A stretch of DNA of 36,954 bases. Source: Streptomyces albidochromogenes (GTDB lineage: Bacteria > Actinomycetota > Actinomycetes > Streptomycetales > Streptomycetaceae). Each line of letters opens with the position of its first letter. Within the stretch, counting starts at the first letter, position 1. The stretch is from contig NZ_VBVX01000026.1 in NCBI RefSeq assembly GCF_005981925.1, forward strand, positions 1 to 36,954, read 5' to 3'. The notes beneath the pieces were generated by a model. That model had not been told where the DNA came from. It worked only from the letters and a program-made list of their open reading frames with translations, and made no database searches. This document shows positions 1 to 36,954 of the stretch, one piece after another. Made by a program: the position numbers and the translations under genes.

Positions 1-186
1 CCCTACGACATCGCCTCCCGCCGCCCCGGCGACGCCCCCGAACTCATCGCCGACACCACAGCCGCCCAGCACGCCCTCGGATGGCACCCCACCCGCAGCC
101 TCACCGACATGTGCGCCGACGCCTGGCGATTCCAACAACTCAACCCCCACGGATACGCCGGCACCGCACGGCGGGCGACCCCCTAG
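1..186 (+). CDS. galE: UDP-glucose 4-epimerase, C-terminal fragment
   Basis: The window opens inside a reading frame that ends at TAG 184-186, giving the last 61 residues. The tail reads RRPGDAPELIADTTAAQ..LGWHPTRSLTDM..DAWRFQ, which matches the C-terminus of GalE-type short-chain dehydrogenases. In that family the R-R-x-G-D-x-x-x-L motif contacts the UDP-sugar and the L-G-W-x-P motif follows. The enzyme interconverts UDP-glucose and UDP-galactose in the cytoplasm. Only the end is visible, so the NAD-binding domain and catalytic Tyr-Lys cannot be checked, and a related nucleotide-sugar epimerase remains possible. Confidence 0.8.
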   Translation, partial: PYDIASRRPGDAPELIADTTAAQHALGWHPTRSLTDMCADAWRFQQLNPHGYAGTARRATP

Positions 187-291
187 GAGGGGCGGCGGCG
201 CCGGACCACACATGACGGCCCGTCAGTCCGGACAGAGGAGATGCAGCGGACCGGATGGTGTACATATGATCGGCGAGGAGGCGTATTGCCT

Positions 292-3200
292 GTGACTCGG
301 ACGACTCGTGCGCTCATGGCCGGTTATGCCGTCCTCGTCGCCGGTTCGACCGCCGTGTGCCTGACGCTGCCCCAAGTGCACGCGGCGCTCTGGGCAGTTA
401 TCGGCCTTTCGGGTGTCGCGGCCGTCCTCACCGGCGTCGTCGTCAACCGGCCGGCGCACCGCTGGCCCTGGTGGCTCCTCGCGGCGGCGCTGCTGACGTT
501 CTGCGCCGGAGACACGTACTACCACGTGCTCGAAGAGTACTTCCAGGCGTCCAACCCGTTCCCGTCGCCCGCCGACGCCTGCTACCTGGCGACGTATCCG
601 CTGTTCGCCGCCGGTCTTCTGGGGCTGGTCAGGTACCGCTGGGTGGGACGCGACCTGCCGAGTCTGCTGGACGCGCTGATCTTCACCGCCGGACTCGCCC
701 TGCCGGTCTGGGTGTTCCTGGTGCAGCCGCTGACCCTGGTCGAGGGCCTCACCTGGGAGCAGCGCGCCATCAGCATCGCCTATCCGCTCGGCGACGTGCT
801 GGTGCTCGCGCTGCTGGTGCGACTGCTCACGCCCGGCGCCCTGTCGGGCCGCAACCGTTCCGTTCAGCTGCTCGTCCTCGGCACCGTCACGCTGCTGGGC
901 TTCGACATCGCGTACGGAATCCTCCAGCTCAACGGGTTGTGGCAAGCCGGCACCCTGCTCGACATGGGCTGGGTGATCTTCTACACGGCCTGGGGGATGG
1001 CGGCGCTGCATCCGTCGATGGTGGAGCTGACCGCGCGCACCCACCAGCCGCAGTCCCTGCTTCCGCCACCGCTGCGGCTCCTGCTGCTGTCCGCCGCCGT
1101 GCTGATCGCGCCCGGGATCCTGCTCTACGAAGGACTGCGGGGCAGCCCCCAGGACGCGGCGGTGATCGCCGCCTTCTCCGGCACGCTGATGGTGCTGGTG
1201 ATCTTCCGCCTCACCGGCATGGTGGTGGCCCACCGCAAGGCCGTGACCCGCGAGATAGTCCTGCGCACGGCAGCCGCCTCGCTGGTGTCGGCGGGCACGC
1301 CGAGGGAGGTGGCCCGGTCCTGCGACGCGGCGGTCGCCGCACTGTCCGGGCCCGATGTCCGGCTGGCGAGCATACTGCTGTCGGCCGGTTCGGGCGACGA
1401 CGCGCGCGCCCGCTCCGGCCCCCAGGCGCCGGTGTCCCGCGAGTGGCGTGACGCCAGTACGGGCGAGACGATGCCGGGCCCTCCGGTCACCCTCGCCCTG
1501 CGCCACACGGAGCTGGTGCCGGTGGCCGGACTCGGCCCGCGCATCGCCGCCCGGCTGGGGGACGCGGCCACCGCCCTCGTCTGCCCGATGATCCCGCCCG
1601 ACCGGCCGGCCGGGGACGAACTGCCGGGCATCCTGCTGGCCGCCGGCCCGCGCAAGCAACTCTCCGAGACGCGCGGCTCGTTGGAGATCCTCGCCTCGCA
1701 CGCGGGGCTCGCCATGGAACGCGTCGCGCTGCGCCAGGAGATCACCCGGCGGGAGAGCGAGGCGTACTTCCGCACGCTGGTGCGCAACGCCGCCGACGTC
1801 ATCCTCATCGTCGGCGAGGACAGCACCGTCCGCTACGCGAGCCCCTCGGCGCAGGCCGTGTTCGGGGACGTGCACCTGGTCGGCGCGTCGCTGCCCGACC
1901 TGGTGGACGCCCGCGACCGTGAGCGGGCGGCCCGGGTCCTGACGGCCATGTGGAAGGGCGATCGCCGGGAGTCGCAGGACCACTGGTGCGTACCGCGGGA
2001 GAGCGGCCCGATAGAAGTGCAGGTCAGGTGCCGCGACCTGCGGCACGACCGGACCGTACGCGGACTGGTCGTCACGCTGCGGGACGTGACCGAGCAGCGG
2101 CAGCTGGAGCACGAGCTCACCCAGCGGGCCTTCCACGACTCGCTGACCGGCCTGCCCAACCGGACGCTGCTGCTGGAGCGGATCGAGCGCGCGCTGCTGC
2201 GCGGCCGCCGCGAGTCGTCCCTCACCTGTGTGCTGTTCATCGACCTCGACGACTTCAAGATCGTCAACGACACGATGGGGCACACCGTCGGCGACCAGCT
2301 CCTCGCGGCGGTCGGCGGCAGGCTCTCGGAGTCGCTGCGCCGCACCGACACGGCGGCGCGGCTCGGTGGTGACGAGTTCGCGGTCCTCATGGAGGACGCC
2401 AAGGAGCCCATCGACGCCGAGCTGCTGGCCGCGCAGGTCGTCCAGACCCTCAACCGGCCGTTCCGGCTGGCCGACGGATCGGTGAGCGTATCCGCCAGCG
2501 TGGGCGTGGCCACGGCGATGGACAGCGCCGACAGCGAGGAACTGCTGAGCCACGCGGACCTGGCGCTGTACGCCGCCAAGGCCGCGGGCAAGCGCCAGTG
2601 GCGCCGCTTCCAGCCCCGGCTGGGGGTGCGCATGCTGGAGCGGCACGACCTGCAGGCCAGTCTCGGCACGGCGATCGCCAACGAGGAGTTCGCGGTGCGC
2701 TACCAGCCCGTCGTGGACATCACCGCGGACGAGGTCGTCGGCTTCGAGGCGCTGGCCCGCTGGCCGCACGCGCAGCGCGGGCTCGTCCCGCCGCAGCAGT
2801 TCATCTCGCTCGCCGAGGAGACCGGGTACATCGCGCCGCTGGGGGCGTGGGTGCTGGGGAACGCGACGGCCGACATCGCCGGGCTCCAGCAGGCCGTGCC
2901 GCGCACCCCGCCGTACGTCAGCGTCAACGTGTCGGCCCGTCAGTTCCGGGAGAGCGAGTTCCTGGACGAGGTGTGCAAGGTGCTCGCGACCCCCGGGCTG
3001 TCGCCCGGTTCGCTGCAGCTGGAGCTGACCGAGACGGTGCTCATGCGCAGGGACGCGCAGGTCGAGGCCGTCATGCACGCCCTGAAGGACCTCGACGTAC
3101 GCATCGCCGTCGACGACTTCGGCACGGGTTTCTCCTCGCTGCGCTATCTGCGCGAGTTCCCGATCGACGTGCTCAAGATCGACAAGTCGTTCATCGACGA

Positions 3201-4785
3201 CCTCACGACCGACACCCAGCAGGTCGCGCTCGTCGAAGGGATCGTCCACATCGCCGACACCCTCGGACTTCAGGTCATCGCCGAAGGCATCGAGGACGCG
3301 GCGCAGCGCGATCTCCTGGCCCGTATGGGCTGCCGCTTCGGGCAGGGGTACCTCTTCGCCCGGCCGATGACGGTGGAGCAGGGCGAGTTCATGCTGCGCC
3401 ACCCCAACGGGCGACACCGCGCGCCGGCGGCCGTGCAGGCGCCGGACCGGGCGGCCGCGGCCCGCCGGCCCGCACCGGGTCCCGCCCCTCCGGGTCCCGC
3501 CGCACGGGGCCCCGCCACACCGAAAAAGGAGAACGCCATGCGACAAGCGGCCGCCCCACCCCTGGGCGTACTCGACCCCCGCTGGGGCGATCTCGAGCAT
3601 CTGCGGCGGACCAGCCCGATGAGCGACGCGGTTCTCGACGAGGTACGGGGCCGGCACATCCGCAGCGGCGACCACTGGCTGATCGACTTCGCCTCCTGCA
3701 ACTACCTGGGCTTCGACTGCGATCCCGAGATCATCGACGCGATCGAACCGGCCGTACGACGCTGGGGGACGCATCCGAGCTGGTCGCGGCTGCTCGGCAG
3801 CCCGCGGTTGTATCCCGAGATCGAGGAGAGGCTGGCGGCGCTGCTGCGCGCGCCGGACACCCTGCTGCTGCCGACGGCCACGCTGATCCACGCCTCGGTG
3901 ATCCCGGTCCTCGCGAACAAGGGCCACGTGTTCGTGGAGGCGACGGCGCACCGGACCGTGTACGACGGCTGCGTGGCCGCCCGGGGCCAGGGGGCGACGC
4001 TGCACCGGTTCCGCTGCGAGCAGCCGGAACAACTGGAGGCCCTGCTGCGCGACATACCCGCCGGGCCCTCTCGGCTCGTCTGTCTCGACGGGGTCAACAG
4101 CATGACGGGGAACATTCCGGACCTGCCCGAACTCGCCGGGATCTGCCGGGACCACGACGCGACGCTCTACATCGACGACACCCACGGATTCGGCGTCATC
4201 GGCGAGCGGCGGGTGGACGAGCTGTGCCCCTACGGAGCGCGCGGCAACAGCGTCGTCCGGCACACCGGGGAGACGTACGACAACATCGTGCTCGTCGGCG
4301 GCTTCTCCAAGGCGTACTCCTCACTGCTGGCCTTCCTCGCGCTGCCGCCGGCGCTCAAGGACCTGCTGAAGGTCGCCGCGGGCCCCTACCTGTACTCGGG
4401 CCCCTCCCCCACGGCGTCCCTCGCGACGACGCTCGCCGGTCTCGAGGTCAACGACCGCCGGGGCGACGTCATCCGGGCCGGCCTGTACCGCAAGACCGTG
4501 CGGGTTCTGGAGCACCTGGGCCGCCTGGGCATCGGCACGCCGAACGTCGGAGTCCTCCCGATCGTGGAGATCCCGCTGGCGAACGCCTCGGATCTCGACG
4601 CGGTCGCCACCTTCCTGTGGGAGGAGGGCGTGTACGTGACCCTGGCCGCCTATCCGCTCGTACCGCGCGACCGGGTCGGGTTCCGCATCCAGCTCACGGC
4701 GCTGAACTCCGACGAGGACATCGACCGGCTCAACACCACGCTGACCCGGCTGTCCGAACGGTTCGCCCTGGGTGCGGGGAGCTGA
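292..4785 (+). CDS. Membrane GAF-PAS-GGDEF-EAL cyclic di-GMP protein, in frame with an oxoamine synthase
   Basis: I chose GTG 292 because AGGAGG (276-281) lies 10 nt upstream and the peptide then runs straight into a membrane segment; ATG 241 has its purine tract directly abutting. About ten hydrophobic segments fill residues 10-320. A weak GAF-like region (about 333-485) and a PAS domain (about 491-600) follow. The GGDEF domain has an intact GGDEF at 692-696 and a plausible inhibitory RxxD five residues before it. The EAL domain has EAL at 819-821 plus the downstream ELTE, DDFGTG, K-I-D and AEGIE motifs. Both synthesis and hydrolysis of cyclic di-GMP therefore look possible. After the EAL domain comes a Pro/Ala-rich linker of about 50 residues and no stop. 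The frame continues into the PLP enzyme at 3538, giving a possible 1497-residue fusion. The GGDEF-EAL part alone would end near residue 1082. Whether the fusion is made is unknown; a lost stop codon or a base error could also explain it. Confidence 0.85.
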   Translation: MTRTTRALMAGYAVLVAGSTAVCLTLPQVHAALWAVIGLSGVAAVLTGVVVNRPAHRWPWWLLAAALLTFCAGDTYYHVLEEYFQASNPFPSPADACYLATYPLFAAGLLGLVRYRWVGRDLPSLLDALIFTAGLALPVWVFLVQPLTLVEGLTWEQRAISIAYPLGDVLVLALLVRLLTPGALSGRNRSVQLLVLGTVTLLGFDIAYGILQLNGLWQAGTLLDMGWVIFYTAWGMAALHPSMVELTARTHQPQSLLPPPLRLLLLSAAVLIAPGILLYEGLRGSPQDAAVIAAFSGTLMVLVIFRLTGMVVAHRKAVTREIVLRTAAASLVSAGTPREVARSCDAAVAALSGPDVRLASILLSAGSGDDARARSGPQAPVSREWRDASTGETMPGPPVTLALRHTELVPVAGLGPRIAARLGDAATALVCPMIPPDRPAGDELPGILLAAGPRKQLSETRGSLEILASHAGLAMERVALRQEITRRESEAYFRTLVRNAADVILIVGEDSTVRYASPSAQAVFGDVHLVGASLPDLVDARDRERAARVLTAMWKGDRRESQDHWCVPRESGPIEVQVRCRDLRHDRTVRGLVVTLRDVTEQRQLEHELTQRAFHDSLTGLPNRTLLLERIERALLRGRRESSLTCVLFIDLDDFKIVNDTMGHTVGDQLLAAVGGRLSESLRRTDTAARLGGDEFAVLMEDAKEPIDAELLAAQVVQTLNRPFRLADGSVSVSASVGVATAMDSADSEELLSHADLALYAAKAAGKRQWRRFQPRLGVRMLERHDLQASLGTAIANEEFAVRYQPVVDITADEVVGFEALARWPHAQRGLVPPQQFISLAEETGYIAPLGAWVLGNATADIAGLQQAVPRTPPYVSVNVSARQFRESEFLDEVCKVLATPGLSPGSLQLELTETVLMRRDAQVEAVMHALKDLDVRIAVDDFGTGFSSLRYLREFPIDVLKIDKSFIDDLTTDTQQVALVEGIVHIADTLGLQVIAEGIEDAAQRDLLARMGCRFGQGYLFARPMTVEQGEFMLRHPNGRHRAPAAVQAPDRAAAARRPAPGPAPPGPAARGPATPKKENAMRQAAAPPLGVLDPRWGDLEHLRRTSPMSDAVLDEVRGRHIRSGDHWLIDFASCNYLGFDCDPEIIDAIEPAVRRWGTHPSWSRLLGSPRLYPEIEERLAALLRAPDTLLLPTATLIHASVIPVLANKGHVFVEATAHRTVYDGCVAARGQGATLHRFRCEQPEQLEALLRDIPAGPSRLVCLDGVNSMTGNIPDLPELAGICRDHDATLYIDDTHGFGVIGERRVDELCPYGARGNSVVRHTGETYDNIVLVGGFSKAYSSLLAFLALPPALKDLLKVAAGPYLYSGPSPTASLATTLAGLEVNDRRGDVIRAGLYRKTVRVLEHLGRLGIGTPNVGVLPIVEIPLANASDLDAVATFLWEEGVYVTLAAYPLVPRDRVGFRIQLTALNSDEDIDRLNTTLTRLSERFALGAGS
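3538..4785 (+). CDS. Alpha-oxoamine-synthase-family PLP enzyme (CqsA/BioF/KBL-like)
   Basis: ATG 3538 lies 7 nt after a strong AAGGAG, so a separate 415-residue product is likely even though the upstream frame reads through. The fold-type-I landmarks of oxoamine synthases are present: N-Y-L-G near the N-terminus, W-S-R-L-L-G-S, a PLP-stacking His in AHRTVYDG, DDTHGFG with the Asp and His at about 214-216, and the Schiff-base Lys258 in GGFSKAYSS. Family members condense an acyl thioester with an amino acid (BioF, KBL, serine palmitoyltransferase) or make alpha-hydroxyketone signals (CqsA, LqsA). It is clearly distinct from the true BioF encoded at 23207-24364. The substrate is not readable from the sequence. 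Its position between a cyclic di-GMP enzyme and a methyltransferase suggests a signal or small lipid-like metabolite rather than biotin, but that is inference. Confidence 0.85.
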   Translation: MRQAAAPPLGVLDPRWGDLEHLRRTSPMSDAVLDEVRGRHIRSGDHWLIDFASCNYLGFDCDPEIIDAIEPAVRRWGTHPSWSRLLGSPRLYPEIEERLAALLRAPDTLLLPTATLIHASVIPVLANKGHVFVEATAHRTVYDGCVAARGQGATLHRFRCEQPEQLEALLRDIPAGPSRLVCLDGVNSMTGNIPDLPELAGICRDHDATLYIDDTHGFGVIGERRVDELCPYGARGNSVVRHTGETYDNIVLVGGFSKAYSSLLAFLALPPALKDLLKVAAGPYLYSGPSPTASLATTLAGLEVNDRRGDVIRAGLYRKTVRVLEHLGRLGIGTPNVGVLPIVEIPLANASDLDAVATFLWEEGVYVTLAAYPLVPRDRVGFRIQLTALNSDEDIDRLNTTLTRLSERFALGAGS

Positions 4786-4792
4786 GAGCGCC

Positions 4793-5530
4793 GTGTCCGG
4801 ACGCCCCCCGACGCGCAACGACGACGTGGACTGGGACAGCTGGCCCGTCCAGGACTACCTCGCCGAGAACTACCGTGAGCTGCACCCCTCGGACGCGGCC
4901 GTGATCACCCACCACTCGGAGTTCTACCGGCGCTTCGCGCCCAGGAGCGCCGCCCGGACCGTCGAGTTCGGGGCCGGCCCCAACCTGTATCCGCTGATGC
5001 TGGCCGCTGCCGCGAGCCGTCGTGTCGACGCGGTGGAGGCGGGGGCGTCGGGCGTCGCGTACCTGACGCAGCAGCTCGACCAGGGCCCCGACGACAGCTG
5101 GCGGCCCTTCTACGACCTGTGCCGGCGGCTGAACCCCACCCTGCCCGCGACCCTGCGCGAGGCCCTCTCGCCGGTGCGCGTCGTCCACGCGGACGTCCGG
5201 GACCTGACGCCCGGCGCCTACGAGATCGCGTCGATGAACTTCGTCGCGGAGGGGGTCACGGAGGACTGCGCCGAGTTCCGGGACTTCTGCGCCGCCTTCG
5301 TACGTTCGGTCCGCCCCGGGGGGCAGTTGGTGGCGGCGTTCATGGAGAACATGCCGACGTACCGCATCGGACCCGCGTCGCAGTGGCCCGGCTGTCCGGT
5401 GAACCCGGCCGTCGTCAGGGACGTCTTCGAGCCGCTGACCCGGCGGCTCGCGGTGAGCCGGATCGACGCCGATCCCACGCTGCCCGACTACGGGGACTCG
5501 GGGATGGTGCTCCTGACGGCGGTCAGGTGA
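4793..5530 (+). CDS. SAM-dependent methyltransferase, NNMT/PNMT-like
   Basis: The start is GTG 4793, 7 nt after the stop of the PLP enzyme, with GGGGAG (4777-4782) 10 nt upstream; a GTG at 4772 would overlap the preceding gene. The 245-residue protein has a class I SAM motif (VEFGAGPN) near residue 55. It also has a motif-IV-like region A-S-M-N-F-V-A-E and the RPGGQLVAAFMENMPTYRIG stretch, which recalls the NNMT/PNMT/TEMT family of small-molecule N-methyltransferases. The spacing makes cotranscription with the upstream GGDEF-EAL/PLP frame very likely, so its substrate may be the PLP enzyme's product. The 3' end overlaps the convergent GH15 gene by 43 nt. Confidence 0.75.
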   Translation: MSGRPPTRNDDVDWDSWPVQDYLAENYRELHPSDAAVITHHSEFYRRFAPRSAARTVEFGAGPNLYPLMLAAAASRRVDAVEAGASGVAYLTQQLDQGPDDSWRPFYDLCRRLNPTLPATLREALSPVRVVHADVRDLTPGAYEIASMNFVAEGVTEDCAEFRDFCAAFVRSVRPGGQLVAAFMENMPTYRIGPASQWPGCPVNPAVVRDVFEPLTRRLAVSRIDADPTLPDYGDSGMVLLTAVR

Positions 5531-7350
5531 CGTGAGACCCCGGCCCGCTGGAGGGCGAACGCCGTGTCCACCAGGGCGATGTGGCTGAACGCCTGCGGGG
5601 CGTTGCCCAGCTGGCGGCGGCCGAGCGGGTCCCACTGCTCCGAGAGCAGCCCCACGTCGTTGCGGATGCCGAGGACCCGTTCGAAGGTCTCCCGTGCCTC
5701 GCGGAGGTGGCCGGTGGCTGCCAGGGCTTCGGCGTACCAGAGCGAGCACGCCACGAACGCGCCCTCGGAGCCGTGCATGCCGTCCACGTTGTGCACACCG
5801 TCCGGGCCGCGCGTCGCGCCGACGTCGGCCTGCGCGTAGCGGCGTACGAACCCTTCCTGGTCCAGCGCCCGCATCGCCCGTACGGTGCCGCGCACCCGCG
5901 CGTCCCCGGCCGGGAGGAAGCCGAGCTTGGGCATGAGCAGGGCGGACGCGTCGAGGGCGGAGGAGCCGTAGTACTGGACGAACGACTGCTGCCGGGCGTC
6001 CCAGCCCTCGCGGCAGACCTCGCGGTGGACGGCGTCCCGCATGGCGCGCCACTCGGCACAGGACCCGTTCCTGCCGAGGAGGGTTCCCATTCGCAGGGCG
6101 CGGTCGGCGGCGACCCAGGACATGACCTTGGAGTGGACGAACTGGCGTCTGGGGCCCCGCACTTCCCACAGCCCTTCGTCGGGGTCGCGCCAGTGGGCGC
6201 TGAGGTAGCTCATCAGGGCGTTGACCAGACTCCACATGTGGGGCTGCAGGGGAATGCCGGCGCGCAGCGACCAGTAGAGGGTGTCCAGGACCTCGCCGTA
6301 GACGTCCAGCTGGAACTGGCCCACGGCGGCGTTCCCGAACCGGACCGGCCGCGCCCCCTCGTAGCCGGGGAGCCAGGGCGCCTCGGTCTCCGGGAGGTGC
6401 CGGTGGCCTTCGATGCCGTACACCGTCTGGAGGTCGGCGGGTTCGCCCGCGATGGCGCGCAGGAGCCAGTCGAGCCAGGCCGTGGCCTCGTCCCGGTAGC
6501 CGCTGCGCAGCAGGCACGACAGGGTGAGGGTGGAGTCGCGCAGCCAGCAGTACCGGTAGTCCCAGTTGCGTTCGCCGCCCACGCATTCGGGGAGCGAGGT
6601 GGTGGGCGCGGCGACGATGCCGCCGGTGGGGGCGTACGTGAGCGCCTTCAGGGTGATCAGCGACCGTACGACGGCCTCCCGCCAGGGTCCTTGATAGCGG
6701 CACTGGCCCGCCCAGTCGCGCCAGAAGTCGGTGGTCGCCTTGAGTGCCGTCTCGGGCGGTACGCAGACGGGGGCCGGCTGGGCCGTGAGGTGCGACGGCG
6801 TCCACATGAGCATCAGGGTCAGCCGGCGGCCGGCGGGGACGTCGAACGTGACGACGGTCGAGTCGGTATGGTCGAGCGTCCGCACCGGCCCGTCGGCGCT
6901 CAGCCACACCGCGTCCGGTCCGGCGACCGCGACGGCGACCGTGGAGGGGTCGGTGAACCGGACCCAGGGGCGGACCCTGCCCTGGTGGAAACGCGGCTTG
7001 AGCTCACTGCGCAGCGCGACGGTGCCGGAGAGGCCCTCGACGGTGCGCACGACGCAGGGGTGCCGGCCGCGCGGCGGCATGAAGTCCGTGACGCGGGCGG
7101 TGCCGGTCGCGGTATTCCAGTACGTGTCGAGCACGAGCGTGTCCCGGCGGTACGCCCGGTGCGAGGAGAGTCCGCCGCCGACGGGTGCGACGCGCCAGAA
7201 CCCGTTGTCCGCCGTGCCGAGCAGTGCGGCGAAACAGGCGGGGGAATCGAAGCGCGGGAAACAGAGCCAGTCGATCGACCCGTCCCTGCCCACCATGGCG
7301 GCAGTTTCGAGGTCGCTGACAAGGGCGTAGTCCTCGATTGGATTGCTCAT
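5488..7350 (-). CDS. Glycoside hydrolase family 15 protein (glucoamylase/trehalase-like)
   Basis: The 620-residue product is full length for the bacterial GH15 family of glucoamylase-like and actinobacterial trehalase enzymes. The N-terminus has the typical I-E-D-Y-A-L-V-S-D..T-A-A-M-V-G-R-D-G-S-I-D-W-L-C-F-P-R-F opening. The (alpha/alpha)6 barrel carries NWDYRYCWLRDS, a catalytic-acid region GLWEVRG followed by HSKVMSWVAADRA, and the second acidic region LLSEQWDP followed by GNAPQAFSH. No signal peptide is visible, so it should be cytoplasmic, acting on an alpha-linked glucan or trehalose. No strong ribosome binding site precedes ATG 7350. The last 43 nt overlap the convergent methyltransferase gene with no terminator hairpin between them. 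Confidence 0.9.
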   Translation of the reverse strand: MSNPIEDYALVSDLETAAMVGRDGSIDWLCFPRFDSPACFAALLGTADNGFWRVAPVGGGLSSHRAYRRDTLVLDTYWNTATGTARVTDFMPPRGRHPCVVRTVEGLSGTVALRSELKPRFHQGRVRPWVRFTDPSTVAVAVAGPDAVWLSADGPVRTLDHTDSTVVTFDVPAGRRLTLMLMWTPSHLTAQPAPVCVPPETALKATTDFWRDWAGQCRYQGPWREAVVRSLITLKALTYAPTGGIVAAPTTSLPECVGGERNWDYRYCWLRDSTLTLSCLLRSGYRDEATAWLDWLLRAIAGEPADLQTVYGIEGHRHLPETEAPWLPGYEGARPVRFGNAAVGQFQLDVYGEVLDTLYWSLRAGIPLQPHMWSLVNALMSYLSAHWRDPDEGLWEVRGPRRQFVHSKVMSWVAADRALRMGTLLGRNGSCAEWRAMRDAVHREVCREGWDARQQSFVQYYGSSALDASALLMPKLGFLPAGDARVRGTVRAMRALDQEGFVRRYAQADVGATRGPDGVHNVDGMHGSEGAFVACSLWYAEALAATGHLREARETFERVLGIRNDVGLLSEQWDPLGRRQLGNAPQAFSHIALVDTAFALQRAGVSRHLTAVRSTIPESP

Positions 7351-7534
7351 GATCGAAATACGCCGACGTGCACAGAGCCGCTTTCCTCAATTCTACGGCA
7401 GGTGGGCGGGCTTGTCCGGGGCGGATCAGGCGGAGTAGCGTTGCTAACAGATTCTGGGTAGCGTCGATACGGCAAGGTTTCGCCACCCCGGCACGCGGCG
7501 AATCCACCGTTCCTTCCGGCACAGGGAGCACGTC

Positions 7535-8281
7535 ATGACTGAGCAGAGGACCCCCGGCCCCCGGGTCGCGATCGTCACCGGAGGGTCGCGCGGCATCGGG
7601 CGTGCGGTCGCCGAGCGGCTGGCGGCCGACGGGTGCGCCGTCGTCGTGAACTACGCGGAGAACGCCGCCGAGGCCGAAGCGGCCGTAGCGGCGATCACCG
7701 CCGCCGGCGGGCAGGCGGTCGCCTTCCGCGCCGACGTGGCCGACGAGAGCGCGGTCGCGGCGCTCTTCGACCTCGCCGAGGAGACGTACGGCGGTGTGGA
7801 CGTGGTCGTGAACGCCGCGGGTGTCATGCGGCTCGCGCCGCTGGCATCCGCGGCGCTCGACGAGCTGGACCGCATGCTCCGTACCAACGTCCGCGGCACG
7901 TTCGTCGTCGACCAGCAGGCCGCCCGCAGGCTCCGGCCGGGCGGAGCGGTCGTCAACTTCTCCAGCTCCGTCCTGGGGCTGGCGCTGCCCGGCTACAGCG
8001 CGTACGCCGCCACCAAGGGCGCGGTCGAGGCAATGACGCTGATCCTGGCCCGCGAGCTGCGCGGGCGGGACATCACCGTGAACGCCGTCGCCCCCGGGCC
8101 GACCGCCACCGCGCTGTTCCTCGACGGCAAGGACGAGGAGACCGTCGCGCGCCTGGCCGGCGCGAGCCCGCTGGAGCGCCTCGGGACCCCCGAGGACATC
8201 GCCGAGGCCGTCTCCTTCCTCGCCGGGCCCGCCCGCTGGGTCAACGGCCAGGTCCTGCGGGCCAACGGCGGCATCGTCTGA
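7535..8281 (+). CDS. SDR-family NAD(P)-dependent oxidoreductase
   Basis: This is a classical short-chain dehydrogenase of 248 residues. The Rossmann glycine motif TGGSRGIG is at 15-22, NAAG at about 93-96, the catalytic Ser in the SSS of residues 143-145, and Tyr157 and Lys161 in the Y-x3-K motif. It ends with an N-G-Q-V-L-R-A-N-G-G tail like FabG relatives. ATG 7535 is preceded by AGGGAG at a 7-nt spacing. It is followed 62 nt later by a TetR regulator in the same direction, which may control it. The substrate is not predictable from sequence. Confidence 0.9.
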   Translation: MTEQRTPGPRVAIVTGGSRGIGRAVAERLAADGCAVVVNYAENAAEAEAAVAAITAAGGQAVAFRADVADESAVAALFDLAEETYGGVDVVVNAAGVMRLAPLASAALDELDRMLRTNVRGTFVVDQQAARRLRPGGAVVNFSSSVLGLALPGYSAYAATKGAVEAMTLILARELRGRDITVNAVAPGPTATALFLDGKDEETVARLAGASPLERLGTPEDIAEAVSFLAGPARWVNGQVLRANGGIV

Positions 8282-8330
8282 CCGGCGGCCGTCGGCCTTC
8301 CGCGCCTCGGCGTTCCCGGGGCTCCGTTGA

Positions 8331-8336
8331 TAGCGT
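8331..8336 (+). promoter_or_regulatory. Candidate -10 of a leaderless tetR promoter
   Basis: TAGCGT lies exactly 7 nt before ATG 8344, and no ribosome binding site is present. This is the geometry expected when transcription starts at the A of the start codon. No convincing -35 is visible. Confidence 0.4.
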
Positions 8337-8343
8337 CCCGCCC

Positions 8344-9075
8344 ATGAGCACGCGAGCACGCATCCTGGAAGTGGCCGCAGGGCTGGTCGCGCGGTCACCG
8401 GACGGGGACATCTCCACGCGCGCCGTGTGTGAGGCGGCGCAGGTCGGCGCTCCCGCGCTCTACCGGCACTTCGGCGACAAGGAGGGGCTGCTCTCGGCCG
8501 TGGTCGACCACGGCTTCGACCAGTACCTGGCCACGAAGCGACAGCGCGAACCCGGCCCGGACCCGGTCCAGGACCTGCGCGACGGCTGGGACGGCCACGT
8601 GGACTTCGCCCTGCGCAACCCGAACCTGTACCGCCTGATGAACTCGCCCGCGATGCGCACACCCCCGGCCTCGGCCCTGGAGTCGCACATCATCCTCACC
8701 CGGGTGCTGGAGAGGGCCGCCGTTCAGGGCAGGTTGCGGATGGCGCCCGAACCGGCCGCCCAGATGATCATGTCGGCGAACGTCGGCGTGGCCCTCATGC
8801 TCGTCTCCCGCCCGACGACGTTCACCGACGGCGGCACCTCGGCCCGCGTACGCGACGCCGTGCACGCCGCCGTCCTCGTGCCCGGCGCGACCGCCGCGCC
8901 GGCTCCGTCCCACGACACCGGAGAAGCCGGCGGGACCGACGAGGCGGAGGTGGCGACGGCGGCGGCCCGGCTGAACGCCCTGCTGCGCCGCTCACCCCGG
9001 TCGCCGCTGAGCCCCGCCGAGACCGGCCTGCTGTCGGAGTGGCTCGACCGGCTGTCCACCACGCGCACCGGCTGA
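8344..9075 (+). CDS. TetR/AcrR-family transcriptional regulator
   Basis: This 243-residue regulator has an N-terminal TetR helix-turn-helix (T-R-A-V-C-E-A-A-Q-V-G..A-L-Y-R-H-F-G-D-K-E-G-L-L, residues 20-55). It is followed by an all-helical ligand-binding domain and a longer, Ala/Glu/Thr-rich C-terminal extension (from about residue 185). The start at ATG 8344 has no ribosome binding site; a TAGCGT hexamer 7 nt upstream suggests a leaderless mRNA. It sits just downstream of the SDR gene and may regulate it, but no palindromic operator stands out. A strong bidirectional hairpin follows the stop. Confidence 0.9.
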   Translation: MSTRARILEVAAGLVARSPDGDISTRAVCEAAQVGAPALYRHFGDKEGLLSAVVDHGFDQYLATKRQREPGPDPVQDLRDGWDGHVDFALRNPNLYRLMNSPAMRTPPASALESHIILTRVLERAAVQGRLRMAPEPAAQMIMSANVGVALMLVSRPTTFTDGGTSARVRDAVHAAVLVPGATAAPAPSHDTGEAGGTDEAEVATAAARLNALLRRSPRSPLSPAETGLLSEWLDRLSTTRTG

Positions 9076-9098
9076 CCCGGCCCTGATACGCCGAAGAA

Positions 9099-9126
9099 GC
9101 GGGGGCGGCCGGGTGGCCGCCCCCGC
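9099..9126. terminator. Bidirectional hairpin terminator
   Basis: A perfect 12-bp stem (9099-9110 with 9115-9126) and a GGGT loop lie between the convergent tetR-type and DUF305 genes. There is no T-tract, as is usual for Streptomyces terminators. Confidence 0.75.
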
Positions 9127-9142
9127 CTCGCGGCTCCTGCGG

Positions 9143-9787
9143 TCAGTTCGCGCCGAGGAGTGCGTTCATGCGCCTGATCTCGGCGCTCTGCGAGGTCACG
9201 ATGTCACCGGCCATCTCCTTGGCCGGACGGTGGGCCCCGTCCGACCGCTCGGTCCTGGCCATCGCGACCGCCCCCTCGTGGTGCTCGACCATCATGGTCA
9301 GGAACGCGGTGTCGAACGCCTCGCCGGACGACTTCTCCAGCGCGTCCATCTCCTCGGACGCCATCATCCCGGCCGCCGAATGCCCGGCGTGGCCGCCGGT
9401 GGCGCCCTCCTCGGGAACATCCTCGCCCCAGGCGGTGAGCCAGCCGGACAGCGTGCGGATCTCCGGGCCCTGGGCCTTCTCGATCCGCGCGGCCAGCTGC
9501 TTGACCTCGGTGGACCGCGCCCGGGTCGCCGCCAGCCCGGCCATGGCCACGGCCTGCCGGTGGTGCGGGATCATCCCCTTCGCGAAGGAGACGTCGGCGG
9601 CGTTCCAGGCGCGCCCGGCCGAGGACGCGGAGGGTGCGGCACTCGTGCCGTGACCGGCGTGAGCGGCCGGGCTGTCCCCTCCCCCGCCGCAGGCTGCCAG
9701 CAAGGCGGCGGTGGTGGCCGCGGCCGCGACGGCGGCGGCGCGGCGGACAGTGAGACGGTATGCGGTCGTGAAACGGCATGCGGTCAT
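9143..9787 (-). CDS. DUF305 lipoprotein
   Basis: ATG 9787 was chosen because AGGAG lies 10 nt upstream and a signal peptide follows immediately; longer versions add an implausible N-terminus. The 214-residue product has a lipobox LLAAC with Cys33, so it should be a lipoprotein on the outer face of the membrane. It then carries the two repeated DUF305 motifs, M-I-P-H-H-R-Q-A-V-A-M-A and M-V-E-H-H-E-G-A-V-A-M-A, in a ferritin-like four-helix arrangement, with a His-rich linker (H-A-G-H) between. DUF305 proteins are often near copper or other metal genes, so metal binding is plausible but not shown. It lies 92 nt downstream of a DUF6153 gene. Confidence 0.85.
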   Translation of the reverse strand: MTACRFTTAYRLTVRRAAAVAAAATTAALLAACGGGGDSPAAHAGHGTSAAPSASSAGRAWNAADVSFAKGMIPHHRQAVAMAGLAATRARSTEVKQLAARIEKAQGPEIRTLSGWLTAWGEDVPEEGATGGHAGHSAAGMMASEEMDALEKSSGEAFDTAFLTMMVEHHEGAVAMARTERSDGAHRPAKEMAGDIVTSQSAEIRRMNALLGAN

Positions 9788-9879
9788 GGTGGTGCGACTC
9801 CTGTGTTCGCGCACGGATTCAAGGCATGGCTGTGGACGGCGTGGCAGCCGGCCGCGGCGGCCGGGCACGCCGGGGCCGC

Positions 9880-10293
9880 CTATACGCGCAGGAGTTGCAG
9901 TTCGCTCAGTGAGGGCGGGGCCCGCCCGCCGGGCGCCGCCGCGGCGAGGAACGCCGTACCGTCCGCCGCCCCGAAGGCGGCGGCCCCGGCGGGAGCCGGC
10001 GCGGGCAGTGCGGGCGCACCGCTCGTACCGCCGGCGGCGCAGGTTGAGTCGGCGTGCTCGACATGGCCGCCGGCGCCGCCCCCGTCGTGCCCCGCGTGCG
10101 CGCAGACCTCGCCGGCGGGCGGGTGCGGGTGCGAAGGGGCCGCGTGGCGGACGTCCGGCAGAGCGTGGGCCGGCTGCGGAGGGGCCGCGGGCCCCAGTCC
10201 GTGCATGGCCAGGAGGCCCCCGAGCACGGCCGGCAGGAGCAGGGCGTACAGCCGTGCCCCGAGGGGCCGTGCCGGGCGCGTCCGCTGACTCAT
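9880..10293 (-). CDS. DUF6153-type His/Pro-rich membrane protein
   Basis: This 137-residue protein has a short basic N-terminus, one hydrophobic segment (about residues 14-33), a His-rich middle (HPHPP, CAHAGHDGG, HVEHADSTC) and a conserved-looking tail PPSLSELQLLRV. The layout fits the actinobacterial DUF6153 family, commonly found beside DUF305 genes, as here. The clustered His and Cys suggest metal binding outside the membrane; this is inference. ATG 10293 has no clear ribosome binding site, but TAGGAT lies 6 nt upstream, suggesting a leaderless transcript that may continue into the DUF305 gene. Confidence 0.65.
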   Translation of the reverse strand: MSQRTRPARPLGARLYALLLPAVLGGLLAMHGLGPAAPPQPAHALPDVRHAAPSHPHPPAGEVCAHAGHDGGGAGGHVEHADSTCAAGGTSGAPALPAPAPAGAAAFGAADGTAFLAAAAPGGRAPPSLSELQLLRV

Positions 10294-10299
10294 GCCCGC

Positions 10300-10305
10300 A
10301 TCCTA
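10300..10305 (-). promoter_or_regulatory. Candidate -10 of a leaderless DUF6153 promoter
   Basis: On the minus strand TAGGAT lies 6 nt before ATG 10293, with no ribosome binding site between. It sits in the 128-nt divergent spacer shared with the acyltransferase gene. Confidence 0.4.
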
Positions 10306-10421
10306 GTCGGCGCCCCGGACCCGACGCCCAGTGCCGCCCCTGATGCCAAGTCAGTAAAGTCGGAACGGGCCGGCACCGGCCCCAGCCCTGGAGCCGATCC
10401 GGCAGAACTAGGAGCCGCCCC

Positions 10422-11123
10422 GTGTTCTATCACGTGCTCAAGTACGTCCTTCTCGGGCCACTGCTGAGACTGCTCTTCCGGCCCAGGATCGAGGGGCTCG
10501 AGCACATCCCCGACGACGGCGCCGCGATCGTCGCGGGCAACCACCTGTCGTTCTCCGACCACTTCCTGATGCCCGCGATCATCAAGCGGCGCATCACGTT
10601 CCTCGCCAAGGCCGAGTACTTCACAGGTCCGGGCCTCAAGGGCAGGCTGACCGCCGCCTTCTTCCGCAGCGCCGGTCAGATCCCGGTCGACCGGTCCGGC
10701 AAGGAGGCCGGGAAGGCCGCGATCCGCGAGGGCCTCGGCGTACTGGGCAAGGGAGAGCTGCTGGGCATCTACCCCGAGGGCACCCGCTCGCACGACGGCC
10801 GGCTCTACAAGGGCAAGGTCGGGGTCGCCGCGATGGCGCTCCAGGCGCGCGTGCCCGTGGTGCCGTGCGCGATGGTCGGCACGTTCGAGATCCAGCCGCC
10901 GGGTCAGGTCGTACCGCGCATCAAGCGGGTGACCATCCGGTTCGGCGAGCCGCTGGACTTCTCGCGGTACGAGGGGATGGAGAACGAGAAGGCGGCGCTG
11001 CGCGCGGTCACCGACGAGATCATGTACGCGATCCTCGACCTGTCCGGGCAGGAGTACGTCGACCGGTACGCCGCCGAGGTCAAGGCGGAGCAGGCGAAGA
11101 AGTTCCCCAGGCTCCGACGCTGA
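10422..11123 (+). CDS. Lysophospholipid acyltransferase (PlsC family)
   Basis: The 233-residue product has the acyltransferase block I H-x4-D (His41-Asp46 in NHLSFSD), block III Y-P-E-G-T-R, and the later V-P-V-V-P region. These are the catalytic and glycerol-phosphate-binding motifs of 1-acyl-glycerol-3-phosphate acyltransferases. It should act at the membrane, adding the second acyl chain in phosphatidic acid synthesis, although actinobacterial paralogues can have other acceptors. The GTG start at 10422 has GGAG 7 nt upstream. It stands alone, divergent from the DUF6153 gene and followed 64 nt later by a gene with its own putative leaderless promoter. Confidence 0.88.
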   Translation: MFYHVLKYVLLGPLLRLLFRPRIEGLEHIPDDGAAIVAGNHLSFSDHFLMPAIIKRRITFLAKAEYFTGPGLKGRLTAAFFRSAGQIPVDRSGKEAGKAAIREGLGVLGKGELLGIYPEGTRSHDGRLYKGKVGVAAMALQARVPVVPCAMVGTFEIQPPGQVVPRIKRVTIRFGEPLDFSRYEGMENEKAALRAVTDEIMYAILDLSGQEYVDRYAAEVKAEQAKKFPRLRR

Positions 11124-11174
11124 CGGCGAATCAGCGGACGGCGAACGGCGCTCCGCGGACGCTTCCCCGGCGCA

Positions 11175-11180
11175 TAGCGT
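11175..11180 (+). promoter_or_regulatory. Candidate -10 of a leaderless epimerase promoter
   Basis: TAGCGT lies exactly 7 nt before ATG 11188, the same hexamer and spacing as upstream of the TetR gene at 8344. No ribosome binding site is present. Confidence 0.45.
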
Positions 11181-11187
11181 CCACGGC

Positions 11188-12234
11188 ATGACCAAGGGAA
11201 ACGCGTTCGTCATCGGAGCTACGGGACAGATCGGGCGGGCGGCCGTACGGGCACTCGCCGAGGACGGCTGGGACGTGACGGCGGCGTCGCGCGGCGGTGG
11301 CCGCGACGGGACGTGGCCGCGGGACGTGCGGTCCGTGGCGCTCGACCGGGACGACGACGCGGCGCTCGCCGCCGCGCTCGGTACTGGCTGCGACGTCCTG
11401 GTGGACATGGTCGCGATGGAGGAGCGGCACGCGGCGCAGCTGACCGGACTCGCGGACCGGATCGGCTCCGCCGTCGTCATCTCCAGTGGCGCCGTGTATG
11501 AGGACGACAAGGGGCGGAGCTTCGACACCCAGGCCGAGCCCGACGGCTTTCCGCGGTACCCGGTGCCGATCCGTGAGACGCAGCCGGTCGTCGCGCCGGG
11601 AGGCGCGACGTACGGGACCAGGAAGGTCGCGATCGAACGGCGTCTGCTGGCGGCCGGCGACCGGCTGCCGACGACCGTCCTGCGGGCGGGCGCGGTCCAC
11701 GGGCCGCACTGCCGGACTCCGCGGGAGATCCATTTCGTCAAGCGGGTGCTGGACGGCCGGCCCGTGCGCGTCCTGGCGCACGGCGGGCGCAGCCGGTTCC
11801 ACCCGGTGCACGTGTCGAACGTTGGGGAGCTGATCCGTCTGGCGGCGGCGCGGCCGGGTGCGCGGGTGCTCAACGCGGGCGACCCCGACGTTCCGACGGT
11901 CGCGGAGATCAGTACGGCGATCGACGCCGTCATGGGGGTAGGGAGCGAGCTGGTCCTGGTGGACGGGCCCCCGCCGGTGGGCACGGTCGGGGAGACGCCC
12001 TGGAGCGGCGGTCATCCCGTCGTCTACGACATGTCCGCCGCCGAGCGCGAGCTGGGCTACCGGGCTGTCACCGGGTACGCCGAGTCCCTGCCCGCCACCG
12101 TGGAATGGCTGGCGGGGGTGCTCCGTCACCAGGACTGGCGGGAGGCGTTCCCGAAGCTGTCGCAGCGGTACGCCCCCGACGGCGACGGGCCGTTCGACTA
12201 CGCCCAGGAGGATGCCTGGCTGGCCGGCCGGTAG
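11188..12234 (+). CDS. NAD-dependent epimerase/dehydratase-like protein
   Basis: This 348-residue extended-SDR-like protein opens with a Rossmann motif G-A-T-G-Q-I-G. A V-I-S-S-G-A-V-Y-E strand and Y-G-T-R-K (a Y-x3-K catalytic pair) follow, then an R-A-G-A-V-H-G-P segment typical of the sugar-nucleotide epimerase/dehydratase and isoflavone-reductase groups. The substrate cannot be told. It has no ribosome binding site but a TAGCGT 7 nt before the ATG. A 15-bp hairpin starts 7 nt after the stop. Confidence 0.85.
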   Translation: MTKGNAFVIGATGQIGRAAVRALAEDGWDVTAASRGGGRDGTWPRDVRSVALDRDDDAALAAALGTGCDVLVDMVAMEERHAAQLTGLADRIGSAVVISSGAVYEDDKGRSFDTQAEPDGFPRYPVPIRETQPVVAPGGATYGTRKVAIERRLLAAGDRLPTTVLRAGAVHGPHCRTPREIHFVKRVLDGRPVRVLAHGGRSRFHPVHVSNVGELIRLAAARPGARVLNAGDPDVPTVAEISTAIDAVMGVGSELVLVDGPPPVGTVGETPWSGGHPVVYDMSAAERELGYRAVTGYAESLPATVEWLAGVLRHQDWREAFPKLSQRYAPDGDGPFDYAQEDAWLAGR

Positions 12235-12240
12235 ACATGA

Positions 12241-12274
12241 GGAGGGGGCGGCCGGAACCCCGGCCGCCCCCTCC
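12241..12274. terminator. Bidirectional hairpin terminator
   Basis: A perfect 15-bp stem (12241-12255 with 12260-12274) with a 4-nt AACC loop lies between the convergent epimerase-like and aminopeptidase genes. It has no T-tract. Confidence 0.8.
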
Positions 12275-12288
12275 CGCGTTTCAGGCCG

Positions 12289-13875
12289 TTACGGCTTGGG
12301 CGTGGCGTGCGGGGCGCACGTCACGTCGCGGCTGTCGGTCTTCCCGGTCAGCAGGTAGGTGTCGACCCGGTCATTCACGCAGGGGTTCGCGATCCCGGTG
12401 ACGCCGTGCGAGCCGGCGTCCTTCTCGGTGATCAGGCGCGAGCCCTTGAAGCGCTTGTGCAGCTCGACGGCGCCCTCGTACGGAGTGGCGGCGTCACGCT
12501 CGGCCTGCACGATCAGGACCGGCGGCAGCCCCTTGCCGGACTTGACGTTCAGCGGGGTGTGCTGCTTCGACGACCAGGTGGCGCAGGGCAGGTTCATCCA
12601 GGCGTTGGCCCACGTCATGAACGGGTGGTCCTTGTGCAGCCTGGTGTTGTCCCGGTCCCACGTCTTCCAGCTGGTGGGCCACTTGGCGTCGGCGCACTCG
12701 ACGGCCGTGTAGACGGCGTTGCCGTTCTCCGAGGACGCGTTGCCCGCCGTGTCCGACAGGTCGGGCGCGATCTCGTCGACGAGGGCCTGCGTGTCGCCCG
12801 CGACGTACTTGCTCCAGATCTCGGCGGTGTGCGCCCAGGCGGAGTCGTAGTAGGGCGCGCTCTGGAAGAAGCCGACGAGCTCGGCGGGGCCGACGACGCC
12901 GCCGATGGGGCTCTTCTTGGCGGCGGCGCGCAGCTTCACCCACTGCTGCTCGACCTTCTCGGGGGTGTCCCCGAGGTGGTAGGTGGCGTCGTTCTTGGCC
13001 ACCCACTGCTTCCAGTCGTCCCAGCGCATCTGGAAGGCGACGTCCTGGTCCAGGTTGGCCTGGTACCAGATCTTCTCCTTCGACGGGTTGACCACGCTGT
13101 CGACGACCATGCGGCGGACGTGGCCCGGGAACAGCGTTCCGTAGACCGCGCCGAGGTAGGTGCCGTAGGAGACACCGAGGAAGTTCAGCTTCCGCTCACC
13201 GAGCGCGGCCCGGACGACGTCCAGGTCGCGAGCCGTGTTCGGGGTGGTCATGTGCGGCAGGATCCAGCCGCTGCGCTCCTGGCAGCCGTCCGCGTACTCG
13301 GCGGCGAGCTTGCGCTGGGCGCGCTTGTCGGCCTCGCTGTCGGGCACCGGGTCGAGCTTCGGCGCCTTGACGAACTCCTGCGGGTCGACGCAGGAGATGG
13401 GCGAGGAGTGGCCGACACCGCGGGGGTCGAAGCCCACGAAGTCGTACGCCTTGGCCAGCTTCGTGTAGATCGGGTTCTTCTTGGTGACGCGGGTGGGGAA
13501 GCGCATGCCCGAGCCGCCGGGGCCGCCGGGGTTGTAGAGGAGCGCGCCCTGGCGGTCCGCCTCGGAGCCGGTGTTGCCGACGCGGTCGACCGCGATCTTG
13601 ATCTTCCGGCCGTTGGGCTTGGCGTAGTCGACCGGGACGGTGACCCAGCCGCACTGGATGGGCTGGTCGAGGCCCCAGTCGGCCGGGCAGTCGCGCCAGT
13701 CGATGCCGGACTTCGCGGCCCGCTGGGCGGCGATCTGAACGCCGCGCGCCTCGGACGTGCTGGTGACGCTGGTGCTGCGGCCCTCGGCGCCGGCGGCCGG
13801 CGCGGACATCGCGCCGGCCATCAAGGTGCCCGCTATGAGAGTGCCGGCGGAGCCGAGCGCTGCTGAACGTCGCAA
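12289..13875 (-). CDS. Secreted tripeptidyl aminopeptidase, alpha/beta hydrolase (S33)
   Basis: The 528-residue protein starts at TTG 13875, supported by GGGGAGG 6 nt upstream. An N-terminal signal peptide (about residues 1-30, ending A-P-A-A-G-A) marks it for export. The alpha/beta-hydrolase core has an oxyanion region N-P-G-G-P-G-G-S-G, nucleophile Ser236 in GVSYG, an acidic residue in QAERDAATPYEG, and a catalytic His in GSHGVTG. The C-terminal part matches the TAP-like domain of Streptomyces tripeptidyl aminopeptidases, which remove N-terminal tripeptides from extracellular proteins. It is monocistronic, bounded by the hairpin at 12241-12274 and 173 nt upstream. Confidence 0.9.
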   Translation of the reverse strand: MRRSAALGSAGTLIAGTLMAGAMSAPAAGAEGRSTSVTSTSEARGVQIAAQRAAKSGIDWRDCPADWGLDQPIQCGWVTVPVDYAKPNGRKIKIAVDRVGNTGSEADRQGALLYNPGGPGGSGMRFPTRVTKKNPIYTKLAKAYDFVGFDPRGVGHSSPISCVDPQEFVKAPKLDPVPDSEADKRAQRKLAAEYADGCQERSGWILPHMTTPNTARDLDVVRAALGERKLNFLGVSYGTYLGAVYGTLFPGHVRRMVVDSVVNPSKEKIWYQANLDQDVAFQMRWDDWKQWVAKNDATYHLGDTPEKVEQQWVKLRAAAKKSPIGGVVGPAELVGFFQSAPYYDSAWAHTAEIWSKYVAGDTQALVDEIAPDLSDTAGNASSENGNAVYTAVECADAKWPTSWKTWDRDNTRLHKDHPFMTWANAWMNLPCATWSSKQHTPLNVKSGKGLPPVLIVQAERDAATPYEGAVELHKRFKGSRLITEKDAGSHGVTGIANPCVNDRVDTYLLTGKTDSRDVTCAPHATPKP

Positions 13876-14048
13876 GTGGTGCCTCCCCCTGTGAGTGTTG
13901 TGGCGTACGTGACGAAAGTGGTCATGAGTCCGTACGGGTACTGGCGCATCCTGTCGTCTGAACGGTCCCGGGCAACAGGCCGTACGGGCGTTTCTTTACC
14001 AATCCCATAACCGGAGAGCCGTGTCCCGCTGAGCGGTGCACTTGGCCG

Positions 14049-14816
14049 TCACCCGAATGTCCGAAGTGCCCGGTCCAGTACCCGGCGCAGCCTCAGCGCG
14101 TCGGCCGCCACCGCCGTGACCAGCACGGCGGGCCCGGCGAGCGGGGTGAGCACCGCGTTGTCACCCAGAAGGGCCGCTTCCGGCGGACTGCGCTCGAATT
14201 CCGGACGTACGACGAGGAGTTGGCCGACCGCCCTGTTCCCGCCCAGCACCGCCGCGCCGTCCCAGCCGCCGGGGGCCCCGGGACCGTATGCCAGCTCCTG
14301 GTCGAGCAGCGGGCGGCCGGCCCGGTGGACGGTGAGGCGGGTGGTCAGCGTGCCGGTCTCCTCGCCGTACCGGCCGAGGATCTGCTCCTCGCGCAGGACC
14401 AGGCGGGCGCGGGCGGCGAGCTCCACGCGGGTGGTCATGCGCAGGTCGCTGCCGCGCGCCGAGATGAGCGCTTCCGGCAGCCAGCGCAGGCACGCGCCGG
14501 CTCCGGCCGTCAGCCGTACGTCGTAGCGGGCCGGCCGGCCGCCCCGGCCGGGCAGGGCGACCGTGGCCGCCGCCGAGTCCACGGTGAGCGCCGCACCGTC
14601 CCGCACCCCGGCCTCGATGGCCAGCCGGTCCCCGCCCAGCGGCGCGCTCATCGCCCCGACGACGGTGACACGGGCGTACGCGCCCGCGCCGCGCGTGCGG
14701 CGCAGGGCGAGCGGGCCGTCGCTCTCCAGCACGGGCAGCCGGGTGCCGCCGAGGCCGTCGGGCACGGCGGTGATCCTGGCCGTCGCCGCGACGCCCTCCG
14801 GCGCGAGGGCGGTCAC
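14049..14816 (-). CDS. ureD: Urease accessory protein UreD
   Basis: This is the last gene of the urease operon. GTG 14816 overlaps the ureG stop by 4 nt (GTGA), which sets the start. The 255-residue product has the UreD pattern: an N-terminal beta-rich region, then [12 protein letters not shown] and [15 protein letters not shown], typical of the family. UreD (UreH) is the scaffold that binds apo-urease together with UreF and UreG so that nickel can be delivered. Longer in-frame starts run back through ureG and are not credible. No clear terminator follows. Confidence 0.9.
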
Positions 14817-15490
14817 GCGGACCAGGCGGCGAGCTGACCGCGGACCCAGTCGGCCACCGGCTTCACGCCCTCGCCCGACGTCAGCGACGTGAAGGCGACG
14901 GGCAGTTCGCCGCGCTGGGTCCGGGCGTCGTGCGCCATGCGGCCGAGGTCGGAGCCGACGTACGGCGCGAGGTCGGTCTTGTTCACGACCAGCAGGTCGG
15001 CCGTCGTGACGCCCGGTCCGCCCTTGCGCGGGATGTCGTCCCCGCCGGCCACGTCGATGACGAAGACCTGCGCGTCGACGAGCCCTTTGGAGAAGGTGGC
15101 GGTCAGGTTGTCGCCGCCCGACTCCACCAGGATCAGGTCGAGCGGCCCCACCGCGTCCTCCAGGTCCTCGACCGCTTCGAGGTTGGCGGAGATGTCGTCC
15201 CGGATGGCGGTGTGCGGACAGGCGCCGGTCTCGACGGCCTGGATGCGCTCGGGCGGCAGAACGGCGTTGCGCAGGAGGAACTCCGCGTCCTCGCGCGTGT
15301 AGATGTCGTTGGTGACGACGGCGATGGAGTACGTGTCGCGCAGCGCGCGGCACAGGGCCGCGACGGTCGCGGTCTTGCCCGAGCCGACCGGGCCGCCGAG
15401 CCCGATGCGCAGGGCGCGCCTGGTGCCGTCGGACCGGGCGGCGTCGGCGCTGACCACCGTGGTCGTGTCGTGGCTGTGGTCGAGGTGCAT
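14813..15490 (-). CDS. ureG: Urease accessory GTPase UreG
   Basis: The 225-residue SIMIBI GTPase has the P-loop GPVGSGKT at 33-40, the nickel-binding Cys91-Pro92-His93, E-S-G-G-D-N-L (switch region) and the guanine-specificity motif N-K-T-D. It couples GTP hydrolysis to nickel insertion into urease. A short His-containing N-terminus (H-L-D-H-S-H-D) could add metal binding, partly standing in for the absent UreE. ATG 15490 has AGGAG 8 nt upstream. It overlaps ureD by 4 nt and is 22 nt from ureF. Confidence 0.96.
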
Positions 15491-15512
15491 GGTGTGCGGC
15501 TCCTAGGCGGTG

Positions 15513-16223
15513 TTACGAGGCGAAGAGGCGTACGGGCCATGCCGCGTGCGCCTGTGCCGTGATGTCGAGCAGCGGCGCGGAGGCCGCGGGCAGCGCGCCG
15601 GGGCCTTCGGCCGGGGCCCGGCGGCCGGCCTCGGCCGCGCGCCGCGCGACCTGGTCGAGTTCGGGGGCGAGGCGGGCGAGAACGGCGGTGGCCTCGAAGG
15701 GGTCGAGTCCCAGGAGGCGTACGACGGCGGTGGCGGGACCGCCGACGCTCTCGTACGCGACGCAGTGTGCGGCGTCCTCGGGTCCGAGGCCCGCGGCGTG
15801 CGCGGTGACGCCGAGCACGACGGGCTGGTGCGCGCCACGCGGACGCGCTGCGGCGAGCGCGTCGAGCGCGTCGCACGGCCAGGCGGCGCGGGCGGCCCGC
15901 ATGAGCTGGCGGCCGAGCTTGCGCGCCGTCGTCCGCAGGGCGGGTGACGGCGTGCGGGCGTCGGCGGCCTCGTCGAGGACGAGCGGGTCCGCGCCGACGG
16001 CCGCTGCGGCGGCCAGCGCCGCCGAGGTGAGCCCGGTCGTGTGCAGACGGCCCCGGCAGAAGGTCGCCAGGTCGGTGGCGTCGCGGATGCGTCCCGCCTT
16101 GACGGCGGCCTCGGCGCCGCCGGAGTGGGCGTGGCCCCCGGCCGGGAACCGGCCGTCGGCGAGGACGAGGAGGGCGGCCCGCGCCGCTCCCGGGGACGCG
16201 CCGTGCGGTGAGGTGGTGTCCAT
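15513..16223 (-). CDS. ureF: Urease accessory protein UreF
   Basis: The 236-residue all-helical protein begins at ATG 16223, just 2 nt after the ureC stop, with no obvious ribosome binding site, so translation is probably coupled. It shows the UreF signatures L-A-D-G-R-F-P-A-G-G-H-A-H-S-G-G-A-E near the N-terminus and A-H-C-V-A-Y-E-S later. UreF bridges UreD and UreG in the activation complex and modulates the GTPase. Extended starts inside ureC are out-of-frame readings of that gene. Confidence 0.92.
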   Translation of the reverse strand: MDTTSPHGASPGAARAALLVLADGRFPAGGHAHSGGAEAAVKAGRIRDATDLATFCRGRLHTTGLTSAALAAAAAVGADPLVLDEAADARTPSPALRTTARKLGRQLMRAARAAWPCDALDALAAARPRGAHQPVVLGVTAHAAGLGPEDAAHCVAYESVGGPATAVVRLLGLDPFEATAVLARLAPELDQVARRAAEAGRRAPAEGPGALPAASAPLLDITAQAHAAWPVRLFAS

Positions 16224-16225
16224 GG

Positions 16226-17947
16226 TCAGAAGAGGAAGTACCGCTGGGCCATGGGCAGTTCCGGGGCCGGCGCGGGCTCCACCGGATCGCCGTCGATCGT
16301 CACCGTGAAGGTGTCGGGGTCGACCTCGACCCGCGGCAGGGCGTCGTTCTCGCGCATGTCGGCCTTGGTGACGCGCCGCGTGTTCGTGATGGGGACGAAC
16401 CGCTTGCCGAGGCCGAGGCGTTCGGGCAGTCCGTCGTCGACCGCCGCCGGGGCGACGAAGTTGAACGAGTTGGCGGCCGGAGCCCTGCCGAGCGCGCCGA
16501 ACATCGGCCGGGGCAGCACCGGCTGCGGGGTGGGGATGGAGGCGTTGGCGTCGCCCATCTGCGCGTACGCGATCTGGCCGCCCTTGATGACGAGCTGCGG
16601 TTTGACGCCGAAGAAGGCCGGGTCCCACAGCACGAGGTCGGCGAGTTTCCCGCTCTCGACCGAACCGATCTCGTGGTCGAGGCCCTGCGCGACGGCCGGG
16701 TTGATCGTGTACTTGGCGACATAGCGACGTGCGCGGTGGTTGTCGGCGCGTCCGTCGCCCGGCAGGGCGCCCCGGCGCTTCTTCATGACGTGCGCGGTCT
16801 GCCAGGTGCGCAGCGCGACCTCGCCGACGCGGCCCATCGCCTGCGAGTCGGAGGAGATGATCGAGATGGCGCCGAGGTCGTGCAGGATGTCCTCGGCCGC
16901 GATGGTGGAGGGCCGGATCCGCGACTCGGCGAAGGCGAGGTCCTCCGGGACGGCCGGATTGAGGTGGTGGCACACCATCAGCATGTCGAGGTGTTCCTCG
17001 ATGGTGTTGACGGTGTGCGGCCGGGTCGGGTTGGTCGAGCTGGGCAGGACGTACGGCTCGGAGACGACCGTGATGATGTCCGGCGCGTGCCCGCCGCCCG
17101 CCCCCTCGGTGTGGTACGCGTGGATGGTGCGCCCGGCGATCGCGGCCAGGGTGTCGCCGACGAACCCGGCCTCGTTGAGCGTGTCGGTGTGGATGGCGAG
17201 CTGCGCGCCGGTCTCCTCGCACACGCCGAGGCAGGCGTCGATGACGGCGGGAGTGGCCCCCCAGTCCTCGTGGATCTTGAATCCCAGCGCGCCGCCGCGC
17301 AGTTGGGCGTGCATCGCGTCGCGGGACATGGTGTTGCCCTTGCCGAGCAGACCGATGTTGACCGGGTAGTGCTCCAGCGCCTCGAACATCCGGGCCAGAT
17401 GCCAGCCGCCGGGCGTGACGGTGGTCGCCTTGGTGCCCTCGGCGGGGCCGGTGCCGCCGCCGACGAGCGTGGTGATCCCCGAGGAGAGCGCCTGTTCGAC
17501 GACGGTCGGTGAGATGAAGTGGACGTGCGCGTCGATGGTACCGGCGGTGAGGATCTTCCCGTTGCCCGCGATGACCTCGGTCTCGGGGCCGATGACCAGG
17601 TCGGGGTGCACGCCGTCCATGGTGTCGGGGTTGCCGGCCTTTCCGATGCCGGTGACGCGCCCGTCCCGCAGGCCGACGTCGGCCTTGACGACGCCCCAGT
17701 GGTCGAGGATCACGGCGCCGGTGATGACGGTGTCGGGCGCCCCCTCGGCCCGGGTGGTGCGGGCCTGGCCCATGGACTCGCGGATGACCTTCCCGCCGCC
17801 GAACACCGCCTCGTCACCGGCGCGTCCGGGACCGCCGCAGCGGTCCTCCTCGATCTCGATGAGCAGGTCGGTGTCGGCGAGGCGGATGCGATCGCCGGTG
17901 GTGGGGCCGAACAGGTCGGCGTACACCGGGCGCTGGAGTTCAGGCAT
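16226..17947 (-). CDS. ureC: Urease alpha subunit
   Basis: ATG 17947 is preferred over GTG 17956 because GGAGG lies 8 nt before it and abuts the GTG. It overlaps ureB by 8 nt. At 573 residues it is full length. All nickel-site and catalytic residues are present: His141 and His143, carbamylated Lys224, His253, His279, flap Cys326-His327, and Asp367. These correspond to Klebsiella 134/136/217/246/272/319/320/360 with a constant offset of 7. The enzyme hydrolyses urea to ammonia and carbamate in the cytoplasm, supplying nitrogen and buffering pH. Nothing suggests inactivation. Confidence 0.98.
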
Positions 17948-18251
17948 CGAGGGCACCTCCGGTCTCTCCGCGCAGACCGGCGACGACGCGCCTGCCCGCG
18001 ACGGGGACGAGTTCGACGTCGACGGGGATGCCGGGCTCGAAGCGCACGGCGGTGCCCGCGGCGATGTTCAGCCGCAGGCCGCGGGCGGCGGCGCGGTCGA
18101 AGTCGAGGCCCGGGTTGGCCTCGGCGAAGTGGTAGTGGGAGCCGACCTGGACGGGCCGGTCGGCCGCGTTCAGGACGGTGAGGCGGGTGACGGGCAGTCC
18201 GTCGTTGAGCGCGACGGGGTCGTCGCCGTACAGGATTTCACCCGGGATCAT
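17940..18251 (-). CDS. ureB: Urease beta subunit
   Basis: This 103-residue protein has the UreB opening M-I-P-G-E and the core [13 protein letters not shown], followed by [17 protein letters not shown]. It is a separate polypeptide, as usual for bacterial three-subunit ureases, and forms part of the (UreABC)3 enzyme. It is 15 nt from ureA and overlaps ureC by 8 nt. Confidence 0.97.
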
Positions 18252-18266
18252 CGGCCGCGTCTCCCG

Positions 18267-18569
18267 TCAGGCGATCGGTTCGTGGACGGTGACGAGCTTG
18301 GTACCGTCCGGGAAGGTCGCCTCGACCTGCACGTCGTGGATCATCTCGGGGATGCCCTCCATGACCTCGTCACGGGTGAGGACCTTGCGGCCGGAGGACA
18401 TGAGTTCGGCGACGCTGCGCCCGTCGCGGGCGCCTTCGAGGATGTGCGAGGTGATGAGGGCGATCGACTCGGGGTGATTGAGCCTCACGCCGCGCGCGCG
18501 GCGTTTCTCGGCCACGTCCGCCGCCACATGAATGAGCAGTCGCTCCTGCTCGTGCGGGGTCAGTTGCAC
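18267..18569 (-). CDS. ureA: Urease gamma subunit
   Basis: The start is GTG 18569, 8 nt after GGAGG; the in-frame extension to 18704 is Pro/Arg-rich and unlike the family. The 100-residue product matches UreA throughout: [19 protein letters not shown], then [21 protein letters not shown], and a [17 protein letters not shown] tail. It is the first gene of ureABCFGD. Confidence 0.97.
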
Positions 18570-18684
18570 GCGTGCTACCTCCAGTCCGGCCGCCAGGCCG
18601 CCCGGACGGGGGCAGGCGGGTCCAACGCGTCCGCTAGGGCGAGGACGGGAACGGAACCACAGCGTCCACCTCGGGCGCAGCGGG

Positions 18685-18712
18685 ACCATATCCGACTTCA
18701 ACACTCTGTTGA
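18685..18712 (-). promoter_or_regulatory. Candidate ureA promoter
   Basis: On the minus strand, TCAACA (18712-18707) and TATGGT (18690-18685) are 16 nt apart and resemble -35/-10 elements. They would give a leader of roughly 110 nt before ureA GTG 18569. The match is only moderate. Confidence 0.35.
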
Positions 18713-18759
18713 CCTGCGTTTTCTGGCCGTGCGGCCAGGCATTGCACGTTAGAGCGGAA

Positions 18760-18778
18760 GTTTTTCCAACGCGTTAAC
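18760..18778 (-). promoter_or_regulatory. Possible GlnR-like site upstream of ureA
   Basis: On the minus strand GTTAAC is followed after 6 nt by GAAAAAC. This recalls the GTnAC-n6-GAAAC half-site arrangement of actinobacterial GlnR, a known regulator of urease genes. A third weak element (TCTAAC) follows. Spacing deviates by one to two bases from consensus, so this is tentative. Confidence 0.25.
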
Positions 18779-18814
18779 TGGCCCTTTGCGCGTCCATGGT
18801 CATCAACGCGCGCG

Positions 18815-18841
18815 GCCCGCCCCCGGAACGGGGAGGCGGGC
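18815..18841. terminator. Imperfect hairpin after the antitoxin gene
   Basis: GCCCGCC and GGCGGGC form a 7-bp stem, with an inner CCC/GGG pairing and a small bulge. It lies about 40 nt beyond the stop of the minus-strand antitoxin gene. Confidence 0.45.
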
Positions 18842-18879
18842 TCTTCGTATACGGCGCGTCGGGCGTCCCCGCGCGGGCG

Positions 18880-19182
18880 TCAGCTCTCGGGAGCCTCGCC
18901 CGGAGCCTCGCCCCGGTGCTCGGCGGCGATGCCGAAGCGCCGCCGTTCGCCGGGAGCGGACGCGGCCGAGCCGATCCGGGAGACCGAACTGATCACCTGC
19001 TCTTCGACGGCTTCCTGCTCACCCTCAAGTCGTTGCAGGTCAGCGGCGGAGACCAGCGCCACCAACGGCTTCCCGTGCCGGGTCACGACCACGCGTTCGC
19101 CGCCGTAGACGACGCGGTTGATCAGCTCCGCCAGTTCTGCCCGGGCTTGCGTCACCGGAATCTCGTAGGCCATGCTCCCCAT
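18880..19182 (-). CDS. Phd/YefM-family antitoxin-like DNA-binding protein
   Basis: The 100-residue protein (97 if it starts at ATG 19173) has the Phd/YefM N-terminal domain: Y-E-I-P-V-T-Q-A-R-A-E-L-A-E-L-I-N-R-V..G-E-R-V-V-V-T-R-H-G-K-P-L-V-A-L-V-S-A-A-D-L-Q-R-L-E. An unstructured, acidic C-terminal tail follows, the region that would bind a toxin. No toxin-sized gene follows: downstream there are only a hairpin and the ureA promoter region. It is therefore an orphan. Upstream it shares a 53-nt divergent spacer with a ClpP-like gene, and that spacer carries three GTAC cores. YefM operators in E. coli are built on TGTACA, so autoregulation and control of the ClpP gene are plausible. No ribosome binding site fits either ATG well. 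Confidence 0.85.
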   Translation of the reverse strand: MGSMAYEIPVTQARAELAELINRVVYGGERVVVTRHGKPLVALVSAADLQRLEGEQEAVEEQVISSVSRIGSAASAPGERRRFGIAAEHRGEAPGEAPES

Positions 19183-19206
19183 AGTACGAGCTGTACGTTC
19201 TGTACA
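19183..19206. promoter_or_regulatory. Putative antitoxin operator between antitoxin and ClpP genes
   Basis: Three GTAC tetramers start at 19184, 19193 and 19202, spaced exactly 9 nt apart. The last sits inside a full TGTACA (19201-19206) and the middle one in TGTACG. TGTACA is the reported core of YefM operator palindromes. Any promoter for either gene must overlap this cluster. Confidence 0.5.
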
Positions 19207-19235
19207 TTTTTCACAGAGGCTCCGGAGGCACCGCC

Positions 19236-19892
19236 ATGAACTGGCACCCGAACCGCCCCCTCACCCCCACCGCCCGCTACGTCCTGCCCGAGTTCACCGA
19301 GCGCACCAGCACGGGCAGCCGCACGGTCGACCCCTACGCGAAGCTGCTCGACGAGCGGATCGTCTTCCTGGGGACGGCCGTGGACGACACCGCGGCGAAC
19401 GACGTGACGGCCCAGTTCATGCATCTCGAACACGCCGCCCCCGACCGGGACATCTCGCTCTACATCAACTCCCCCGGCGGCTCGCACACCGCCATGTCCG
19501 CGATCTACGACACGATCCAGTTCGTCACCTGCGACGTCGAGACGATCTGCCTGGGCCAGGCCGCGTCCTCCGCCGCCCTGCTGCTCGCGGCCGGCACCCC
19601 CGGCAAGCGCCTGGCATTGCCGGGGGCCCGGGTGCTGCTCAGCCAGCCGGCCATCGAGAAGCCGGTGTACGGCCGGCCCTCGGACCTGGAGATCGAGGCA
19701 CGGGAGATGGGCCGCACGCGGGCGCTGCTCAGCCAACTCCTGGCCCGCCACACCGGTCAGAGCGTCGAGCGCGTCGACGACGACATCGAGCGGGACACGG
19801 TGTTCACCGCCGAAGCGGCGGCGGCGTACGGTCTGGTGGACCACATCGTGCCCAGCCGCAAGAACTCACCCGCCTCCTCCGCCCTGAGGTGA
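19236..19892 (+). CDS. ClpP-family protein with substituted catalytic His
   Basis: The start at ATG 19236 has GGAGG 7 nt upstream. The 218-residue protein keeps the ClpP fold signatures: [23 protein letters not shown] with nucleophile Ser111, and I-E-R-D-T with Asp187. At the place of the catalytic His (normally I-H-Q-P) it reads L-L-S-Q-P, so Ser136 replaces His. The codon is AGC at about 19641. Peptidase activity may therefore be lost or need a partner subunit, as in ClpR-like subunits of mixed rings. It is translationally coupled to the next small gene and divergent from an orphan antitoxin-like regulator. It is not the housekeeping clpP1P2 operon, which has two clpP genes and usually clpX nearby. 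Confidence 0.88.
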
Positions 19893-19900
19893 GTCCCCGC

Positions 19901-20209
19901 ATGCTGCCGCCCGAGCTGCCGCCGCTGCCCGCGCTGACGCGCGCCGAGTGCGAGTTCGTCGACCGCTACCTGGAGATCGTCGATCTGATGGGCCGTATCA
20001 ATCCGGCGCACGGCGCGGACACCTACGGCGCCCTGCGGGCCGCCCAGGCTCTCGCCGGGAAGGCCGCCGGACTGCGCGACGCCCTCGCCCTGATGCACGA
20101 GCGCGGCGAGAGCCGGGTGCACGCCGCCACGCTCACGCGGGCCCTGCGCGTGCTCGACGGAGAGCGGCGGGCCGGTCGTGTCACCCTCCCGCCGGTGTCG
20201 GCGAGTTGA
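19901..20209 (+). CDS. Unknown 102-residue protein coupled to the ClpP-like gene
   Basis: I do not recognise a family. ATG 19901 has GAGGTGAG 7 nt upstream; GTG 19889 is an alternative that would overlap the ClpP stop in a GTGA. The protein has a Pro/Leu-rich start, then an acidic helix (A-E-C-E-F-V-D-R-Y-L-E-I-V-D-L-M-G-R-I-N-P). Two more predicted helices rich in Ala/Leu/Arg follow, with no membrane segment or signal peptide. The tight junction implies it is made with the ClpP-like protein, so an adaptor or chaperone role is possible but only inferred. Confidence 0.65.
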   Translation: MLPPELPPLPALTRAECEFVDRYLEIVDLMGRINPAHGADTYGALRAAQALAGKAAGLRDALALMHERGESRVHAATLTRALRVLDGERRAGRVTLPPVSAS

Positions 20210-20516
20210 GGCACGCCCGAGCCGCTACCCCATTGGCGTACGAGAAAGACTCAGCCGAACGGGGTAGGAAATACCTGTTCAGCGGTACGGCCCAACTTGC
20301 GCAGCGCGCCTGCGCATCGGGCGGAATGAGGCGTTCCGCCGCTGGTACGGCGGTCGTCGGGCACCCGTGCCGCGGGCCGCGAATCCGCCTGTCCACCCGA
20401 ACGGGTCATCGGTGAGTAGCCTCACAAAACGCCGTTTCGGCTCGGAAATCCGGCGCTTCATGAGTCAAGATCCCTGGGACGACAAGCCCCCGCCACCGCG
20501 GCGGGGCGGTCCGGGC
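20210..20516. other. Intergenic region before the c-di-AMP riboswitch
   Basis: About 307 nt without a supported gene. It contains a small hairpin (20320-20326 with 20334-20340, GGCGGAA/TTCCGCC) that may end the ClpP operon. A TAGCCT at 20417-20422 could be a -10 for the riboswitch transcript. Nothing else stands out. Confidence 0.5.
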
Positions 20517-20700
20517 GGACGCCGAGTCCTGCCGCTGTCCCGGATGACTGGTCGACAGGAGTGCATCGGCAGGAGTGGAGGACCCAAGCAGTACGGGGTG
20601 ACCGGAAACGGTCGTCCCTCGGGGTGAAGCCGCATCACGTGGCCGGGCATCTTCGCCTGTCCGAACCCGACAGGTCATCCTTCACAGGCGGCTGACGAAG
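20517..20700 (+). ncRNA. ydaO-type cyclic di-AMP riboswitch
   Basis: The leader directly upstream of the NlpC/P60 gene carries the hallmarks of actinobacterial ydaO RNAs. These are a GCCGAGTCC start, a CCTGCCG (20528-20534) to CGGCAGG (20567-20573) stem, GGAGGACCCAA, CGGGGTGAAGCCGC, GGGCATCTTCGCC, CCGAACCCGACAGGTCA, and a 3' ACAGGCGGCTGACGAAGG block that runs into the ribosome binding site. In Streptomyces, ydaO riboswitches respond to cyclic di-AMP and turn off resuscitation-promoting factors and other cell-wall hydrolases. The 5' limit is approximate. Confidence 0.88.
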
Positions 20701-20708
20701 GGTTGCGC

Positions 20709-21182
20709 ATGACCGCGCACAAGAATGTTCCGTCCGTGCTGTCCCGGGCCGGAGCCGCTTCGGCTCTCACCCTCGCCGCCATCGGCGGCACGATGCTGGC
20801 GCCGGGGGCCGTCCCCGAGGCACACGCCGCGTCACACCTGACGAAGGCGCTCGATGTCGCCGCGTCGAAGAAGGGCGCCCCGTACAAGTACGGGGCGGCG
20901 GGCCCGAGCCGGTTCGACTGCTCGGGGCTGACGCTCTATTCGTACAAGAAGGCCGGCAAGAGCCTGCCGCGCACCGCCCAGTCCCAGTACAACAAGACCC
21001 GCCACATCTCCGCCTCCAGCCGCAAGCGCGGAGACCTGGTCTTCTTCCACTCCGGGCGGAGCGTCTACCACGTGGGCATCTACGCAGGCAAGGGCAAGAT
21101 CTGGCACTCCCCCAAGTCCGGCTCGGTGGTCAAGCTGGAGAAGATCTGGTCCAAGAGCGTCTGGTACGGCCGGGTGCGCTGA
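20709..21182 (+). CDS. Secreted NlpC/P60 cell-wall hydrolase
   Basis: ATG 20709 follows GAAGGG by 6 nt; TTG 20703 would overlap that site. The 157-residue precursor has a signal peptide (about 1-41, ending E-A-H-A-A). A compact NlpC/P60 domain follows, with catalytic Cys71 in FDCSG, His121 in HVGIYAG and His133 in HSP as third residue. Such enzymes cut peptide crosslinks of peptidoglycan during growth or germination. There is no LysM or SH3 domain. The preceding c-di-AMP riboswitch implies control by that second messenger. Confidence 0.92.
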   Translation: MTAHKNVPSVLSRAGAASALTLAAIGGTMLAPGAVPEAHAASHLTKALDVAASKKGAPYKYGAAGPSRFDCSGLTLYSYKKAGKSLPRTAQSQYNKTRHISASSRKRGDLVFFHSGRSVYHVGIYAGKGKIWHSPKSGSVVKLEKIWSKSVWYGRVR

Positions 21183-21350
21183 CCTTCCCGGGCGGCTGCC
21201 GGATGCCGCAGGGCTGCCTCCGGGCGACCGGGTCCACCGGCACTCCTGTGCGGGTAAGTGACTGGCTGCCAGGCCGTCAAGAACCGCTTCCACCTCGGCA
21301 TCCGGCCGCCGCACCGCACGCGGGACGCCGAGGTGGAGCGGGCCGGCACC

Positions 21351-21410
21351 CGTCGGTCCGTAGCGCCGGGCGGCCCCACGGCCGGCGCCGCCCGGCGCTA
21401 CGGGCCGACG
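21351..21410. terminator. Very long bidirectional hairpin
   Basis: Positions 21351-21374 pair with 21387-21410 over 24 positions. All are Watson-Crick except one T-G, and the loop is 12 nt. The hairpin lies between the convergent NlpC/P60 and ATPase genes and includes the last codons of the ATPase gene. Confidence 0.8.
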
Positions 21411-21841
21411 GGCTGCTGCACGGGAACGGTCCACGGCAGCTCGATCCACACGGTCTTGCCGCCCTCCCGGGTGGGCTGGACCGAGACCTTGCCGCCGCAC
21501 TCGGCGGTGAGACACCGGATGATCACTATGCCGCGGCCGTTGTCCTGCTGGACGGCCGCGGGAAGCCGCCTGGGCCAGCGGGGGTGACTGTCGGTGACGC
21601 CGATGCGCAGGTGCTCGTACCGGTCGAGCCGTACGTCGACGGTGAAGGTCGGCGACTGGCCGAAGGTGTGCTGCACGGCGTTGGTGGCCAGCTCCGAAAC
21701 GATCAACCGCACGGTCTCGGCGGCGTCGGATCGCGGGGGCATGCCCCACTCGCCGAGAATCTCCGCGACGTATCTCCTCGCGGCGGAGACCGAGGCTGGC
21801 TCGCTCGGCAGAGTGACGGATGCTTCCTGGTGGTCTGCCAT
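21398..21841 (-). CDS. RsbW-like ATP-binding protein (HATPase_c_2)
   Basis: ATG 21841 gives a 147-residue protein that begins where the family usually does; AAAGGGA lies about 10 nt upstream. It shows the GHKL ATPase boxes: N box S-E-L-A-T-N-A-V-Q-H-T, G1-like G-V-T-D-S-H-P, and G2-like N-G-R-G-I-V-I-I. Such single-domain anti-sigma-factor-like kinases are abundant in Streptomyces and are often found with XRE-DUF5753 and DUF397 genes, as here. The partner is probably an anti-anti-sigma or the adjacent regulator pair; this is inference from context. Confidence 0.88.
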   Translation of the reverse strand: MADHQEASVTLPSEPASVSAARRYVAEILGEWGMPPRSDAAETVRLIVSELATNAVQHTFGQSPTFTVDVRLDRYEHLRIGVTDSHPRWPRRLPAAVQQDNGRGIVIIRCLTAECGGKVSVQPTREGGKTVWIELPWTVPVQQPVGP

Positions 21842-22021
21842 GGCGACGCTGTCCCTTTCCCACCGGGGCCGGACTCCGACTCGTAGCGGATGAACTTCGA
21901 GGACGGCCTCGGACTGTGCTTCGCGCCAGAGTGCCACTCATGGTGCAGCGCCCGGGCGTGATCCCCCGAGATGTGCATATATCTGTCGCTCGAAGCGGTG
22001 AACTCTGCCGCACGAGGCCCT

Positions 22022-22036
22022 GTTCGGACTCCGAAC
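22022..22036. promoter_or_regulatory. Candidate operator in the ATPase/XRE divergent spacer
   Basis: GTTCGG-ACT-CCGAAC is a perfect 6-bp inverted repeat ending 42 nt before the XRE gene ATG. It could be the regulator's own site. Confidence 0.3.
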
Positions 22037-22078
22037 GGCGCATCCTGGCCCGTTGGAACGAATGGGAAGGAGACGGAC

Positions 22079-22939
22079 ATGCGGCACAGTCCCGCGGTGC
22101 GTCGGCGCAAGCTCGGCGACGAGCTGCGGAGACTGCGCGACAGGGCGGGGCTCACCAGCCCCCAGGCGGCCCGCCTGGTCGGGTGGCACCAGTCGAAGGT
22201 GAGCAGGATCGAGACGGGGCGCAGCACCGTGAAGCCGTCCGACGTGACCCGGCTGCTGGACGTGTACGGAGTGACGGACCCCAGGCTGCGGGAACTGGTC
22301 GACGCGCTGACCGGCCCGGCGGCCGACGCGGGCGGCAAGCACTGGTGGCACGCGTACCGCGGGCTGCTGCCGCCCCAGTACCGCGACCTGATCAGTCTGG
22401 AGTCGCAGGCGGGCGCGGCCCGCACGCTGGAGACCACGGTGGTGCCGGGGCTGCTGCAGACCCCGGACTACGCGCGGGCGGTGACGCGGGCGGCGCTGGC
22501 GGGGCTGCCGGCGGCGAAGGTGGACGCGCTGGTCGAGGTGCGGATCGCCCGCCAGGCGGTGCTGGGTGCCGCGAGGCCGCTGGAGCTGAGCGCGGTGCTG
22601 GACGAGGCGGTGCTGCGCCGGCCGGTGGGCGGCCAGGGCGTCATGAAACAGCAGTTGCAGCAGTTATTGGAGGTGTCAGACCTGCCTCATGTCCGTCTCC
22701 AGGTCGTGCCGTTCGCGTCCGGAGCCCACATCGGACTCACGGGGTCTTTCGTTATCTTCTCCTTTCCGAACATGGCTGATCTGGATGTGGTCGTTATCGA
22801 CCACTTGACGAGTAGCCTCTACCTCGAACGGAAAGAAGACCTCACGGCGTACGACACCGCGTTCCACGCGCTTCAGTCACAGGCCCTTTCACCCGAGGAA
22901 TCATCCGCTCTCATCGCCCGTATCGGTGATGCCCGGTAG
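22079..22939 (+). CDS. XRE-family regulator with DUF5753 domain (WhiJ-like)
   Basis: ATG 22079 lies 6 nt after GAAGGAG; longer frames start upstream of any ribosome binding site. The 286-residue protein has an N-terminal helix-turn-helix (R-K-L-G-D-E-L-R-R-L-R-D-R-A-G-L-T-S-P-Q-A-A..H-Q-S-K-V-S-R-I-E-T-G). A DUF5753 domain follows, with V-V-P-G-L-L-Q-T-P-D-Y-A-R-A and V-Q-V-V-P-F-A-S-G-A-H-type motifs. This architecture, followed by a DUF397 gene, is the WhiJ/AbaA-like arrangement that influences development in Streptomyces. The target genes are unknown. Confidence 0.92.
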   Translation: MRHSPAVRRRKLGDELRRLRDRAGLTSPQAARLVGWHQSKVSRIETGRSTVKPSDVTRLLDVYGVTDPRLRELVDALTGPAADAGGKHWWHAYRGLLPPQYRDLISLESQAGAARTLETTVVPGLLQTPDYARAVTRAALAGLPAAKVDALVEVRIARQAVLGAARPLELSAVLDEAVLRRPVGGQGVMKQQLQQLLEVSDLPHVRLQVVPFASGAHIGLTGSFVIFSFPNMADLDVVVIDHLTSSLYLERKEDLTAYDTAFHALQSQALSPEESSALIARIGDAR

Positions 22940-22948
22940 GGAGGCTCC

Positions 22949-23194
22949 ATGTCCGGACCCCTCGCGCCCGTCCCGTCCAGCACCCTCCTGCACGACGCCC
23001 GGTGGCGGCGCAGCAGCCGCAGCACCGGCATGAACAACTGCGTGGAGGCGGCCCGTCTCGACGGCGGACTGCTGGCCGTGCGCGACTCCAAGCACGTCAC
23101 CCGGCCCGCTCTGCTCTTCACGGCGGACACGTGGACGTCCTTCCTGTCCGCCGTGCGCGACGAGGCGCTGGGCCGGGAACCGCGCCGGCCGTGA
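22949..23194 (+). CDS. DUF397 small protein
   Basis: This 81-residue protein has the DUF397 pattern: W-R-R-S-S-R-S..N-N-C-V-E-A-A..V-R-D-S-K..L-L-F-T-A-D-T-W-T-S-F. It begins 9 nt after the XRE gene, with GGGAGG 5 nt before the ATG. DUF397 proteins pair with XRE-DUF5753 regulators and probably modulate their DNA binding. Confidence 0.93.
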   Translation: MSGPLAPVPSSTLLHDARWRRSSRSTGMNNCVEAARLDGGLLAVRDSKHVTRPALLFTADTWTSFLSAVRDEALGREPRRP

Positions 23195-23206
23195 CCCGGC
23201 GGGCCG

Positions 23207-24364
23207 TCAGAAGGCGGCGGGCGGAGCGGTCCGTACGACCGTGGCCACCGCCTCGTCGACCTGCGCGTCCGTCAGGTCCGCGCGGGCGGTGAGCCGGAGC
23301 CGGGAGACGCCGTCCGGCACCGACGGCGGGCGGAAGCAGCCCACGACGAGGCCGGCCTCCCGGCAGTCGGCGGCCCAGCGCACCGCCTCCGCCGGCGAGG
23401 GCGCCAGGACCGACACCACGGCGGCGTCGGGGCGTACGGCGGTCAGCCCCGCGTCCGTCAGCCCCCGGTGCAGCGAGGCGGCGACCGTACGGGCCCGCGC
23501 CGCCAGTTCCGGCTCGCGGCGCAGCAGCCGGGCGCTCGCCAGCGCGGCGCCCGCGGCGGCCGGCGCCAGACCGGTGTCGAAGATGAACGTACGGGCCGTG
23601 TTGACCAGGTGGTCGACGACCCGGGCGGGGCCGAGCACCGCTCCGCCCTGACTGCCCAGCGACTTCGACAGGGTGAGGGTGGCGACGACGCCCTCCGCTC
23701 CCGCGAGTCCCGCCGCGTTCAGCGCCCCCCTGCCTCCCTCGCCGAGTACGCCGAGGCCGTGGGCGTCGTCGACCAGGAGCGCCGCCCCGTACGCACGGCA
23801 GGCGGCGGCGAGTTCCGGCAGGGGCGCCGCGTCGCCGTCCACCGAGAAGACCGAGTCGGTGACCGCGAGGGCGCGGCCGTCGTGCGCGTCGAGGGCCTTG
23901 CGCACGGCGTCGGGGTCCGCGTGCGGCACCACGGCGGTGGTGGCGCGGGAGAGCCGGCAGCCGTCGACGATCGAGGCGTGGTTGAGGGCGTCGGAGACGA
24001 TCACCGAGCCGTGGCCGCTGAGGGCGGTGAGGGCGGCGAGGTTGGCGGCGTAACCGGAGGAGAGGACGAGCGCGGCCTCGAAACCGCAGAAATCGGCCAA
24101 TTCCCGCTCAAGGTCGGCGTGCAGGCGTGTGCTGCCCGTGACGAGCCTGGACCCGGTCGCACCGGCGCCCCAGCGGCGGGCGGCCTCCGCGGCCGCGGCG
24201 GTGACCTCCGGGCGGTGCGTGAGGCCGAGGTAGTCGTTGCTCGCGAGGTCGAGCCGGGCGGACTCGGCGGGGCGCGGGCGCAGGGTCCTGACGAGCCCGG
24301 CCTTCGCGCGCACCGCCGCCTGCTCGTCGATCCAGTCGAACGGGTCGGACGATCCCTGGGGCAT
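23207..24364 (-). CDS. bioF: 8-amino-7-oxononanoate synthase
   Basis: This 385-residue PLP enzyme has the standard BioF motifs: N-D-Y-L-G-L, a glycine-rich G-A-G-A-T-G-S-R-L-V-T-G, the PLP-stacking D-A-L-N-H-A-S, V-D-D-A-H-G-L-G, and Schiff-base Lys in T-L-S-K-S-L-G. It condenses pimeloyl thioester with L-alanine, the first dedicated step of the biotin ring. AAGGGA precedes ATG 24364 by about 8 nt. It is divergent from bioB-bioA-bioD with a 143-nt spacer and is tail-to-tail with the DUF397 gene (12 nt apart). Confidence 0.93.
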   Translation of the reverse strand: MPQGSSDPFDWIDEQAAVRAKAGLVRTLRPRPAESARLDLASNDYLGLTHRPEVTAAAAEAARRWGAGATGSRLVTGSTRLHADLERELADFCGFEAALVLSSGYAANLAALTALSGHGSVIVSDALNHASIVDGCRLSRATTAVVPHADPDAVRKALDAHDGRALAVTDSVFSVDGDAAPLPELAAACRAYGAALLVDDAHGLGVLGEGGRGALNAAGLAGAEGVVATLTLSKSLGSQGGAVLGPARVVDHLVNTARTFIFDTGLAPAAAGAALASARLLRREPELAARARTVAASLHRGLTDAGLTAVRPDAAVVSVLAPSPAEAVRWAADCREAGLVVGCFRPPSVPDGVSRLRLTARADLTDAQVDEAVATVVRTAPPAAF

Positions 24365-24394
24365 GGCGGAGTCCCTTTTGTAGGCAGCCCACAG

Positions 24395-24421
24395 ACACTA
24401 GCCGGGTACGGGCGAGGTCAG
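24395..24421 (-). promoter_or_regulatory. Candidate bioF promoter
   Basis: On the minus strand CTGACC (24421-24416) and TAGTGT (24400-24395) are 15 nt apart and resemble -35/-10 elements. The downstream inverted repeat at 24422-24441 abuts the -35. Confidence 0.35.
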
Positions 24422-24441
24422 GGTGTGGCAATACCCACACC
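24422..24441. promoter_or_regulatory. Candidate biotin operator, inverted repeat
   Basis: GGTGTGG-CAATAC-CCACACC is a perfect 7-bp inverted repeat between bioF and bioB. It is well placed to control both directions. It does not match the BirA, BioQ or BioR site patterns I know. Confidence 0.4.
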
Positions 24442-24507
24442 TCGTGAGGCCGCTCTTGTGCGGTTCCTCCTTGGCCACAGGCGGTGCCGTAGGTGAGGAT
24501 CGGCATC

Positions 24508-25653
24508 ATGGACCTGCTGAACACGCTGGTGGAGAAGGGGCTGCGGCGCGAGCTGCCGACCCGCGAAGAAGCGCTCGCCGTGCTGGCGACCTCCGACGAC
24601 GAGCTGCTCGATGTGGTGGCCGCGGCCGGAAAGGTACGCCGCCAGTGGTTCGGGCGGCGGGTGAAACTCAACTACCTGGTCAACCTCAAGTCGGGCCTGT
24701 GCCCCGAGGACTGCTCGTACTGCTCGCAGCGGCTCGGCTCGAAGGCCGAGATCCTGAAGTACACCTGGCTGAAGCCCGCCGAGGCCTCCAAGGCGGCGGC
24801 CGCGGGGGTCGCGGGCGGGGCGAAGCGGGTGTGCCTGGTCGCGAGCGGGCGCGGGCCGACGGACAAGGACGTCGACCGCGTCACGAAGACGATCGAGGCG
24901 ATCAAGGACGAGAACGAGGACGTCGAGATCTGCGCCTGCCTCGGGCTGCTCTCGGACGGACAGGCCGAGCGGCTGCGGGCGGCGGGCGCCGACGCGTACA
25001 ACCACAACCTGAACACCTCCGAGGCGACGTACGGCGGCATCACCACGACGCACACCTACGCCGACCGTGTGGAGACGGTCCAGCAGGCGCAGGCGGCGGG
25101 CATGTCGGCGTGCTCGGGCCTCATCGCGGGCATGGGCGAGACGGACGCGGACCTCGTGGACGTGGTCTTCGCGCTGCGCGAGCTCGACCCCGACTCGGTG
25201 CCCGTGAACTTCCTGATCCCCTTCGAGGGGACGCCGCTCGCCAAGGAGTGGAACCTGACGCCGCAGCGGGCGCTGCGCATCCTGGCGATGGTGCGGTTCG
25301 TCTGCCCGGACGTGGAGGTACGGCTCGCGGGCGGGCGCGAGGTGCACCTGCGGACCATGCAGCCGCTGGCGCTGCACCTGGTCAACTCGATCTTCCTCGG
25401 CGACTACCTGACCAGTGAGGGCCAGGCCGGCCAGGCGGACCTGGAGATGATCGCGGACGCCGGTTTCGAGGTGGAGGGGTCGCAGACGACGACGCTTCCG
25501 GAGCACCGCGCCGGCGGCGGCTGCGCGTCGGCGTGCGGTGAGCCGGCCGCACCGGAGTCCGAGGGAGAGACCCCGGAGATTCCGGCCGCCCGTACGGACC
25601 TCGTGTCGGTACGGCGGCGAGGCGCCGGGACGGACCTCGCCCCCAATGCCTGA
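24508..25653 (+). CDS. bioB: Biotin synthase
   Basis: ATG 24508 is preferred over GTG 24493 because GTGAGGA lies 8 nt before it. The 381-residue radical-SAM enzyme has Cys65-x3-Cys69-x2-Cys72 (CPEDCSYC) for the 4Fe-4S cluster. It also has the later Y-N-H-N-L-N-T-S and R-L-A-G-G-R-E motifs around the auxiliary cluster. It inserts sulfur into dethiobiotin, the final step. The C-terminal 50 residues beyond the catalytic barrel are low-complexity and contain C-A-S-A-C. The stop overlaps bioA. Confidence 0.96.
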
Positions 25654-26950
25654 GCCGTTGGCCCCCGGTGAGCTGCTGCGGCTCGACCGGGAGCACGTCT
25701 GGCATCCGTACGGTCCGATGCCGGGCCGTGCACAGCCGCTGCTGGTGGAGTCCGCTTCCGGCGTCCGGCTGCGCCTGGCCCAGCCGGCCCACGGCCAGGA
25801 CGAGTTGATCGACGGCATGTCGTCCTGGTGGTCGGCGGTGCACGGCTACAACCACCCCGTCCTCAACGAGGCGGCGCGCGGTCAGCTCGACCGGATGAGC
25901 CATGTGATGTTCGGCGGGCTCACCCACGAGCCCGCCGTGCGGCTGGCCGCGAAGCTGGTGGAGATCACCCCCGAGCCGCTGCGGCACGTGTTCCTGTCCG
26001 ACTCCGGTTCGGTGTCGGTCGAGGTCGCGGTGAAGATGTGCCTCCAGTACTGGCGCTCGGTGGGCCGGCCGGGCAAGCAGCGGCTCCTGACCTGGCGCGG
26101 CGGCTACCACGGCGACACCTGGCAGCCGATGGCGGTGTGCGACCCGCAGGGCGGCATGCACGAGCTGTGGCAGGGGGTCCTGCCGCGCCAGGTCTTCGCG
26201 GACGCGCCGCCGGCCGCGTACGACGCGGCGTACGCCGATCACCTGCGCGCGACGATCGCCCGCCACGCGGACGAGCTGGCCGCGGTGATCGTGGAGCCGG
26301 TGGTGCAGGGCGCCGGCGGGATGCGCTTCCACTCGCCCGCGTACCTGCGGGTGCTGCGGGAGGCGTGCGACGAGCACGGGGTCCTGCTGATCTTCGACGA
26401 GATCGCGACCGGCTTCGGCCGTACGGGGACGCTCTTCGCCTCGGAGCAGGCGTCGGTCTCGCCGGACGTCCTGTGCCTGGGCAAGGCGATGACCGGCGGT
26501 TACCTGTCGATGGCGGCGACCCTGTGCACGTCCGAGGTGGCCGACGGCATCTCGCGCGGCGAGCTGCCGGTCCTGGCCCACGGCCCGACCTTCATGGGCA
26601 ATCCGCTGGCTTCGGCGGTGGCCTGCGCCTCGATCGAGCTGCTGCTCGGCCAGGACTGGCAGGGCGAGGTCAAGCGCATCGAAGCCGGGCTGAACGAAGG
26701 CCTGGCGGCGGTGGCGGAGCTTCCGGGGGTCCGCGACGTCCGGGTGCTGGGGGCGATCGGCGTCGTACAGCTCGCCCGTCCTCTCGACGAGGCCGCCATG
26801 GCGGCGGCCACGGCGGCGACGGTCCGGGAGGGCGTGTGGCTGCGGCCGTTCCGCGACCTGATCTACACGATGCCGCCGTACGTCACGAACGACGCGGACC
26901 TGTCCCGGATCTGCCGGGCGATGGGGGCGGCCGCGTCGGCCGGTGCGTGA
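25646..26950 (+). CDS. bioA: Adenosylmethionine-8-amino-7-oxononanoate aminotransferase
   Basis: ATG 25646 overlaps the bioB stop in ATGCCTGA, which fixes the start and implies translational coupling; no strong ribosome binding site is visible. The 434-residue class III aminotransferase has the BioA-type [36 protein letters not shown], and PLP Lys in L-G-K-A-M-T-G-G. It transfers an amino group from SAM to make 7,8-diaminopelargonate. Confidence 0.95.
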
Positions 26951-26989
26951 GGGGCCGTCCCCTCACGCTCCCCGGCGGGCATGCCCCGG

Positions 26990-27042
26990 AACGCCGGAGG
27001 GGCCGGATGCCGCCCCCGGGCGGTCCCGGCCCCTCCGGCGTT
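26990..27042 (+). terminator. Strong hairpin between bioA and bioD
   Basis: A perfect 17-bp stem (26990-27006 with 27026-27042) has a loop that itself contains a nested CCGCC/GGCGG stem. It lies 40 nt after bioA and 69 nt before bioD, so it could terminate, attenuate or stabilise the transcript. Confidence 0.7.
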
Positions 27043-27111
27043 GTGGGGCGCCGTCCGGTCCCGGCCCGGTCCGCACTTGAACTGAACTACTACCCAGGAG
27101 GACATCAGCGC

Positions 27112-27807
27112 ATGGCCGTCATCGTCGTCAGCGGCACCGGTACCGAGATCGGCAAGACCGTCGTCACAGCGGCGCTTGCCGCCGTCGCCCGGGCCCTGGG
27201 CCGTACCGTCGCCGTGCTCAAGCCCGCCCAGACCGGCCTCGCCGAGGGCGAGCCGGGCGACGCGCACGAGGTCGTGCGGCTGGCGGGCGACGAGGTCGCC
27301 GGGGTCGAACTCGCCCGGTTCCCCGAGCCGCTGGCGCCCGCCACCGCCGCCCGGCGCGCGGGCCTGGCCCCCGTACGGCCGCAGGACGTGGCCACGGCGG
27401 CGGCGAAGCTGGCCGCGACGTACGACCTCGTGCTCGTCGAAGGCGCCGGCGGCCTGCTCGTGCGCTTCGACGACGAGGGCGGGACCCTCGCCGACGCCGC
27501 CCGGCTGCTGGGCGCACCGGTCCTGGTCGTCACCCCCGCCGGCCTCGGCACGCTCAACTCGACGACGCTGACCGCCGAGGCCCTGCGCGCCCGCGGGATC
27601 GACATGCTCGGCGTCGTCATCGGCAGCTGGCCCGACGCTCCCGGTCTCGCCGAGCGCTGCAACCTCGCCGACCTGCCCGACGCGGCCGGAGGAGCCCCGT
27701 TGCTGGGTGCCGTCCCGCAGGGCGCGGGTGGCCTGGCACCCGCCGACTTCCGGGCACGCGCCGGGACTTGGCTCGCGCCGGCGCTCGGCGGCACCTGGCA
27801 GCCGTAA
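27112..27807 (+). CDS. bioD: Dethiobiotin synthetase
   Basis: ATG 27112 follows AGGAGG by about 10 nt. The 231-residue product has the BioD P-loop G-T-G-T-E-I-G-K-T near the N-terminus, V-L-K-P-A-Q-T-G, and V-E-G-A-G-G-L-L-V. These are the ATP and substrate-binding signatures of the enzyme that closes the ureido ring of dethiobiotin. It follows bioA by 161 nt, with a strong hairpin between them, so it may be expressed at a different level. A TGAAC-TGAAC direct repeat lies 25-35 nt upstream; I attach no meaning to it. Confidence 0.94.
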   Translation: MAVIVVSGTGTEIGKTVVTAALAAVARALGRTVAVLKPAQTGLAEGEPGDAHEVVRLAGDEVAGVELARFPEPLAPATAARRAGLAPVRPQDVATAAAKLAATYDLVLVEGAGGLLVRFDDEGGTLADAARLLGAPVLVVTPAGLGTLNSTTLTAEALRARGIDMLGVVIGSWPDAPGLAERCNLADLPDAAGGAPLLGAVPQGAGGLAPADFRARAGTWLAPALGGTWQP

Positions 27808-27831
27808 CAGCCGCGACACGGGCGACAGCCG

Positions 27832-27837
27832 TATCGT
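27832..27837 (+). promoter_or_regulatory. Candidate -10 of a leaderless VOC-gene promoter
   Basis: TATCGT lies exactly 7 nt before ATG 27845, with no ribosome binding site between. No clear -35 is seen. Confidence 0.4.
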
Positions 27838-27844
27838 CGTCGTC

Positions 27845-28207
27845 ATGCGAGTACGTATCGACGAAATCGTCTTCGACTGCGCGGAGCCCGCCGTACTGGC
27901 CCGGTTCTGGGCCGCCCTGCTGGGCGGCGACCCGGTCGACCGGAGCCCGGACTGGTCGTACGTCGACCCGCCGGACTGGACCCGGGTCGCCTTCCAGCGC
28001 GTACCGGAGGGGAAGAGCGTCAAGAACCGGCTGCATCTGGACCTGCACGCGGACGACATCGGCGCGGCGACCGCGTGGGCACAGGGCCTCGGCGCGACCA
28101 GGACCGGCGGGATCGTCGTCGACACGCAGGGGTCCTTCCAGGTGCTGCTGGACCCGGAAGGCAACGAGTTCTGCTTCGTGAGCGGCGTGAGCCGCCCGAC
28201 GGGGTAA
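27845..28207 (+). CDS. VOC-family (glyoxalase-like) protein
   Basis: The 120-residue single-module protein resembles glyoxalase-like domain proteins of the vicinal oxygen chelate superfamily. It has the D-E-I-V-F-D-C opening, then A-R-F-W-A-A-L-L-G-G, a possible metal ligand in R-L-H-L-D-L-H-A-D-D, and the closing D-P-E-G-N-E-F-C. It starts 37 nt after bioD and lacks a ribosome binding site; a TATCGT 7 nt upstream suggests a leaderless transcript. The substrate is unknown. A link to biotin is not supported beyond position. Confidence 0.85.
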   Translation: MRVRIDEIVFDCAEPAVLARFWAALLGGDPVDRSPDWSYVDPPDWTRVAFQRVPEGKSVKNRLHLDLHADDIGAATAWAQGLGATRTGGIVVDTQGSFQVLLDPEGNEFCFVSGVSRPTG

Positions 28208-28244
28208 GTATCGCGGTACGTACGCCACCGGAGGAGGGTCCGCG

Positions 28245-28943
28245 ATGCCCAAGCGCCGCAGCAAGGTTCCCCGGGATGCCGTGCACCACCCGCTCTTCGC
28301 ACGCTTCTACGCCCGCTGCAGCGTGGCGGCCGACCTGAGAGGCGGGGTGGCCGCGCACCGCGACGAGCTGCTGTCCGGGCTGTCGGGCCGGGTCATCGAG
28401 ATCGGCGCGGGCAACGGGCTGAACTTCGCGCACTACCCGGCCGCCGTCTCGGAGGTCGTGGCGATCGAACCGGAACGCAGCCTGCGCCGGCTGGCGCTGA
28501 AAGCGGCGCTGGACGCCGGTGTCCCGGTGGACGTGGTGCCGGGAGCGGCGGAGGCGCTGCCGGTGAAGAGCGAGGCGTTCGACGCGGCGGTGGTGTCGCT
28601 GGTGCTGTGCAGCGTACGGGACGTGCCGCGCGCCCTCTCCGAGATCAGGCGTGTCCTGCGGCCCGGGGGCGAGCTGCGCTTCTTCGAACACGGCCGGGGC
28701 GGGGGCAGGGCCATGGTGACGGCCCAGCGGGTCCTGGACCGGACCGTCTGGCCGGTGCTCTTCGGCGGGTGCCACACCGCGCGCGACCCGCTCGCGGCCA
28801 TCACGGCGGCGGGGTTCGACCTGGGCGCGTACCGGCGGCTGTCCGTACCGGAGAACGGTCCGCGACTGCCGTCGTCGCCCTGCGTGCTCGGTGTGGCGCA
28901 CCGGCCGGGTGAGGCGCCGGAGGGGCCGGCGGCCGACGCGTAG
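28245..28943 (+). CDS. Class I SAM methyltransferase, METTL7/UbiE-like
   Basis: ATG 28245 follows GGAGGAGGG by about 7 nt. The 232-residue protein begins H-P-L-F-A-R-F-Y, then has SAM motif I V-I-E-I-G-A-G-N-G-L-N-F-A-H-Y-P, A-E-A-L-P at motif II/III, and L-R-P-G-G-E-L-R-F-F-E-H-G-R. The N-F-x-x-Y-P signature is characteristic of the METTL7-like branch, some members of which methylate thiols or lipids. Although next to the biotin genes it does not look like the malonyl-ACP methyltransferase BioC. The substrate is unknown. Confidence 0.8.
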   Translation: MPKRRSKVPRDAVHHPLFARFYARCSVAADLRGGVAAHRDELLSGLSGRVIEIGAGNGLNFAHYPAAVSEVVAIEPERSLRRLALKAALDAGVPVDVVPGAAEALPVKSEAFDAAVVSLVLCSVRDVPRALSEIRRVLRPGGELRFFEHGRGGGRAMVTAQRVLDRTVWPVLFGGCHTARDPLAAITAAGFDLGAYRRLSVPENGPRLPSSPCVLGVAHRPGEAPEGPAADA

Positions 28944-28955
28944 GAGGGGCGGACG

Positions 28956-28985
28956 CCGGCGCCCGGACCCGGGGCCCGGCGCCGG
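28956..28985. terminator. Hairpin between methyltransferase and toxin genes
   Basis: CCGGCGCC (28956-28963) pairs with GGCGCCGG (28978-28985) between two convergent genes. The loop is 14 nt. Confidence 0.5.
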
Positions 28986-28994
28986 GTCACCTGC

Positions 28995-29366
28995 TCACAG
29001 GCTCCACTGGCGCAGCTCCCCCGCGATCGCGTGGACGTCGGCCTTGCCCTCCTTGACGAGCCTTGCCAGGTCCCGCACCCGCTCGGGCGAGGTCTCGACC
29101 TTGAGCCCGCAGGCGACGAGGTAGCCGTAGGCCACGGCCGAGGCGAACATCGCGTTCGAGCGCTCCAGCGCCGGCACGTGCAGCAGCAGCTGGAGCAGGG
29201 CGGCCGCGCGGGCGGCCGGATCGCTGTAGACGGGAGTGCCGAATATCTCGGCCTCGTGCCGGGCGACGGCGGCCACCAGTGCGCCCCAGTCGACGACCTG
29301 GGGGTCGCCCGGGGTCCGGTGCTCGGCGACCATGAGGAGCCAGGCGAGGTCGATCCTGAGACTCAA
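28995..29366 (-). CDS. Fic/Doc-like toxin with degenerate motif
   Basis: The toxin starts at TTG 29366, overlapping the antitoxin stop by 4 nt (TTGA), with GAAGG 6 nt upstream. The 123-residue protein aligns with Doc-type Fic proteins, including a C-terminal region like Y-L-V-A-C-G-L-K-V-E-T-S-P-E. The Fic loop is altered: after His63 the sequence is V-P-A-L-E-R-S-N71, lacking the G/A-N-K/R anion-binding core. Doc normally phosphorylates EF-Tu. Whether this variant keeps that activity is unclear, although similar Streptomyces proteins are annotated as Fic-family toxin components. Confidence 0.75.
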   Translation of the reverse strand: MSLRIDLAWLLMVAEHRTPGDPQVVDWGALVAAVARHEAEIFGTPVYSDPAARAAALLQLLLHVPALERSNAMFASAVAYGYLVACGLKVETSPERVRDLARLVKEGKADVHAIAGELRQWSL

Positions 29367-29593
29367 CGCTTGCCTTCGCGCTCCGCGTCGCCGAACTCCT
29401 CCGCGAACACCGATTCGTACTGCCTCATGAAGTCGGACGCGGCCTCGACGAAGGTGCGCCCCACTTCCCCGGCGTCCTGGCGGACCAGCTCCTCTATGTA
29501 GCGGTTCACGCTCATGCCCCGCTGGAGAGCGCGCTGCCGCGCGGCCTCGGCGGTGGCCTCGTCCACCCGTACGTTCAGCTGCGTCTTCGCCAC
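29363..29593 (-). CDS. Ribbon-helix-helix antitoxin
   Basis: This 76-residue protein starts at GTG 29593. Its N-terminus T-Q-L-N-V-R-V-D-E-A-T-A-E-A-A-R-Q-R-A-L-Q-R-G-M-S-V-N-R-Y-I-E-E-L-V is a classic RHH DNA-binding fold. The acidic, helical C-terminal part should bind the toxin encoded directly downstream. TAGCTT lies 6 nt before the GTG, suggesting a leaderless mRNA. Two GCTAGC cores, one in a 14-bp palindrome, lie immediately upstream and are the probable operator. Confidence 0.88.
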   Translation of the reverse strand: MAKTQLNVRVDEATAEAARQRALQRGMSVNRYIEELVRQDAGEVGRTFVEAASDFMRQYESVFAEEFGDAEREGKR

Positions 29594-29599
29594 ACCATC

Positions 29600-29605
29600 A
29601 AGCTA
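29600..29605 (-). promoter_or_regulatory. Candidate -10 of a leaderless antitoxin promoter
   Basis: On the minus strand TAGCTT lies 6 nt before GTG 29593 and overlaps the proximal GCTAGC core. This would allow repression by antitoxin binding. Confidence 0.4.
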
Positions 29606-29625
29606 GCGCGACGGTGCTAGCACCG
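29602..29625. promoter_or_regulatory. Toxin-antitoxin operator
   Basis: GCTAGC occurs at 29602-29607 and at 29616-29621. The second is the centre of a perfect 14-bp palindrome (CGGTGCTAGCACCG, 29612-29625). The cores are 14 nt apart, a typical layout for paired RHH dimers. Confidence 0.6.
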
Positions 29626-29714
29626 GCAAGGGGAGACCGGGAGGAGACGGGGACCGGGAGCGGACACCGGGAACAAGGTCGACGCGACGGGGCGGACGGT
29701 GGTGGGATGCCGAC

Positions 29715-30158
29715 ATGAACGATCTTCGTATACGGCCCGCGGCGTCCGACGACCTCGACGCCGTCCTGGCCTTCTGGAAGGACGCCGCCGAGGGCACGAG
29801 CATCAGCGACGACCGCGCGGGCGTGGAGCGGCTCGTCGCCCGCGACCCCGGTGCCCTGCTCCTGGCCGAGCTTGCCGCCACCGGCGGTGGGCCCCACGAG
29901 CTCGTCGGCACGGTCGTCGCGGGTTTCGACGGCTGGCGCTGTCATCTGTACCGCCTGGCCGTGCACCCGGACCGGCGGCGGCGCGGCATCGGCTCCGCGC
30001 TGCTCGCCGCGGCGGAGGAACGGTTCGTCGCGCTGGGCGGGCGGCGCGGCGACGCGATGGTCCTGCGGGAGAACGAACGGGCGCACCACGCCTGGCGCGC
30101 GGCCGGGTACGCGCCCGAGCCGCAGTGGCGGCGCTGGGTCAAGCCGCTCGTGGAGTGA
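29715..30158 (+). CDS. GNAT-family N-acetyltransferase
   Basis: The 147-residue protein has the GNAT fold order: an N-terminal R-I-R-P-A-A-S-D-D strand, a central strand C-H-L-Y-R-L-A-V-H-P, the acetyl-CoA pyrophosphate loop R-R-R-R-G-I-G-S-A-L-L, and a C-terminal R-A-H-H-A-W-R-A-A-G-Y segment. It should acetylate an amine on a small molecule or peptide. The substrate is not predictable. It lies between the toxin-antitoxin operator and the CNNM/CBS leader and appears monocistronic. Confidence 0.88.
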   Translation: MNDLRIRPAASDDLDAVLAFWKDAAEGTSISDDRAGVERLVARDPGALLLAELAATGGGPHELVGTVVAGFDGWRCHLYRLAVHPDRRRRGIGSALLAAAEERFVALGGRRGDAMVLRENERAHHAWRAAGYAPEPQWRRWVKPLVE

Positions 30159-30194
30159 ACGTGGAGGGACCTCGGCCGCGGCGCGCCCGCCCCT

Positions 30195-30247
30195 TACCAT
30201 GGGCGGATCATTCACCCCCTCTGAAAGGTGTGAGCGTCCGCCCATGG
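30195..30247 (+). promoter_or_regulatory. Structured leader/promoter of the CNNM-CBS operon
   Basis: A TACCAT (-10-like, 30195-30200) begins an 11-bp perfect inverted repeat (30197-30207 with 30237-30247). The 29-nt interior contains a second CACC/GGTG stem. The right arm holds the ATG of a 25-codon leader ORF, and the inner stem holds its weak ribosome binding site. It could act as a DNA operator over the -10 or as an RNA hairpin masking the leader ORF. Confidence 0.4.
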
Positions 30248-30321
30248 GCGAGCCTCCCCGTAGCCGACATCGCGCGTCCTTCTTCGCCCTGCCCGATCAT
30301 GGGACGGTGGTGAACCGATGA
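30244..30321 (+). CDS. Putative 25-residue leader peptide
   Basis: A 26-codon frame from ATG 30244 ends in a TGA that overlaps the ATG of the CNNM/CBS gene (ATGA). The peptide (MGEPPRSRHRASFFALPDHG..) has a Pro pair and a run of basic residues. Since the main gene lacks a clear ribosome binding site, translational coupling to this leader is plausible. No family is known to me, so it may be fortuitous. Confidence 0.35.
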   Translation: MGEPPRSRHRASFFALPDHGTVVNR

Positions 30322-31721
30322 CCGAAGTGCTTCTGCTCGCCGTGGCCGTACTGCTCTCGCTCGCCTGCGGGGCCTTCGTGGCGGCCGAGTTCTCGCTGAC
30401 CACGGTCGAGCGCGGAGAGCTCGAACGCGCCGTGGAGCGCGGCGAGCGGGGGGCGGCGAGCGCCCTCAAGGCCGTACGCAGCCTCACGTTCCAGCTCTCC
30501 GGCGCCCAGCTCGGCATCACCGTGACCAACCTCCTGGTCGGCATGCTGGCCGAGCCGTCGATCGGCAAGCTGATCCGCGGCCCGCTCCAGGACCTCGGTC
30601 TGTCCCCCGCGACCTCGTCGTCGGTGGCCCTGGTCATCGGTACGGCGCTGTCGACCGTCGTGCTGATGGTCGTGGGCGAGCTGGTGCCCAAGAACTGGGC
30701 CATCTCCTCGCCGCTGGGCGTGGCGAGGGTCGTCGCCGCCCCGCAGCGGATCTTCAGCCTCGCCTTCCGCCCGCTGATCAGCCACCTCAACGGCTCGGCG
30801 AACCGGATCGTGCGGCGCTTCGGCATGGAGCCGGCGGAGGAGCTCGCGTCGGCCCGCAGCCCGCAGGAGCTGGTCGCCCTGGCGCGGCACTCCGCCCGGG
30901 AGGGTGCGCTGGAGGCCGACACGGCCGAGCTGTTCGTACGGACCCTCAACCTGGCGGAGCTGAGCGCGCAGAACGTGATGACTCCGCGCGTCCAGGTCAC
31001 CGCCCTCGACGTCCAGGCCACCGCTGAGGACGTCGCGAACGCGACGCGCGCCACCGGCCTCTCCCGCTTCCCCGTCTACCGGGGCGGCCTCGACTCGGTC
31101 GTCGGCATCGCGCACATCAAGGACGTACTGACCGTGCCCGCGGAACGCCGGCCCTCGTATCCCGTCTCGTCGCTGCTGCGCGAGCCGCTGCTCGTACCCG
31201 AGTCGCTGACGGTGGACCGGCTCCTCGACCGGCTGTCGGGCAAGCAGACGATGGCCGTCGTCATCGACGAGTACGGCGGCACGGCGGGTGTCGTGACGCT
31301 GGAGGACATCGTCGAGGAGGTCGTGGGCGAGGTGCGCGACGAGCACGATCCGCACGAGACGCCGGACCTCGCCCTGGCGGGTGAGGACGCCGACGGCCGG
31401 GCGCTGTGGTCGGCGGACGGCGCCGCCCGGACCGACCAGCTGGAGCGCGTGGGACTGCGGGTGCACGAGGGGCCGTACGAGACGCTCGCCGGACTGGTCG
31501 CGCACGAGCTCGGCCGTATTCCGGCGGTCGGGGACCGCATCGAGCTGGCCGGGTGGCAGCTGGACGTCGTGGACGCGGCGGGGAGGCGCGCGGCGCGCGT
31601 GCTGCTGCACGCCCCGCCGCCCGACGTGTCCGACGGCGTGGACGGGTCCGACGCTTCCGGGTCTTCCGGCGGCTCCGCCGGTTCAGGCCGCGGTTCCACG
31701 CAAGGGGAGGGCGGGCGATGA
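30318..31721 (+). CDS. CNNM/CBS (CorC-HlyC) membrane protein
   Basis: The 467-residue protein has an N-terminal CNNM/DUF21 domain of four hydrophobic helices (about 1-195) with the G-E-L-V-P-K-N motif. Two CBS domains follow (about 215-345; M-T-P-R-V-Q-V and Y-G-G-T-A-G-V-V-T-L-E-D), then a CorC/HlyC-type C-terminal domain (about 360-435). A Gly/Ser-rich disordered tail ends it. Relatives (MpfA, CorC, CNNM) export Mg2+ or affect metal homeostasis. It overlaps the next gene by 4 nt (ATGA), forming a pair of paralogues. Confidence 0.9.
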   Translation: MTEVLLLAVAVLLSLACGAFVAAEFSLTTVERGELERAVERGERGAASALKAVRSLTFQLSGAQLGITVTNLLVGMLAEPSIGKLIRGPLQDLGLSPATSSSVALVIGTALSTVVLMVVGELVPKNWAISSPLGVARVVAAPQRIFSLAFRPLISHLNGSANRIVRRFGMEPAEELASARSPQELVALARHSAREGALEADTAELFVRTLNLAELSAQNVMTPRVQVTALDVQATAEDVANATRATGLSRFPVYRGGLDSVVGIAHIKDVLTVPAERRPSYPVSSLLREPLLVPESLTVDRLLDRLSGKQTMAVVIDEYGGTAGVVTLEDIVEEVVGEVRDEHDPHETPDLALAGEDADGRALWSADGAARTDQLERVGLRVHEGPYETLAGLVAHELGRIPAVGDRIELAGWQLDVVDAAGRRAARVLLHAPPPDVSDGVDGSDASGSSGGSAGSGRGSTQGEGGR

Positions 31722-32740
31722 CCGCGATCCAGCTGTTCGTCGGCCTGCTCACGCTGGTCGTCAACGCCTTCTTCGTCGGCGCGGAGTTCGCACTGATCTC
31801 CGTACGCCGCAGCCAGATCGAACCGGAGGCGGACCAGGGGAACCGGCGGGCGCGCAGCGTCCTGTGGGGCCTCGAACACGTCGCGGCGCTGCTGGCGGCG
31901 GCCCAGTTGGGCATCACGCTGTGCACTCTGGTGCTCGGCGTGGTCGCCGAGCCGGCCATCGCGCACCTGCTGGAGCCGCTGTTCCACGCGGTGGGGGTGC
32001 CGGACGGGCTGACGCACCCGATCTCGTTCGTCATCGCGCTCGCCGCGGCCACGTATCTGCACATGCTGTTCGGCGAGATGGTGCCGAAGAACATCGCGCT
32101 GGCCGAGCCGGTCAGGACCGCGCTGCTGCTCGGACCGCCGCTGGTGGCGCTGGCCCGGGCGCTGCGACCGGTGATCTTCGCGATCAACGCCTTCGCCAAC
32201 GGCCTGCTCAAGCTGCTGCGGGTGGAGGCCAAGAGCGAGGTGTCCGCGACCTTCACGGACGACGAACTGGCGCGGCTGGTCACCGACGCCGGCCACGCCG
32301 GTCTGCTCGACGACCGGGCGGCCGAGCGGCTGCACGACGCCCTGGAGCTGGGCCGGCGCCCGGTCCAGGACGTGGTCATGCCGGTGGAGCGCGTCGTGTT
32401 CGCGCAGATGGGGACGACGCCGGAGGACCTGGAACGGCTGTCGGCCGAATCGGGGTTCTCCCGCTTCCCGGTGCTGGAGGGTCTGCGGATCCTGGGCTAC
32501 CTGCACGTCAAGGACGCCCTGGACGCCGCACCGCGCACCGTGGCGTTCCCGGTCTCCGCGCTCCGGCCGATCGCCCGGGTGCGGGCGGCCACGCCGCTCG
32601 ACGACGTCCTGACGGCGATGCGGCGCAGCCGGACCCACCTCGCGGCGGTGCTGGGCGACGACGGCAATCCGGCGGGGCTCGTCACCATGGAGGACGTCCT
32701 GCGCGAGCTGGTGGGGCGGCCGGACCAGAGGCTGTCCTAG
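31718..32740 (+). CDS. CNNM/CBS membrane protein, shorter paralogue
   Basis: ATG 31718 has GGGGAGG 8 nt upstream and overlaps the previous stop. The 340-residue protein has the same CNNM domain (G-E-M-V-P-K-N) and CBS pair (V-M-P-V-E-R-V-V-F; N-P-A-G-L-V-T-M-E-D-V-L). It ends at the second CBS domain and so lacks the CorC/HlyC domain of its partner. CNNM proteins act as dimers, so a heterodimer with the upstream product is likely. Confidence 0.9.
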   Translation: MTAIQLFVGLLTLVVNAFFVGAEFALISVRRSQIEPEADQGNRRARSVLWGLEHVAALLAAAQLGITLCTLVLGVVAEPAIAHLLEPLFHAVGVPDGLTHPISFVIALAAATYLHMLFGEMVPKNIALAEPVRTALLLGPPLVALARALRPVIFAINAFANGLLKLLRVEAKSEVSATFTDDELARLVTDAGHAGLLDDRAAERLHDALELGRRPVQDVVMPVERVVFAQMGTTPEDLERLSAESGFSRFPVLEGLRILGYLHVKDALDAAPRTVAFPVSALRPIARVRAATPLDDVLTAMRRSRTHLAAVLGDDGNPAGLVTMEDVLRELVGRPDQRLS

Positions 32741-32765
32741 CTTCTGGTCCGGGCTCGGGCCGGGA

Positions 32766-32771
32766 TACGAT
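32766..32771 (+). promoter_or_regulatory. Candidate -10 upstream of the SGNH hydrolase gene
   Basis: TACGAT lies 9 nt before ATG 32781, with no ribosome binding site. The transcript would be leaderless or nearly so. Confidence 0.35.
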
Positions 32772-32780
32772 CGCTCCGCC

Positions 32781-33560
32781 ATGGAACTGAATGCCACCTA
32801 CACCAGTCTCGTCGCGGTCGGCGACTCGTTCACCGAGGGCATGTCGGACGCCCTGCCCGACGGTACGTACCGGGGCTGGGCGGACCTGCTCGCCGCACGC
32901 CTCGCCGCGAACACGCCCGGTTTCCAGTACGCGAACCTCGCCGTGCGCGGCAAGCTGATCGGGCAGATCGTCGCCGAACAGGTGGACGTCGCGGCCGCCA
33001 TGCAAGCCGATGTGGTGACCCTGGTGGGCGGGCTGAACGACGCGCTCCGTCCCAAGGTCGACATGGGCAGGGTGTGCGGCCTCCTCGAAGAGGCGGCCGG
33101 GAAGCTGGCTCCGTCCTGCAAGCAGCTGGTGCTGATGCGCAGCCCCGGCCGCAACGGCCCGGTGATGCAGCGCTTCCGGCCGCGCATGGAGATGCTGTTC
33201 GAGTTCATCGACGGTCTGGCGGCCCGGCACGGCGCGCTGGTGGTCGACCTGTACGGCGCTCCCGCGCTCGCCGACCCCCGGCTGTGGCACGTCGACCGGC
33301 TGCACCTGACGGCCGAAGGGCACCGGCGGGTCGCCGAAGCGGTGTGGCAGGCGCTGGGGCACGCGGCCGAGGAGGACTGGCAGGCGCCGCTCGCGCCGGG
33401 CGTGCTGCCGGGCTGGGTCGCGCGGCGCGGGAGCGACCTGCGGTTCGCGCGCGAGCACCTGGTCCCGTGGATCGGGCGGCGCGTCACGGGGCGCTCCTCG
33501 GGCGACGGGCGACCGGCCAAGCGCCCCGAGCTGCTGCCGTACGACATTCCTCGGCCCTGA
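32781..33560 (+). CDS. SGNH/GDSL-type esterase
   Basis: The 259-residue protein has the four SGNH blocks: V-G-D-S16-F-T-E-G (nucleophile), N-L-A-V-R-G, G-G-L-N-D, and V-D-R-L-H-L with the catalytic Asp-x-x-His. It has no signal peptide, so it is probably cytoplasmic. Its substrate, an ester or thioester, is unknown. The C-terminal 60 residues are Arg/Pro-rich. It is the last clearly chromosomal gene before the integrated element. Confidence 0.9.
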   Translation: MELNATYTSLVAVGDSFTEGMSDALPDGTYRGWADLLAARLAANTPGFQYANLAVRGKLIGQIVAEQVDVAAAMQADVVTLVGGLNDALRPKVDMGRVCGLLEEAAGKLAPSCKQLVLMRSPGRNGPVMQRFRPRMEMLFEFIDGLAARHGALVVDLYGAPALADPRLWHVDRLHLTAEGHRRVAEAVWQALGHAAEEDWQAPLAPGVLPGWVARRGSDLRFAREHLVPWIGRRVTGRSSGDGRPAKRPELLPYDIPRP

Positions 33561-33714
33561 CGCCTCTCGTAGCAAGCCACAAAGGGGACCGCGGCGCTGG
33601 CCTGCACAAACCGCCAGTAGAATCTGGTCACTGTTCTACGGACAACCAAGTCTCAGCAGGTCAGCCCACACATCGGGGGTGCTGTGACAGATCGTTTCTC
33701 ACAATCTCTCACAA
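33561..33714. other. Left junction of the integrated element
   Basis: This spacer holds a -10-like TAGAAT (33618-33623) inside a GTAGAA-n11-TTCTAC inverted repeat (33617-33639). A possible GTG start at 33684 is followed by only about ten plausible codons. A tandem repeat (33697-33714) then reaches into the integrase gene. No tRNA or tmRNA end is recognisable. The attachment site probably lies at about 33690-33720. Confidence 0.4.
33697..33714. repeat. Tandem TCTCACAA repeat at the element end
   Basis: TCTCACAA occurs at 33697-33704 and 33707-33714 with a 10-nt period. The second copy overlaps the integrase stop codon. It may be part of the attachment core or an integrase arm site. Confidence 0.45.
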
Positions 33715-34899
33715 CAGGGCCTTGCGGTCCCCTCCGTGGAACACGTCCAGCGCGTCCGCCGCGGCCCTCATGTCCTCGGCTCCGATGGACACGTACTTCC
33801 GCTTGGTGAAGGCGGCGTTCGTGTGCCCGGCCCACGCCGCGAGGATGACATCAGGCACCCCGCTCAGGGCGAGAGCCTTCAGCACCGCATGCCGGGCGTC
33901 GTACAACCGCACGCGCCGGAGGCCGAGGGCAGCCATGAGCTGATAGGCGTGCTCCCGCAGATGCCGCGTATTCAGCGGCATCCCCAGCTCGTTCACCAGG
34001 ACATAACCAGAGTCGGTGTACGCCTCGCCAGCGGCCAGGCGCTCCGCTGCCTGCTGGGCACGGAGCCTCCGGAGCGCCTCCCACGGGGCCTGCGGCAGCG
34101 GCAGGGACCGCTCCCCGGACGCGGTCTTAGTGTCCTTCTCCAGCACCCGGTGATTGCCGATCATGGTTCGGGTGACCGTGATGGACAGGACGCCGTCCTC
34201 GAGGTTGATGTCGGTCCAGCGCTGGCCGCAGACTTCGGCCGGCCGCAGGCCCATCAAGGACAGCAGCAGCGGCGCAAAGAGCCGGTCCTCGGCGATGCCC
34301 CGCACGAACGTCTGCACCTCGACCACAGACCACGGCTCGACCTTCGTCCGGTCGCGCTTGTCGGTCTTCTTGTCAGCCAGCGACACGCGCACGTACTGGG
34401 CGGGGTTCACCGGGATCAGCTTGCGGACCACGGCCCGCCCTAGGGCTTCCTTGAGGCGGGTCAGGATGCCCTCGACAGTCGAGACAGCGAGGCGGGTACC
34501 GACTTCTCCGCCTTTCCGCCGACCCGTCGCTACCGTCTCGTCGACGAAGTCCTGCAACTGCTGCTCGCTGAGCTCCTGGAGCCGCACATGCCCGATGCGC
34601 TCGACGACGTGCACCAGGGCGAGACGGTACGTGCGGATCGTCGTCTCCTCGACGTCGCGCCGCTTGTACTCCAGCCACTGATCCAGCCACTCCCCCAGCG
34701 TGATCTTGCTGGGCGCGATGAAAGAACCGGCGGAGCGCTGGGCGATGATCCGGGCCCGCTCGGCAAGCACTTCCTTCTTCGTGTCCTTCGTAATCGTCAA
34801 CTGGATTCGCCTGCCGCTTTCGTCTCGGCCGGCATCTACGACGGTGCGGTACCGCACGACGCCGTTCTGCAGCACGACCTTCTTGACCGGGTCGGGCAT
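33709..34899 (-). CDS. Tyrosine recombinase/integrase
   Basis: The 396-residue protein has an N-terminal AP2-like arm-binding domain and a SAM-like core-binding domain (about 65-165). The catalytic domain has Arg219 (G-L-R-P-A-E), Y-D-A-R336-H, H359 in W-A-G-H-T, and nucleophile Tyr369. The usual first His of the H-x-x-R box is Tyr333, common among actinobacterial phage and AICE integrases. A purine-rich AGAGGAGAGGAAGAGG tract precedes ATG 34899. It is the leftmost gene of the element and reads toward the chromosomal junction. Confidence 0.95.
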   Translation of the reverse strand: MPDPVKKVVLQNGVVRYRTVVDAGRDESGRRIQLTITKDTKKEVLAERARIIAQRSAGSFIAPSKITLGEWLDQWLEYKRRDVEETTIRTYRLALVHVVERIGHVRLQELSEQQLQDFVDETVATGRRKGGEVGTRLAVSTVEGILTRLKEALGRAVVRKLIPVNPAQYVRVSLADKKTDKRDRTKVEPWSVVEVQTFVRGIAEDRLFAPLLLSLMGLRPAEVCGQRWTDINLEDGVLSITVTRTMIGNHRVLEKDTKTASGERSLPLPQAPWEALRRLRAQQAAERLAAGEAYTDSGYVLVNELGMPLNTRHLREHAYQLMAALGLRRVRLYDARHAVLKALALSGVPDVILAAWAGHTNAAFTKRKYVSIGAEDMRAAADALDVFHGGDRKALL

Positions 34900-34993
34900 C
34901 CTCTTCCTCTCCTCTGAAACCCATGCGTGTCGTCCCTACGCCCCTGTCGCCGACACCCGGACTTGCCGGGGAGGGCATCCGCCATGTGTACGG

Positions 34994-35015
34994 GCTTGGC
35001 AGCCCCGAGCCAAGC
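34994..35015 (-). terminator. Small hairpin between zinc-finger and integrase genes
   Basis: GCTTGGC and GCCAAGC form a perfect 7-bp stem with an 8-nt loop. It lies downstream of the zinc-finger gene and upstream of the integrase. Confidence 0.35.
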
Positions 35016-35067
35016 GGCGAACGGGATAGGAGGGGGCAACCAACGTTCTGAACCTGGCAGACCCCCT

Positions 35068-35334
35068 TCAGCCCTCCCTGGCGGTCAACTGCTGACCTTG
35101 ATCGGGATTACCCCCCTGCCTGGTCAGCTCGGCTTGCGCGTCCGCCTGGCGGGAAGCCCAGTACGAGCGGTACGGCTCGGGGTTCATGCGGGCCAGGTAG
35201 CGGAAGCGCTCGACCTGGCGGCGTAGGGTCCGCTCACGCTGGTGCCGCGCCTTGCGGCACTGCTCCGAGCAGAAGCGGCGGGGCCGGCCCGTCGCGGCCG
35301 GCGTGAGCTCGGCGGAACACCATCCACACGTCAT
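35068..35334 (-). CDS. Small zinc-finger-like protein of the element
   Basis: ATG 35334 has AAAGGA 7 nt upstream. The 88-residue protein begins M-T-C-G-W-C and later has R-F-C-S-E-Q-C-R-K-A-R-H-Q-R, a C-x2-C..C-x3-C zinc-binding arrangement followed by a long basic/amphipathic helix. Such proteins are common in actinobacterial mobile elements. A role in DNA binding, perhaps as a recombination directionality factor, is possible but unproven. Confidence 0.75.
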   Translation of the reverse strand: MTCGWCSAELTPAATGRPRRFCSEQCRKARHQRERTLRRQVERFRYLARMNPEPYRSYWASRQADAQAELTRQGGNPDQGQQLTAREG

Positions 35335-35464
35335 CGCAGGGTCCTTTCGTCGGCCCGCGGAAACGCTGCCAGTTGCGGCACCACGGTTTTCCCTCCCCGG
35401 CGGTCCCCCGTGCGCGCCCGCGGGGGTGCGCCCCCACCCGGGCGCGGGCACGGGATGGATTGGA

Positions 35465-35517
35465 CCCGAGGCCCGCGCGCCGGCCGGACCATGGAAGCGC
35501 TGCGCGCGGGCCTCGGG
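35465..35517. terminator. Strong hairpin after the helical element protein
   Basis: A perfect 16-bp stem (35465-35480 with 35502-35517) lies 8 nt beyond the stop of the minus-strand gene at 35525. The loop is 21 nt. Confidence 0.6.
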
Positions 35518-35524
35518 AGTCTGG

Positions 35525-36202
35525 TCACGCCGCAGCGTCGCCAGGGTCGGCGGTCATCTGCTCGATGGCGTTGTCATCGAGGTCGCGGAGCTCGTCCGGC
35601 TTGGCCAGTGAGGCGGCGAAGCGCTGCGCGAGTGCTCCGTTGGCCGTCTGCTGGCGCTGGTGGATCTCGCACATCTCCAGGTACACCGTCGATGCGCTGC
35701 TGCGTGTCCCGAGGTAGTCGCCAAGCACGTCGTCCCAGTCCATGTCGCACGCGCGCTTGCCGATGGCTCGGGCAAGGATCTGGTCGCCTGCCTGCTCGGC
35801 TTGCTTGAGTGCGTGGGCTGCATCACTGGGCTTCTTGATCTGTGCGGCCCGGTCTGCGGCGTCACGGATGGTGGAGTCGAGGGCGGCCCGGTCTGCTGCT
35901 GTGGTGGCGTGGGCGCGTGCGTCGTCGTATCCCCAGAGACGACGTTCGAGCTTGCCCCAGTTCTCCGTGTCGGCTGCGATCTGGTCGCGCATGACCTTGT
36001 CCAGGGCGGCCCTGGCGTTGGCGTACAGGCGGGCCGTCTCGACCCGCTTGGCGTCGGGGTGCAGGTTGCGCTGCCCACGGATCTGCTGCAGCCCTTGCTT
36101 GTACATGGCGCGGATGTCGGCGCTCTTGTCCTGGCTGGCGCTGGGCTGGGGCTGCTGCCCCCGGATCAGTTCGTTCATCTGCTGGGCGAGCTTGCTGGGC
36201 AT
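35525..36202 (-). CDS. Unknown helical protein of the element
   Basis: I do not recognise a family. ATG 36202 has GAGGAG at about 7 nt. The 225-residue product is predicted mostly helical and charged: a Gln-rich N-terminus (R-G-Q-Q-P-Q-P-S), then long amphipathic helices, and an acidic C-terminus (A-D-P-G-D-A-A-A). It has no signal peptide or membrane segment. It lies in the element's minus-strand gene train between the zinc-finger protein and the terminase-linked genes. A structural or scaffold role is possible but not shown. Confidence 0.75.
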   Translation of the reverse strand: MPSKLAQQMNELIRGQQPQPSASQDKSADIRAMYKQGLQQIRGQRNLHPDAKRVETARLYANARAALDKVMRDQIAADTENWGKLERRLWGYDDARAHATTAADRAALDSTIRDAADRAAQIKKPSDAAHALKQAEQAGDQILARAIGKRACDMDWDDVLGDYLGTRSSASTVYLEMCEIHQRQQTANGALAQRFAASLAKPDELRDLDDNAIEQMTADPGDAAA

Positions 36203-36253
36203 GTGGTTCTCCTCAGAGGTGTTGTCGGTAGGGCGACTCAGTGGGTGGGGGGC

Positions 36254-36508
36254 TTACCCCTCGGGGGCTTTACGGGGATCGGGACCGTGTTGGCGCTGTC
36301 CCTCCGGACGGGTCTGGGGATTTTGGATCTTCGAAAGTGGTGCACTCCCGGCAAGCCACGCATTGCGGGCGTCCGTCCAGCGGAAGCGGCCGAAGTAGTA
36401 CCACTGGAGCGGGTCGCCCGGATCGTCCGACCAGTCCGCCGGATTGAAGGCGACCAGCTCGGCGGGCATCCCGGCGGGCACACCCGATCGGCGCCGCGGC
36501 CGACTCAC
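36254..36508 (-). CDS. Small unknown protein coupled to the terminase small subunit
   Basis: GTG 36508 overlaps the upstream stop by 4 nt (GTGA), giving 84 residues. It has an Arg-rich start, a central hydrophobic/aromatic stretch (L-V-A-F-N-P-A-D-W, L-Q-W-Y-Y-F-G-R-F-R-W-T-D) and a Pro/Gln-rich tail. No family is recognised. Coupling suggests a function with the terminase-like protein. Confidence 0.6.
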   Translation of the reverse strand: MSRPRRRSGVPAGMPAELVAFNPADWSDDPGDPLQWYYFGRFRWTDARNAWLAGSAPLSKIQNPQTRPEGQRQHGPDPRKAPEG

Positions 36509-36891
36509 GCCGACCCCCGCCAGCGACTCAGCGCAGCGTGCCGGGCCTGCGACGAGCGGGCCTGACCGTCGCGCTGCTCCTGCTCGTCGTCCGCCAGCTT
36601 CAGCGTCCCCAGCAGGCGGGCCACCAGGGCGCGATGCTGCCGCAGCTCCTGCACCAGAGGATTCGCTACGTCCTGCCCCATCGACCCGCGGACGACCAGG
36701 GGGGCGTCCTGCAGCTCGGCGTGCATCCGCTCGATGAGGTCCACCTCGCGACAAGCGTCCTCGAGGATGCGCAGCTCATCAGTACGCAGCTCCTGCGCGA
36801 CGTTGATGTCCTGCCACAGCTGCGCCGCGCGGTCGCCGAGGCCGGCCGGAGCGTCCGGTACAGGCCCGCACTCCCCTGTCAGCAGTTCCAT
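36505..36891 (-). CDS. P27-type phage terminase small subunit-like protein
   Basis: ATG 36891 has AGGAGG 7 nt upstream. The 128-residue protein resembles P27-family terminase small subunits: an N-terminal helical DNA-binding part (L-G-D-R-A-A-Q-L-W-Q-D-I), E-L-R-I-L-E-D-A-C-R-E-V-D-L-I-E-R and the conserved N-P-L-V-Q-E-L-R-Q-H-R-A-L-V-A-R-L-L. These proteins recognise phage DNA for packaging. Finding one here shows the element is phage-derived (prophage, satellite or remnant). No large subunit is visible in the window. Confidence 0.75.
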   Translation of the reverse strand: MELLTGECGPVPDAPAGLGDRAAQLWQDINVAQELRTDELRILEDACREVDLIERMHAELQDAPLVVRGSMGQDVANPLVQELRQHRALVARLLGTLKLADDEQEQRDGQARSSQARHAALSRWRGSA

Positions 36892-36954
36892 GGTCGAACC
36901 TCCTAGGTCTGAAAAACACAGCGGGATCAGCACGCATAGGGGCGGGTGCTATAC

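Follow-up and report, generated by a model that had tools for sequence, protein, structure and literature searches.

An open reading frame of Streptomyces albidochromogenes encodes a membrane-bound c-di-GMP enzyme joined, with no intervening stop codon, to an alpha-oxoamine synthase (AOS), and comparison of related gene sequences indicates that this in-frame fusion is genuine and common in Streptomyces. The frame lies on contig NZ_VBVX01000026.1, which was analyzed over its full 36,954 nucleotides (hereafter the window) and is an entire contig from an assembly of 795. On balance, we favor the view that the protein combines the synthase of a small aminoketone-type signal with its presumed receptor and a c-di-GMP output, and that it works like a joined CqsA/CqsS. 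The preliminary description of this DNA had proposed the fusion and knew of no precedent; among the literature matches listed, we likewise found no description of a c-di-GMP enzyme fused to an oxoamine synthase.

Domain organization of the fusion protein

The frame is free of stops from ATG 241 to the stop codon at 4783-4785, and translation from GTG 292 yields a product of 1497 residues; TTG 286 and ATG 241 are alternative starts. Some ten predicted membrane helices are followed by PAS, GGDEF and EAL domains, a linker and the PLP-dependent AOS, all encoded on the forward strand. Pfam matches PAS, GGDEF, EAL and Aminotran_1_2 families in the protein, and all but PAS_9 score above cut-off. Three parts of the GAF-PAS-GGDEF-EAL layout given in the preliminary description are recovered in this way: PAS at about residues 491-605 (positions 1762-2106), GGDEF at residues 613-768 (2128-2595) and EAL at residues 790-1025 (2659-3366). 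The GAF domain is not, as no GAF family matches the window protein even at E ≤ 1. Residues 331-490 (1282-1761) are GAF-like by position only, GAF_3 being matched here in a relative (L071).

The linker between EAL and AOS (residues 1031-1098, positions 3382-3585) had been called Pro/Ala-rich, and it is indeed rich in Pro, Ala and also Arg. It is mostly predicted to be disordered, with block pLDDT values of 26-39 over most of its length. The AOS core occupies residues 1099-1497 (3586-4785 with the stop codon), with Aminotran_1_2 matched at residues 1131-1480. The AlphaFold model of the EAL-linker-AOS segment shows this disordered linker but renders the AOS poorly (mean pLDDT 69.3, pTM 0.46).

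The N-terminal membrane module (residues 1-330, positions 292-1281) matches no Pfam family at E ≤ 1 in a search of positions 292-1800. Sensor genes that adjoin AOS genes in other Actinobacteria have homologous N-termini. Its AlphaFold2 model has a mean pLDDT of 72, with 156 of the 330 residues at 50-70, and a Foldseek search with this model returned no matches at E ≤ 0.001. VIA-align superimposes the module on generic 7TM receptors with Z up to 11.0 (rmsd 4.4, 195 aligned), a range that is usual for helical bundles.

Catalytic residues and family of the synthase

On sequence grounds, the C-terminal part of the fusion is an alpha-oxoamine synthase of PLP fold type I, with an Aminotran_1_2 score of 90.8 bits against a cut-off of 19.7. 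Alignment places what we take to be its functional residues at Lys1340 (the PLP lysine), Asp1296, His1298 and His1220. Of 45 aligned sequences, 42 retain the PLP lysine and 44 the histidine of the DxH motif. Among the exceptions, L021 has Gln for the lysine although its methyltransferase gene (see below) is present, and L052, where that gene is absent, has Tyr for the DxH histidine. The GGDEF motif and the RxxD I-site are invariant in all 45 sequences. The same holds for the EAL phosphodiesterase residues checked, which presumably represent the catalytic set, save that D942 is Ala in one sequence. All GGDEF, EAL and AOS residues checked are intact in the window. The protein thereby bears the sequence hallmarks of a c-di-GMP turnover enzyme, namely the GGDEF motif and the EAL catalytic residues.

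The AOS scores nearest to BioF, serine palmitoyltransferase and glycine C-acetyltransferase, with CqsA less near. It shares superfamily and catalytic residues with the former three enzymes but misses their equivalog cut-offs by far. Membership in the CqsA/LqsA family was rejected (NF005526, 67.7 bits against a cut-off of 428), as was identity with BioF (TIGR00858, 166.9 bits against 426.45). A better BioF candidate is the BioF-like synthase at 23207-24364 (reverse strand), which at 393.8 bits lies just below the same 426.45 cut-off. Candidates for BioB (24493-25653) and BioA (25538-26950), both on the forward strand, lie beside it in the same window. Because these separate genes are available at 23207-26950, the fused AOS would be unnecessary for biotin, and a role in biotin synthesis is unlikely.

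Fused and separate loci in Streptomycetaceae

Two partly overlapping sets of genomes were compared. For the first, one genome per species was scanned with the AOS half, and 48 loci were confirmed among the 80 candidate stretches listed, which makes this set a sample. The second comprises 295 genomes of the genus, 51 of which contain an AOS (E ≤ 1e-100); one of these is the window's own, and the other 50 were analyzed. The resulting 99 loci (the window, 48 and 50), less 12 whose AOS duplicates one already included and two from Frankia, leave 85 distinct Streptomycetaceae-type loci, window included. Sixty-nine are fused in frame, 14 are separate and two are undecidable (L048 stops at a contig edge and L055 has an internal deletion), which gives a fused share of 69/83 among decidable loci. 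Two of the 14 separate loci are degenerate, with two stops within the AOS match (L165) or a partial AOS (L166). The two genes overlap by TGATG or ATGA in four of the six separate named loci and are divided by a short gap in the other two. No matches were found in plasmid records at E ≤ 1e-60.

The preliminary description had pointed to the CGA codon at 3412-3414 as a possible lost stop or base error. The codon is present, and the nearest relative (L009, AOS 86% identical) is also fused, in an independent assembly, which argues against both origins. The same description reasoned that a stop between the domains in most close relatives would count against the fusion. The genus presents the opposite picture, with 69 of 83 decidable loci fused, and it is only within the window's own clade that half of the loci (9 of 18) are separate.

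A tree of 84 AOS rows contains at least seven changes between the fused and separate states, although it is a quick tree with many weak forks. In a clade of 34 rows (SH-aLRT 83), 33 are fused without the old AOS start and one is cut by a contig end. The old start is likewise missing from 17 deep fused rows that form three clades (support 89-92). The window's 18-row clade (support 97) contains nine separate loci, six fused without the old start and three fused with it.

Linker and internal start site

A ribosome-binding site, AAAAAGGAG, is located at 3523-3531 ahead of an internal ATG at 3538 (3523-3540 together, forward strand), as had been noticed before. The predicted SD duplex amounts to -9.3 kcal/mol, and the site is where the separate AOS genes of relatives begin. 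Each of the 12 separate loci that are intact offers a start codon 15-21 codons ahead of the AOS core and an SD of -7 kcal/mol or lower, and the same start position and SD strength are found in 10 of the 69 fused loci, including the window. Another fused locus, L050, has an ATG at -17 with an SD of -6.0 kcal/mol. Any start codon at the old position is present in 18 of the 69 fused loci and none is left in the other 51. Within the interval from EAL to the AOS core, 20 of the 69 have no ATG, GTG or TTG at all, so that AOS can be produced there only as a fusion.

The frame beginning at ATG 3538 alone encodes 415 residues, and the two products envisaged earlier, a 1497-residue fusion and a free 415-residue AOS, are both confirmed as frames. 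A second product, free AOS, is likely in the window strain because the old start and a strong ribosome site are kept and its own clade is half separate.

Selection on the linker was evaluated in eight relatives from one clade with equal linkers of 34 codons. Pooled pairs give a dN/dS of 0.27 in the fusion frame, compared with 0.145 for the flanking EAL end and 0.027 for the AOS start. Variable columns number 11, 9 and 22 of 34 at codon positions 1, 2 and 3, respectively. In the clade tested, the linker thus looks as though it evolves like coding sequence. Together with loss of the old start, this linker evolution (one clade) leads us to reject chance read-through in high-GC DNA for the genus, but in the window's own clade it may still apply.

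A membrane module accompanies the synthase across Actinobacteria

To judge from co-occurrence, what travels with AOS across the phylum is primarily the membrane module and less the c-di-GMP domains, a relationship that the preliminary description missed. In a phylum sample of 396 genomes, 25 contain an AOS at E ≤ 1e-80, and all 25 also contain the ten-helix module (E ≤ 1e-10); these are related genomes and do not amount to 25 independent observations. AOS homologues in other Actinobacteria are 39-65% identical. Module and AOS are fused in two of the 25 (both Streptomyces) and lie on the same contig in the other 23, with 110-4413 bp between the matches. As a control, a BioF query identified 16 other AOS-family genes in 13 of the 25 genomes, none within 5 kb of a module match; many contigs are short, and the sole shared contig is that of the window's own BioF, 22 kb from the module. 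At E ≤ 1e-20 the module is found in 53 of the 396 genomes, 24 of them among the 25 with AOS. In the genus sample of 295 genomes, AOS is found in 51 and the module (E ≤ 1e-40) in 55, which include all 51.

In Frankia, a GGDEF-EAL gene lies about 1 kb from the AOS, on the other strand and past a Leu/Phe-transferase-like gene. Its N-terminus matches the module weakly in pairwise hhalign (E values of 4e-7 and 7e-9). An MFS_3 exporter homologue is present in 10 of the 23 unfused loci of the phylum sample, and in only two of the 48 named loci (L033 and L035).

Outputs and phylogeny of the module

The module is attached to different outputs. Of the 23 unfused loci, 17 have a module-GGDEF gene, with EAL in addition where the contig is long enough, and three of these 17 also have a module-histidine kinase. 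A module-kinase or hybrid kinase is the only output in five (L070, L072, L075, L076 and L102), which brings the loci with a module-kinase to eight of 23; one locus, L100, is without an output assignment. The AOS itself is fused to an AMP ligase and an acyl carrier domain in L072 (6309-9806, forward strand) and L073 (8730-12182, reverse strand). Each of these fusions adjoins a ten-helix module, with a hybrid kinase output in one case and GGDEF-EAL in the other.

In a quick tree of 63 modules, the AOS-linked members fall into clades of 21 (support 96), 10 (support 96) and 4 (support 100). The tree represents Streptomycetaceae by seven loci (the window and six named ones) and omits L102, for which hits are short. 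The clade of 10 contains nine AOS-linked modules and an AOS-less paralogue (L002); the clade of four contains two linked modules, one whose AOS is a fragment at the edge of a contig and one unlinked (L084). The remaining 28 modules, which have no AOS nearby, fall outside these clades. Kinase and GGDEF-EAL outputs are intermixed within the AOS-linked clades, and modules group mostly by AOS linkage, not by output domain.

Membership of the module family extends beyond the AOS partners, because modules without an adjacent AOS exist. Twenty-nine module genomes lack AOS (G300, G467 and G490 are outside the loci analyzed), and no AOS match at E ≤ 1e-8 was found near 29 modules in 28 loci, within flanks of up to about 8 kb and less at contig ends. 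Further modules are present elsewhere in some AOS genomes. The window's own genome has the paralogue L002 (1501-4665), which is 50% identical over residues 9-1064. The match is without AOS and includes two TGA stops; it may be a copy that kept only the receptor, or one in decay.

Downstream methyltransferase

The next gene (4793-5530, forward strand) encodes a putative SAM-dependent methyltransferase that is NNMT/PNMT-like and SCO2525-like, with both scores below the family cut-offs. It is kept downstream of AOS in most relatives and absent in four distinct loci (L010, L015, L052 and L121). The AOS lysine or histidine is lost in all four loci without the methyltransferase versus one of 78 with it (L021), in a count that excludes L055, L165 and L166 and includes L151 on a 39% match and L027 on a match truncated where the contig stops. 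Fisher's test gives 2.9e-6 with kinship ignored; on the tree, the association comprises just two events (sign test p 0.5) and is therefore only suggestive. They give a slight indication that AOS and methyltransferase act in a common pathway, and that a dead AOS domain may have been retained in some lineages.

Relation to known systems and proposed function

An oxoamine-type synthase beside a membrane sensor is common to CqsA/CqsS of Vibrio, LqsA/LqsS of Legionella and JqsA/JqsS of Janthinobacterium. According to PMC3566124, the synthase gene adjoins its cognate sensor kinase gene in all carriers known to its authors, and PMC3285556 assigns ligand sensing by CqsS to the transmembrane domain. 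The same placement of synthase and membrane sensor is found here, fused in the window and either fused or within 4.5 kb in 25 of 25 phylum genomes. There are clear differences: the AOS sequence is remote from CqsA, the module has about ten helices and no Pfam name, the output in the window is GGDEF-EAL instead of a CqsS-type histidine kinase, and synthase and sensor form one chain. Since the AOS sequence is outside the CqsA family, our claim is that the protein works like CqsA/CqsS, not that it is such a system.

We propose that the AOS catalyzes condensation of an amino acid and an acyl-CoA to an alpha-aminoketone, which would be modified by the methyltransferase from the next gene. The modified product would be released and then bound by the ten-helix module, although the module might instead read the state of the pathway. 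Ligand binding would shift the GGDEF/EAL balance and so change c-di-GMP. The internal start kept in the window strain probably also yields free AOS. In every case the synthase is partnered by a related membrane module, regardless of the output attached, as would be expected if the module reads the AOS product. The side-by-side genes of distant relatives point to a chemical signal that one part would make and the other sense. We put forward more tentatively, and with real reservations, a wider actinobacterial family in which AOS makes a diffusible ligand for the ten-helix receptor. Streptomyces would have merged synthase, receptor and second-messenger enzyme, and some lineages would have lost synthase catalysis and the methyltransferase together and now be receivers only.

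According to PMC6205966, c-di-GMP controls development in Streptomyces, including the timing of sporulation in these antibiotic producers. That paper is a pan-genome survey of c-di-GMP proteins that groups orthologues at 45% identity, and it calls the signals sensed by the PAS/GAF-bearing members unknown as of 2018. One protein described there, CdgF (vnz02140), is 10TM-PAS-PAC-GGDEF-EAL with both catalytic motifs conserved (PMC6205966), an architecture like that of residues 1-1030 of the window protein, the two being compared by architecture only. In the main text of PMC6205966, the terms transferase, synthase and fused give no matches. The fusion offers a candidate signal for such sensors, namely the compound made by a synthase that is part of the same chain. 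Oxoamine-based signaling across Actinobacteria, through a receptor family without a Pfam name, is suggested as well.

Alternative explanations

The AOS may instead make a lipid or secondary metabolite that is no signal, with the module sensing a cue from outside or from the membrane and the fusion serving only to hold the synthase at the membrane or to place it under c-di-GMP control. We regard this as rather unlikely, yet it has several observations on its side: the families closest to the AOS by score are BioF, serine palmitoyltransferase and glycine C-acetyltransferase and not CqsA, an AMP ligase and an acyl carrier domain are built into a second AOS branch that adjoins the module (L072 and L073), and modules exist without an adjacent AOS. 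It fits less well with module kinship, which mostly tracks AOS linkage over output domain. Moreover, the output is swapped while the AOS stays, a pattern that an AOS product acting as ligand would predict better than control of the output alone.

The remaining explanations concern the origin of the joined frame. In the window strain, the fusion could be a near-neutral stop loss between overlapping genes, with free AOS from ATG 3538 as the working enzyme. The old start is retained there with its SD of -9.3 kcal/mol, the 18-row clade is divided into nine separate and nine fused loci, and the TGATG or ATGA overlaps of several separate relatives could be joined by a small indel. This origin nevertheless seems improbable to us, given that the 34-row clade and the 17 deep rows are fused without the old start, that coding selection seems to act on the linker in one such clade and that the nearest row, L009, is likewise fused. 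To a read-through created by base or assembly error we give hardly any credence. The division of the window assembly into 795 contigs speaks for it, but the same fusion occurs in assemblies from many other species, the nearest relative included, and for the genus such an error is already refuted by this comparison.

Other genes in the window

A GH15 trehalase-like gene (5488-7350, reverse strand) converges on the methyltransferase gene, and the two overlap slightly. In three of the loci without the methyltransferase (L010, L015 and L052), the homologue of the trehalase-like gene ends 20-78 bp past the AOS match. Urease genes at 14049-17956 (reverse strand) encode UreD, a UreG-type GTPase and the urease alpha subunit.
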